From: Promethearchaeota archaeon | GTDB taxonomy: Archaea; Asgardarchaeota; Lokiarchaeia; Sigyniarchaeales; SOKP01 | Direction: 5' to 3' | Length of the DNA: 50,601 nucleotides | Assembly (NCBI GenBank): GCA_030606485.1 | Contig: JAUWGH010000012.1 | Coordinates: 1-50,601 of the forward strand | In this document: piece by piece, positions 1 through 50,601 of the stretch | Numbering within the stretch: the stretch's first letter is position 1 | Layout: each line of letters starts with the position of its first letter | Made by a program: the position numbers and the translations under genes | Notes under the pieces: generated by a model | Databases searched by the model: none | What the model was told of the DNA's origin: nothing | What the model saw: only the letters and a program-made list of their open reading frames with translations

Positions 1-858
1 AAGCATGGAATAATTTCGCCTCAAATGAGATATGATAAAGCAGGGGATTTTTTCCGCTTATCAAAACTTAAAGAAAAGTATTATTTCTTTATATCATATT
101 ACAAGGATGTCGTTGCCGAAGATGTACTCTTATGGGAAAAAGATTCATTCATTTTACCAAAAAAATATAATAATAAGTTTGTACTTTTCCATAGAGTATT
201 ACCTGATATTCAAATTGTTTGTTTCGATGATTTTAAAGATTTGACAACCGATTTCTGGAAGGATTATCTAAAAACATTAGGAGATCATGTTGTAATAGAG
301 CCAAAATTTGGATATGAATCAAGAAATATCGGTGCTGGAGCACCATTAATAGAAACTGAAAGAGGTTGGCTCATGTTATATCATTCTGTAGAGGATTCTA
401 ATAAAGGTAAGGTGTATCACGCAAGTGCCGCCCTCCTTGATAAAAACAATCCGTTTAATGTAATAGGACGACTTAAAGAACCTCTTTTTTCGCCAATCGA
501 AGATTTTGAAAAAGTTGGAGATGTAAATAATGTTGTTTTCCCCACAGGCACCGCAATATTTGGAGAGAGATTATATATTTATTATGGTGCCGCTGATAAG
601 AGAATAGCCGTAGCATCGGTAAATCTACATAAACTTCTTCACGAACTCTTGGCGTCTGAAGTAGAAGTTGGGATTGGATTTTTAGCAGGACAGATTTATA
701 ATCTTACATTTAAAGAAGAACAAAGTTTAACTCACCTTAAGAATTTATTGCATCAAAACGAAAAAGTTTTACTGATGGCAATTGGTTGGCTAACAAGGGA
801 AAATAAAGTTCTGTGTAGATTTGATTTAGATGAATTATTCATTAGATCTTTAAGGTAA
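1..858 (+). CDS. GH130 glycoside phosphorylase (5'-truncated) with C-terminal winged helix
   Basis: The frame is open to the left edge (KHGIISPQ precedes the first Met), so the N-terminus lies outside the window; 285 residues are visible. GH130 enzymes phosphorolyse beta-mannosides, releasing mannose 1-phosphate, or run the reaction in reverse. Visible family signatures are GAGAPLIETERGW, LYH and, later, FPTGTAIFG followed by YIYYGAADKRIAVA. The catalytic Asp of GH130 lies in the missing part or near the edge and cannot be checked. After the beta-propeller, about the last 67 residues (658-855) look like a DUF2582-type winged helix: GFLAGQIYNLT and then MAIGWLTRENKV. The two parts share one frame without a stop, so this is a fusion. 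The following gene is a GT4, which suggests a joint role in mannoside turnover. The family call is strong; the substrate is unknown. Confidence 0.88.
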   Translation, partial: KHGIISPQMRYDKAGDFFRLSKLKEKYYFFISYYKDVVAEDVLLWEKDSFILPKKYNNKFVLFHRVLPDIQIVCFDDFKDLTTDFWKDYLKTLGDHVVIEPKFGYESRNIGAGAPLIETERGWLMLYHSVEDSNKGKVYHASAALLDKNNPFNVIGRLKEPLFSPIEDFEKVGDVNNVVFPTGTAIFGERLYIYYGAADKRIAVASVNLHKLLHELLASEVEVGIGFLAGQIYNLTFKEEQSLTHLKNLLHQNEKVLLMAIGWLTRENKVLCRFDLDELFIRSLR

Positions 859-948
859 CTATTGACAAAAAATTATTTCAATTATCCAAAATCTTAAATT
901 TTTTAATATTTTAGTCTTTTCTTAAATTAATTTATCGAATTTCATATT

Positions 949-1074
949 ATGGAGCTTTTTTTCTGTATTATTAAAGATCAGACGTTTAATGTCATTGTAT
1001 TCAAAGAAATTGAACCTTATCCAATAAGATTAGGAACGATACCACCTAAAAATTTAAAAGTGTCAAGATTATAA
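949..1074 (+). CDS. Possible 41-residue small protein
   Basis: An ATG frame of 41 codons lies in the gap between the GH130 and GT4 genes. The peptide is of mixed composition (MELFFCIIKDQTFNV, then FKEIEPYPIRLGTIPPKNL) rather than the Lys/Asn/Phe-rich noise usual in AT-rich spacers. It has no recognised domain. It could be a genuine small protein or the remnant of a larger gene. Nothing decisive is visible upstream. Confidence 0.3.
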   Translation: MELFFCIIKDQTFNVIVFKEIEPYPIRLGTIPPKNLKVSRL

Positions 1075-1155
1075 GATAATTGTCCTATTTCTAATGAAAA
1101 AAGTAAATCCCATTTTTTTTGCTAAGATAAATTCATTTTTTAATTGTGATTTAGA

Positions 1156-3357
1156 ATGGAATCTAATTGGATCCTTTATATGGCCACATATCCTCCCAGA
1201 GAGTGTGGTATTGCTACTTTTACAAAAGATTTAATGACAGCAATGGATAAGAAATTTTCTCCTTTTATAAAATCAAAAATCCTCGTTATTAATAATAATA
1301 ACGATATTGATTATGAAAATATTGAAGATGTTTTATTTGATATTGCTGATAATGATATTTCAGCATATATAAAGGCTGCGAAAAAAGTAAATGAGATAGA
1401 TGCTATAAAGCTGATAAATATACAACACGAATTTGGTATTTTTGGTGGAGAATATGGAAATTATTTAATAAAATTTCTAGAAATTGTAAAAAAACCAGTC
1501 GTTATATCATTCCATACGGTTATCCCAAATCCAGAGGATAAATTAAAGAAAATAGTTCGTGAGCTAGCAAAAAAATCTTCTTATTTAGTTGTTATGACTA
1601 ACAAGGGGATCGATATTTTAAGAAAAGATTATGATATTAAAAGAGAGATAATTGTAATACCTCATGGAACGCCAACAGTGTCATTTGATGAGAGTATAAA
1701 AGAAAAAACAGTAATGGGTATCGATGATAAAATTGTATTATCGTCTTTTGGCCTTATTAACTCCGGAAAAGGTTGTGAATATGTAATTGAGTCGTTAACT
1801 GAGGTTGTTAAAAAATATCCTAATATTTTATATTTAATAATTGGCGAAACACATCCCGAAGTAAGGAAAAAAGAAGGAGAAAAGTATAGAAATTTTCTCG
1901 AGGAAAAAGTGAAGACGTTTAACCTTGAAAAAAATGTAAAATTCTATAATAGGTATATGACGCTAGAAGAAATAGTAAAATTTCTACTAGCAACGGATAT
2001 CTATATTTCTTCAAATCTGGATCCTGATCAGATTGTTAGTGGCACTTTGGCGTACGCAATAGCCTGTGGTAGAGCGATAATCTCTACACCTTTCATTTAT
2101 GCTAAAGATATTATTACACCTGAAAGAGGTCTTTTAGTAAAATTTAGAGATCCTAATTCATATACTAATGCTCTAATAAAAATATTATCAAATCCCCTCT
2201 TAAAAGAAGAAATGGAAAGAAACAATTATTCATTTTCTAGGTGCATGATTTGGCCAAATGTAGCAATATCTTATTATAATGTTTTCAAGCGAGTTATTCC
2301 TGATTTAGAAAAATGTGAAATGTCATATCCAGAAATCAAGTTTGATCATATTATGAATCTTACGGATGATTTTGGAATATTACAATTTGCAAATTATGCA
2401 AAACCAGATAAATTATCTGGATATACTCTAGATGACAATGCTCGAGCCTTGTTAGCTTGTACGCTATATTATAAGTTATTTAAAGATAATACTAAATTGA
2501 AATTGATGAAAATTTATCTGAATTTTATAAAATATGTCCACAAAAATGAAAATAAGTTGTACAATTTTGTTAATTACAATAAGATTGTAAATCTCGAACA
2601 TTGGAGCGAGGACGCCCATGGAAGAGCAATGATGGCTCTTGGTTATTTAATTGCTACAAAAAATATCCCAATGGAATTAAGAGTAGAGGCAGAACTGATT
2701 TTTGAAGATGCGAAAAAAGCTGTAGACAAGATTAGATCTCCAAGAGCAATTTCGTTTATTTTGATTGGACTCTATTTCTATAATGTAATAAAAAATTCTG
2801 AAGTCATTAGAATTAGAAAATTAGGCGATTATCTAGCCCAGCTCTATAAGGATTGTAATACTGAGAAATGGAACTGGTTCGAAAATTACCTTACTTATTC
2901 AAATAGTAAATTGCCTGAGGCTCTTTTTTTTTGCTATAAAATAACTAAAGATGACAAATATTTAATAATTGCCAAAGAATCTTTAGACTTTCTTATTTCT
3001 ATTTCGTTTAAAGACGGAAAATTTGCTCCTATTGGTCAGAACGGATGGTATCATAAAAATGGCTATAATGCTAGTCATGATCAACAGCCAGTTGATGCTG
3101 CTTCAATGGTACAAACATTGAGCGTTGCATATGATACCACTAAAGACAATAGGTATATGAAACTTGCAATCGACACATTTAATTGGTTCTTTGGAAAAAA
3201 CTCTCTGAATCAAGAAGTTTATAACAATTTAACGGGTGGTTGCCACGATGGTATTGGAGAGCATTCTCTAAACATGAATCAAGGGGCTGAATCATCAATT
3301 TCTTATTTGCTTGCTAGACTTTCACTTCAAATATCAAAAGGTTCTATTGCTTTTTAG
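1156..3357 (+). CDS. GT4 glycosyltransferase fused to an alpha/alpha-barrel glycosidase-like domain
   Basis: Two domains are visible in 733 residues. Residues 1-390 form a GT-B glycosyltransferase of family 4: ECGIATFTKDL near residue 17 (acceptor-side loop), IQHEFGIFGGEYG near 99, SFGLINSGKG near 198, and SGTLAYAIACGRAIISTP near 293 in place of the usual EX7E segment. From about 395 to the end the chain looks like an (alpha/alpha)-barrel, with TDDFGILQF, DDNARALL, HWSEDAHGRAMMALG, SHDQQPVDAASM and HDGIGEHSLN. Acidic and His residues cluster there as in glycosidase-like toroids. Bacterial relatives of this two-domain type often sit beside GH130 genes, as here. Role inferred: polymerising or remodelling a mannose-containing glycan in the cytosol. 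Donor and acceptor are not known; no signal peptide or membrane segment is visible. Confidence 0.85.
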   Translation: MESNWILYMATYPPRECGIATFTKDLMTAMDKKFSPFIKSKILVINNNNDIDYENIEDVLFDIADNDISAYIKAAKKVNEIDAIKLINIQHEFGIFGGEYGNYLIKFLEIVKKPVVISFHTVIPNPEDKLKKIVRELAKKSSYLVVMTNKGIDILRKDYDIKREIIVIPHGTPTVSFDESIKEKTVMGIDDKIVLSSFGLINSGKGCEYVIESLTEVVKKYPNILYLIIGETHPEVRKKEGEKYRNFLEEKVKTFNLEKNVKFYNRYMTLEEIVKFLLATDIYISSNLDPDQIVSGTLAYAIACGRAIISTPFIYAKDIITPERGLLVKFRDPNSYTNALIKILSNPLLKEEMERNNYSFSRCMIWPNVAISYYNVFKRVIPDLEKCEMSYPEIKFDHIMNLTDDFGILQFANYAKPDKLSGYTLDDNARALLACTLYYKLFKDNTKLKLMKIYLNFIKYVHKNENKLYNFVNYNKIVNLEHWSEDAHGRAMMALGYLIATKNIPMELRVEAELIFEDAKKAVDKIRSPRAISFILIGLYFYNVIKNSEVIRIRKLGDYLAQLYKDCNTEKWNWFENYLTYSNSKLPEALFFCYKITKDDKYLIIAKESLDFLISISFKDGKFAPIGQNGWYHKNGYNASHDQQPVDAASMVQTLSVAYDTTKDNRYMKLAIDTFNWFFGKNSLNQEVYNNLTGGCHDGIGEHSLNMNQGAESSISYLLARLSLQISKGSIAF

Positions 3358-3386
3358 TATTTATGAACAATAACCGTTTCACGAAC

Positions 3387-3398
3387 AAAAAAAAAAAA
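3387..3398 (-). terminator. T12 run downstream of the GPH transporter
   Basis: A run of 12 A on the plus strand (12 T on the minus strand) lies just past the stop of the minus-strand transporter. Archaeal RNA polymerase terminates at such T-runs without needing a strong hairpin. It lies between two convergent genes. Confidence 0.5.
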
Positions 3399-3417
3399 GA
3401 ATTAATTTTTAATATAT

Positions 3418-4779
3418 TTATTTAGTTTTTTCCCAGTCGAAATCGAGTTTGATGTATTTTCTAGTATAAAGATAAGCCACAATTAATATTATAGAACATA
3501 TCGGCCCCCATAATACTAAGCCCAAACTATAAGTTAGAGGTCCTACACTAATATCAGGAAGTGATGAAATAGCAACACCAAGGATAAACACTCCAAAAGC
3601 TTGGAATAAATTAAGAATTATAGAAGGAAAGCCAGCATAAACTCCTGCCTTTAAATTCCCTGTGTCTTTTTCATCATCCTCAGCAAGATCAGCATATATG
3701 ATGTAAGGAAATAAGCCCCAACCTCCCAATATTGCAGCGATACCAATAATAAAAATTAATCCGAATACTAAATTGACAGCAATTGGTAATAGACCTACTA
3801 GTGTTAGGGGAAGAAATACAATCCCAAAGAGAATGATAATTAGAAGAGTTGGTTTTTTACCTCTTTTCTCTATTAATTTTCTCCATATATAAAAGAAAAT
3901 CAAAACACCAATAATAAAACTTACAGCAACAAGTAAATATTCAAATGTACCAAAATTTAACACAACTTGAGTGTAGGTTAACATCACAGTAGATATCTGG
4001 GACCAGGCTAAGCTTGAGATCCCTATCATAAGAATGACTTTTAGGAAATTCTTATTTTTTACGATGATTTTAATAGTTTCCTTTAAATTAGTATCGATCT
4101 CCAAATGTGGCTCTGTTGGCATTAGAAAGGCGACTGTATAGAATAAAACCATTACAATAACTCCAAATAATATTGTAAGTATTAAAAAAATTGATGGCAT
4201 AGGAGCATTTATATTAGTTTCTAAATCGCTAACAAAACTTGTTAAAACAAGCATTGACATAAGTATCATGATTGCATTTCCGATATAATTGAAATAATTC
4301 TGGAATTGTGAAACTTTAGGACGTGATTTAACTTCAAATTGCTCAGGCATCCAAGCTTGATATACTGTTGTCATAGAATAACCTATCTTAAAGACAATGT
4401 CCCAAATTAAAAACCATAAAAATAAAGCAATCTTATCATTAAGATCAGGTAAGATTAAAGATGGTAATAATAAAGCAATAAAGGAAATTGTCAGTAAGGG
4501 AGTAATTATTATTATCCATGGCTTTCTTCTTCCCCACCGAGTATATTTTGCATCACTAACCCATCCTAAGAAAAATTGACCTAAACCTATTACAATGAAT
4601 CCGATGGCTTGGGCAGAAGTGACAAGAATTGCTGGAACTCCAAAACCTACATAATAAAGAGTGAATAAAGCAAAACCTTCAATTCCAAGAACCATTGCTG
4701 AGCTGAGTCTTGCTGATCCATAAAATAGCATTTTACCTGTAGAGCTTTTACTCCTTTCGAAATCATTTACTTCGTTCAT
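3418..4779 (-). CDS. GPH-family (MelB-like) sugar:cation symporter
   Basis: The 453-residue membrane protein has about 12 hydrophobic segments. The conserved loop between helices 2 and 3, GWVSDAKYTRWGRRKP (residues 72-87), is diagnostic of the MFS_2/glycoside-pentoside-hexuronide family, as is the later AWMPEQF segment before the cytoplasmic loop. Members import glycosides with Na+ or H+. It converges on the GT4 gene from the opposite strand, so it is not in one operon with the GH130 and GT4 genes. The position still suggests it could bring in a glycoside used by them (inference). The first Met is preceded by an AT-rich promoter region and starts a sensible short cytoplasmic tail. The transported sugar cannot be told from the sequence. 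Confidence 0.88.
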   Translation of the reverse strand: MNEVNDFERSKSSTGKMLFYGSARLSSAMVLGIEGFALFTLYYVGFGVPAILVTSAQAIGFIVIGLGQFFLGWVSDAKYTRWGRRKPWIIIITPLLTISFIALLLPSLILPDLNDKIALFLWFLIWDIVFKIGYSMTTVYQAWMPEQFEVKSRPKVSQFQNYFNYIGNAIMILMSMLVLTSFVSDLETNINAPMPSIFLILTILFGVIVMVLFYTVAFLMPTEPHLEIDTNLKETIKIIVKNKNFLKVILMIGISSLAWSQISTVMLTYTQVVLNFGTFEYLLVAVSFIIGVLIFFYIWRKLIEKRGKKPTLLIIILFGIVFLPLTLVGLLPIAVNLVFGLIFIIGIAAILGGWGLFPYIIYADLAEDDEKDTGNLKAGVYAGFPSIILNLFQAFGVFILGVAISSLPDISVGPLTYSLGLVLWGPICSIILIVAYLYTRKYIKLDFDWEKTK

Positions 4780-4894
4780 AATTTTTACCTAAATTTATTT
4801 TAAAAAGTAACGAAATATAATAGGAATGAAGTTATATAAATAATTTTCAATTTTAGAATTTTAAAATTAGAAAACATTAATGAGGCTTATTGGT

Positions 4895-5905
4895 TTATTC
4901 TTCATTTTTCTCTTCATGCCATCCCAGATCAGATAAAATATCTTTAAATTGTTCATTTTCTTCTATTTCAAATTCAGCATCGTACTCAGAAGCAAGATCA
5001 AATTCATTAAAACCTTGAGGGGGTTCAAAGCTCTGATAATTAAAGCTTTCTTCAGGAATCTTTTGTTCAATTTCAGGAACTGGTTCTGTAAGGGGCGCTT
5101 CTTCTGGAATTATTTCTTCTGATACAATTTCTTGTTCAATTTCCATAGGTGTATAATCATCAAGAGGAATTGGAGGCACTTCATCCCCATATACCTTAAT
5201 TCCATATAGTTCCTCAGATTCTCGTGCTTTATCGATGGCTTCTACTTTTTCTTCGGCAGTTATTGGAACTGTTTTTCCTTCTTCTGGGATTTTCATCATC
5301 ATAGACTGAGGAATGGAGACTATATTATTTTGAACTATTTCCTCCTCCTCTCCTTCAGCACCCCATGATTTTAAAAATTGTAGAGTCGCTTCTATTGCTT
5401 TTTGATCTTCTTTAGCAGATGGTTTTAATATTCCTACTCCCTTTTCTGCTTGTATTTTTTCCTTTTCTGCTTGCATTTTCATTAATTCTTCTTCTTCAAG
5501 ATTTATTGCCATTTCCGTTACTTCTCCACCTGAAATTAATTCATTAATTTTCCGGGCGATTTCTCTCAAATAACCCATATAATAACCGATTTTTAATACG
5601 TTCTCTAACGCTCCGAAAATAATATATTCATCATTTACAGCCATTAATATACCATAACCTTTCTCATTGTGGAGTAGGATTTCTCTTAAGGCTCCATGTT
5701 CTACAGATTGACTTAAACGAATTCCGAGATCGATTAAAGCTGTGCTTGATGCAGAAATTGCGTCTGCATCTAATTCGGCTGATTTTGCTGAAGCGACTTT
5801 CATTCCAATACGTGATAGTACAGATAACTGTTCAAGATCTGTTTTCTTCTCTTCTATTTGAAGGATTTCCATGAGTCTATTCTGAATTTGTGGAGAAATC
5901 GACAT
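4895..5905 (-). CDS. Roadblock/LC7-domain protein with long acidic tail
   Basis: Residues about 19-125 carry a Roadblock/LC7 fold: an N-terminal helix, then VLSRIGMKVASAKSAELDAD, then EHGALREILLHNEKGYGIL and the final helix MGYLREIARKINEL. Roadblock proteins dimerise and act as scaffolds or regulators of small GTPases (MglB, Ragulator); Asgard genomes hold many. The remaining 200 residues are low in hydrophobics and rich in Glu, Pro and Ile (for example EEIIPEEAPLTEPVPEIEQ), so they are probably disordered, with a short amphipathic end FKDILSDLGWHEE that could be a binding motif. A partner GTPase cannot be named; a Rab-like GTPase is encoded near 34.3 kb. The domain call is good; the tail has no recognised family. 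Confidence 0.8.
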   Translation of the reverse strand: MSISPQIQNRLMEILQIEEKKTDLEQLSVLSRIGMKVASAKSAELDADAISASSTALIDLGIRLSQSVEHGALREILLHNEKGYGILMAVNDEYIIFGALENVLKIGYYMGYLREIARKINELISGGEVTEMAINLEEEELMKMQAEKEKIQAEKGVGILKPSAKEDQKAIEATLQFLKSWGAEGEEEEIVQNNIVSIPQSMMMKIPEEGKTVPITAEEKVEAIDKARESEELYGIKVYGDEVPPIPLDDYTPMEIEQEIVSEEIIPEEAPLTEPVPEIEQKIPEESFNYQSFEPPQGFNEFDLASEYDAEFEIEENEQFKDILSDLGWHEEKNEE

Positions 5906-6000
5906 TCTTTTCTAAAAGGTATTAATTATTTAATTTTACTATTTATACAAATAATAACTAATTTTAATTAATTTTTGTTTTTTATAAATTTATTAATTTT

Positions 6001-6720
6001 CTATAAAAAATTCTTAATATCTTTAAATTTTTCAAGTTTTTTCTTAAGTGAGTAATTACTTATAGTAAAAATTATATTTTCGATATTTTTAACTACATCC
6101 TTTGGGCTTACGTAGTTAGTATCAATAATTGAGAGATTTTTGTTCTTCTTTTCATTAGCAAGTAGAAATTCATTATAATATTTTGAAACTTTTAAGAGAT
6201 AATCATAATCTCTCTCATGCCATTTTTTTCTTTGTATTTCTGCTTTATTTTGTTCCTTAAAAGATAATCTCCCCCTTGAAATTATTCGTTTCATAATTAC
6301 ATTTACATCAGCATGAAGATAAATTATATGTTCTTTTTTAACCCAATCGATTGATTTGTACAAATCATATATTAATTTATAATCTTTGGGAACCATCTCT
6401 AAAGCTTTGGAATATATTAATACACAAATTGGAGTTCGATCTAAAATTACTACTTTATTATTGTTTTTTTTTAAATAACTTTTAAGACGAGTATTTCGCT
6501 TTATTAATTGCTGCAGAAAGAATATTTCTCCACGAAAAGCAATCTCCTTTTTGATTGAGCCTAATGGATATGTAGGATTTTTAACAATATATCTTTCGTG
6601 ATAAAATTTGAATGTATTATCTTTAGAATATTTATCTTCTAAAATAGAAAATATAGTGGTTTTGCCGACTCCGTGAGCTCCCGCTATTGAAAAAATGAAA
6701 TTATTATTCCCTGCCCGCAT
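6001..6720 (-). CDS. P-loop nucleoside/nucleotide kinase-like ATPase
   Basis: The 239-residue protein opens with a Walker A motif GAHGVGKTT (14-22). It has a DRTP motif at 94-97 in the position where deoxynucleoside kinases have their DRS/DRT signature, and an Arg-rich lid region near RIISRGRLSF. Overall it resembles the thymidylate kinase/deoxynucleoside kinase group or the related AAA_28 ATPases. Reaction inferred: phosphate transfer from ATP to a nucleoside, nucleotide or other small metabolite. It lies 22 bp downstream of the CPBP-like gene on the same strand, so the two are probably co-transcribed. The last 30 residues are Lys-rich. The substrate is not evident. Confidence 0.65.
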   Translation of the reverse strand: MRAGNNNFIFSIAGAHGVGKTTIFSILEDKYSKDNTFKFYHERYIVKNPTYPLGSIKKEIAFRGEIFFLQQLIKRNTRLKSYLKKNNNKVVILDRTPICVLIYSKALEMVPKDYKLIYDLYKSIDWVKKEHIIYLHADVNVIMKRIISRGRLSFKEQNKAEIQRKKWHERDYDYLLKVSKYYNEFLLANEKKNKNLSIIDTNYVSPKDVVKNIENIIFTISNYSLKKKLEKFKDIKNFL

Positions 6721-6742
6721 TTTTTTTGATGTTTAAATAGAA

Positions 6743-7732
6743 TTAAATTAAAATCATAATAAATGTTATAAATGTATAAATGCCATTAGCAGAAATAGTA
6801 GAAAATAGATTCCGATTGGATATTTCGAAAATTAAGCCTAAAATAACATTATTTAAGAAGTAAATAATAACTAAACCCATATCAAAAGTGAAAAATAAAA
6901 ATAAAACTGAATACATTAAACTTACGATTAAAATAATATATATTCTTTGTGTTAGTTGAGAACCAAGTTTTGTGATTAATCCATTGTATAAAACTCCACG
7001 GAATGTTATCTCTGTACCAAGAACATCCAACATTAATAAAGATAATATTAAGATCTTATATAAAAGAGAGGAGCTCCTTATAATTGTGTATTGTTCAGAT
7101 AAACTCTCTGGTGGAGCAAAAATAGTCCAACCTATTGATACAAAGAACTCATTGATAAAAAAAGAAAATTCAGCCATTATATAAACCATAAAGGCTCCAA
7201 TTATGCCAATTAATAATGCAATAAGTATTTTTTTTCTCTCATAATTTAATCCAAGTTTTGAAATTTTGTGTTTCTTCGAGTATATGTAAGACAACGGATA
7301 TATAATTAAGATTGCTCCGGGAATTTGACTTAATGTAATAGCTTCAATAGTAATTGGAAATTCAGTACCTGCAGAAGGTCCTTGAAGTATAAAAAAAAGC
7401 GTAATAATACCAATTTTTGCAAATAAAAACAAAACTAAACTATTAAAGAAGACATTTATTGCTTCACGAAATTTCCATTGATCCTTTTGAAGTATAAATT
7501 TATCAGAGAGCTCGAGTTTCTTTCCAGTGAATATTAAATATGATTTTTCTTTTTTTTTTCCCTCCTCCATTATATCAATTGGTAAATCCTCTAAAACCGT
7601 ATCACATATAGGACATTGTTTGAGGATTTTTGAGGAAATAATTGAGCCACATTTTGAACATTTTCTTTCAAGGGTTTTCCCTTTAGATGTAGTTAAGGTC
7701 TCTTTTTTTTCCTTGCTCTTCTCATCAGACAT
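6743..7732 (-). CDS. Zinc-ribbon CPBP-family membrane protein, probably catalytically dead
   Basis: An N-terminal zinc ribbon (Cys25, Cys28, Cys40, Cys43) is followed by a linker and about eight membrane segments of the CPBP (CAAX protease/bacteriocin-processing) type. The family's first motif, EExxxR, is here TEITFRG near residue 238, so the first Glu is Thr. The conserved His of the second motif (usually FxxxH) and the His of the last motif appear as Phe (SVLFLFF) and Asn (SANGIYTF). Active members use these residues for a metal-dependent protease, so this protein is probably a pseudoprotease or a membrane chaperone/receptor. A divergent 350-bp spacer separates it from a Roadblock gene; the P-loop kinase follows in the same direction. 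Confidence 0.7.
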   Translation of the reverse strand: MSDEKSKEKKETLTTSKGKTLERKCSKCGSIISSKILKQCPICDTVLEDLPIDIMEEGKKKEKSYLIFTGKKLELSDKFILQKDQWKFREAINVFFNSLVLFLFAKIGIITLFFILQGPSAGTEFPITIEAITLSQIPGAILIIYPLSYIYSKKHKISKLGLNYERKKILIALLIGIIGAFMVYIMAEFSFFINEFFVSIGWTIFAPPESLSEQYTIIRSSSLLYKILILSLLMLDVLGTEITFRGVLYNGLITKLGSQLTQRIYIILIVSLMYSVLFLFFTFDMGLVIIYFLNNVILGLIFEISNRNLFSTISANGIYTFITFIMILI

Positions 7733-8082
7733 TGTAATATTTCTCTTAAAAATTCTTATAATAAATTAAAGCAAATATATTATTTATAATATTAATATTA
7801 TAAATTAAATTTACCGTCTAGTCTCAAACGGATTAATATTGAATATTGCCTAATAAATCAGAGTGAGTTTATCTCATTTATTATATTTCAGATCGAACTT
7901 ATAAGAAAATAGATATTTGAAATAAAAATATAGTATTCATAAGGAAAAAATATAACAGTTTTTTTAAATCTTAACTAATCCTTAACGCAATAATTAAATA
8001 TCAAGCATTTTTTTTATTTTTAGGCAAATTTAAAATTAACAAAATTAAATTTTTCATAGTTATATTCCTAGGAAAAAGAAAT
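7733..8082. other. Divergent intergenic region, 350 bp
   Basis: This gene-free stretch lies between the divergently oriented CPBP-like and Roadblock genes and must hold both promoters. It is very AT-rich. It contains one perfect palindrome (listed separately) and several TATA-like tracts such as TTTAAAATTAA near 8031. I see no small coding frame with convincing composition in it. Confidence 0.5.
7783..7804. promoter_or_regulatory. Perfect 22-bp palindrome, possible operator
   Basis: The half-site TTTATAATATT is followed at once by its exact reverse complement. It lies about 50 bp upstream of the CPBP-like gene start. A perfect 11+11 dyad fits a dimeric repressor site, but the sequence contains only A and T, which makes chance palindromes more likely in this genome. 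Confidence 0.25.
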
Positions 8083-8457
8083 TTGAAAGAACTTGAGTCG
8101 ATCTTAAAAAAATTAATAACTTCAGTACCGGAAATTGAAGCCGCTGCAATTGTCTCAATGGAGGGATTCCCAATAGCGAGTGCTCTTCCAGCAGGTATAG
8201 ACGATGCAAAAATTAGTGCAATGACAGCAGCTATACTTTCACTTGGGGAAGTAGCAGTGCAAGAAAGGAATATGGGTAAACTAGAGCTGACTTTTATAGA
8301 AGGAGAGGATGGTTTTATAATTACAAGAGCTGCTGGTAAAACTGCTGCGTTAACAATAGCGACATCTTCTGAGATCACACGAGGGCTAATCTTTTTAGAA
8401 TGTAAAAGAACATGTGAAAAAATCGAAGAAATTCTTAAAAAAAGAGAGAACCAATAA
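8083..8457 (+). CDS. Single-domain Roadblock/LC7 protein
   Basis: The 124 residues are almost exactly one Roadblock/LC7 domain: helix LESILKKLITSVPEIEAAAIV, then the signature turn SMEGFPIASALP, a central helix DDAKISAMTAAILSLGEVAV, the strand pair LELTFIEGEDGFIITRA, and the C-terminal helix. This matches MglB-like and archaeal Roadblock proteins that dimerise and regulate small GTPases. The start is a TTG; the codon run begins TTGAAAGAACTT and no in-frame ATG gives the first helix. It is transcribed away from the CPBP-like gene. Which GTPase it serves is unknown; the window has one Rab-like candidate. Confidence 0.88.
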   Translation: MKELESILKKLITSVPEIEAAAIVSMEGFPIASALPAGIDDAKISAMTAAILSLGEVAVQERNMGKLELTFIEGEDGFIITRAAGKTAALTIATSSEITRGLIFLECKRTCEKIEEILKKRENQ

Positions 8458-8470
8458 TATAAGTTATTCT

Positions 8471-9691
8471 CTATAAACCACTTGTAATATTCATAATCTC
8501 CATTAAGAGTATCCCATGATAATATAAAATTGAATCGAAAAAATGCTCTCCCTTAGCACCATTTTCCTTTCCACTTTTTATTAAAGCTAATCTAGAATTT
8601 AACGCTGCTTTAATTAATAACTCTATCCCTTTATAAATCAAATTTGGATTCCAAATCCCTCTATTATAATTAGCCCACCAAGTTGGACATGAATGTAAAC
8701 CTCTGTCGTAAAACCACCGGGCTGTATTACTATATTGTTCTACTTCCCAATTCTTGGATTTATCTATTCCCTCTAATAATTCCATAAGTTTGTTTAAACT
8801 TTTTAATATTTTCCAATAATACTTATGGACTTCATTTTTGGGATGTTTCCATAGTGGAAAAGGGATATTTTGCTTTAGATCCTGTTCAGTTGTGCTCCAA
8901 CTTGATTCCTTTGGGATCAACCCCTTTTTTTCAATTGGAAAATATTTTTTAAGTTCTGAAATAAAACAAGTACATATATCATTCTCCTTTTCCAGTTTTC
9001 TCAAAACCTTACCTAGAAAATCCGTCTCATAGTGAGCGTGGTGATGTCCAAATGTTTCGACATCTTGAGAAATTATAATATAGCTCTCTGATTTATATAG
9101 GTTATTTAAATTGTCTATGAACTCTTTAGTAGTAATATTTTTGAAAGAAATTTTATTGCTAAGAATATCATCTCTGAAATATAATAAAAGTTTGTTGGCA
9201 GCTTGATGGATTTTATCATATGGCCAGTTTGTTGGGCACGCAACACCACTTATTATTATCCATTCATATCCCAGATTTTTTACTAATTCGATAATCGCAG
9301 GAGAAATTGCCATCTCTGGAGGGAAAAACCCTAATTTTTTCCAGTTATTTCCAAATTCTCTTCTATTAACATCTTCATTAAGATGTATTTGGCGTTCAGC
9401 TTCCTCTTTGGGAATCAGTGGAAGTATTGGATGAAATTTTCCAGTGCCAACAATTTCAATTTTTTTTTGTTTAACAAGGTCCTTTATTAAATCCATTGTT
9501 TCTCCTAACCCGAACTCATAAAGCATATCAACAAGAACTCCATTGATATTTAAGCAAAATCGCGCATTTTCATATTGTTGTATTATTCTAAATAGCGGTT
9601 GATAGCACTCATCATTTATTTTTTTTAAGACCTTGATGTCCTGAGTGGAGGGTTGGTACATGTGCAACAATAGAGAGAAATAATTAGCCAT
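8471..9691 (-). CDS. Glycoside hydrolase family 57 protein
   Basis: GH57 enzymes are retaining alpha-glucan-active enzymes (amylases, branching enzymes, 4-alpha-glucanotransferases) common in archaea. The family motifs are in order: HMYQP (10-14), GKFHPILPLIP near 84, GFFPPEMA near 122 with the expected nucleophile Glu, and DVETFGHHHAHYE near 210 with the expected acid/base Asp. At 406 residues it has the catalytic barrel and a C-terminal helical region (the WSTTEQDLKQ segment) but no added carbohydrate-binding module. No signal peptide is visible, so it is probably cytosolic. It may act with the glycogen synthase encoded at 26.9 kb in alpha-glucan metabolism. The exact specificity is undetermined. 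It converges on the Roadblock gene with only 13 bp between stops. Confidence 0.88.
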   Translation of the reverse strand: MANYFSLLLHMYQPSTQDIKVLKKINDECYQPLFRIIQQYENARFCLNINGVLVDMLYEFGLGETMDLIKDLVKQKKIEIVGTGKFHPILPLIPKEEAERQIHLNEDVNRREFGNNWKKLGFFPPEMAISPAIIELVKNLGYEWIIISGVACPTNWPYDKIHQAANKLLLYFRDDILSNKISFKNITTKEFIDNLNNLYKSESYIIISQDVETFGHHHAHYETDFLGKVLRKLEKENDICTCFISELKKYFPIEKKGLIPKESSWSTTEQDLKQNIPFPLWKHPKNEVHKYYWKILKSLNKLMELLEGIDKSKNWEVEQYSNTARWFYDRGLHSCPTWWANYNRGIWNPNLIYKGIELLIKAALNSRLALIKSGKENGAKGEHFFDSILYYHGILLMEIMNITSGL

Positions 9692-9844
9692 TTTAAGTCT
9701 CTTTATAATTTTATCTTCTTTTTTTAATATAATTAACTTAATCTTAAAAATAAAAAAGTAAATTAACCAAATAATAACTTTTTTTTTTGTATGTTATATG
9801 GGTATGATACAAAATTATATTTTTTTTTGTTATATATTTTCCAT

Positions 9845-10273
9845 GTGATATATCACATCATTTTATATGAAACTAATTCAGGTAAATTAATTTTAGATAT
9901 AGTTTTTAAAGAGATAATTGGAGATGATTCACTATTTACGGGATTCATTTCTGCTCTTAAAAGTTTTGGCGCAGATATCTTAAAAAATCAACCAAAAAAT
10001 ATCAATATGATTAAGTTTGATAATTTGATAATAAAAATCTTTACGATAGCAGAATTAAATATTGATGTAGTAATCCTCTTTGACCCAGAGCCAGAACATT
10101 ATAAAATTGTAAATGAAATACTTCCAAAAATAGAAACCATAATTTTTGAATATGAAACACTCTTTACCGAATGGAATGGCATGAATCTTAATGAATTTCA
10201 AATCTTGGCAGAACCGATTATCAATCTTATAAGAAAATCAATTTTTGCTGAAGCAATCGTTGGAGCACTCTAA
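9845..10273 (+). CDS. Longin/Roadblock-like domain protein
   Basis: The protein is about 142 residues if it starts at the GTG chosen here. The opening IYHIILYETNSGKLILD is the first beta hairpin of a longin/Roadblock-like fold, and DSLFTGFISALKSFGADIL is its first helix. Two more strands (IIKIFTIAEL, VVILFDPEP) and helices follow. This pattern recurs in Asgard longin-like proteins thought to act with small GTPases and membrane traffic. The frame extends upstream to an ATG at 9791, but those 18 residues are Phe/Tyr/Leu-rich and would come before the first strand, so the GTG is preferred. The family assignment is by fold pattern only. Confidence 0.6.
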   Translation: MIYHIILYETNSGKLILDIVFKEIIGDDSLFTGFISALKSFGADILKNQPKNINMIKFDNLIIKIFTIAELNIDVVILFDPEPEHYKIVNEILPKIETIIFEYETLFTEWNGMNLNEFQILAEPIINLIRKSIFAEAIVGAL

Positions 10274-10305
10274 AAAATAGAAGTTAAAATATTTCTTTTT
10301 AAGTT

Positions 10306-11412
10306 TTATTTTTCAATAATTGTCTCTTTTATTTTTGTTCCAAAATGAGTAGCTCCTGGCCCAATATGAACCAAGACCTCATCTCCTTTCTTCAGATAAA
10401 CTACGGGCACTGCTTTTCCATCTACACTGATTAACCTAATAGTTTCTGCATTTTGTAATATAACATTAATCGGTATTTTTTCATCTTTCACTTCTGCTGC
10501 TAAATTGAATAACAACATAGGTCTTACTTCGATTTTTACTCTCCCTACAGAAACAATTCTAGTGTTCCCATTTAAATCAGACACGAAAACTTTATCTCCC
10601 GCTTTTAATTCACTAAGATAATTTGTTTTATATGGATTAGAAGCTTTAGGATCGTCGTTAGGCACTAGAATATAAGCGCTTACATCTCCCGCGTTAACAC
10701 GAAAGGGTCTTGAAGATACAAATTGAGTCTTAAATACTTCAGCATGTACAAGTACAAACCCCTTAGCAGTACTACCAACTAACATCCCCTCTCCAGAGTG
10801 TAATAAAGTTGTTGTGTCTACACATACCCTACTACCATCTGGAATTTCTTTAATGTTTAAGATTTTTGCTTTTGTAATTTCAATTTGAGTAGATGTTTGA
10901 ATCAATCTTTTCAAGGATAAGATCTCATCTGAATTTTTAGGCGTAAAAACGACTCCATCGACACCAATCTCAAGAGTTTTAAACATCACCTCTGCTTCTT
11001 TTATTGTATCAACCTGTGCAATTAATTCAGTATCAATTGAGTGAAGCTTTGCAATTAGATTTTCAAAAGGGATGATTTTCCAGTCTTTCGCTTGAACAAT
11101 TATAAAATTCAAACCCTTTTTAGCTAAATCAACAACTTTTAACTCATCATCTTTTGTTTTTAACTCAAAAAAAACTCCAATATTTTTATCTTGATTGATT
11201 AATTCTTCTAATTTACTATCTTCTTTTAAAATTAAATTATCTGGAACAAGTTTGGCATTATTTGAATATGTTTTTAATCTTTTAATATTCTTAAAAACTT
11301 CAAATGTCTCCTCTGAAATGATAATATCCAATATATTATAATTAAATGCAGACTGAACTAATTCATTAAAATTTTCAGATTTTTTCTCAAAATTTAAAAT
11401 TATCTTTTTCAT
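10306..11412 (-). CDS. aroB': 3-dehydroquinate synthase, type II (archaeal)
   Basis: This enzyme makes 3-dehydroquinate in the archaeal entry to the shikimate pathway, from 2-amino-3,7-dideoxy-D-threo-hept-6-ulosonate, using NAD. The family is recognised by the run GSRVCVDTTTLLHSGEGML, followed by VGSTAKGFVLVHAE, SSRPFRVNAGDVSAY and the late GPGATHFGT. About 368 residues matches the family. The start was set at the ATG giving MKKIILNF, since the upstream extension would need a TTG and adds seven residues foreign to the family. It is divergent from the ESCRT-III gene across a 165-bp spacer. No other shikimate gene is in the window. Confidence 0.93.
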   Translation of the reverse strand: MKKIILNFEKKSENFNELVQSAFNYNILDIIISEETFEVFKNIKRLKTYSNNAKLVPDNLILKEDSKLEELINQDKNIGVFFELKTKDDELKVVDLAKKGLNFIIVQAKDWKIIPFENLIAKLHSIDTELIAQVDTIKEAEVMFKTLEIGVDGVVFTPKNSDEILSLKRLIQTSTQIEITKAKILNIKEIPDGSRVCVDTTTLLHSGEGMLVGSTAKGFVLVHAEVFKTQFVSSRPFRVNAGDVSAYILVPNDDPKASNPYKTNYLSELKAGDKVFVSDLNGNTRIVSVGRVKIEVRPMLLFNLAAEVKDEKIPINVILQNAETIRLISVDGKAVPVVYLKKGDEVLVHIGPGATHFGTKIKETIIEK

Positions 11413-11510
11413 TATAGCCGATAATCTTACCAATTTTTTATTTGATTTAATTATTTTTCATGCGATTTAAAATCTTTTTTATTTGATGATGTTTTTTGGA
11501 TTAATTAAAG

Positions 11511-11518
11511 TTTAAAAA
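11511..11518 (+). promoter_or_regulatory. Possible TATA box for the ESCRT-III gene
   Basis: TTTAAAAA lies 60 bp upstream of the chosen ATG, preceded by a purine-rich AAAG that could serve as a BRE. Archaeal start sites usually fall about 25 bp downstream, which would leave a leader of roughly 35-40 nt. AT-richness makes the assignment weak. Confidence 0.3.
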
Positions 11519-11563
11519 AGATAACACTAGTATTTATTATACATAATAAAAATATTTTGAAAT

Positions 11564-11625
11564 GGGAAAACAGAAAGATGGGACTAAAAAACAAATTATT
11601 TCCAAAAAAGGGAAAACAGAAAGAT
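11564..11625 (+). repeat. 16-bp direct repeat spanning the ESCRT-III start
   Basis: GGGAAAACAGAAAGAT occurs at 11564-11579 and again at 11610-11625, 46 bp apart. The first copy ends in the first two bases of the ATG; the second encodes part of the basic N-terminus (GKQKDK). The spacing is not a multiple of three, so the two copies are read in different frames. Confidence 0.6.
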
Positions 11626-12210
11626 AAGACAATAGTGAACATTAAGAAGCAGATTCATCAATTAAAACTCAAATCTAAAGCACTAAATCAAAAATCTGAA
11701 TTATATCGAAAAAATGCTAAAATCGCATTAAAAAATGGAAATAAGGAAAGATCTAAGAATTATCTGGTCCAATGGAAATCCTATAGGAATAAAATTAATA
11801 GAAATACGAATTTATCGTCCAAACTTGAGAGATATATAGATGCAATCGAGGAAGGCAGACTTATCAAGGGTTTAGAATCAACTTTATCAGCCTCAACTGC
11901 TGCCTTAAAAGATTTAGCGGTAAGCGCAAGTCCAGAAAAAGTAGCTACACTTAGTGAGGAAAGTGAGGAATATATTGCAATGATTGAGGAATCAGGCGAA
12001 ATTCTTGCAGGAGACCCGGAAATTGACCAAGGAATTAATATTGATGATGAGTTTGAAAAATTAGAATCCGAGGTCTTACTTGAAGCAGCTGGTGAGATTC
12101 CAGAAATTCCAGTTGAAGAGGAGTTTCTTATAGATGAGATTCCTGAAATGGAAACCAAGGAAAAATTAAAGGACGAAATAGCTAAACTTAAAAAAGAATT
12201 AGAAGAATAA
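11578..12210 (+). CDS. ESCRT-III (Snf7/Vps20/32/60-like) protein
   Basis: The 210-residue protein has the ESCRT-III layout. MGLKNKLFPKKGKQ is a short hydrophobic-basic N-terminus (possible membrane insertion). A strongly basic helical hairpin covers about 18-75 (IKKQIHQLKLKSKALNQKS, YRKNAKIALKNGNKERSKN). Then come SKLERYIDAIEEGRLIKGLESTLS and an acidic C-terminal half. Near 173-190, EIPEIPVEEEF and IDEIP resemble the Pro-spaced MIM2 element that binds Vps4 MIT domains, and a final helix METKEKLKDEIAKLKK closes the chain. ESCRT-III filaments remodel membranes in division and vesicle release. The ATG was chosen over an in-frame TTG seven codons upstream because family members start MGL. No Vps4 or ESCRT-II gene is in the window. 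Confidence 0.85.
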   Translation: MGLKNKLFPKKGKQKDKTIVNIKKQIHQLKLKSKALNQKSELYRKNAKIALKNGNKERSKNYLVQWKSYRNKINRNTNLSSKLERYIDAIEEGRLIKGLESTLSASTAALKDLAVSASPEKVATLSEESEEYIAMIEESGEILAGDPEIDQGINIDDEFEKLESEVLLEAAGEIPEIPVEEEFLIDEIPEMETKEKLKDEIAKLKKELEE

Positions 12211-12272
12211 GGTTAATAAAGTTTTATTTCTCTATTAAATCGATTTCTTCTTTAACTGGATAACTATATTAC

Positions 12273-12297
12273 TTTTTTTGAGAAAAAGAAAAAAAAA
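12273..12297. terminator. Bidirectional terminator between convergent genes
   Basis: A T7 run (12273-12279) and an A9 run (12289-12297) lie between the stops of the ESCRT-III gene and the opposing zinc-finger gene. Each strand therefore meets a T-run shortly after its stop codon. Confidence 0.45.
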
Positions 12298-12305
12298 GAT
12301 TTTTA

Positions 12306-14162
12306 TTAAAAATCTGAAGAATATTTTTTAAAAGCATCTTCCTCATCAATTTCCATTTTCAAATCTTGAATTTTTCTCTCTATTACAAAAAGTTCTTGTT
12401 GATAGGATCTATACGTTCTAAAATAATCCACTTCTGAGATCTCTGACTTCTGAAACTTCCTCTCTAGATGTTTAAGAGTTTGACTTAAACTGAATTCTTC
12501 TTTCTCAAGTTCTAAAAGATGGGTTCTTTTATCAAAATCTGAGCGTTTATTATCTTCTTGGTACCCTCGCTGATTTAAATATAAATGTCCCCGATTTAAA
12601 AATCGTTGGTTTAACCTATTTGGGTTCGTTAAGTCCATGTTATTAAATTCAGGGTTGAAATAATTTTTTTGAACTTGATAAGGGTGTGCAGCAGCCGTAT
12701 TTTGATTGATAAAGTTATTAGGGTTGATATTTGGTGGATATTGAGGATTATATGGTCTTTGATAGTCCTCCAACTTTCTCATTAAAATATTGTTCTCATT
12801 AAAATGGAAATCATTTTGATTTCGATAATTTCTATTTGGCTGTGCGAATTGATTTCCCTGAAAATTATTTACATAGGGGTTATTATAATTTTGTCTCGGA
12901 TGATTATAATTATAATTTTCACCATAATTCATTTGATAATTCGGTAAATAATCTGGATTTTTACTGCATTTTAGATTTAACAGATATGAAATGTTCATTT
13001 CGATGAAATCAATTAAATCTTTTACATCTAATTTAAACATCATTAGAGATTTTGAGGATTCAATATCATATCTTTGATTTTCATCAAAAACTCTTGCATT
13101 CTCTATATATTCAATCACATCTTTTCTTTTTGATGAAGGTATTGAGAAGTAATATTTCCCATATACGAATTCCATATATAGTTTTTTTCTTACTGTCCCT
13201 GTAATTTGTATTCGCTTAAATTCCTCATGAGGAATTTTAAAAATAAACTCTACCCGCTTTTTTAATAATCCATATTCATGAATAAAATAAATGTAGAGAT
13301 TTGAAATTAATAGTGTCCCCCTTTCATTTGAATATTCATTTAAAGGATTAAACCCCTTTGCCAATTTGCACCGCACCGCATATAATGCCTTCTCATCCCT
13401 TGTAAATTCAATTATACTGTTAAATTTTTGAAAATTATTTCGAATATCTTCAAGGAATTTTATTTTAGCATCAATTTCTTGGATTTTATCACTGATTTTT
13501 TTAAGATTATTCTCAATAAAAATAGAAAGAGATTTGTGCTCATGATTAAGATTTTCCAAGATTCCAATGATGATAGGAATGTTTGTATTGGATTGTGTGG
13601 ATATATCGATGAAATAGTTCCTATTCATAAAAATATGGTCATATTCTCGTCTTATATTCTCATATACTTCTTTTTTCACATGAATAAAAAGCCTGTATAA
13701 TGTAATTAATTCTGCTTCTAAAGAAGGGAAATGATAGCATTTAAAGGGTGGTTCTCTAACTTTTTTTAGTTTATTTCGTAGTAAGCTTAACTTATTTATC
13801 AGCTCTCTAAAAGGAATAATAAAGGATCTTGTGTTTCTAATTAATTGAATATATTTTTCATTTATCTGCTTCTTTTTCTCAAATACTTTCACAATAAGGG
13901 AAGAATTGCATTTAGGGCATATTTTTACATTCTTATAAACTTTTGTAGTATTTTGACTAAAGCAGCTATCACATTTTAATATTCCTTCCTTATTTCTACT
14001 TATTTTTTCGGACCCACAATTACTACAGATTAAAAATTCAGTTTGTTTTTCTTTAATGCAGTCAGAGCAAAAACTAGAATGGCAACTTTCACAATAATAA
14101 TTTAAATGCATGCTTCTCTGACACATTGGACAAAGTTGTGTTTGTCTTTGTCGTTCTAACAT
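12306..14162 (-). CDS. TRIM-like zinc-finger, coiled-coil, PH/GRAM-like protein
   Basis: The 618-residue protein has four visible parts. First, residues 11-85 hold six CxxC pairs (Cys11/14, 24/27, 32/35, 46/49, 64/67, 82/85) plus His19 and His28; CESCHSSFCSDCIKE resembles a B-box/treble-clef finger. Second, a long helical, coiled-coil-rich region covers about 95-275. Third, a beta-rich segment around 290-355 (GTLLISNLYIYFIHEYG, then RVEFIFKIPHEEFKRIQI, KLYMEFVYGKYYFSIP) reads like a PH or GRAM domain. Fourth, an Asn/Tyr/Gln/Pro-rich, prion-like tract (about 400-530) is followed by a terminal coiled coil. The order zinc fingers, coiled coil, beta module recalls TRIM E3 ligases, but no full RING consensus is seen. 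It converges on the ESCRT-III gene. Function unknown; membrane-linked scaffold or ligase are guesses. Confidence 0.7.
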   Translation of the reverse strand: MLERQRQTQLCPMCQRSMHLNYYCESCHSSFCSDCIKEKQTEFLICSNCGSEKISRNKEGILKCDSCFSQNTTKVYKNVKICPKCNSSLIVKVFEKKKQINEKYIQLIRNTRSFIIPFRELINKLSLLRNKLKKVREPPFKCYHFPSLEAELITLYRLFIHVKKEVYENIRREYDHIFMNRNYFIDISTQSNTNIPIIIGILENLNHEHKSLSIFIENNLKKISDKIQEIDAKIKFLEDIRNNFQKFNSIIEFTRDEKALYAVRCKLAKGFNPLNEYSNERGTLLISNLYIYFIHEYGLLKKRVEFIFKIPHEEFKRIQITGTVRKKLYMEFVYGKYYFSIPSSKRKDVIEYIENARVFDENQRYDIESSKSLMMFKLDVKDLIDFIEMNISYLLNLKCSKNPDYLPNYQMNYGENYNYNHPRQNYNNPYVNNFQGNQFAQPNRNYRNQNDFHFNENNILMRKLEDYQRPYNPQYPPNINPNNFINQNTAAAHPYQVQKNYFNPEFNNMDLTNPNRLNQRFLNRGHLYLNQRGYQEDNKRSDFDKRTHLLELEKEEFSLSQTLKHLERKFQKSEISEVDYFRTYRSYQQELFVIERKIQDLKMEIDEEDAFKKYSSDF

Positions 14163-14297
14163 TAAATAGGGACCTCTATTCTAAATAGCAAAGTTAAATG
14201 AAACCTAAAATACACATGTAATTTTTAAAATAAGTTAGAAAAGCAAGACCTAAAAAATATAATAATATCTATGTATTACAAAAATTAAACTTAATAT

Positions 14298-14591
14298 TTA
14301 TTTAATTATTTTAATTTTTTGACCTAATGCCTGACCTGGCAAACCAGCTTTTTTAAAATGGGCTAAAACTGCTCCATTATTTCCATGTGGTTTTGTTATT
14401 TTTCCTTTTAAGGATCTTCCTGCCGGCGAAATCCATTCTACTGTTCGACCTATTAATATAGATGCCTTACTTCGGGATTTTATAGCATCAAAATGTAAAA
14501 TACAATATTTTGGGTGAATTAAATGCCGACCTCTTTTATAATTGGCAATAGCTCCTTCCATTCCTAATAATTCCAGTTTGCTAATTGACAT
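14298..14591 (-). CDS. rpl35ae: Ribosomal protein eL33 (L35Ae)
   Basis: This 97-residue protein of the large ribosomal subunit is shared by eukaryotes and some archaea. The conserved C-terminal block is clear: IGRTVEWISPAGRSLKGKIT, PHGNNGAVLAHFKKAGLPGQ and ALGQKIKI. The length fits the family. It stands alone on its strand, 136 bp beyond the start of the zinc-finger gene, with no other ribosomal gene nearby. Its presence fits an Asgard, TACK or Thermococcales-type archaeon. Confidence 0.93.
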   Translation of the reverse strand: MSISKLELLGMEGAIANYKRGRHLIHPKYCILHFDAIKSRSKASILIGRTVEWISPAGRSLKGKITKPHGNNGAVLAHFKKAGLPGQALGQKIKIIK

Positions 14592-14774
14592 AATATGATA
14601 ATTTCCGTTAATATATTCAAATATACATTTTTAAATCGTTAAAAAAATAAAAATTTTACCTAAATTTAGAAAATCATTAATTTTTTCAAATATTTTTTAT
14701 TTTTGAAATAGACGATTTTTAAATTATTATATAGCTAAATTAAAAATTTGTGTAAAATTAAATGATGATTAATC

Positions 14775-16190
14775 TTGCCAAGTAAAGAAATTATTGAGAA
14801 ATCTGAAAAAGAATTATTTAAATTAATGTTTCCAGTTGGCAGCCCTGTTGTGAAAGAAGCATGTGAAATATTAAGTGATTTAATTAAAATTGACACAACT
14901 AATCCTCCAGGAAATGAAATCGTTGCCGCAGAGTATTGTAAAAAACTCTTAGAAAAGGAGGGTTTTGAAAATATAGAAATCATTGAATCTGAACCAGGAA
15001 GAGGAAGTATCATTTGTAGATGGAAAGGTTCAGATCCAAATGCTAAAAGTTTATTATTATTAGCGCATTTAGATGTTGTTCCCGCCGATCCAACCAACTG
15101 GGAGCGAGACCCGTTTTGTGGAGACATAACCGATCAATATATTTGGGGTCGTGGGGCCCTCGACTGTAAAGGAATTTTAGTTCCCGAATTAATGGCTGCA
15201 ATTTACTTGAAGAGAGAAGGTTATAACCCAAAAGGTGATCTCGTGTTATGTTTTACCGCTGATGAAGAAGCGGGTGGAGAGCTAGGTGTTGGATATTTAA
15301 TTAGAAATCATTTTGATAAGGTTAATGTTGATTATGTGATCAATGAGGGTGGAGGTTTTTTATTGCCGTTTGGAAAGGATACTCGGGATTATGTTGCTCA
15401 AATTGGAGAGAAAGGAGTTGCAGAGACAAAAATTAGGGTTAAAGGTATTGGAGGTCATGGAGCCAGGCAGTTGAAACCTGATGATAATGCAATTTATGTT
15501 TTATCTAAGGTTATCCAACGAATAATCGAATTCCAACCGCCCATTGAGATTCAGGATTCAGTAAAAGAAACAGCAGAAAAAATATCTTTACCAGGAATTG
15601 CCAAAAAAATATTAACCTCTAAACGATTAATTAGACCGGCACTTAATTTAGCAGAAAAATTGTTAAAACAACCTTTATCAAAATTAATAATTCCTTTAGT
15701 ATCCGATATATTGAATCCTACACTCTTGAACGCCGGAAAGAAGGTCAATGTTATCCCTCAATACGCTGAAATGACTTTTGATTGTCGCATTTTACCCGGG
15801 CATGATCGTGAAACCATTAAAGGATATCTTAAAAAAGCTTTAGGTAAAAAATTATTTAATAAAATTGAGATAATTCCAATTGAACCCACACAATTGGCTA
15901 CAATAAATTCAAGTAAAGATCCTTTTTATGATTTAATTGAAGAAATTATGAATGAAATGCATCCAGGGGCTAAAATAGTTCCTATGTTATCAGCTGGCTC
16001 GTGTGATACAAAATTTTTTAGAGAAAAGGGGGTTTATTGTTTAGGTTTTATTCCTTTAAGGTATGATTTTAATCCAAACATGTCTTTCGGAGAGTTAGTA
16101 GAAATGGAACACGGGGCTAACGAGAGAATTTCAATTAAAAATCTGAGTTATGGTGTTGAATTTCTTTTTCGATTAATTAAAAGGTTTTGA
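14775..16190 (+). CDS. M20-family metallopeptidase/deacylase (ArgE/DapE/ACY1-like)
   Basis: M20 enzymes use two metal ions to cleave amide bonds of acylated amino acids or dipeptides. The metal ligands and catalytic residues are in place: LLLAHLDVVPAD (His, Asp), GRGALDCKG (bridging Asp), TADEEAGGELG (catalytic Glu and ligand Glu), INEGGG, and EHGANERI near the end. The central dimerisation domain is present (GIGGHGARQLKPDDNAIYVLS). The 471-residue length is normal. The start is a TTG, as stop codons lie in frame just upstream. No signal peptide is seen, so it is cytosolic. The substrate cannot be told from sequence; carboxypeptidase, acetylornithine deacetylase and aminoacylase all belong to this family. 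Confidence 0.88.
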   Translation: MPSKEIIEKSEKELFKLMFPVGSPVVKEACEILSDLIKIDTTNPPGNEIVAAEYCKKLLEKEGFENIEIIESEPGRGSIICRWKGSDPNAKSLLLLAHLDVVPADPTNWERDPFCGDITDQYIWGRGALDCKGILVPELMAAIYLKREGYNPKGDLVLCFTADEEAGGELGVGYLIRNHFDKVNVDYVINEGGGFLLPFGKDTRDYVAQIGEKGVAETKIRVKGIGGHGARQLKPDDNAIYVLSKVIQRIIEFQPPIEIQDSVKETAEKISLPGIAKKILTSKRLIRPALNLAEKLLKQPLSKLIIPLVSDILNPTLLNAGKKVNVIPQYAEMTFDCRILPGHDRETIKGYLKKALGKKLFNKIEIIPIEPTQLATINSSKDPFYDLIEEIMNEMHPGAKIVPMLSAGSCDTKFFREKGVYCLGFIPLRYDFNPNMSFGELVEMEHGANERISIKNLSYGVEFLFRLIKRF

Positions 16191-16286
16191 TTTTAAATAT
16201 TTCTAAAGTCTTAATTTTTTTTTCTAATTATTTTAATAAAAATTGTTAAAATGTTGCGGTTTGAAATAAAATCACATTTTTAATTT

Positions 16287-17507
16287 TTAAATTGCCATAT
16301 TTACTAATTCAAGTAGATCAACAACTTTTATTGAGGATTTTTTCGCTTTTGCCGCATCTTTTAGACTATTAAGACAAAAAGGACAAGTAGTAGTTAAATA
16401 TTTTGCTCCAGTATCTTCAGCTTCTTCAATTCTATCAATTGCTATTTCAAGTGCAAGGTCAGGAAAACTAGATTTAACACCACCGCCAGCTCCGCAACAA
16501 AAAGCATATTTTTTATTTCTCCTCATTTCAACAAAATCATTTGCTCTTATTGCATCTATAACATTTCTTGGGGCATCATATACTCCACAATGTCTTCCTA
16601 AATGACAAGGGTCGTGGTATGTTATGACGCCATTAATTTTATTAGAGATTTTTATTTTTCCTTTTTTGATTAACTCATCTATCATTTCAATCGAATGTAC
16701 CACCTCGAATTCCCAATTATCGATTAATTTAGGATAATCCATCTTTAGAGTTCTATAGCAACCCGCGCAAGTCGTTACTAATTTATCGACTTCAGAATTT
16801 TTAAATAATTCATAATTATGTTGCGCTAATTGTTTGGCAATTTTTAAATCGCCTGTTCTAAGATTTATTGAGCCACAACACCATTCATCTGGTGAAATTG
16901 TTAAATTTATTTTTGATTTATTAGTAATATCAAGAAATGTCGAAGATACATAATTTAAACGATAAGCGGAGGTACATCCAACATAAAATAAAGCATCCCC
17001 TCCTTTTGATAGATATTTTGAATCTTTAGGTAACCAATTTAAACGTTCACTATGTTTTTCGAAATAAGGATTATGTTCCTTTTTGACATGTTGAAAAATT
17101 TCTTTATGTCGAGACATAGGGGCCACTCCAGCATCTACGAGGTCGGCTCTTAAAGCCTCCCATATTTCTACATGATCTATGATATTTTCTTTTGCGTTAA
17201 TTTTCATAAAAGGATTTTCAGGATTGTTACATACTTCTCGGCATGCGCCACATAAAGTACACTGATAAATCACTTCTGCAAGTCCTTCACTTGGTTCTAG
17301 CTTTCCATCAAGAAGTCCTCGTGCGATGGTGAATTTTCCTCGAGCTAAGAAAGCTTCAAATCCTGGACCGTGATCAATCATAGGACAAGTTGCCTCAAGT
17401 ATTGGATTACTATAAAGCCCTTTAATAGCATTTGTGCAATCTCCAATTGAAACACAAGAAAGTAATCGCTCTTCATAGTCTAACATTCTTTTTAGTTTTC
17501 CAGTCAT
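16287..17507 (-). CDS. HdrD/GlcF-like iron-sulfur oxidoreductase with two CCG domains
   Basis: A [4Fe-4S] site CTLCGACREVC (Cys83, 86, 89, 93) is followed by two cysteine-rich CCG domains. The first has WCCGSINLRTGD and TTCAGCYRTLKMDYP; the second has CHLGRHCGVYDAPRNVI, FCCGAGGGVKSS and TTCPFC. The N-terminus has further Cys (18, 24, 41) that may hold part of a second cluster, but the usual second CxxCxxC set is missing. Related proteins (HdrD, GlpC, GlcF, LutA) pass electrons from a flavoprotein to a thiol/disulfide or quinone acceptor. The FAD-linked oxidase gene immediately upstream in the same direction, with an 83-bp gap, is its probable partner. Confidence 0.88.
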   Translation of the reverse strand: MTGKLKRMLDYEERLLSCVSIGDCTNAIKGLYSNPILEATCPMIDHGPGFEAFLARGKFTIARGLLDGKLEPSEGLAEVIYQCTLCGACREVCNNPENPFMKINAKENIIDHVEIWEALRADLVDAGVAPMSRHKEIFQHVKKEHNPYFEKHSERLNWLPKDSKYLSKGGDALFYVGCTSAYRLNYVSSTFLDITNKSKINLTISPDEWCCGSINLRTGDLKIAKQLAQHNYELFKNSEVDKLVTTCAGCYRTLKMDYPKLIDNWEFEVVHSIEMIDELIKKGKIKISNKINGVITYHDPCHLGRHCGVYDAPRNVIDAIRANDFVEMRRNKKYAFCCGAGGGVKSSFPDLALEIAIDRIEEAEDTGAKYLTTTCPFCLNSLKDAAKAKKSSIKVVDLLELVNMAI

Positions 17508-17590
17508 TTTTTATCTTCTATTTTTTTTAGTTATTTCGATAATTTCATTTTAATTACGGTTTTTCACTCATAATTTTTGATCAATATTTT

Positions 17591-19066
17591 TTAAAATCTA
17601 AACTTACCTGGACTTATTAAATTGTTAGGATCGCACAATTTCTTTACTTGTTTGAAAAAATTATAATATTCTTCAGAATAAACCCTTGAATCAATAATTA
17701 CTTGAGAGCCTATTTGACCACACATGTATAATACCATTCCTTCTTTTAGCATAAATTCAAATTGATTGCGCCAAAGTTCAATTACACCTTCTTTTAATTC
17801 TTCGTCATGTGTTGCGGACAGACCGCTTCCAATATAACAGCTATTATGATCCAACATTACTACGTGACTGACTCCTGCTTCTGCATCTACTTCATATAAA
17901 GCTTCTTCATTTTTTGTTAGCCAATCGTCTAATTTATGTAGCATTTCAGGAAATTTAACGATTGGAACCTTCATTTCAGTGGTACAGGCAAAATAATCTG
18001 GTCCCATTACTGAGAATAAGGCATGATATATTTGCCAGTGTCCTTGTTCTCCATAAAACCAATTAGTAATATTTCCCTCCTCTTTACTTGGACCTAATTC
18101 TCTGGTCGAATATTTTTTTGCGATATTTTCTAAAATTTCCGAGTTTCTCTCCAAAATTTTCTCATCGTAAGCTTCAGTAACATAAAAAACAACCCCCCCA
18201 CTTATATCTCCCCATGACTCAATCAAATTTTCTACCGTTATACCCATTGTAGAAGGTGGTGGTGTAAAAAAATAATCATAAATTCCTAAATGATTTGTCC
18301 AACCCATTTTCATCATTTCTTGAACCATATTACAGGAATTTTCATAGGGATCTTTTTCAAGCAAGTAAGTTTTACCTGCATAATAAGGAGGTTTAGGATA
18401 TATCTTTAATGTTGCAGTAGTTTTTATGCCCATTGTGCCATTATCTCCAAGAAAGATACCCATTAAATCAGGACCAAGACCAAGCCGTATAAATGGTTTT
18501 TTTACATATTGGCTTGCACTTGAACCAAATGTTAAAACTTCCCCAGTTCCTAACACAATTTCTAAATCAACGCAATTTTCAGTGCATTCTCCATACTTTG
18601 CACAACCCCCACCACCTCCTGAATGATGAGATAACCCTCCACCGACTGCAGCGGCTAACCCACTTCCAGGACCCATATTACCTGTATAATAACCTTTATC
18701 AAACAATCTAGCATTGAGTTGAGACCAATTTATTCCACATTGAACCGTGACGCAATGATTATCTTCATCAATGTCTAAAATTTTATTCATTCTTTTCATA
18801 TCTACTAAAATTGTTTCTTCACTAATGGGTTTACTACCTCCCATCAAGCCACAACCACCACCTCTTGGTAAGATTGGGGCTTTATATTTATTGGCAACCC
18901 TTACAATTTCAGATACTTGTTCAGTAGATTCTGGTCTTATCACGATTTGTGGGATTATCTCTGGTAGAACTGGATCTAATCCCCTAGAATAAGATATATT
19001 TATGTAATCTTTATCTGAGCAATATTTATTTCCCACAATTTTGGCTAATTCATCATATAAACCCAT
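17591..19066 (-). CDS. FAD-linked oxidase, GlcD/D-lactate dehydrogenase type
   Basis: The 491-residue protein belongs to the FAD-binding type 4/VAO superfamily. The N-terminal FAD domain shows PQIVIRPESTEQVSEIV, ILPRGGGCGLMGG, and a Gly-rich stretch with GPGSGLAAAVGGGLSHHSGG. The C-terminus ends LCDPNNLISPGKFRF, the usual closing motif. It probably oxidises a 2-hydroxyacid and hands electrons to the HdrD-like protein encoded downstream, forming a two-subunit dehydrogenase like GlcD/GlcF. His-rich YGECTENC and SHHSGGG segments around the isoalloxazine site could allow a covalent flavin, but this is not certain. The natural substrate (lactate, glycolate, other) is not visible. Confidence 0.88.
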   Translation of the reverse strand: MGLYDELAKIVGNKYCSDKDYINISYSRGLDPVLPEIIPQIVIRPESTEQVSEIVRVANKYKAPILPRGGGCGLMGGSKPISEETILVDMKRMNKILDIDEDNHCVTVQCGINWSQLNARLFDKGYYTGNMGPGSGLAAAVGGGLSHHSGGGGGCAKYGECTENCVDLEIVLGTGEVLTFGSSASQYVKKPFIRLGLGPDLMGIFLGDNGTMGIKTTATLKIYPKPPYYAGKTYLLEKDPYENSCNMVQEMMKMGWTNHLGIYDYFFTPPPSTMGITVENLIESWGDISGGVVFYVTEAYDEKILERNSEILENIAKKYSTRELGPSKEEGNITNWFYGEQGHWQIYHALFSVMGPDYFACTTEMKVPIVKFPEMLHKLDDWLTKNEEALYEVDAEAGVSHVVMLDHNSCYIGSGLSATHDEELKEGVIELWRNQFEFMLKEGMVLYMCGQIGSQVIIDSRVYSEEYYNFFKQVKKLCDPNNLISPGKFRF

Positions 19067-19207
19067 AAAAAATATCCCTCATAACTTAGTTTATTATTAA
19101 GTCTAAAAAAATAATTAATTTTTTCTGATAATATAGACTCAGTAAGAATATATATAATATTGTTTTAATTAAATCCTTTATTAAAATTGCTTTTAATCGC
19201 TTGTAGC

Positions 19208-20425
19208 TCAAACAGTGTAGGAATTTGAACAAGAATTATCTATTTTTTTTATAATTTGCATGCATATTTTAAAGACATTAACCAAATTTTTAAAATCTAC
19301 ATTTTCAATGACGTCATCCCTTGTATGATAAAAAAGTTCTTTTGATGAGTGTGGTATACTACTTATTGAAGTGGTTGCAATATTTTTACGGCTAAAGCTT
19401 AATGAATCCGTATATGCCATTAAAGGGGCTAATCTTACATTTATATTTAACTCTTTAGCGGTATCGTTTATAAGCCCCACAATTTTCTTATCCATTTTCA
19501 CTAAGCCAAAAATTTCAGTTGTACTTATTTGAAGTATCCCATTTTTATTTCCCACATTATCAACATTTATTACTATAGCATTTTTAATTTCATCTAAATG
19601 GGATTTAACAAACGCTTTACTTCCTTTAGACCCAATTTCTTCGCATCCATAGGAATTAATCCAAATTTCTACTGAATTAGGCTTATTTTTAGGATGGTTC
19701 AAATTTTTAGCTAATTCATAACATACTGCAGTTCCTGATAGATTATCATTAGCCCCCATAACAGAACGATTTGAAATTATAAAAAATAATTGAATTAAGA
19801 TAATTGGAACACCAGCTATAAATATCCAAAAAAAAAAGAAGTAAATACTAGAAAAGATCACTTGCATTTGAAAAATAATCAAGAAATTCTGAATTAATAA
19901 AATCACTAATAAAATTACATTTAAAAATAGATTTATTGCAATAATTACCGCAAACCCGGAATGAATTTTTCTAATTAATGAAAATTCCCAATTTGAGTCG
20001 ATATGACTTCCAATAATTATAATTTTTTTTCTCATTTCCTTGGGTTTTATTTTTCCTATAACATTTTGAGAGTTCTTTTTAGAAAAAAAAGGATCAATAA
20101 TTTCTTTAACAAAACACATTTCTCCCCATAAAATTAAAACTGAAATTACTGTAATAATTAAACTTAGCCAGGGGGACAAAAAATAAAAACAGATTCCAAT
20201 AATATACAAAATCATCGGTATTCTAAATGCTGCCTTATATGCTCCGGGATGTGTATAAAATTTTTCAATGGTAATCTTATCACAATACTTTTTGATTGTA
20301 TTATAAAAAAATTTAGACCCCTCTGCTTCTTTCTTAGAGCAAGGTGGGCGCGGTCCTATTTTTTCACAAATTTCGAGAATATAATTTCTCATATCTTTCT
20401 CTAGAACAGCATTTGAATTTTGCAA
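19208..20425 (-). CDS. Membrane-embedded M28-family zinc aminopeptidase
   Basis: All M28 metal ligands and the catalytic Glu can be read: H141 and D143 (GSHIDSN), D227 (GANDNLSG), E262/E263 (GCEEIGSKGS), D289 (NVDNVG) and a final His in YHTRDD. Hydrophobic segments at about 68-100 place the protein in the membrane. Unusually, two or three more hydrophobic segments (about 157-217) sit between the first HxD motif and the ligand D227, a stretch that is short in soluble M28 enzymes. Family role: removal of N-terminal amino acids or cleavage of small peptides with two zinc ions. The insertion suggests an active site held close to the membrane. It stands between the FAD oxidase and a divergent SDR gene. 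Confidence 0.85.
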   Translation of the reverse strand: MQNSNAVLEKDMRNYILEICEKIGPRPPCSKKEAEGSKFFYNTIKKYCDKITIEKFYTHPGAYKAAFRIPMILYIIGICFYFLSPWLSLIITVISVLILWGEMCFVKEIIDPFFSKKNSQNVIGKIKPKEMRKKIIIIGSHIDSNWEFSLIRKIHSGFAVIIAINLFLNVILLVILLIQNFLIIFQMQVIFSSIYFFFFWIFIAGVPIILIQLFFIISNRSVMGANDNLSGTAVCYELAKNLNHPKNKPNSVEIWINSYGCEEIGSKGSKAFVKSHLDEIKNAIVINVDNVGNKNGILQISTTEIFGLVKMDKKIVGLINDTAKELNINVRLAPLMAYTDSLSFSRKNIATTSISSIPHSSKELFYHTRDDVIENVDFKNLVNVFKICMQIIKKIDNSCSNSYTV

Positions 20426-20577
20426 AATAAAAACCTCTATTAAATATTGATCGAAAATTAATTTAAATTAGGCTTAAGAATGATAATTTATAAGTAATCT
20501 AAAAGTCTTAATCTTTTTTATTGAATAAAATTACTATAATTAGTTAAAAAAATTTTTATACTGATCAGGCTGGGAAA

Positions 20578-21597
20578 ATGTCAAAAGTTTTAATAACTGG
20601 TGCAAATGGATTTATTGGGGCGAATATTGTAAGAGCAGCTTTAAAGAAACGTTATGAAGTTAAAGCATTTGTCAGAAAAACATCAAATTTAATAAACCTT
20701 AGGGATTTAGATATTGATTTTGCTTATGGTGATTTGAGGGATATCAAATCCATAAGTAAAGCAATGGATGATTGTGATTTTATAATTCATGCGGGAGCAA
20801 TTTACATATTTTTACCTATGTGGTTTTGGGCAGATCCTAAAAAAATACAGGCAATATATGATGTGAATGTATGGGCTACAAATAAATTAATGAAAGAAGC
20901 AAAGGAAAAAGGAATTAAAAAAGTAATTTTTACAAGTTCAGAAAGTGCTGTAGGTATGCCATCTGATGGTTCTTTAGGAGATGAAAAACTTTATGCAAAA
21001 CCAAAAGAATTACCTGGTCATTATAAGAGATCAAAGTATTTGGGTGAATTAATAGCACAAAAATGGAATAAAAAGGGATTAACAACTTGTTCTATTCTTC
21101 CAACCGTTCCTATCGGCCCTTATGATATAAAACCTACACCTACTGGCAGGATTATAAGGGATTTCATGAACGGGAAAATGCCGGGTTTTGTTGATACAAG
21201 ATTGAATATTGTTTCTGTTAAAGATGTTGCAATGGCACATGTTCTTGCGATTAAGAATGGAAAAGGAGGAGAACGTTATATTGCAGGAAATAAAAATATG
21301 TCCTTCGGAGATTTCTTACGTTTAATTGCTGATGTTGCAGGAAAAAAAGCTCCAATTTTTATGTTTCCAAAAATTTTAGCGAAAATGTTTGCATTCTTCG
21401 ATGAATTCATCTCGTGTAAAATAAGACATACCGACCCACAAACACCTTTAGAGAGTGTTGCCGCTTCTGAGCATTATCGAGAATTCGATTGTTCTAAAGC
21501 ATGGACCGAGTTGATGATGCCTAGAACAAATTTATATATTGCTATTAGGGAACAAATTGACTGGTTTTATCAAAATGGTTATATAAAAGCTAAGTAA
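20578..21597 (+). CDS. NAD-dependent epimerase/dehydratase (extended SDR)
   Basis: The Rossmann signature TGANGFIG (7-14), the HAGAIY segment, a catalytic Ser region FTSSESAVG (about 118-126) and the YxxxK pair Tyr149/Lys153 in HYKRSK are all present. The length (339) and the FVDTRLNIVSVKDVAMAHVLA segment resemble dihydroflavonol-4-reductase and hopanoid-associated sugar-epimerase (HpnA-like) members of the family. The reaction would be NAD(P)-dependent oxidation, reduction or epimerisation of a sugar nucleotide or small ketone. It is convergent with the UROD-like gene, with 31 bp between stops. The substrate is unknown. A frameshifted fragment of another Rossmann protein lies at 29.2 kb. Confidence 0.88.
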   Translation: MSKVLITGANGFIGANIVRAALKKRYEVKAFVRKTSNLINLRDLDIDFAYGDLRDIKSISKAMDDCDFIIHAGAIYIFLPMWFWADPKKIQAIYDVNVWATNKLMKEAKEKGIKKVIFTSSESAVGMPSDGSLGDEKLYAKPKELPGHYKRSKYLGELIAQKWNKKGLTTCSILPTVPIGPYDIKPTPTGRIIRDFMNGKMPGFVDTRLNIVSVKDVAMAHVLAIKNGKGGERYIAGNKNMSFGDFLRLIADVAGKKAPIFMFPKILAKMFAFFDEFISCKIRHTDPQTPLESVAASEHYREFDCSKAWTELMMPRTNLYIAIREQIDWFYQNGYIKAK

Positions 21598-21628
21598 AAT
21601 ATTATAGAAATATACTTTTAATAATTTT

Positions 21629-22759
21629 TCATAGTTCATAATGTTTTACTATATCGGCAACCATTTCCACTTTCCTAAAATCAGCATTTGGAGGCAGTTC
21701 ATCAGATACACCTAAAATAAGATTTGGAGAGAACATCTCTAACACTTTTTGAGTATATTTTTTCACATATTTAAATGAGTATAGAGGTAAGAAAATTAAG
21801 GCGGGAATTCCATCAAGAAAAATTTTTTTACCTATGGAATCTTGAATTTCTTCTAAAGTTACATCACCCTGGGGTTTAGCTGTTAGGGCTTCTAAACCGT
21901 CAAATGGTAATCCTTCTAAATATGGAAGTAAATCCTTTAAAGAACCGTCCATATGAATGTGGCAATATTTCCCAACTCTATGAAATTGTTTTACTCGTTT
22001 TTCATAATATGGAATTAGAAACTTTTCAAAATATCTCGGAGGACTTAAATTACAATCAATATTTTCTCCGAAATTAAAAATTTTAATTGGGGAATTGCAT
22101 AGAATTTCAAACATATCATCATCACAACCGTCCATAAATTTCATTAAATCTTCCATTTCATTCGGATATCGCCTTAAATTTATAATTGTCCTTTCAAAAC
22201 CCATATATTGTGTTATTAAACTCATATAAGGAGAACGAGCAAAATAGGTACCTACAACACCTCTATCTCCAATTATTTTTTTTGCTAACTTAAAAATTGG
22301 CAAATAAAAATGAAATTTTGTATGTTTTATAATATATTTTAAAATTTTCATATCATTAACAGTTTTAACTGGATATTCAACAAGATGCCCTCCTCGACTT
22401 TTTTTATAAAGATTCCCTAATTTAGTTTTATACACGGTGATTAACGTTCCATCCGTTCTATCACGTGCCCATTTAACTCGAATATGTCTTATTTTTTTAC
22501 GTGGCCATATTAATGGCAAGTAAAAATTTTCTATAACATATCTTGGACTAGCTTCAAGATAATCAAAAATTCCCAGTAAACTTTTTCTTAAAATATATTT
22601 AGGTATCTTACCAGCACATTTTTTATCAGTTCTTGGTCGCCTCCATAGACGGTTTCCATAGTACCAGTAATAAAGCCTGGGGCTAAATACTATTCTATCA
22701 ATTGTTTTTCGAGAAAATGTGTTTAAAACTCTTTGCCGAAGTGTTAATACTTTTGACAT
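21629..22759 (-). CDS. Uroporphyrinogen decarboxylase (URO-D)-superfamily protein
   Basis: The 376-residue protein reads as a URO-D-type TIM barrel: a basic N-terminal part, then GENIDCNLSPPRYFEKFLIPYYEK-like text, then CHIHMDGSLKDLLPYL and the late GLEALTAKPQGDVTLEEIQ. These match the superfamily that contains HemE and the corrinoid methyltransferases MtaA/MtbA. The methyltransferases bind Zn with an HxC pair; here the equivalent is IHMDG, with Asp in place of Cys, so methyltransfer by that mechanism is doubtful. Many archaeal and bacterial URO-D homologues of this kind have no known reaction. No haem or corrinoid gene is adjacent. Confidence 0.75.
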   Translation of the reverse strand: MSKVLTLRQRVLNTFSRKTIDRIVFSPRLYYWYYGNRLWRRPRTDKKCAGKIPKYILRKSLLGIFDYLEASPRYVIENFYLPLIWPRKKIRHIRVKWARDRTDGTLITVYKTKLGNLYKKSRGGHLVEYPVKTVNDMKILKYIIKHTKFHFYLPIFKLAKKIIGDRGVVGTYFARSPYMSLITQYMGFERTIINLRRYPNEMEDLMKFMDGCDDDMFEILCNSPIKIFNFGENIDCNLSPPRYFEKFLIPYYEKRVKQFHRVGKYCHIHMDGSLKDLLPYLEGLPFDGLEALTAKPQGDVTLEEIQDSIGKKIFLDGIPALIFLPLYSFKYVKKYTQKVLEMFSPNLILGVSDELPPNADFRKVEMVADIVKHYEL

Positions 22760-22984
22760 AATTAATAACTCACATAACTCAAAAATATGTTTAGTTTTAA
22801 ATTTTATAAATTTTTAATATGAAAAGTTATATTGAAACAAAAAATTAAAAAAAATAAAAAGTAAGGCAAGATCGTTTAATTAAATAGAGCGACTTCAATA
22901 GATTTTTAAAAGATAACCATTTTTTCAATATTAATTAAAACTGGAAACCTATACTATATTTTAATAATTTAGGTAGAAATATAT

Positions 22985-24055
22985 TTGAAATTATTTGTCA
23001 CTTTATCATATTTTCACAGTAAAATCGGTCCATATATATATTGTTCATTTCCAGAAAAAGCTTTAGATGCCCAATTAATGCGTAAAATTGCAAACCTTAT
23101 GGATCACCCACTTGATGAAGGCTTTTTTAATTATAATTTTGAAGATCTTAATTCTATGAATTATTATTTTGAAATTTACTCTGGTTGGGCGCGTGGTGGC
23201 AGACAAATGTTAATGTTATCCGTAATTGTAAATCAAATTGTTACTCAAGAGAGAGAAAAAAATGTTCTATCATGGTTTATTGAAATTATAGAAAAGTTAC
23301 AATCTAATGAAGAGGCCTATAAAGCATTCCATTTATATGAAAAACAAAAATATGATGAGAAAATTCAAAAAAATATTGAAGAAAATGAAAAATTAGTTAA
23401 GAGCTGGTTAAAAGAAATATATTGGGCATCATTAGAGGAATTTCGTGATAAGAGTGAAGAAGAAAAAATAGCATCTGTTTTTAAAGATAAAGAAATCTTT
23501 GATACTCATGAAAAGCTTTCTATAGGTGCTATTGCATATGATGATTTACAAAAATGGTTTAATGAAAATTTTAAACAATCATTGTTTGATGGCGTAATAA
23601 AAAAATTATTAGATAATCAATTTATTTTGTTAACCGAAATTATCTACGAACAACATATACTCCTTTTAAAAGAAGTTAAAGCTATAAGAATGCCACCAAA
23701 AAGTCTAATAGAGCATTTTGACGAAAGTCCAAAAATTAGTGATCTTGTTGTCCATAAGGTTAAAAAAGTTTTTGATAAATATATTCCAACTAAGGAAGAT
23801 TCATTTCAATTATTTCAATTTATTGCAGATCCTAAAATATACAATGTACTTTCAAAACTACGAACAGGTCCTATCTTAAAAAACACCCTACCTAATCTAA
23901 TTTCAGAAAATGCTTTTACTTCATTGCTTGAAATTCTCAAAATTTTGAAAAAACATGAAATTATTGATGAATTTAAATATAAAAGGGAAATTTTTGTTGT
24001 TTTAATAGCTGATATTCAAATTACTACATCCTTTCCTAAATATCTAAGAAAATAA
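22985..24055 (+). CDS. Longin-like domain protein with C-terminal winged-helix-like region
   Basis: The N-terminus reads FVTLSYFHSKIGPYIYCSFPE, a hairpin with a GP turn typical of longin-like sensor domains, followed by a helix, a strand pair (YYFEIYSGW, RQMLMLSVIVNQI) and a helix to about residue 105. The rest is helical and charged, with two segments near 180-235 and 285-345 that look like winged helices (VLSKLRTGPILKNTLPNLIS). Longin domains in Asgard archaea are linked to GTPase regulation and traffic. A longin-wHTH combination could be a signalling or transcription adaptor (inference). The start is TTG; no better ATG precedes the first strand. No precise family was recognised. Confidence 0.6.
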   Translation: MKLFVTLSYFHSKIGPYIYCSFPEKALDAQLMRKIANLMDHPLDEGFFNYNFEDLNSMNYYFEIYSGWARGGRQMLMLSVIVNQIVTQEREKNVLSWFIEIIEKLQSNEEAYKAFHLYEKQKYDEKIQKNIEENEKLVKSWLKEIYWASLEEFRDKSEEEKIASVFKDKEIFDTHEKLSIGAIAYDDLQKWFNENFKQSLFDGVIKKLLDNQFILLTEIIYEQHILLLKEVKAIRMPPKSLIEHFDESPKISDLVVHKVKKVFDKYIPTKEDSFQLFQFIADPKIYNVLSKLRTGPILKNTLPNLISENAFTSLLEILKILKKHEIIDEFKYKREIFVVLIADIQITTSFPKYLRK

Positions 24056-24062
24056 TAAAAAT

Positions 24063-25154
24063 CTATGGAACGGTTAAAAAATTTAATAGATTTCTTTGTT
24101 TGAATTTTATCTTAGTATCTAAATTGGATAATTTAATTCCAATAAGACGAATTTTTCTTTTTCCTTTCGAAAATTCCTTAAACAACTCTAAAATAATTTC
24201 TAACGTTTTTTTCTCATTTTGTATAGGAATGAAAAGTGATTTAGATCGAGTAAAAGTAATGAACCCCTGAAATCTAATCTTTAAAGTTATTGTTTTATAG
24301 AAAATATTGTGTTTAATTATTTTTTTATGAATTTTCTTATTGATCTCTTCAAAAGTTTTAAGTATTAATTTAAAATCATCTGTATCTTCAAGAAACGTTT
24401 TTTCTCTACTGATTGATTTTCGTTCCTCTCTAAACTCTTGCACAGGTCTAATATTTAATCCATTTACGATCTCCCAAATCCATTTTCCACTTTTACTAAA
24501 TAGCTCAATCATCTTGGGTAAGGGGATTTTGATGAAATCACCGATTACTTTTATTCCTTTCTCGTTATAGTATTTTTTAGTTATTTTTCCAATCCCGGGA
24601 ATCCTAATAATATCCATATTTTCTAAGAATGATTTTATATTTTCTGGTTCAACTACTGTAATTCCATTGGGTTTATCATGATCTGAACTAATTTTAGCTA
24701 AAGTTTTTGTAGGGGCACAACCAATAGAACATGTAATACTCTCTGATCTATAAATTTCTTCTTTTATATTTTCCGCTATCTCCCTTGCTTCTTTAAAGTC
24801 AGAACATATTTTTGTTATGTCCAAATAGGCTTCATCAGAACCAACTTGTTGGAAAGCTGGTGAATATTTTCTAATAATGCTCATTACATTTTTAGAAACT
24901 GCACTATATTTAGCAAAATTAGGTCGAATAAATATCGCATGAGGACATAATTTGTATGCCTGAGATATTGGTGTAGCTGAATGAATTCTATATCTTCTCG
25001 CCTCATAAGAACACGTGGCTACAACTCCTCTACCCTTTCCCTCTTTAGGATCCGCTCCTACAATAAGGGGTTTTCCTTTATATTCTGGATTATCTCTCGC
25101 TTCAACTGCGGCAAAAAAGCAATCCATATCGATGTGAAAAATAATACGACCCAT
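24063..25154 (-). CDS. dinB: Y-family DNA polymerase (Dpo4/Pol IV)
   Basis: This is a translesion polymerase that copies past damaged bases. The catalytic carboxylates are visible in FHIDMDCFFAAVEA (Asp9) and GSDEAYLDIT (Asp107, Glu108). The fingers segment YSYEARRYRI-type (CSYEARRYRIHSATP) and the helix-hairpin-helix thumb (DIIRIPGIGKITKKYYNEKG) follow, then the little-finger domain. At the very C-terminus QRNLLNFL (353-360) is a good PCNA-interacting PIP box. The length of 363 is close to archaeal Dpo4. It converges on the longin gene with only 7 bp between stops. Confidence 0.95.
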   Translation of the reverse strand: MGRIIFHIDMDCFFAAVEARDNPEYKGKPLIVGADPKEGKGRGVVATCSYEARRYRIHSATPISQAYKLCPHAIFIRPNFAKYSAVSKNVMSIIRKYSPAFQQVGSDEAYLDITKICSDFKEAREIAENIKEEIYRSESITCSIGCAPTKTLAKISSDHDKPNGITVVEPENIKSFLENMDIIRIPGIGKITKKYYNEKGIKVIGDFIKIPLPKMIELFSKSGKWIWEIVNGLNIRPVQEFREERKSISREKTFLEDTDDFKLILKTFEEINKKIHKKIIKHNIFYKTITLKIRFQGFITFTRSKSLFIPIQNEKKTLEIILELFKEFSKGKRKIRLIGIKLSNLDTKIKFKQRNLLNFLTVP

Positions 25155-25426
25155 TATCTTATTTTATTAGGGCTTTTATTTAAAATAAAATGTAATTAAA
25201 ATGTTTAAATTAAGAGAAATAACATTGAAATTTAAAAAAAAAGACTCAAAGATTTAACTAATTTTCTAATATGTTCTTCAACATCAACCTTTCTTGTAAT
25301 CATCATCTTCAACTTTATAAATCAAATCACAAATAATAATTATTGATTCTAATGTCATTTTTCAGCGTAAATATTAAAAATATGAACATTAATGAATGCT
25401 GTGGTTGGACAAAAAATAAAGGGATT

Positions 25427-26629
25427 TTAATTAATCATTTCTTCAGATTTTTTCCAAGCTTCAGAATTAATTTTTCTAATTCTATTAACAAATTCTTCTT
25501 CAGAAATATTCTCTTCATCAGCTAGGATATCATTTACTTTTTTAATTATTGGGTTTTCAATTTCTTTCGATTTTTTAACAAATTCCTGGTACTCTATTTT
25601 GTTAAAATGATTTTTAAATGGCTTAATAAAATCACTATGTTTACTCCATAACCATTCTGAATCTATTTTATCATTAGGTTTGGGTTCTAAAACTTTTAAT
25701 CCTGCTACAGGAAATATATAAGGCTTAAAAACACTTAAACATGGTAACATTGTACCTGTGAACCAATGAATTGATTTCCTCGAATTTGATCTAAGTAAAC
25801 TTACCTGACTTCCAGCTGATGGCGTTCCACGGTGCATACACAAACCAACTTTATGCTCTCGTAGAAATTCCATCATCAATGTAGGGGTTATTTTTCCTTT
25901 ATTTTCAGTTAATAGTTGCAAAGATCTACCATCTCGACAAGTAGGTGGAAATTTCTCTGGAATTGGTGCAGCTGAAAAATTTTTAGCAAAGTTAAAATCA
26001 TCATCATCTTTACAATAACCCTTTTCTATAGTATATTGTACTATTCCATCCCTTCTGAAATCACCTTTTCCCCGAATTGATAAATTATTTGAAATAGATC
26101 TTACATCTTTAACTACTTCAACAACCCACCACATATCTGCTGTTTCTAATAAGAAAGCTTCTTTAGGATCAGCAATTAAAAATGAATTATGGTAAGACCA
26201 TCCTTGAGCTCCAAAAGCACAGCTCCCTCCTTGTCCAAATTTTTCTAATAATTTTATGATCATATCAAGTGCTTCTTTTGCTGTTTTACCTCTTTCGAGT
26301 CCTAAACGTAAGAGATCCATTCCTAATAAGCCGGTATCTCTTAATGGTTCCTTAGTAAAAACAGCTTCATTACCAATAACTACACCATATTCATTTGTAC
26401 CCATTTCAGCACCATACATCCACCAAGGTTGGCTTAATAATACTGCAGCATTCTCGTTAACTTGAGGAATCGAAATATAGGTGCATTTTAATTCCTCTCC
26501 AATAGCATGCTTGGTTCTGGGAGAATAGGTAATTAGTTGAGCTTCTGATTGAGGTCTATCACTATTTTTTCCAAAAATCACATCCCCATTTTTAGTACTA
26601 TTTGTTAATGCAAGAAATGTATCACACAT
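25427..26629 (-). CDS. Peptidase C69/secernin-like Ntn hydrolase
   Basis: The protein starts MCDTFLALTNSTKNGDVIFG, placing Cys2 directly after Met as the N-terminal nucleophile of the C69 dipeptidase/secernin group of Ntn hydrolases. GKNSDRPQSEAQ, GTNEYGVVIGNEAVFT and DLLRLGLERGKTAKEALDMI are family blocks. Such enzymes cleave dipeptides or amide bonds after removal of Met1. The 400-residue length fits. There is no signal peptide, so a cytosolic enzyme is expected. The 272-bp region between it and the polymerase gene holds no convincing gene. The substrate is unknown. Confidence 0.85.
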   Translation of the reverse strand: MCDTFLALTNSTKNGDVIFGKNSDRPQSEAQLITYSPRTKHAIGEELKCTYISIPQVNENAAVLLSQPWWMYGAEMGTNEYGVVIGNEAVFTKEPLRDTGLLGMDLLRLGLERGKTAKEALDMIIKLLEKFGQGGSCAFGAQGWSYHNSFLIADPKEAFLLETADMWWVVEVVKDVRSISNNLSIRGKGDFRRDGIVQYTIEKGYCKDDDDFNFAKNFSAAPIPEKFPPTCRDGRSLQLLTENKGKITPTLMMEFLREHKVGLCMHRGTPSAGSQVSLLRSNSRKSIHWFTGTMLPCLSVFKPYIFPVAGLKVLEPKPNDKIDSEWLWSKHSDFIKPFKNHFNKIEYQEFVKKSKEIENPIIKKVNDILADEENISEEEFVNRIRKINSEAWKKSEEMIN

Positions 26630-26911
26630 AATAATTCAAATAGAAATAGAAATAGAAAGTAAAAAAAGTTTTATTATTTTAAAAATGGAAATCAAAAAAG
26701 ATAATTTGAAAGAAATAAAATAACTTTCGATTTTTTCAAATGCTTTTCTAATCAATTTAGGATAGAATCTAAAATTATTTACATTAGATTGAATTTTCTT
26801 GTAGAAATTTAATACTTAATGCGAATTAATAGTTATTTAAAATTAGGTTTAAGAACAATAAAATTATAATTAATTTATTATTACAATTGAAAAATCTTAT
26901 TAAAATATGAA

Positions 26912-28690
26912 ATGAAAGTTTGGATATTTACCTTTGAATACGTAGGTATTTTGAAAGTTGGCGGATTAGGTGAGGTTCCGGCAAACCAAGCAAAATCCCT
27001 TAAAGATGAGTTGGATATTACAATCTTTATGCCTTCCCATGGTAAAAAAGATAATTTTCAATCAAGTTCGAATATATTTGATTTAGGATTAAATTTTACG
27101 GGGGATTTTATCCCATATGAGTTTGATATTCATATTTCACACGCAAAATATGATATTTCACTACATAAAGTAGAAGTTAATGGAATAAATGTTATATTAG
27201 TTTCCGGAAATAATGAAATTTCAAAAAAGATTTTAGAAGATCCACGTGTTTATAGTCCTGAATCTTTATCTGGAAAAATTGGATTATTTAGCTATGCAAT
27301 TAGACATTATGTGGAATATTTAATTGAAAATAATCCAAATTTATTACCTGATATTGTGCATATTCATGATTATCATCCATTCATAGCTTTTATCGCTATG
27401 AAACAGGAATTATTAAAACATGATTTAAATATTCCTTCTATTATTACATTTCATTTATTGACATGGCCAAGAAAAAATAAGCGTTTTCTAAAAGCATGTG
27501 GCATTGATGATACATCTCTGCTAATTTGGTTGGATAATGAGAAAAAAAAATTATCATTTGAGGAAATTTTTGAATTAGCAAGAAACAATGAACGTATGAA
27601 TCCTTCATTAGAAAAAATTTGCGCATTAATTGCAGACATCATAACTTCAGTGAGTAAATCATACTTAGAATCAGATGTAATACCCAATCTTGGAGGTGAT
27701 TTAATTTTTCCCAAATCAGATTTTGTATGGGATGGATGTGACTGGGATTACGATGAAATAATAACTGAGATTAAAAACAAATTTTCTAAAGAAATTATAA
27801 ATTTTGCTGGCATTACTGATTATTCAAAAATATCCCGATGGGATATGAGAAGATTTCTATTAAAATTTAAAATTGAGAATATTCCTAAAAATGAACCAAT
27901 TATTACATCGAAAATCGTTTTAAAGGTTGTTAATTCTATAAATGGGGTTTATCCAATACTCCAAGATCGAAAGGTTAAAGCGTTTAATGAAGATGGCCCT
28001 TTAATTCTAACTTCAGGTAGAATTTCACATCAAAAAGGAATAGATACTATTTTAAAATCAATTCCTCTAGTAATTGAGAAGGTTCCTAAAGCAAGATTTT
28101 TAATGCTTTTGATGCCCAACGAATATACTCTGGAGGATGTCAAATCTTATGCTAAATTCATGAAAATTCATCCTCAAAATCTTAGAATTTTATTTGGCAA
28201 ATCAATATCAATTTATCATCTTGCCCATATTTGCGCGGATCTTTATTGTTGTCCTTCTAGATGGGAACCCTTTGGAATTATTGCGCTTGAAGCCATGTCT
28301 TCCAAAATCCCAGTAATCGCCACTAAAGTAGGAGGTTTTCAAGAATCCATAATCGACCTTAATAATGACTTAGAAAATGGAACAGGAATTCTAGTTAAGA
28401 AAGAAAATCCAGAAGAATTAGCTAATGCACTTGTTTCAATGTTAATCACTTCTGAAATTTGTAGAATAAAGAAGACTAAAGACCTAATCCCAAAATCTGA
28501 ATTGAATTTAATGGTGCATGATATCTTCTATCCTGCTCTTAGAAAGAGAGTTATAGAGGATAACCTTTATTATGATAAGATTAAGGAGAATTGTCTGAAG
28601 AGAGTAGAGGAAAATTTCAGATGGAAAATAGTCTCTAAAAAACTTCTCTCTCTCTATAATAAGTCAAAAAAATTAATAAAAAATAATTAA
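26912..28690 (+). CDS. glgA: Glycogen/starch synthase-like glycosyltransferase (GT5)
   Basis: GT5 enzymes extend alpha-1,4-glucan from ADP- or UDP-glucose. The nucleotide-sugar loop KVGGLGEV (15-22), HIHDYHPFIA near 150, the GRISHQKGIDTILKS segment near 370 and SRWEPFGIIALEAMSS (about 449-464, containing the EX7E pair) are all present. At 592 residues it is longer than bacterial GlgA, with added sequence between the two Rossmann-like domains (about 245-340) and a C-terminal extension. Together with the GH57 gene it supports an alpha-glucan reserve. A DUF3795 gene follows after 15 bp and is probably co-transcribed. Confidence 0.85.
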   Translation: MKVWIFTFEYVGILKVGGLGEVPANQAKSLKDELDITIFMPSHGKKDNFQSSSNIFDLGLNFTGDFIPYEFDIHISHAKYDISLHKVEVNGINVILVSGNNEISKKILEDPRVYSPESLSGKIGLFSYAIRHYVEYLIENNPNLLPDIVHIHDYHPFIAFIAMKQELLKHDLNIPSIITFHLLTWPRKNKRFLKACGIDDTSLLIWLDNEKKKLSFEEIFELARNNERMNPSLEKICALIADIITSVSKSYLESDVIPNLGGDLIFPKSDFVWDGCDWDYDEIITEIKNKFSKEIINFAGITDYSKISRWDMRRFLLKFKIENIPKNEPIITSKIVLKVVNSINGVYPILQDRKVKAFNEDGPLILTSGRISHQKGIDTILKSIPLVIEKVPKARFLMLLMPNEYTLEDVKSYAKFMKIHPQNLRILFGKSISIYHLAHICADLYCCPSRWEPFGIIALEAMSSKIPVIATKVGGFQESIIDLNNDLENGTGILVKKENPEELANALVSMLITSEICRIKKTKDLIPKSELNLMVHDIFYPALRKRVIEDNLYYDKIKENCLKRVEENFRWKIVSKKLLSLYNKSKKLIKNN

Positions 28691-28705
28691 CAGAGGGAAT
28701 ATGGT

Positions 28706-29119
28706 ATGGAGGAATTGTTAAGGTGGCATGCTCCTTGCGGAATTTATTGTAAAGCTTGTCCTGGAATAAGATTTTATAACTGTAAGGGATGTCGAGAAGA
28801 AAAAGGTAGAATATCTAAATTTCCTACATGCAAAACTTTTGAGTGTGTTATTAGTAAGGGATATGATTTTTGTTATGAATGTGAAGAATTTCCTTGCGAA
28901 ATGCTTATGCCTATCGTTAATTTTGAAATCTTTTTACCACATAATTCGAAAGTCTACAACTCAGTTATGATAAAGAAACTAGGTTTAGAAGAATGGTCAA
29001 ACATTTGCGAAGAAAGAACCAATTATTATTATAAAGGAAAAAAAATTCGCTATGGTGGCGATCCACTTACCCTTGAAAAAAAAGATGCGAGTTTGTATAA
29101 AAAAAAGGAAAAGAAATAA
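28706..29119 (+). CDS. DUF3795 Cys-rich protein
   Basis: The 137-residue protein has ten Cys within the first 64 residues (11, 15, 18, 26, 29, 42, 47, 56, 59, 64), arranged as CGIYCKACPG, CKGCREEKG, CKTFEC and CYECEEFPCE. This is the DUF3795 signature, presumed to bind metal. The tail is Lys-rich. It follows the glycogen synthase gene with a 15-bp spacer containing AGAGGG, a plausible ribosome binding site. Function is unknown in the whole family, and the link to glucan metabolism rests only on the arrangement. Confidence 0.8.
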   Translation: MEELLRWHAPCGIYCKACPGIRFYNCKGCREEKGRISKFPTCKTFECVISKGYDFCYECEEFPCEMLMPIVNFEIFLPHNSKVYNSVMIKKLGLEEWSNICEERTNYYYKGKKIRYGGDPLTLEKKDASLYKKKEKK

Positions 29120-29168
29120 TTGGTTTGACAAAAATAACAATATCTGTGAGAATTCAAGGGATTAAAAA

Positions 29169-29328
29169 ATGGTAAAAAAAATCCTTGCGACTGGTGCATC
29201 TGGTTCAACGGTTGGGGAAACTTTTAAGGAGTAATATAGAAGAGAAGAATCTTGTTTATTCTAAAAGTGAAGTTATAAATCTCATTGAGAATTGCAACAC
29301 CGACATGAACTATTTTTTACAATTTTAA
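29169..29328 (+). pseudogene. Frameshifted N-terminal remnant of a Rossmann-fold (SDR/NmrA-like) gene
   Basis: The ATG frame reads MVKKILATGASGSTVGE, a nucleotide-binding Rossmann start, and then stops after 21 codons. In the next frame the text continues without a break as LLRSNIEEKNLVYSKSEVI and on to a stop at 29326. One extra base in the GGGGAAAC tract near 29214-29220 explains the switch. Even when joined, the product is only about 53 residues, so most of the gene is gone. It differs from the intact SDR at 20.6 kb and is not a recent copy of it. Confidence 0.55.
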
Positions 29329-29359
29329 ATAGTTTTTTCTTTAAGAAAGAATGAAGTAA

Positions 29360-29971
29360 ATGTTATTTTTTGATTTTGACCCGTTTGGTGGTTTTATAAT
29401 GGCATTTAGTGACGTTATAGATATGATAATAAACATTTATATCATAATTCTGCCGTACATGAAAAATATATTTGCGACTATTTTTCTAATAATGGGAATC
29501 TTATTGATTTATAAGATCTTTTTCAAAAGGAGAAAGAATGTAAAAATTAAAACCGGATATTATCAACCTATTATTCCAGAGACTTTATTAGGTATTTTTT
29601 ATATAATACTTGCATGGGGATTATATTTTGATTTTATCTTAATGTTAATTATTAATATAAGTGAATTAGCTCCTCCACCCTTGATATTTTATATTATTGA
29701 ATCGCTTGGATATTCTGGATTTGCTGATATATTTGTCCCTCTAACTTCAGAATGGCAGAATTTAAATAATCTCCAGCTGCTGGGCATGTTATTTATTGGA
29801 ACTATATCTATTTTAGGTTTTATTTTATTAATTTATGGAATTCTAGTATTTATCAATAAGGATCTTAAGGGAAAGAAGAATAGTTTTGGTTCGATAATTG
29901 GAGGTTTTGCAATTATTTTAATTTTGGGTTTATCTCCAGGAGCTTCTCTATTATTAATAAACTCAATATAA
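29360..29971 (+). CDS. Hypothetical four-helix membrane protein
   Basis: This protein of 203 residues (190 if the ATG at 29399 is used) has about five hydrophobic segments: residues 17-52, 70-100, 135-160 and 172-200. A basic loop FKRRKNVKIKTGYYQP lies after the first pair. The C-terminal membrane segments end GLSPGASLLLINSI. No family was recognised. It precedes the MFS transporter on the same strand by about 100 bp, so co-transcription is possible. Codon use matches the neighbours. Confidence 0.6.
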   Translation: MLFFDFDPFGGFIMAFSDVIDMIINIYIIILPYMKNIFATIFLIMGILLIYKIFFKRRKNVKIKTGYYQPIIPETLLGIFYIILAWGLYFDFILMLIINISELAPPPLIFYIIESLGYSGFADIFVPLTSEWQNLNNLQLLGMLFIGTISILGFILLIYGILVFINKDLKGKKNSFGSIIGGFAIILILGLSPGASLLLINSI

Positions 29972-30074
29972 GAAATTCACTTCTTTTATTTCCATGAATT
30001 AATTAAACCTTAAGAATGGAAATATTGGAACTGGTTAAAAAAAAACTTTTCAGTTATGAATAATTCTTATTATA

Positions 30075-31301
30075 ATGAGAAATCGTATTATTCTACTTCT
30101 ATCGGTTTTTTTCCAAATGGCTGGAGGGATCTCATTTTTTACATATTATCCAAGATTTCTTTCAGCTCTTGGTGCTGATAATTTCCTCATTAGCTTTATT
30201 ATTTCAATGTTTTCATTAGCTTCTTTTATTTTTCCATCAATAATTGGCTTTTTTTCTGACAAATTTCAAACAAGAAAGAAGTTTATTAGATACGGAATTA
30301 TCGGGAATATAATTATTATAATTCCCATATTTTTTATAGGAATAGAATACATATGGATTTATTTTCCTTTAATTTTTATTAGTGGGTTTTTTATAAATTG
30401 TTATGGCATGATTTATCCTTTATTTTCAGAAGTTTGTTTAAATGATTCAAAATGGATTTCTTATTACAGTGCAGTTGTTGCTTCAGCATGGTTCTTTGGT
30501 TCTTTTTTTTGTGGAATATATGTAGATCTTATCGGAATTGAATATTTATTTTATTATTATATCTCATTTTTATTAATCAGTTTTATTTTTTCTTTATTTA
30601 TAAAAGAGGATAGAGAAGAAATATTTAAGTTAAACAAATCTTTAAAAAAGGATAATCTTGTAAATGTTGATTTAGAGAAAATTCAACATGATAATATATT
30701 AAATACTATATCTTATTCTCTTTATTTTGCATTATTTTTTAGAAATTTTGGAATTCGCCCTATTTTTAATGTACTTGCGATCTTTTTTGCTTTAACTTTA
30801 ACATCAGATATAGAAATCGGTTTTTTAATTAGTATAAATTTTTTACTTCAAATTGCCATTTCAGTTATGATTGGAAGAATTATTAATAAGAAAAACATGA
30901 AATTCATACTTATTTTAGGATTTATATTTAGCTCATTTGCTATGCTTGGATATTATTTCTCACGAGATTTCTGGGGTTTTCTAATTGCTCAATTACTAGT
31001 AAGCATCAGTTATGCTGCCTTTTGGACAGCATCAATTATATATATCTCCCAAAACACTACACCTGAGAATAAGGGGCGTTATGTTGGTCATGCAAATTCA
31101 TTTTTTAGTTTAGGAAACTTTACGGGAAATATTTTTTTTGGAATCCTATTAATGATAAATGATAATTTTTATTTTACTATTCTTGTATTGTTCTTATTCC
31201 CAACCATTTCTGCATTATTTATCCTTTTTGGATTCAAATCAACTAAAACAATGGAAATTAAAAATAACCTTCATTCCAAAAGGGAAATAATTGCTGTGTA
31301 A
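30075..31301 (+). CDS. MFS transporter
   Basis: The 408-residue protein has about 12 hydrophobic helices in two halves. The loop after helix 2 reads GFFSDKFQTRKKFIRYG, a variant of the MFS motif GxxxDRxGRR. The central loop (about 185-205) is charged. The second half starts near LYFALFFRNFG. MFS proteins exchange small solutes across the membrane; this one gives no hint of substrate. The last 44 bp overlap the end of the opposing helicase gene, so the two transcripts are antisense at their 3' ends. Confidence 0.82.
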   Translation: MRNRIILLLSVFFQMAGGISFFTYYPRFLSALGADNFLISFIISMFSLASFIFPSIIGFFSDKFQTRKKFIRYGIIGNIIIIIPIFFIGIEYIWIYFPLIFISGFFINCYGMIYPLFSEVCLNDSKWISYYSAVVASAWFFGSFFCGIYVDLIGIEYLFYYYISFLLISFIFSLFIKEDREEIFKLNKSLKKDNLVNVDLEKIQHDNILNTISYSLYFALFFRNFGIRPIFNVLAIFFALTLTSDIEIGFLISINFLLQIAISVMIGRIINKKNMKFILILGFIFSSFAMLGYYFSRDFWGFLIAQLLVSISYAAFWTASIIYISQNTTPENKGRYVGHANSFFSLGNFTGNIFFGILLMINDNFYFTILVLFLFPTISALFILFGFKSTKTMEIKNNLHSKREIIAV

Positions 31302-33253
31302 TTGCACCCTTTTTATCAGGTATAACTTCAATTTCATCTCTAAGCCAAGATGATATCCATTTTATTTTGTCTTTAAACCTATTATCTAGAAATATTATTG
31401 CTCCTTTATCTTTAATTAACCTAATTGGCCGTCCAGCTGCTTGATTCGCTCTCTCAATTGCCGGGTATAAGTAACCGAATATCCAGCCTTTCTTATTAAA
31501 AACATTATCATAATATTTAATTTTAGCATTAACCCGTGGCGTAGGGATATGATACGGGAAACCAGCTATAACAACAGAATTCATGAATTCAGCAGGATAA
31601 TCTTCTCCTTCGCTGTTTCGACCACCGCATACCCCTAAGAGCACAGCTCCAGTATTTTTTCCTTCATTTTTAAATTTTTCAATCATTACTGCATTTTCTG
31701 CTGCAGAAATATTTGAATCTTCAATAAATAATATTTTATTGTATTTTTGAACTATTTGTTCAATATCTTGCTTTAAAAGTGCTTTAAGCACATTATAAGA
31801 TGCACAAAATATACCTACATTCCCCGGGGTGCAATAAATCACTTCTTCAATTTTATAAACCATCTTTTTATATGTTTGAGCATTTCTATTTTCTTTTTTT
31901 GTGTTTACGTTCTCAATGATTAAAGCTTTAATATTCTTTTTTGGGAAGGGGGATGGTGATACAATTACTTTTGTTGCTTTACCGGTTTCATTTAATCCCA
32001 TTAAATTAGTATATACGTATGGGTTTACTGTACCGGAGAGACTCAATGTAGAAAATGCCTTCTTAAAAACAGGAACGGTTATTTCTCGAGGATCTAAAGC
32101 CACAATCTCCATAGAAATGTTTTTATTGCCTTCTCGTGTCGTCCTTAGATTATAACAAAAGAAAAATCGTTCATTATCTAAGACTTCTAACCATTTTAAC
32201 CAATATTTTGCGATTGACCCGATATAATCGCGTTGAACTAATCCCTGACTTGATTTAATTTCGGCTACATAAGAACTAAATTCTTTCAACTCTTTTATTA
32301 AAATTTTAAAGCTGTTTAAATCCTTTAATCCTATCTTTTCATAAAGATTTTTTACCAAAATCTCTGGATTTAATTCACGCTCCTCTATGTTAAGATTTTT
32401 TTGTTTGTTTTCCAGATGAGCAATTAAAATTCTTACTAAATTTATCATATTCCGATCAGAGTTATAAAGTTCCAAATCTTTTAGAGCCAATTTGAGAATA
32501 AATGGAGTTATACGCTTAGAATTTACTTCCGTTGCCATACTTAAGATATTGTGGCATTCATCATTTATTAAAATACAGTTAAATAGATCCGTATTTATAA
32601 ATTTTAAGAAAACCTCCTTTATATCAGGATTAAATAGCCAGTGATATGAACAAATTACAATTCCCACTTTTTCTAATAGAAGTTTGCTTAAGAAATACGG
32701 ACAGTACCCCGCTCCAACTGCGAAACTAATAATCTCATCAGCATCACATGGTTCTATTAGAAGCTTTTTTGCAATTTTCGAAATATCTTCGGCTTTACCT
32801 AGATCTCTCATTAATTTTGAAAAATATTTGCAATTCTTATTTTTTCTTAAATCTCTGCAAACAGAAATACTATCCCGGGGTGATAATTTGAGTTGAAGCA
32901 GAGTTTTATTAAGACACATTTCATGCCGTCCTTTAATGCTAATTCCATTGATTGGTCTATCAAATTTGTTTTTTGATAAAAACTTTGTAATTTTTTTTAA
33001 TTCTCTGAGTGCTCTGAAATTTTGTGTGTGAGTTCTGCAAAGATATATAATTTTTAAGCCATTTTCAAGAGCTAAGGGTAAAATGCTACTGAGAGCAATT
33101 ATTGTTTTCCCAGTACCATTGGGAGCGACTAAAATAATGTTCTTTCTTTCTTTGACACAATCACTAATTTCTTTTGTATTTTCCTCTTGTCCTTTTCTAA
33201 AGGCTTCATAAGGGAAAAAGGTTGCATATTTAAATACGATAAATTTACACCAT
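31258..33253 (-). CDS. XPD/Rad3-family FeS helicase with disrupted start
   Basis: This is a superfamily 2 DNA helicase of the XPD type. Motifs seen: FPYEAFRKGQEE (Q-like), APNGTGKT (Walker A), KIIYLCRTHTQ (motif Ia), four Cys that would hold the FeS cluster (MCLNK, SVCRD, KNCKYF, YCPYF), NDECHN in the DEAH position, GVCGGRNSEGEDY (V) and QAAGRPIR (VI). The frame is open upstream of Walker A to a stop just before KLKWCKF, but it contains no ATG, GTG or TTG. An ATG at 33253 opens ATG GTG TAA; deleting one T gives MVKFIVFKYATFF in the helicase frame. So either there is a one-base error or mutation, a frameshift, or an unusual start. The first ATG in the frame (32919) would remove Walker A. Confidence 0.8.
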
Positions 33254-33386
33254 TTAAGTTTCTAAATACTATGTAATAAATAATTTGATTAAAATATAAA
33301 ATATATTGAATGAGGGATTAGTAAATTAGTAAAAATAAAACTTATAAAGAAAAATTAAAATAATTCAAACTTATCTATTTAATTAA

Positions 33387-34250
33387 ATGCTGGAAAAATA
33401 TAATTTAAACTCAACCAAACTTCTTACACAGAAAGATATCATCCTAAAAACTTCAATATTTTTGATAGGTTTTTTATTAATTTTAGTGCAGAATTGGATA
33501 AACCCAATTTTAATTTTATATCCTATTGTCTCGTTTAGTTTTTCATTATTTTTTCAAATAATAGAGTCTAATAAGAAAATCACAGAAATAGAAGATTCTA
33601 TTATATCTTATAACCCTTTTGGAGGAGAAAATGGAAACTCAAATATATTGACCATATTTTCTTATTTGCAAATGCTTTTAATCTTTACAGCAGGGTTAGA
33701 TTCATTATTCCATCCACAATTAGTAGATAATTTTTTCTTGTTTTTTCTTATCCCCCTTGTATTCTTATATGGATTTGAATTCTTTTTGCTCCTTATTAAA
33801 GTTCTCAATAAAGCAATAATTGAAATTGATTTAAAAAATTTTAAGAATCAAATAAAACAAAATTCTAAAAATAAGATGAATAAAGATGTAATATCATTTA
33901 TTGAGATTAATAGATTTAAAAGATATTCTCTGTATAACCTTATTTTGTTTGTAATAATTCTGATTTTTACCTTGGGCATGTCATTCTTAGCATTCTTTAA
34001 TCAAATACTGGCGTTACCCTTTTATCTCCCCGGAACCGGTATTGAAGGTTCTCAACCCGTTAATATTTCTTATGGACTATATCTTAGCGTAATTATGCCA
34101 CCAATCTACACAATTTGGTTTTTGTATCAGATCTATAAAAACATAATAGATTTTTCTCATGATTCCACAGAAAAGGTTATTAATGTTATAACCGATGATT
34201 CAAAAAAAGCAGTTATATTAAATTTTCTTAATTTTAACAAAAATAATTGA
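33387..34250 (+). CDS. Hypothetical multi-pass membrane protein
   Basis: The protein has 287 residues with about six hydrophobic segments: 22-37, 42-60, 85-105, 115-137, 182-210 and 225-250. A cytoplasmic Lys-rich loop (FKNQIKQNSKNKMNKD) lies in the middle. There is a polar stretch NPFGGENGNSN near 75 and a possible external loop LPGTGIEGSQPVN near 215. No family was recognised. It lies 88 bp upstream of the Rab-like GTPase gene on the same strand, which raises the possibility of a membrane partner for it, but that is only context. Confidence 0.6.
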   Translation: MLEKYNLNSTKLLTQKDIILKTSIFLIGFLLILVQNWINPILILYPIVSFSFSLFFQIIESNKKITEIEDSIISYNPFGGENGNSNILTIFSYLQMLLIFTAGLDSLFHPQLVDNFFLFFLIPLVFLYGFEFFLLLIKVLNKAIIEIDLKNFKNQIKQNSKNKMNKDVISFIEINRFKRYSLYNLILFVIILIFTLGMSFLAFFNQILALPFYLPGTGIEGSQPVNISYGLYLSVIMPPIYTIWFLYQIYKNIIDFSHDSTEKVINVITDDSKKAVILNFLNFNKNN

Positions 34251-34338
34251 TTATAAATTTATAAATAACATAAATATTTTCCATATATTATAGAAGAATC
34301 ATTTATCTCTAATAGGTATAATAATAAAAAATTCGAAA

Positions 34339-34872
34339 ATGAGCAATAAGCCTTTATATGTATTTAAAATCATTGTCGTCGGCGAAGGCGGTGTTGGGAA
34401 AACCACAATGATCCGCCGGTTATGTTACCAAAAATATATGCCCCAAAAGCTCACAATAGGCGCGGATTTGGCTTCATATGACTTGGAGATCGATGATAAT
34501 CCTTTTAAATTACAGCTCTGGGATTTTGCGGGAGAAAAGAGGTTTAGATTCTTCCTTCCTTCTTATTGTAAAGGTGCAGTAGGCGCTCTCTTAGTATTTG
34601 ACCTCGCGAGATATTCAACCTTTAAAAAATTGAATGAGTGGTATGAGATAGTAACTCAAAATTCAAAACATCTTTCTATTATTTTAGTTGGTTCTAAATG
34701 CGATTTAGTGAAAGAAAAAGGTGCAATTGATTTTGAAGAAATACTAGAATTTCAAAAATCACATAATATTGAAGGCTATATCGAAACTTCGTCTAAAACA
34801 GGGGAAAACAATAAAGATGTCTTTGAACTACTAGTAAGAAAAATTAAAGATAAGATGGATAAAAATAAATAA
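34339..34872 (+). CDS. Rab/Ras-like small GTPase
   Basis: All G motifs are visible: G1 GEGGVGKT (15-22), G2 Thr39 in TIGAD, G3 WDFAGEKRF with Asp62 and Gly65, G4 SKCD (119-122) and G5 ETSSKTG (149-155). FLPSYCKGAVGALLVFD is Rab-like. The residue equal to Ras Gln61 is Glu66, which suggests altered intrinsic hydrolysis. The C-terminus ends KIKDKMDKNK with no Cys, so classical prenylation is impossible; membrane contact would need a partner. The 5' third of the gene (GTCGTCGGCGAAGGCGGTG) has more GC than its neighbours. Roadblock and longin proteins in the same window are candidate regulators. Confidence 0.93.
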   Translation: MSNKPLYVFKIIVVGEGGVGKTTMIRRLCYQKYMPQKLTIGADLASYDLEIDDNPFKLQLWDFAGEKRFRFFLPSYCKGAVGALLVFDLARYSTFKKLNEWYEIVTQNSKHLSIILVGSKCDLVKEKGAIDFEEILEFQKSHNIEGYIETSSKTGENNKDVFELLVRKIKDKMDKNK

Positions 34873-34909
34873 GGTAATTTTAATATAAAAAGGAAAAAAA
34901 AATTAGGGT

Positions 34910-35854
34910 TTATTCACTCATAAAATATTTTAATTCTTCAAGAGATAAACCTAAATAATGTATTGTTGCCCTATCAGTTCCGAGTAATGTCTGAATATTT
35001 TTTCTCTTCTTTCTATTTGTAAGTTCTTTCAACTTTGTTAAATCTGGAGTCTTATTCGCAATTTCAATCTGACCCGCTTTTATTGCGGCATCAATAAGAT
35101 CTTGACCTGTTTTATTTCTAATAATTACTAGAGTTTCTTCTTTTACTGCACCCATTGTTCCAACTGATAAATCTGAATGTTCGGCTGCGAAATCCACGCA
35201 AAATTTACAACCCGGCAACGCTCCAGAAGCGCACATGAACCCAATCTTTAATGTTGTATAATTTGCCCCAGTACTAAACGGAGAAAGCATGACTTTACTA
35301 ACTCCTGTAAGATGGCACGGATTTCCAAGAAACCCAATTTTATTAGCACCATTTTCCCATGCTTCACCGATACCAGTGACTAATGGACCTGCTAATTGAA
35401 GGCTTCTTTCGGGGATATATTTTTTAGCTTCTTTAGCAGCTTTTACGACCACCGGGATATTATTATTTTTTCCTTTAATTTTCGTAGCATCCTTCGGTAA
35501 AACCATTGCGTCAATCATTTTTTCAGAAAATGCTGCTTCAATTAAACCTAGTAAAACAGAATCCGCTTTTTTGGTTTTTACAGAGATTATGTCTTTATAA
35601 AACCCAAGAGCCATATCTGCTCTTTTCTGACCAAAAAGCATTTCATCTATTTTTCCTAATGGAAGGTCTGTTCTAGGACAACTATTATAACATAAACCGA
35701 TTGTTTCTTGGCATTCAAATTCAAATTGTGGAAGTCCAACATCATCATAGGCTATATGGTGACAAAAAGCTCCGCAAGTGCCACAGTGGGCACATTTTCC
35801 GTTGTAAATAACTTCAGTCTCCAAATCAGGAGAAGATTTTTCAATTTTTAACAT
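34910..35854 (-). CDS. FrhB-family (F420 hydrogenase/dehydrogenase beta subunit) protein
   Basis: FrhB proteins bind FAD and FeS and move electrons to or from coenzyme F420 or, in homologues, ferredoxin or other acceptors. Cys motifs CAHCGTCGAFCHH (near 21-33) and CYNSCP (near 55-60) start the protein; GFLGNPCHLTGVSKV (near 174) and GFMCASGALPGCKFCVDFAAE (near 205, split here) are the family core. The 314-residue length is normal. The gene sits 33 bp downstream of a small HTH gene on the same strand, so the HTH protein may regulate it. Its redox partner is not encoded next to it. Confidence 0.85.
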   Translation of the reverse strand: MLKIEKSSPDLETEVIYNGKCAHCGTCGAFCHHIAYDDVGLPQFEFECQETIGLCYNSCPRTDLPLGKIDEMLFGQKRADMALGFYKDIISVKTKKADSVLLGLIEAAFSEKMIDAMVLPKDATKIKGKNNNIPVVVKAAKEAKKYIPERSLQLAGPLVTGIGEAWENGANKIGFLGNPCHLTGVSKVMLSPFSTGANYTTLKIGFMCASGALPGCKFCVDFAAEHSDLSVGTMGAVKEETLVIIRNKTGQDLIDAAIKAGQIEIANKTPDLTKLKELTNRKKRKNIQTLLGTDRATIHYLGLSLEELKYFMSE

Positions 35855-35887
35855 TTCTTATCCACTTTAATCTATAATTGAATATTT

Positions 35888-36130
35888 TTATTTTAAATAT
35901 TGACTGCAAGAATCTTTAATTCTACGCCTTAAATGGCCCGGTTCTTTCCATACAATCCATGTACCTCCAGATTTCCTAAAATTTAAGTGATAATTATCTT
36001 CAATTTTGAAAAGTACCTTTTTAATGTAAGTCCAAGATAAATTTGTATTATCTTCGATTTCTTTAATGGAAACTGGATGGTTTTCTTCCATGTTATTGAA
36101 AAAAGTGACAATTCTTTCATAGCCACTCAT
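35888..36130 (-). CDS. Small winged-helix DNA-binding protein
   Basis: The 80-residue protein is one helix-turn-helix/wing unit: YERIVTFFNNMEE, HPVSIKEIEDNTNLSWTYIKK (recognition helix) and the wing HLNFRKSGGTWIVWKEPG, with a basic tail HLRRRIKDSCSQYLK. It is likely a transcription regulator. Its position directly upstream of the FrhB gene, co-oriented, suggests that both form one transcript and that it may control it. The ligand or signal is not visible. Confidence 0.75.
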   Translation of the reverse strand: MSGYERIVTFFNNMEENHPVSIKEIEDNTNLSWTYIKKVLFKIEDNYHLNFRKSGGTWIVWKEPGHLRRRIKDSCSQYLK

Positions 36131-36234
36131 TGGTTCTTGAATGTTATCATTTTCTGTTATTTTTTAACGACCTTTAAAAGATTCTTAATGCCAACTAAAT
36201 TTAATTTTAAGAATTAAAAAAAATTTAAAAAGTT

Positions 36235-36390
36235 ATGTTTGAAATTTCAAACTCTTCAAGTCCAATTTTTGAACTTCCCAATTTATTCATTATTGAATTA
36301 GTAAAACTTAGTTTCTCCATTGAAAAAATTCCGGGAAAATGTTTAAAAAATTTATGGATTGACATTCTTTCTCGGAAATATATTGATTGA
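36235..36390 (+). CDS. Possible 51-residue small protein
   Basis: An ATG frame (MFEISNSSSPIFELPNLF, then SFSIEKIPGKCLKNLWIDIL) fills about half of the 360-bp stretch between the HTH gene and the coiled-coil gene. Its composition is coding-like, but there is no recognised domain. It starts within a perfect 14-bp palindrome (TTTGAAATTTCAAA, 36238-36251). It may also be chance; I rate it low. The rest of this stretch holds only promoter-like AT tracts. Confidence 0.25.
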   Translation: MFEISNSSSPIFELPNLFIIELVKLSFSIEKIPGKCLKNLWIDILSRKYID

Positions 36391-36426
36391 TAATTAGAAT
36401 TATTACTAAATCAATAGTCTTTATTG

Positions 36427-36438
36427 TTATATATATAA
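36427..36438 (+). promoter_or_regulatory. TATA-box-like element
   Basis: TTATATATATAA lies upstream of the coiled-coil gene. A start site about 25 bp downstream would fall near 36460, after the TTG at 36445 and before the candidate starts at 36475 (TTG) and 36490 (ATG). This is why the ATG is preferred for the next gene. Confidence 0.35.
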
Positions 36439-36489
36439 TCTTACTTGATTCTATATAATCAAAAAGATATTGAATTGAAATTCCAACAA

Positions 36490-37236
36490 ATGGAAGAAAA
36501 AACAAAAAGAAAAATACCCAAAGAACACCATGAGTATTTAGAAGAAAAAATAATCCCTAATATTGATTACGATCCGCGATATGGAATGGATCCTGGGGTA
36601 CAGCTGGAAAATTATAATGAATACATACAAATTCTCAAAAAAATTTGTAGAAATGATGGAATTCTTATAGAAAAGGAGAAAAATAAACACCTTGAAAATC
36701 ATTTACTTAATGAAGAGGAACAGTTAGTAAAAGACATAGATATAAATAACCAAACTATATTGAATGCAATAGAAATATCAAGTGAAAAATTAAGGAAATT
36801 AAAACATTTTATTCAGTATCAGAAGGACAAAATTAAAGAGCTTGAAATACAGAAAAATCAAGAAATTCAAGATATAAGAGAAGAAAATATAAATTTAATG
36901 CAAGAGAAAGAGATTTTGGAAAGTAAAGTCTTTAAAGATCTCGTCTCTAAAGTGCTTACTAATATTCCATACTTACCTGCGTTACCTTCAAATCCAAATT
37001 TAGCTCAAATTCCTAGAGTTCATAGTGATATCGAAATAAAACGGATAAGAAGACCGCCAACGGTAAAAACACACCTCAATCCTAAAGAAAATGCTTTTCG
37101 TGCAGTAGTTGTGGAATTAAAAGGAGCACTTAAGAAAGGAAATCCTTTGAAGCCAATTGATCCGCAAGAATTAAAAGAGATAAAAGAAGAGCGTGAAAAA
37201 AGAATGAAAGAAATTAAAGATCGAAAACTTTTTTAA
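36490..37236 (+). CDS. Coiled-coil protein with Pro-containing linker and C-terminal WH2-like motif
   Basis: The protein has 248 residues from the ATG. It opens MEEKTKRKIPKEHHEY and has a conserved-looking patch NIDYDPRYGMDPGVQLENYN. A long heptad-like coiled coil covers about 65-150 (EKLRKLKHFIQYQKDKIKEL). A Pro-containing linker follows (IPYLPALPSNPNLAQIP), then a basic segment IKRIRRPPTVKTHLNP. At 209-223, ELKGALKKGNPLKPI matches the WH2 actin-binding pattern (hydrophobic-rich short helix, then G-x-x-L-K-x-hydrophobic). A charged helix KEIKEEREKRMKEIKDRK ends the chain. Asgard archaea have actin and profilin, so an actin role is possible, but this is a by-eye match with no family hit known to me. 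The start could also be TTG at 36475 or 36445. Confidence 0.6.
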   Translation: MEEKTKRKIPKEHHEYLEEKIIPNIDYDPRYGMDPGVQLENYNEYIQILKKICRNDGILIEKEKNKHLENHLLNEEEQLVKDIDINNQTILNAIEISSEKLRKLKHFIQYQKDKIKELEIQKNQEIQDIREENINLMQEKEILESKVFKDLVSKVLTNIPYLPALPSNPNLAQIPRVHSDIEIKRIRRPPTVKTHLNPKENAFRAVVVELKGALKKGNPLKPIDPQELKEIKEEREKRMKEIKDRKLF

Positions 37237-37363
37237 CATTTACAAGAGTTTTGTCGTTTAAACAGAGTAATCTGAAAAATAAATTTTTACAAAAATATAA
37301 ATACATCTTTTGCTGAATTATATTTGAAAATGAATTTATTCATTTTTTAAAAGGTGAAATTAA

Positions 37364-37687
37364 ATGGTAATAGTTATATGGCGTCAAATTCAACAAATTC
37401 AACCAGGTAAATGGGATGAGTTAGAAGAGATTAACAAAAAATTCAATGAAATCGAAAAGAGGCTTGGATTTCCTGACAACAAGAAGCGATATCGTCACAT
37501 AGTTGGGACCCAATATATAAATACCCTTATTATAGAATTCCAATGGGAGAGTATGGCTCAAATGGAAAAAACGATAACAAAAGCTGTCTTGGATCCTGAG
37601 TATCAGAAACTTCAAGCTAAAGCAGAACCGATTATCGAAAGTAGCCAATGGGAATTATATATTCCATGGCCATTGGTTCCTCCATAA
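37364..37687 (+). CDS. Dimeric alpha/beta-barrel (NIPSNAP/ABM-like) protein
   Basis: The 107-residue protein has a ferredoxin-like beta-alpha-beta pattern: strand MVIVIWRQIQQI, helix KWDELEEINKKFNEIEKRLG, strand HIVGTQYINTLIIEFQW, helix MAQMEKTITKAVLDPEYQKL, then a strand ending WELYIPWP. This is the usual form of small dimeric alpha/beta-barrel proteins (ABM, NIPSNAP). Members act as monooxygenases, isomerases or have unknown roles. No catalytic residue can be named. A T13 run follows its stop. Confidence 0.55.
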   Translation: MVIVIWRQIQQIQPGKWDELEEINKKFNEIEKRLGFPDNKKRYRHIVGTQYINTLIIEFQWESMAQMEKTITKAVLDPEYQKLQAKAEPIIESSQWELYIPWPLVPP

Positions 37688-37747
37688 ATCTTTGAAAAAA
37701 GAACTAAAGAAATCTCAGTATCTGTTTGGATTCTAAATTTTATTTAA

Positions 37748-37760
37748 TTTTTTTTTTTTT
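37748..37760 (+). terminator. T13 run after the alpha/beta-barrel gene
   Basis: Thirteen consecutive T lie 60 bp past the stop and just before the convergent FAD oxidase gene, a good archaeal termination signal for the plus strand. Confidence 0.55.
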
Positions 37761-37780
37761 ATCATTCTTTTATTAAAAAA

Positions 37781-39256
37781 TCATAATCCCCATTTTCCCG
37801 GATTAAAGATATTATTGGGATCCATTGCATTTTTAATTCGTTCTAATAATTTAATCCAATTTGGGTCACACCTTTCTCTTATTTTTTCTGTCATCCACAC
37901 TGGTGTTTTATAGGGCACGCAATCGTATTCAAGCATAACTTTTAAAAATTCTTTTTGAAGTTCTTCTACTATTGCTTGCTCTTTTTTCTTATTATATCGA
38001 ATAATTGGTCTGAAAACGCAATAATGGCTTGATTTCATGCTTTTCATATAGATAATTGGCCCAATTCCATATTGTTTAAATAAGTCATAACATTTCTCCA
38101 TAAGGGGTCCAAGATGATCTGGGTTTGCATAGCTCCCGATCCAAGTTAATCCATCCCATTCATAAAGAGGAGTTATTACGCTGGGTATATCAGTGAACAT
38201 TCTAAATTCAGGGCCTAAAATATTAGCGAATGTGACAAAATTTGTAAGGAATATATTATTTTTAACTCGTTCCTTTATTTTCTTAAAAATCTTTCTCACG
38301 TAATTTATTTTAGCATTTAGTAATTCTTTCGTATGATCTGAAATGGATATTATAACTACATAATTCGGTTCTTTTTCAAACTTTTTAGGTTTAATCAAGC
38401 CATACGTCATTTTTGCTATTTCTGAATTAATTGCAGAAATATCCTCACAAACTTCAATTCTACCCAATTCTCTAAGAATTTCAGCACATTCCATATGTCC
38501 ATAAACAATTGCTAATAATACCATATTATATTCCTTTTTGGGCCATAATTGGACTGCACATTTAGTTACAATACCAGTCATTCCTTGCCAACAAAGAAAT
38601 AAACCGGTTAAATCAGGAATTGGATATCGCGCAAACCAATTATCAGGTTTAAATTCCTTAGAAAGAAAACATGAACCTGTTCTAACTAAATCCCCGTTAT
38701 TTAGAATAATTTCCAACCCATTTACCCAATCTGCCATACTTCCATAGGAACCACTTAAATTTGATAATCCAGATAAAAGAGCGTTTCCAACAACGCTAGC
38801 ATATGGTGGGGCCATTGTATAGCCGTATTTCAGGTTTGGATGGTTCTCATCTAAATATTTTTTTAATTGTCCGAATGTCACACCGGGTTCTAATAGGGCG
38901 TACATCATTGATTCATGAATTTTGATAATTTTATTCATTTTTTTACCCATATCTAAAATAATTCCTCCTTCATTTGGAATTGTGAGACCTCCTACGTTAT
39001 TTCCGCTAATATAGGGAACAATTGGGATTGAATACTCATTACAATAATTTACTAATGAGATAATTTGATTTACAGTTTCTGGAATTACCACAAAATCCGG
39101 CATATGTGGTGTTGCTTCAGTCATATCATAAGAGTAGGGATATAAATCATGTTGTCTATCAGAAACATTAGATTTACCAAATATCTTTATTAATTCATTT
39201 AATATTTTTTCTTTCTCTATCCTTTCAAAAATATTTCTTTCTTTAATGGTTGTCAA
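37781..39256 (-). CDS. FAD-linked oxidase of the VAO/4-cresol dehydrogenase type
   Basis: The 491-residue protein has the FAD-binding type 4 domain: DFVVIPETVNQIISLVNYC, PIVPYISGNNVGG and GGIILDMGKKMNKII, then ALLEPGVTFGQLKKYL and SVVGNALLSGLSNLSGSYG. It closes with MDPNNIFNPGKWGL. The layout and ending resemble vanillyl-alcohol oxidase and 4-cresol dehydrogenase more than GlcD. It would oxidise an alcohol, phenol or hydroxyacid. It is the last gene of a minus-strand cluster; the SCP2-like gene upstream is separated by only 2 bp, pointing to translation from one message and a lipid-like or hydrophobic substrate (inference). It has little close resemblance to the other FAD oxidase at 17.6 kb. 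Confidence 0.85.
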   Translation of the reverse strand: MTTIKERNIFERIEKEKILNELIKIFGKSNVSDRQHDLYPYSYDMTEATPHMPDFVVIPETVNQIISLVNYCNEYSIPIVPYISGNNVGGLTIPNEGGIILDMGKKMNKIIKIHESMMYALLEPGVTFGQLKKYLDENHPNLKYGYTMAPPYASVVGNALLSGLSNLSGSYGSMADWVNGLEIILNNGDLVRTGSCFLSKEFKPDNWFARYPIPDLTGLFLCWQGMTGIVTKCAVQLWPKKEYNMVLLAIVYGHMECAEILRELGRIEVCEDISAINSEIAKMTYGLIKPKKFEKEPNYVVIISISDHTKELLNAKINYVRKIFKKIKERVKNNIFLTNFVTFANILGPEFRMFTDIPSVITPLYEWDGLTWIGSYANPDHLGPLMEKCYDLFKQYGIGPIIYMKSMKSSHYCVFRPIIRYNKKKEQAIVEELQKEFLKVMLEYDCVPYKTPVWMTEKIRERCDPNWIKLLERIKNAMDPNNIFNPGKWGL

Positions 39257-39258
39257 AT

Positions 39259-39651
39259 TTAAACCTCCTCGTAAGTTTTATTTGCCAAATGTAATGCTTT
39301 AACTAAAATACTTTGAAATTTATTTATTGTAAAAATGCGGTAAATTTTTTTTACTTTTAATTTTCTTCTTAAAAAGGCAGAGATTAACCCCAATCTCCCC
39401 TCGGTTATAGCTATTAAAGCATCAAGTGTCATTTTTATTTTTATGTGATATTTTGGTTTCTCTCCATATTCAATAGTAATTTCTGAATTATTAAAAATTA
39501 GTGTTATTTCATATAAACCTATTATTTCGACTACGATTATTCGCTGCCAATTCTTGATTTTCTTTAAAATTTTTTCCTTGGTTAGCATTGGTGTAAGTAC
39601 ATTTTTTAGTGCTAAACCTAAGATATCCTCTGGTTGATTTATTATACTCAT
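39259..39651 (-). CDS. SCP2-like (sterol carrier) domain protein
   Basis: The 130-residue protein has the SCP2 layout: strands LYEITLIFNNSEITIEYGEKP and HIKIKMTLDALIAITEGRLG, followed by the tunnel helix region SAFLRRKLKVKKIYRIFTI, which matches the common GKLKVKG-type ending of the family. SCP2 domains bind fatty acyl chains and sterol-like lipids. The neighbour on the same strand is a VAO-type oxidase with a 2-bp gap; a ferredoxin-nitroreductase lies upstream. It may present a lipid to the oxidase, which is inference. The assignment is by pattern and moderately sure. Confidence 0.65.
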   Translation of the reverse strand: MSIINQPEDILGLALKNVLTPMLTKEKILKKIKNWQRIIVVEIIGLYEITLIFNNSEITIEYGEKPKYHIKIKMTLDALIAITEGRLGLISAFLRRKLKVKKIYRIFTINKFQSILVKALHLANKTYEEV

Positions 39652-39747
39652 TTTTAATCTGTATTTTTTATTTTTTTTTTTAATATTTTTTTTAATATTT
39701 TTTATATTCTTATTCTTTTTGCTTTAAACAAGAAATATCTATAATTT

Positions 39748-40671
39748 TTAAAGCCATTTAACTCTTACCAGTTTCCGAGCTGGAATTCTATGATATTTAA
39801 CATTGGGGTACCCTATTGATAATGTATATCCTACAATATTTCCTTTTGGGATTTTTACCAATTCAGAAACAGAACTGAATTGATTTAATAGAGAAGTCGC
39901 AAATCCTAAAGAGCAAGTCGCTAAACCCAAAGTTTCTGCAGCCAACATTATATGACAAGCGGCTAACGAGCAATCTTCTACTAAAGTTGATGTCGTTTCT
40001 TTAGGAGCATGAATAATAATAATTTCTGTATTCCAACGCCAAAATTCAATTCCAACTTTAATTCCAAGTAATATCCTTTTAAAAGAATCAAGTCGCTCCC
40101 CTACAATTCTCAATATCTTTTCTCCTAATACCACTTTCAGCGAAGCATACCCTTCAGGATCTTCATATTTTTTTATAAAATCAGAAACATTTTTTGTTAA
40201 AGCTTCTGAAAATTTAGCAAGTAATTCTGGATTCTGCACGACCGTATAATGAACATTTTCAGTGTTGGAACCAGTAGGAGAATATCTTGATAACTCTAAA
40301 ATCTTTTCAATTAATTCTTTTGGAACTGGCTTTTCTTTAAATTGCCGGATTGACCTTCGAGTTTGAACAAGATTGATTAGAGAATCGAAAGTAATTCCCT
40401 TTTCTTTTACGGGAAGATCTTTAACTCCATCTAAAGGACGTGTTTTTAATTGAATTACATTAACTGGACAGATAGCTACGCAATGGCCACATTCAATACA
40501 ATCTTCTTCGAAGTTGTGCGCTACCTGAAGCTTATCATCTTTGAAATAAAATAATCTGGGAACACATTCGTCAATACAAGCTTTACACTTGGTGCACTCC
40601 CCCACATTTATTGAAATTTTAGAATTTTCTATTATATCTTGATTTAAATTTTTATTTTTCATATTAAACAC
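39748..40671 (-). CDS. Ferredoxin-nitroreductase fusion
   Basis: Two [4Fe-4S] sites of bacterial ferredoxin type (Cys26/29/32/36 and Cys58/61/64/68, in CTKCKACIDEC and CIECGHCVAIC) precede an FMN-dependent nitroreductase domain starting at RRSIRQFKEKPVP near 104, with SRYSPTGSNTENVHY and GLATCSLGF. Such fusions reduce nitro groups, quinones or enoates using electrons from ferredoxin, and are common in anaerobes. It is 19 bp downstream of the presenilin-like gene on the same strand, so co-transcription is likely, and 96 bp upstream of the SCP2-like gene. Confidence 0.9.
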   Translation of the reverse strand: MFNMKNKNLNQDIIENSKISINVGECTKCKACIDECVPRLFYFKDDKLQVAHNFEEDCIECGHCVAICPVNVIQLKTRPLDGVKDLPVKEKGITFDSLINLVQTRRSIRQFKEKPVPKELIEKILELSRYSPTGSNTENVHYTVVQNPELLAKFSEALTKNVSDFIKKYEDPEGYASLKVVLGEKILRIVGERLDSFKRILLGIKVGIEFWRWNTEIIIIHAPKETTSTLVEDCSLAACHIMLAAETLGLATCSLGFATSLLNQFSSVSELVKIPKGNIVGYTLSIGYPNVKYHRIPARKLVRVKWL

Positions 40672-40690
40672 TCCATTAGGATATTATTTA

Positions 40691-41755
40691 TTACAAGACT
40701 GAAAAGATCCAGTAAGTTAATAGCATTGTTCCCAATCCTAGAAATATAGAAATAGGCAATCCTGGTAAAATTTTATTTTTCTTTAATCCCAAGATAGTAA
40801 TTCCAGTACCTAATATTATAGCACAAGCAGTTGCGATTAAAATAATAATATTATTTGTAAAAATAAGAGCATGAGAAGTTAGCATGCTGTAAAAAGCTAA
40901 ATCTCCAATACCAATTTCTAGTGAAGATATATCATATTCAACCTCATATTCGCCTTCTTCTGCCTGGTCCTCCAATTTTTTAAATTTTTCTTTTTTGGGA
41001 GAATTTTCAAAAAAAATATCAAACATTTTTTTAATTGGGCCCCGCTTCGATTTAACAGCGTATATATCCCAAATTGAGATTAATACTAAAATTATTATAG
41101 TTGTAATTGGTGGAATCATCATTCCCATAAAAGCTCCAATTAAAAGGCCAATAAGTAAAATAAATAAATTCTTAATTCTGGGGGAGTCTCCTTTTATATA
41201 TTTATAAATCATAAAAATTGTAAAGGCACCTATACATACATACATTATATTTGAAACAATTATATATAGTTCATTTTCAAATATGTCCCGGGTTATTAAC
41301 CATAAAATTATATCTCCATAAAGAATCAATAGAAAGAAGCATAAAAGTGCAAATGAGAAAGCAAATATATATTTTAAAGCATTAATTCCTTTTTTTTTAA
41401 TAATATAAATTATAATAAAACTTGAAACAGCTGCATAACTAATAAAAATTAGCCCATTTAATAACGCACCTATACCTCCATATTCAGATTCAGGAAAGAT
41501 TACCCCTTCAATCTGAATTCCGGCTACTACATAACTAAGATAAGCCAAAATTCCAGATATAATAACAACAGTTATAATTGGGATTGGAAAATATTTTGCT
41601 TTAACTTGAAATGTGGGCATAAAGCTTGGTTCAGATATTTCTTCATCAATAACATTATTATCGTCGTTATTTTTTTCTTTCTGTATCTCAATATTTATTT
41701 TCCTATCAGAATTTTTCTCTTTTTCCTTGTTAATTATTTCCTTATTTTCCGGCAT
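40691..41755 (-). CDS. Presenilin/signal-peptide-peptidase-like GxGD protease
   Basis: The 354-residue protein begins with a 45-residue charged tail (EKEKNSDRKIN, NNDDNNVIDEE) and has about nine membrane segments. The first catalytic Asp is D230 in SIWDIYAV, where Trp replaces the usual Tyr of the YD motif. The second is D285 in GIGD, the diagnostic GxGD motif. The third motif, usually PALP, is PGLP (331-334). A charged loop (about 237-275) separates the two Asp helices as in presenilins. Active members cut peptides inside the membrane. It heads a minus-strand cluster with ferredoxin-nitroreductase, SCP2-like and FAD oxidase genes. Archaeal homologues are known; its substrate is not. Confidence 0.85.
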   Translation of the reverse strand: MPENKEIINKEKEKNSDRKINIEIQKEKNNDDNNVIDEEISEPSFMPTFQVKAKYFPIPIITVVIISGILAYLSYVVAGIQIEGVIFPESEYGGIGALLNGLIFISYAAVSSFIIIYIIKKKGINALKYIFAFSFALLCFFLLILYGDIILWLITRDIFENELYIIVSNIMYVCIGAFTIFMIYKYIKGDSPRIKNLFILLIGLLIGAFMGMMIPPITTIIILVLISIWDIYAVKSKRGPIKKMFDIFFENSPKKEKFKKLEDQAEEGEYEVEYDISSLEIGIGDLAFYSMLTSHALIFTNNIIILIATACAIILGTGITILGLKKNKILPGLPISIFLGLGTMLLTYWIFSVL

Positions 41756-41903
41756 TATCTTCTATTTATAATTTAAAAATTATTAAAAACAATTACATTA
41801 AGAATTGAAGGAATATTAAAATACAAATTCTTTTTGTTTTTTTTAGTAATAACGAAAAAACCCTAAATAATTTTAAGATTAAAACATATAATATCTTCTA
41901 ATT

Positions 41904-42209
41904 ATGACTATTTTATTGTCTAAATACTTGGGTAAAAGTATAATACATAATCAGCAAGGAGTCAAAATCGGTAAATTAGATGACCTCGTAGTTTCAAAAG
42001 AAACAGGGAAAATCATTTCATATATTGTGAAATTGACTGATACTAAAAATATTATTTCGAAATTACCCAAACTTGAAAAAGGATTGATAATGGTACCTTT
42101 TCCATTTATCTCATTTACTAATGAGAAATTTTATATTTATGAAAATGAAATTGCAAAATTTTTAGAAAAAAGTAAGAAAGAACAAATATCTTATAAAGAT
42201 AGAATTTAA
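41904..42209 (+). CDS. PRC-barrel domain protein
   Basis: A 101-residue single PRC-barrel is present: KYLGKSIIHNQQGVKIGKLD, DLVVSKETGKIISYIV and the later MVPFPFISFTNEKFYIYE. PRC-barrels bind RNA or serve as adaptors (ribosome maturation, photosynthetic reaction centre), and in several archaea PRC-barrel CdvB-like proteins take part in cell division. No extra domain is present here. It stands alone on its strand between minus-strand genes. Confidence 0.75.
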   Translation: MTILLSKYLGKSIIHNQQGVKIGKLDDLVVSKETGKIISYIVKLTDTKNIISKLPKLEKGLIMVPFPFISFTNEKFYIYENEIAKFLEKSKKEQISYKDRI

Positions 42210-42273
42210 TTTTAATTGAAAACAAGGAAAATTAAAAATAACCTAAAGATATTAAATAAGCATTTCTTTAATT

Positions 42274-43521
42274 TTAAAAAGAAATTCCAGGTGTTTTTTG
42301 AGCGAATTCAAACACCTTTTGAAACCTTTCTTCTATAGGTCTCTTATAATAACGTAAAGGATATAGTTCATTTATTGTAAATTTATAAATTTTAATCCAT
42401 CTCTTAGCTACTTCATCTATTCTATGCAATTTGACATATTTTTTACAATTTTTACTAAACTCTGCTCTTAAATCATCATCTTTAAATAATTGGATCACAC
42501 GTTTTTCAAATTCACTTAAATTATTGACAAGAAATCCAGTTTTTTTATGTCTTATTACGTCTTGAATACCGCAACCATTCGCACCTACTGAGGGAGTACC
42601 TTGTGCCATAGCTTCTAATAAAACTAAACCTTCCGCCTCAACCCAACTATATAAACAAGATATGTCAGCTGTATTATAAATTTTTATTAAATTATTATCA
42701 GACACGTATCCAGTTTGAGTAACATATTCCTGTAGTCTATATTTTTGAATTTTATGTTTAATTGAAGGCATTGAAGGCCCAGTACCGACTAATAGTAAAT
42801 GAGAATCTGGGACTACTTTATGAATTCTCTTAAAAGATTTTACAATTTTTTCGATATTTTTCTCAGGAGATTGACGAGATGCATAAAGTAAAACTTTTTT
42901 ATCTCCAAGATTATATTTCTCTCTAATTTCTCCACCATCAACTTTTTTAAAATAAAATTCTTCAATTCCATTCGTTAAAATTATAAGTGGGTTTTTTAAG
43001 AACCTATGTTTTAAGAGTAATTTTTTCTTAGAAGGAGTTGGAACTGAAACTAAGTCAAATTTTTGCCATATATGTCTTTCAAAAGCCCATAAAAAGCCGG
43101 TTTTACTCAAAATTTTGCCTACAATGGGAACATAGATATCTGAGTAATATGACAGAGGAGAATTATGAGTTCCAACCATAGGAATACCAAAATATTTTGA
43201 CCAACTCAAACCCATTACACCAATCGTAACTGGGGTCATGATATGGCTGATATCTAAAAATTCATTTTCTGGAAAAAAGTAGTTATGAATTGGAAGGGAA
43301 AATATTATTTCGGGATCATGACTAATCCTGTAGCCTCCAACATCATGATAGAAAAGATTTTTTTGTTTAGAATTATTTTTCCTTATACAAGGAGCAAATA
43401 CATGGACTCTATGACCCGTTCGTGCTATAGCTTCTGATAAACTTCTTACAGCCTTTGCAATTCCACTAACTTGGGAATATACATAACTGAAAATACCAAT
43501 ATCGAGAGATTGTTTGGGCAT
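42274..43521 (-). CDS. GT4 glycosyltransferase, copy A
   Basis: This 415-residue GT-B glycosyltransferase shows IFSYVYSQVSGIAKAVRSL (acceptor-side), VGTHNSPLSYYSD, VLLYASRQSPEKNIEKIV (donor-side), GTGPSM, and the EX7E segment EAEGLVLLEAMAQG. C-terminal MGLSWS-like and HRIDEVAKRWIKIY fit the family, as in diacylglycerol-type and mannosyl/glucosyl GT4 enzymes of archaeal lipids and surface glycans. No membrane helix is seen. It is very like the copy at 44.8-46.1 kb over its whole length, so a duplication produced both; between them lies a third, unrelated GT4. Sugar and acceptor are unknown. Confidence 0.9.
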   Translation of the reverse strand: MPKQSLDIGIFSYVYSQVSGIAKAVRSLSEAIARTGHRVHVFAPCIRKNNSKQKNLFYHDVGGYRISHDPEIIFSLPIHNYFFPENEFLDISHIMTPVTIGVMGLSWSKYFGIPMVGTHNSPLSYYSDIYVPIVGKILSKTGFLWAFERHIWQKFDLVSVPTPSKKKLLLKHRFLKNPLIILTNGIEEFYFKKVDGGEIREKYNLGDKKVLLYASRQSPEKNIEKIVKSFKRIHKVVPDSHLLLVGTGPSMPSIKHKIQKYRLQEYVTQTGYVSDNNLIKIYNTADISCLYSWVEAEGLVLLEAMAQGTPSVGANGCGIQDVIRHKKTGFLVNNLSEFEKRVIQLFKDDDLRAEFSKNCKKYVKLHRIDEVAKRWIKIYKFTINELYPLRYYKRPIEERFQKVFEFAQKTPGISF

Positions 43522-43574
43522 CTAAATTTCACCTAGTTTTCTTTTGATCTTATTTAACACCTTTTTCAATTTTC

Positions 43575-44687
43575 TTATTTTTGGATTTTTTCAAGATATA
43601 AATTTTTTAGTTTAATTACTCTATTATAAAGTTTATCAATCTGTTTTATAATCTTTTTAAAGTTATGTAATTCATCGGTAATACTATAAGCGTTTTTGAT
43701 AAGTTTATTTTTAAAATTAGAATCATGGAGGATTTTTTCAATGCCAGTAATAAATTCATCATGATTATTTGCCTTATAACAAGATTCGCAGTGAATTAAC
43801 CAATCAAATGGCTCAATATTCCGGACAACAATAGGTAATTTACAAACTGAAGCTTCTAGAAGGGGGATTCCTTGATTTTCTGTGTAGGATGGATATATTA
43901 ACACATCAGCTCCATAATAAGGCTCGCAAATATTATCATAATAGCCTGTAAAAATACAATTTTTTAATTCGGATGCTTTTTTTACATAAATATTTTCTTT
44001 TATAGGTCCTACCCAAACGAACCAATAATTTGATAAATCTTTTGCACATCTAAAAAATTCATCTGGTCCTTTTTTTCTCCATGTATAACCAACATTTAAA
44101 ATGATTTTCCCATCTATTGGGATGTTGTATTTTTCATTTAAGAATTTTCTAAAATTCTCTCGATATTCTCTTTTCTCTTTAAATTTTTCGAATTTTATAC
44201 CGTTACTAACAACATAAATGGGTGGTCTTTTCTTTAATTTTAATCTTTTAAGAGAACTTTTAGAAAACTCTGTGGGAGTGATTAACATGTGGGAAATATT
44301 ATATAGAAATTTGAGATAAATTTTAGTTAATTTCCCCCAACTTATTATATTAGGTAGAAATCCACCTTCTAAATCCTCAACCGTAGTATGTGCATGTTGA
44401 ATAACTGCTGCATTATACTTTTTTCTCATAGTCCATAATTGATATGCGGTTAATGGATCAAAAGATGAACTAGCAATTATATCAACATTATTATTTTGAA
44501 CCCATTTGGGAATTGATTTTCCTTTATTTGGAATCCAAACGTTATGACCGTTGTTTCTTAATGAATTAATTACATCCCGAGTATTTGTCTCTATACCTCC
44601 TACGGTTTTTACGTTGGTAAATCTTTTGTATATACGAAAATTTTCAATAAAAATAATATTAAGAGGTTTAATCATTATTAATTTCAC
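43575..44687 (-). CDS. GT4 glycosyltransferase lying between the two paralogues
   Basis: The 370-residue GT-B protein has GGIETNTRDVINSLRNNGH (N-terminal acceptor loop), AAVIQHAHTTVEDLEGG, LNVGYTWRKKGPDEFFRCA (donor domain start) and YTENQGIPLLEASVCKLPIV in the EX7E region. It is distinct from its flanking neighbours. The gap to copy A downstream is 53 bp and that to copy B upstream is 131 bp, all on the minus strand, so the three may form one transcript for a glycan or glycolipid. The specificity is unknown. The first residues MKLIMIKPLN could include an alternative start at the second Met. Confidence 0.85.
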   Translation of the reverse strand: MKLIMIKPLNIIFIENFRIYKRFTNVKTVGGIETNTRDVINSLRNNGHNVWIPNKGKSIPKWVQNNNVDIIASSSFDPLTAYQLWTMRKKYNAAVIQHAHTTVEDLEGGFLPNIISWGKLTKIYLKFLYNISHMLITPTEFSKSSLKRLKLKKRPPIYVVSNGIKFEKFKEKREYRENFRKFLNEKYNIPIDGKIILNVGYTWRKKGPDEFFRCAKDLSNYWFVWVGPIKENIYVKKASELKNCIFTGYYDNICEPYYGADVLIYPSYTENQGIPLLEASVCKLPIVVRNIEPFDWLIHCESCYKANNHDEFITGIEKILHDSNFKNKLIKNAYSITDELHNFKKIIKQIDKLYNRVIKLKNLYLEKIQK

Positions 44688-44818
44688 TTAAATTTAATTT
44701 GGATTTCTAAAATTTTACATTTTTTATATAAATGATCTCTCTTTTAATTATCAACATATACTAAAGAATACCACATTGATGATTTTTTAAATTAAAATAA
44801 TTATAAATTAATTCTCTT

Positions 44819-46066
44819 TTAAAATAAAATTCCAGGAATTTTCTGTGTGAATTCGAACACCTTTTGAAACCTTTCTTCTTTAGACCTCTTATAATAACGT
44901 AAAGGGTATAATTCATTTATAGTAAATTTATAAATTTCAACCCATTTTTTTGCCACTTCATTTATCCTATGCATATTTGCATATTTTTTACAATTTTTTC
45001 CAAACTCTGCTCTTAAATCATCATCAGTAAATAATTGAATAACTTTATTTTCAAATTCTTTCAAATTATTAACGAGAAATCCAGTTTTTTTATGTCTTAT
45101 CACATCTTTTATACCGCATCCGTTTGCACCTACTGAAGGAGTGCCTTGGGCCATAGATTCTAATAAAACTAAACCTTCTGCTTCAATCCAACTGTATAGA
45201 CATGATACATCAGCTGTATTATAAATTTTTAATAATTCCAGGTCAGAAATGTATCCTGTTTGTGTTACATGCTCTTGTAATTTGTACCAATGAATTCTAC
45301 GCTTAACTGATTGTACGGATGGTCCTGTTCCAACTATTAATAAATGAGAATCAGGGATTTTTTTATGAATTCTTTTAAACGCTTTTACTACTTTTTCAAC
45401 ATTTTTTTCAGGAGATTGACGACATGCATAAACTAAAACTTTTTTATCACCGAGATTATATTTTTCTCTAATATCACTTCCATCAATTTTTTGAAAATAG
45501 AAATCATCAATACCATTTGTTAAGCTTATAATAGGATTTTTGAAAAATCTGTGTTCAAGTAGTAACTTCTTTTTTGAGGGGGTTGGAACAGAAATCAAAT
45601 CAAATTTTTGCCAAATATGTCTCTCCCATGCCCATAGAAAACCAGTCTTTTTCATTATCTTCCCTGCTATAGGAATATAGGTATCGGAATAATATGCAAG
45701 AGGAGAATGATGAGTTCCAACCATTGGGATACCTAAATATTTCGACCAAATAAGTCCCATCACTCCAATAGTTACAGGAGTCATAATATGGCTTATGTCT
45801 AAAAATTCATGCTCAGGAAAAAAATAATTGTGGATCGGGAGTGAGAATATTATTTCTGGGTTTGTTCCTACCCTAAATCCACCAACATCATGAATAAATA
45901 GATTTTTTGGTTTAGGTTCCCCATTTTGAATCTTTGGAGAAAAAATATGAACTCTGTGACCTGTTTTTGCTACAGCCTCGGCTAAACTTTTGACAGCTTT
46001 TGCAATCCCACTTATTTGGGAATACATCATACTGAAAAATCCAATATCAAGAATGTTTTTAGGCAT
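44819..46066 (-). CDS. GT4 glycosyltransferase, copy B
   Basis: This 415-residue paralogue of copy A has the same length and nearly the same motifs: FFSMMYSQISGIAKAVKSL, VGTHHSPLAYYSD, VLVYACRQSPEKNVEKVV, GTGPSVQS, and EAEGLVLLESMAQG in the EX7E region. Most positions agree with copy A by eye, and the 3' ends share long runs of identical bases, so the duplication is fairly recent or under gene conversion. It is the first gene of the minus-strand glycosyltransferase group. The differences (for example HTHHS against THNS and Q-rich loops) may mark sub-specialisation. The substrate is unknown. Confidence 0.9.
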   Translation of the reverse strand: MPKNILDIGFFSMMYSQISGIAKAVKSLAEAVAKTGHRVHIFSPKIQNGEPKPKNLFIHDVGGFRVGTNPEIIFSLPIHNYFFPEHEFLDISHIMTPVTIGVMGLIWSKYLGIPMVGTHHSPLAYYSDTYIPIAGKIMKKTGFLWAWERHIWQKFDLISVPTPSKKKLLLEHRFFKNPIISLTNGIDDFYFQKIDGSDIREKYNLGDKKVLVYACRQSPEKNVEKVVKAFKRIHKKIPDSHLLIVGTGPSVQSVKRRIHWYKLQEHVTQTGYISDLELLKIYNTADVSCLYSWIEAEGLVLLESMAQGTPSVGANGCGIKDVIRHKKTGFLVNNLKEFENKVIQLFTDDDLRAEFGKNCKKYANMHRINEVAKKWVEIYKFTINELYPLRYYKRSKEERFQKVFEFTQKIPGILF

Positions 46067-46359
46067 CTAAACTTGAACTCTATTATTTCCTAAAATTAGA
46101 AATAAAATTATTAATAGTTTGATATATATTTAATTAGCTATTTTTTTATATAAATCCTTGTTTATTAAAAAAATTGATAGTTTTTAATAAATTTCGTTCC
46201 ATCATTCCAAAATATTAATGGAAATAGGGAATTCTAAAAGGAAAACATTTATTATTGATTTTCGTAATTGATTTTTTTTATTCATCGTATTTTTTTTAAA
46301 TATTTTTTTTAAACAAATTTGATCAAAAAATTTTTTTACCATAAATTATTTTGTTTCCT

Positions 46360-46554
46360 ATGGATGAGGAACAAGAGAAGGTAATATTAGAAGAAATAAG
46401 AAGTATGAAATATCTTCCATACGCAATAGAGCTTATTTCCGTTGATGGAGATACTTATACCCTTCGTAATAATTGGGGCAACATAATTATATATATAAAG
46501 AAAGGGGATAAATATTTTCTGAAAGAGGAAGTAGAGATGGAAGAAAAAAAATAG
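46360..46554 (+). CDS. Small acidic hypothetical protein
   Basis: The protein has 64 residues from the ATG (a TTG nine bases upstream would add MFP). It reads as helix EEQEKVILEEIRSM, then strands YAIELISVDGDTYTLRN and GNIIIYIKKGDKYFL, with an acidic/basic tail EEVEMEEKK. It may be a small beta-rich domain. A T10 run follows directly, suggesting its own transcript. No family was recognised. The 290 bp upstream is AT-rich and gene-free, with TTTAAATA-like tracts that could form its promoter. Confidence 0.5.
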   Translation: MDEEQEKVILEEIRSMKYLPYAIELISVDGDTYTLRNNWGNIIIYIKKGDKYFLKEEVEMEEKK

Positions 46555-46555
46555 A

Positions 46556-46565
46556 TTTTTTTTTT
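46556..46565 (+). terminator. T10 run after the small acidic gene
   Basis: Ten T begin three bases after the TAG of the 64-residue gene, a likely terminator that isolates it from the next gene. Confidence 0.45.
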
Positions 46566-46702
46566 AGGAATATTTTTAGATTCCATATATTTTTACAATA
46601 TTATCTAAAAAAATGATCAATAAGAATTTATGTTAAAATAATTATTCTTTATTTAGAGAGATATTTCTTTATATAAATTTTTTATAAAAGGTTGTTCTTT
46701 AA

Positions 46703-47794
46703 TTGAGAAGAATTAGAAGGAATAGTGAACGGAGAACAGAATCTAAAGAGGGAGAAAAGTTTAGGGCTGTAGTAGATGATCGAACTTCAGTTACTATTAT
46801 TAACCGACCAGAGAATACGAAATTAATAATAAGAATTGATCTATCAAATAATTATGATCTACAAATTGAAGCATCGGAAGCGCCGATTGTAAATAAATTT
46901 ATTGGGAATCCGGAGCCATATGAAGTATCTATGGCAGATGTTAAGATTTTGGTGGAAGAGATTTTTCCTATTAATGATTCAATTAAGAAAGTTTTTGGGG
47001 ATGAAAAAGATTTAGATTTGAATAAGATAAGACTCTCAGTCGGGGGGGAAAAAAATGATTATGTGTCTATCGAAGAATCTGATTTGACTATTAATAATGT
47101 TCATCCTACATTAAATGGTTTGATGGAATTTATACAAGAAAATCGTGAAAGTATTTTTGGATTTTTAAATAGAGAGTATATAAATGAGGAAGGAAACATT
47201 ATATATTTAAGTTGCCAAAAAAAGAACCTTTCCCCTAATATTTCATCAATTAAATTAAAATTATTATCAAGTATGCAACAGAGAGGATATTTTTTACAAG
47301 AAGAACATAAATACTATGGTATACAACTTTACGTTATAATTGAGGCAAAAAAATTTGATGACGAGTTATTATACCAATTCCTTCAAGAGCTTGGAATTAA
47401 TTGGGAGATGATATATTTCAGAAGGAAATTATCATTGTTCGATTGGACCGGTATAGAATGTGAAAGGAATTCAGATAATTTAAAAGGTTATATTCGAGCG
47501 AAATATGAAAACCTAAACTATTTTGATATAAATAATATTACTCGAATTGTTGTAAAAAACCAATTATCTTTCAAGGTTGCTGATAAAATTGCATCTCTTC
47601 TGTATGGAATAAAAAGAGAGAGAGCAAATCAATATGGAGATGAGGAATATTCTACTACTCTGAAAAAGGCAGAAATTGTCGCAGCAACCAAGCTTGCATG
47701 TGCTTATCTCGGAGTTAAGAAGGAAATAATAATTGATAAAGATATTTCTCTTTTTGATGTGCAAAAGTATGAGAAAGAACTCACAAATATTTAA
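46703..47794 (+). CDS. Hypothetical protein, no recognised family
   Basis: The 363-residue soluble protein has a basic start (MRRIRRNSERRTESKEG). It reads as mixed alpha/beta: DRTSVTIINRPENTKLIIRID, a middle region SSIKLKLLSSMQQRGYFLQEE, YGIQLYVIIEAKKFDDELL, and a helical end TTLKKAEIVAATKLACAYLG. Repeated strand-helix text suggests two or three small alpha/beta modules. No Walker, metal-binding or HTH signature is seen. The start is TTG. An ADP-ribosylglycohydrolase gene follows after 171 bp on the same strand. Function unknown. Confidence 0.6.
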   Translation: MRRIRRNSERRTESKEGEKFRAVVDDRTSVTIINRPENTKLIIRIDLSNNYDLQIEASEAPIVNKFIGNPEPYEVSMADVKILVEEIFPINDSIKKVFGDEKDLDLNKIRLSVGGEKNDYVSIEESDLTINNVHPTLNGLMEFIQENRESIFGFLNREYINEEGNIIYLSCQKKNLSPNISSIKLKLLSSMQQRGYFLQEEHKYYGIQLYVIIEAKKFDDELLYQFLQELGINWEMIYFRRKLSLFDWTGIECERNSDNLKGYIRAKYENLNYFDINNITRIVVKNQLSFKVADKIASLLYGIKRERANQYGDEEYSTTLKKAEIVAATKLACAYLGVKKEIIIDKDISLFDVQKYEKELTNI

Positions 47795-47965
47795 TTTTTT
47801 TCTTCTAAGTCTATAATTATATCTCTTTTTTGTATAAATTCATCCTTCCAATTCATCCTTGGTCATAATAATCTTTTTAAAAGCAATTTTTACTCAAAAC
47901 AAAAATCTATATAAAATAAAAAAACAAGGAACTAGCAAGATCTAAAGATTTCCGAGATTTTTAAT

Positions 47966-49066
47966 TTGAAACAAATAAAATTTGAAAATTATTATAATAA
48001 AGTTTTAGGCAGTTGGATTGGTAGAGCTGCGGGAGACCATGTTGGTGCTCCAATTGAGTTTAAACCTTATGATTTTATTATGCAACAATATGGAACAATA
48101 GACTCTTATTTAAAACCGGTTGATGTTAATTATGTCAATGATGATGAAATGTATGAAATTTGTGCTCTTATTGCATTGGAAAAGCATGGAATTGATCTTT
48201 CTTCAAAAGATATTGCAAAAGAATGGGTTGATCGCCTATATAATCAAACTTTCACCGCAGAGAGAGTAGCTTTAAAAAATTTAAGAAAAGGAATAGAACC
48301 ACCCAAATCAGGAATTACAAAAAACATTTGGTATGATGCTATTGGAGCACAAATGAGAGCAGATATTTGGGGGCAAATATGTCCTGGTTGTCCAAGGATG
48401 GCTAAATATTATGCAGAAATTGATGGATCTATTTCACATGCCGGAATTGGCATTGATGGGGAAGTATATATAGCAATATTAATTTCTAATGCTTTTTTTG
48501 AAAAAGATATAAGAAAAAATATTCATAATTCAATAAAATTCCTTCCCTTGAGAGAAGAAAGTAGATATACAGATATGATTTTTAAAGCAATTGAATTATA
48601 TGATGAAAATCCAAATGATTTTCGTAAAGCAAGAGAGAAATTAATGGAATATTGGAATACTATAAGAGTAGAATTAGTACAAAAAGCTAACGTTAGAAGA
48701 AAGAGGGAATTCTTAAATCATGAGATATTATCAAGAGTTCATGTTTTACCTAATGCAGGCTTTATAATTTTATCATTATTGCATGGTGCCAATACAAAAG
48801 AAGATCCCCTTGGACGTTCAATTTGTATTGCAGCAATGCTTGGTTTGGACACAGATTGTAATTGTGGCAATGTAGGAGCGATTGTTGGGGCTCAAATTGG
48901 CGCAGAAATGATAAAATCGAAGTGGAGAGAGCCATTAAAAGATACTTTTAATACTTATGTTAAAGATTATGAACACTGGAAAATTTCAGAGTTGGCATCT
49001 AGAATTGCAAAAATTGGTAAGGAAATATGTGAAACCAAATGCAAGGATATTGTTAATATTATCTAA
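47966..49066 (+). CDS. ADP-ribosylglycohydrolase (DraG/ARH-like)
   Basis: ARH proteins remove ADP-ribose from proteins or small molecules with Mg2+. The opening GSWIGRAAGDHVGAPIEF and the closing GLDTDCNCGNVGAIVGAQIG are characteristic, the second supplying metal-binding Asp residues. The first metal motif, commonly TDDT, is NDDE here. HAGIGIDGEVY in the middle agrees with the family. The length (366) fits. The start is TTG in AATTTGAAAC. No ADP-ribosyltransferase is adjacent, so the target is unknown; family members also include crystallins and inactive forms. Confidence 0.85.
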   Translation: MKQIKFENYYNKVLGSWIGRAAGDHVGAPIEFKPYDFIMQQYGTIDSYLKPVDVNYVNDDEMYEICALIALEKHGIDLSSKDIAKEWVDRLYNQTFTAERVALKNLRKGIEPPKSGITKNIWYDAIGAQMRADIWGQICPGCPRMAKYYAEIDGSISHAGIGIDGEVYIAILISNAFFEKDIRKNIHNSIKFLPLREESRYTDMIFKAIELYDENPNDFRKAREKLMEYWNTIRVELVQKANVRRKREFLNHEILSRVHVLPNAGFIILSLLHGANTKEDPLGRSICIAAMLGLDTDCNCGNVGAIVGAQIGAEMIKSKWREPLKDTFNTYVKDYEHWKISELASRIAKIGKEICETKCKDIVNII

Positions 49067-49142
49067 TTTTAGTTTGTGTTATGTCTGATATAAACTATTT
49101 TTTTTTAAACTAAATCGATTTAGAATATGAGAATTATTTTTC

Positions 49143-50601
49143 TTATTCTTGATTTTTTTGATCTAAATTTTTTGGAATGGTAAAAACAAAAGTTGAGCCT
49201 TTTCCTACTTCGCTTGTGAAATCTATTGTTCCTCCGTGCATATATACTAATTTTCTAGTTATTGGTAATCCTAGCCCACTTCCCAAAATAGAAATAACTT
49301 CTGGTGATTCTACTCTCTTAAATTCCTTAAAGATGATATTAAAATCTTCCTTCGTAATCCCTATACCTGTATCAATCACTTGAAATTCCCACTGATCTTC
49401 TTTCTCCAAAATTTTAAGTGTTATTTTTCCCTTTTTAGTGAATTTTATGGCATTAGTTAATAAGTTATAAAATATTTCCTTTAACCTTATTGGATCTGCA
49501 TAGATATATTTATCCGTATCTAACCCAATAATTTCAAATTTTAATTTTTTCTTTTCATACATGGGTTGAATTGATGACTTTATTTGAGCAATATGACTTT
49601 TTAAGTGAATTTCTTGGAATCTTAAAATTAATTCGCCCGCTTCAATTCTTGAAATATCTAATATCTGATCAATCATATGTAACAAGTGTTCTCCAGAAGA
49701 TTTAATATCCTTTAGAAAATCGAATTGATCTTCATTTACTGGTCCATAAGAACTCTCAAGAAGTAAATCAGTAAATCCAATAATTGCATTTAGAGGAGTT
49801 CTTAACTCATGAGACATTGAACCCATAAATTCTGTCTTAAATTGTGAGGCTTTTAAGATCTGATCAAGATAAAGCTTCTGTTGGTCCACTGTTTCTTGCA
49901 ATTCCTTAGTTTTTATTTTCACCTCATTTTTCAATTGCTCAGTAAATTTCTCTCTTAATACTTCTGTTCTTTTTCTTTCTGTAATATCACGGGTTAGACT
50001 GTAAAAACCTATTTTTTTTCCATTAGAATCTAATTTTATATTACAAGTACCTTCATAGATTAGTTTCTCCCCATCATATCTAATATCTTCAATCTCAAAT
50101 CTTGCACTAGGAACTTCTTCTCTATAAACTTGATTGAAGATCTCGAATAACATTTTTATATATTTCTTATCTACAAAATCTGCATAATTTTTTCCTATCA
50201 TTTCATCTTTTGGAACGCCATAGAAATTACTATGATATTCATTTACAAAAGTATAATTACCCTTCAGATCAAGTTCAAAATATCCTTCTTCTATATTTTC
50301 GAGAATAGAGCGGTATTTTTTTTCGGATTCTTTTAATTTTTGTTCTACCTTCTTGCGCTCGGTAATATCTCTTGAAATTGTTAATGCTTTAGTTTCTCCG
50401 TTAGAATCGATATAAGTTTTTCCTTTAGTTTCAATCCATACATAGTGCCCGTCCTTATGTTTAAGTCGTAATTCTGCTATTCCTTCTCCATACTTAAAGC
50501 CATTTCTTAAAGCTTTCATGCCTTGTTTAATATCATCTGGATGTATTAAATCTAATCGGGTTTTTCCCAACATATCATCGTTAGAATAACCTAGAATTTT
50601 C
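49143..50601 (-). CDS. PAS-domain sensor histidine kinase (5'-truncated)
   Basis: The frame stays open to the right edge (KILGYSNDD precedes the first visible Met), so the N-terminus is missing. Visible parts: the end of a PAS domain with LIHPDDIKQ and a PAC-like KALTISRDITERKK, a second complete PAS/PAC with YRSILENIEEGYFELDLKG and SLTRDITERKR, a coiled-coil linker, the HisKA dimerisation helix with MSHELRTPLNAIIGF (phosphorylated His), and the HATPase domain with N box NLLTNAIKF, G1 box DTGIGI and G2 box GSGLGL. No membrane segment is seen in this part. There is no response regulator next to it in the window. Confidence 0.92.
   Translation of the reverse strand, partial: KILGYSNDDMLGKTRLDLIHPDDIKQGMKALRNGFKYGEGIAELRLKHKDGHYVWIETKGKTYIDSNGETKALTISRDITERKKVEQKLKESEKKYRSILENIEEGYFELDLKGNYTFVNEYHSNFYGVPKDEMIGKNYADFVDKKYIKMLFEIFNQVYREEVPSARFEIEDIRYDGEKLIYEGTCNIKLDSNGKKIGFYSLTRDITERKRTEVLREKFTEQLKNEVKIKTKELQETVDQQKLYLDQILKASQFKTEFMGSMSHELRTPLNAIIGFTDLLLESSYGPVNEDQFDFLKDIKSSGEHLLHMIDQILDISRIEAGELILRFQEIHLKSHIAQIKSSIQPMYEKKKLKFEIIGLDTDKYIYADPIRLKEIFYNLLTNAIKFTKKGKITLKILEKEDQWEFQVIDTGIGITKEDFNIIFKEFKRVESPEVISILGSGLGLPITRKLVYMHGGTIDFTSEVGKGSTFVFTIPKNLDQKNQE

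Follow-up and report, generated by a model that had tools for sequence, protein, structure and literature searches.

Asgard archaea are known to possess actin, profilin and gelsolin. In the literature searched, which largely excluded subscription papers, we met no description of an Asgard monomer binder that is free and of the WH2 or thymosin type. The only published Asgard WH2-like element found in the literature searched was the LVDV/LRRV motif of the two-domain gelsolins, of which crystal structures on actin are available (PMC9433394). In Crenarchaea, arcadin-2, encoded in the crenactin (arcade) gene cluster, binds the hydrophobic groove of crenactin through a C-terminal helix that follows an unstructured linker, and depolymerises crenactin; its peptide is a helix only (PMC5173319). 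The block of sequence described below closes a coiled-coil protein and resembles, in its residue pattern, the actin-grabbing WH2 motif of eukaryotes. Profile searches indicate that it is one copy of an order-wide block and not a lone look-alike, and it is thus of broader interest than a single protein.

The window, i.e. the whole stretch of 50,601 nucleotides that was analysed, contains an open reading frame at 36490-37236 (+) that translates into a 248-aa protein, P0001. The features of this region are as follows.

34339..34872, + strand: Ras-like small GTPase upstream of P0001 (PF00071, E 1.2e-37)
36490..37236, + strand: CDS of the 248-aa coiled-coil protein P0001; genus-restricted, dN/dS 0.26-0.32 among close orthologues
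36559..36693, + strand: conserved N-terminal patch, residues 24-68 (NIDYDPRYGMDPG...EN..EY...IC.NDG), 51% identity to the deepest orthologue
36613..36963, + strand: long helix, predicted coiled coil, residues 42-158 (AF2, pLDDT <=96)
36964..37080, + strand: disordered Pro-containing linker, residues 159-197, with the basic stretch KRIRRPP (AF2 pLDDT mostly <50)
37081..37134, + strand: amphipathic helix 1, residues 198-215, with ELKGALK at its end (AF2)
37114..37158, + strand: WH2-like core ELKGALKKGNPLKPI, residues 209-223 (translation, family profile, orthologue conservation, profile comparison)
37162..37230, + strand: helix 2, residues 225-247 (PQELKEIKEEREKRMKEIKDRKL region; AF2), the best-conserved part in the wider family

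The sequence-only reading had proposed a WH2-like motif at residues 209-223 (37114-37158), and the translation places ELKGALKKGNPLKPI exactly there (E209-I223). The AF2 model, built from four sequences (P0001 and three homologues; mean pLDDT 68, pTM 0.27), is essentially one long helix. It reproduced the proposed order of coiled coil, Pro-containing linker (PYLPALPSNPN), basic stretch and motif, and added a second helix after the motif. The break between helices 1 and 2 falls over GNPLKPIDP (residues 216-224), and the amphipathic helix lies directly N-terminal to the LKPI strand, as WH2 requires.

That linear order had also suggested a nucleation-promoting factor of the WASP/WAVE type, in which a coiled coil and a basic region would be followed by W, C and A segments that activate a complex of the Arp2/3 kind. 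Here the likeness broke down: no central or acidic-Trp segment follows the motif, and the highly charged helix 2 that comes instead, at whose end the protein closes with KDRKLF, has no Trp. P0001 also lacks a long polyproline and is confined to one genus. We consider this explanation very improbable. We must also note that the bare text carried limited weight. The strict WH2-like pattern occurred once against 0.025 expected from shuffled window ORFs (0.185 expected for the loose pattern), which is unusual, not decisive. We take conservation, unlike the bare text, to be decisive for the reality of the motif.

The full P0001 protein was found solely in the window's own genus, in five of five genomes, one copy being interrupted by a contig end; full-length copies in three other genomes were 92, 87 and 36% identical. 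Loss of L-K-x-hydrophobic among orthologues had been named beforehand as the refuting result, and we found LKPI in all four P0001 sequences that cover the motif, including the 36%-identical one. In the deepest pair, identity reached 51% over residues 24-68, 50% over residues 203-240 and 58% over the core 208-226, vs ~30% in the coil and linker. P0001 would thus look like two functional ends with a coiled coil and a tether between them. The N-terminal patch had no match in Pfam, and the two weak matches found for it beyond the genus were TFB-like and were rejected. The gene order with the upstream Ras-like GTPase is kept at L010. Just downstream of P0001, the window (37364-37687, +) encodes a 107-aa NIPSNAP-like protein whose Pfam match is sub-threshold.

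The C-terminus of P0001 (~204-248) is a copy of a ~45-residue module consisting of helix 1, GxxLxK(V/I)D and a charged helix 2. The family was first met as short ORFs matching only this part of P0001 in a whole-protein search. The P0001 segment matched the order-wide family profiles with E ~1e-16 to 1e-24 (2e-16 with A2, 1e-23 with A1), both of which contain window-type sequences; independently of them, P0001 alone sufficed to retrieve standalone relatives (E between 4e-4 and 9e-4). On these matches it is near certain that the P0001 tail belongs to the family. Of 227 Asgard genomes, 72 had the module according to a first profile, which was made from the short ORFs together with the P0001 segment. 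The 36-sequence profile A2 detected it in 71 of 79 genomes in the order, with one weak match outside. As judged by these profiles, the module is nearly universal in this Asgard order and absent elsewhere in the phylum bar that match. In genus g6 no copy was detected with A2, and the one g6 Pelota locus examined lacked such an upstream ORF. Viral contigs held no relatives of the module. We found no description of the family in the literature, again with subscription papers largely outside the search, and the module is apparently undescribed.

The commonest form is a free protein of ~50 aa, essentially one per genome, e.g. MAPVDKELQEEIKKGVTLQKVDEAELKKREEEKKKRMEELEKVKEALGEK, in which L, I, G, L and R are near-invariant; the window's own genome encodes its standalone copy at G000:C6:125006-125155. 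Across the wider family, helix 2 is the most conserved part. In one family of the order (f2), ~10 copies occur in tandem in proteins of 489-495 aa. These ~490-aa repeat proteins (L042:2197-3678 (-), L043:1510-2994, L044:240-1706 and L045:3-1472) consist of module copies almost throughout, with match strength varying strongly among copies, and one of them lies in a single-contig genome.

Other proteins carry a Ras-like GTPase or LRR domain, then the module, then a ribbon-helix-helix (RHH) domain, or RHH and the module together; related modules of the LEKP type thus adjoin RHH DNA-binding domains, LRRs and GTPases. GTPase forms were observed at L047, L048, L050 and L112, LRR forms at L105, L110 and L111, and L115 lies in the window's own genome; in this odd domain combination the joining module is degenerate and often reads L-E-K-P. 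Outside the order, L114:722-1522 encodes an alpha-helical repeat-like protein with ...AELKASILSGVSLKKVDEE..., a near-perfect WH2 text. The degenerate core between GTPase/LRR and RHH domains, the coiled-coil-like charge of helix 2 and the long helical arrays formed by ~10 copies are what one would expect of a generic amphipathic helix-turn-helix element for oligomerisation or linkage, with no common partner, in which case the P0001 tail would merely end a coiled-coil scaffold. We consider this unlikely, as a single-copy, order-wide 50-aa form with near-invariant residues suggests one specific partner.

The genomic setting of the standalone copies points to translation rather than actin. The succession GNAT acetyltransferase, standalone module, Pelota, all on one strand and with gaps of ~3-250 nt between reading frames, was observed at 53 standalone loci, which come from three families of the order; most standalone genes sit in this setting. 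The gene is also kept in f4 and in two f2 genera, where it has left the neighbourhood of Pelota; in these f2 genera it is arranged tail to tail with the gene for ZPR1, which is an EF1A chaperone. The module could therefore be a small helical protein linked to translation, with a role alongside Pelota in ribosome rescue or in protein acetylation; its WH2 likeness would then be convergent, and P0001, the profilin fusion and the other fusions would reuse a generic protein-binding helix pair. The conservation of helix 2, and not of the WH2 part, as the strongest in the family also favours such a role. Nevertheless, gene order can persist without shared function, and the GNAT/Pelota order is the strongest evidence on this side. 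The retention of the gene away from Pelota indicates that it is not tied to Pelota, no match to TMA7 or another ribosome-associated family emerged, and the near-invariant LxxxI..G..L and the profilin fusion are left unaccounted for. TMA7, a ribosome-associated protein with a similar charged helix, was rejected because it has no match in the window's own genome. A role in translation is possible, if somewhat doubtful. Because of this gene order we hold our confidence in actin binding at a tentative level.

Is the module a WH2 domain? The WH2 signature LxxxI..G..L[KR][KR][VT] reads L...L..G..LKPI in P0001. The main group (f1/f4) carries L in 28, I in 29, G in 29, L in 29, K in 25 and V in 22 of 29 sequences at the signature positions, and the wider family retains LxxxI..G..LxKV. 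The first basic residue of LKKV varies between members of the family, which have Q, E, D or A there, and P0001 has KP for KK. With hhalign, the family aligned to a reference of seven eukaryotic WH2 sequences over 18 columns with P 2.8e-6 and score 21.8 (P 2.4e-6 for standalone forms only, 1.1e-3 for window orthologues only); none of 1,382 column shuffles reached that score, the best giving 17.25. Against the PDB, the full-length family profile had its best natural matches in N-WASP (WH2 repeats, E 0.0011) and in Spire (E 0.008). Both are borderline and add up several weak repeats, and designed TIM barrels score as high. A core-only profile did not recover N-WASP or the WH2s from the PDB, and since a permuted control gave an equally strong spurious match, the E-values near 1e-3 are not taken as proof. 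The curated Pfam model proposed for checking the motif (PF02205, cut-off 23.1 bits) had no match in P0001 and none in the own genome at E<=10. Four of 36 family members had sub-threshold matches, the best of them at E 0.007, as did one of the ~10-repeat proteins at E 0.072, so that no curated WH2 model attained its cut-off. Weak, scattered and composition-driven Pfam matches to HIP1 clathrin-binding, DUF3006 and the like were rejected. Of the claimed WH2 likeness, the kept LKPI and the family profile that beats its shuffles stand, and recognition by Pfam does not; membership of the module in WH2 is, on these profile comparisons, not established, and WH2 does not explain the conservation of helix 2.

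On the actin side, the WH2 groove is intact in the alignment of the cell's own Lokiactin, encoded at G000:C6:228919-230031, which keeps Y143, A144, G146, R147, T148, E334 and I341 as well as S344, I345, L346, L349, T351 and M355, with D24E and Y169F as conservative changes; these are residues lining the WH2 site in WH2-actin structures. Full-length copies from other genera of the order, where checked, share 90-96% identity with this Lokiactin, and in g6 the actin is intact and 96% identical even though the module was undetected. The module is moreover tied to an actin-monomer binder by a profilin fusion found in two genomes (5zza, E 1e-10), in which it lies in the C-terminal half.

These fusions (L046:1517-2290 and L049/L119) have an additional C-terminal part of ~55 aa. 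Profilin-like proteins were observed in 63 of 65 genomes of the family, in most as multiple copies. A 138-aa protein with a helical N-terminus, the polyproline GAPPPPPGAPPPPPGRPP and the C-terminal helix SLRGAIMGELKELFSK is encoded ~3 kb from the standalone module gene (L051:9182-9598, contig C6 of the own genome) and conserved in a sister genome (L056:7740-8156); it is a candidate profilin ligand. A second polyproline protein of 166 aa, ending in LSTLRDEMLDELNRLKKIMRGD, is encoded at L101:3588-4085 (-), ~1 kb from an actin-related gene of the own genome.

Binding of actin in a WH2/beta-thymosin-like manner is the leading mechanism for the module, which we put forward tentatively on sequence grounds. 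We infer actin binding, and with it an oligomeric state and an effect on polymerisation, along the following lines. Helix 1 would dock onto monomeric Lokiactin in its barbed-end groove, the hydrophobic cleft between subdomains 1 and 3, the L-x-K-V/I strand would run up the actin face, and helix 2 would add contacts and affinity or block the monomer face. The standalone 50-aa form would hold or buffer monomers, and the ~10-repeat proteins could align several of them. In P0001, a coiled-coil oligomer would unite two or more flexibly tethered module copies and so concentrate or sequester Lokiactin monomers at whatever the N-terminal patch binds. Should the family prove to bind Lokiactin, the control of monomers by WH2/thymosin peptides would predate eukaryotes, and the 50-aa peptides would be convenient Lokiactin probes and reagents. 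Otherwise, this order-wide neighbour of Pelota, 50 aa long, would be a new piece of Lokiarchaeal translation.

How would such a system compare with those already described? Like the WH2 domains of WASP, N-WASP, WAVE, WIP and Spire, the module presents L and I on the same side of a short helix, and the f1/f4 forms and P0001 have the exact WH2 spacing, with Gly three residues after I and L-x-K-V three further. It differs in scoring below the Pfam cut-off, in the lost first basic residue of LKKV and in its long, conserved, charged second helix, and is known from sequence. With the beta-thymosins it shares the format of a free 40-55 aa protein built as helix, LKKV/T and second helix, and some f2 forms have an I-to-L spacing of eight residues (EIEAMNKEKLKKV), as in thymosin beta-4, which we take to read EIEKFDKSKLKKT; in the module the second helix follows directly, the linker of thymosin beta-4 being absent. 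The f2 profile and members gave no thymosin match among PDB chains and Pfam (homology to thymosin beta-4 and ciboulot was undetected), and thymosin homology of the f2 forms, a by-eye likeness, was rejected for want of statistical support. It is conceivable, and still rather uncertain, that Lokiarchaeales have their own WH2/beta-thymosin-type actin-monomer binders, as a 50-aa free peptide encoded by almost all genomes, ~10-copy arrays, a profilin-WH2 fusion and a coiled-coil-tethered form, with both spacings in one family and a fold predating eukaryotes; the arrays, restricted to one clade, would then be likened to Spire and Cordon-bleu. The gelsolin LVDV/LRRV motif links two gelsolin domains, whereas the module comes without gelsolin domains and mostly occurs as a free peptide. 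Arcadin-2 has no known sequence relation to P0001, and we liken the two by its published description: both place a C-terminal helix behind an unstructured linker, the tethered tail of P0001 would act much as the arcadin-2 helix does on crenactin (PMC5173319), and arcadin-2 is a plausible functional analogue.
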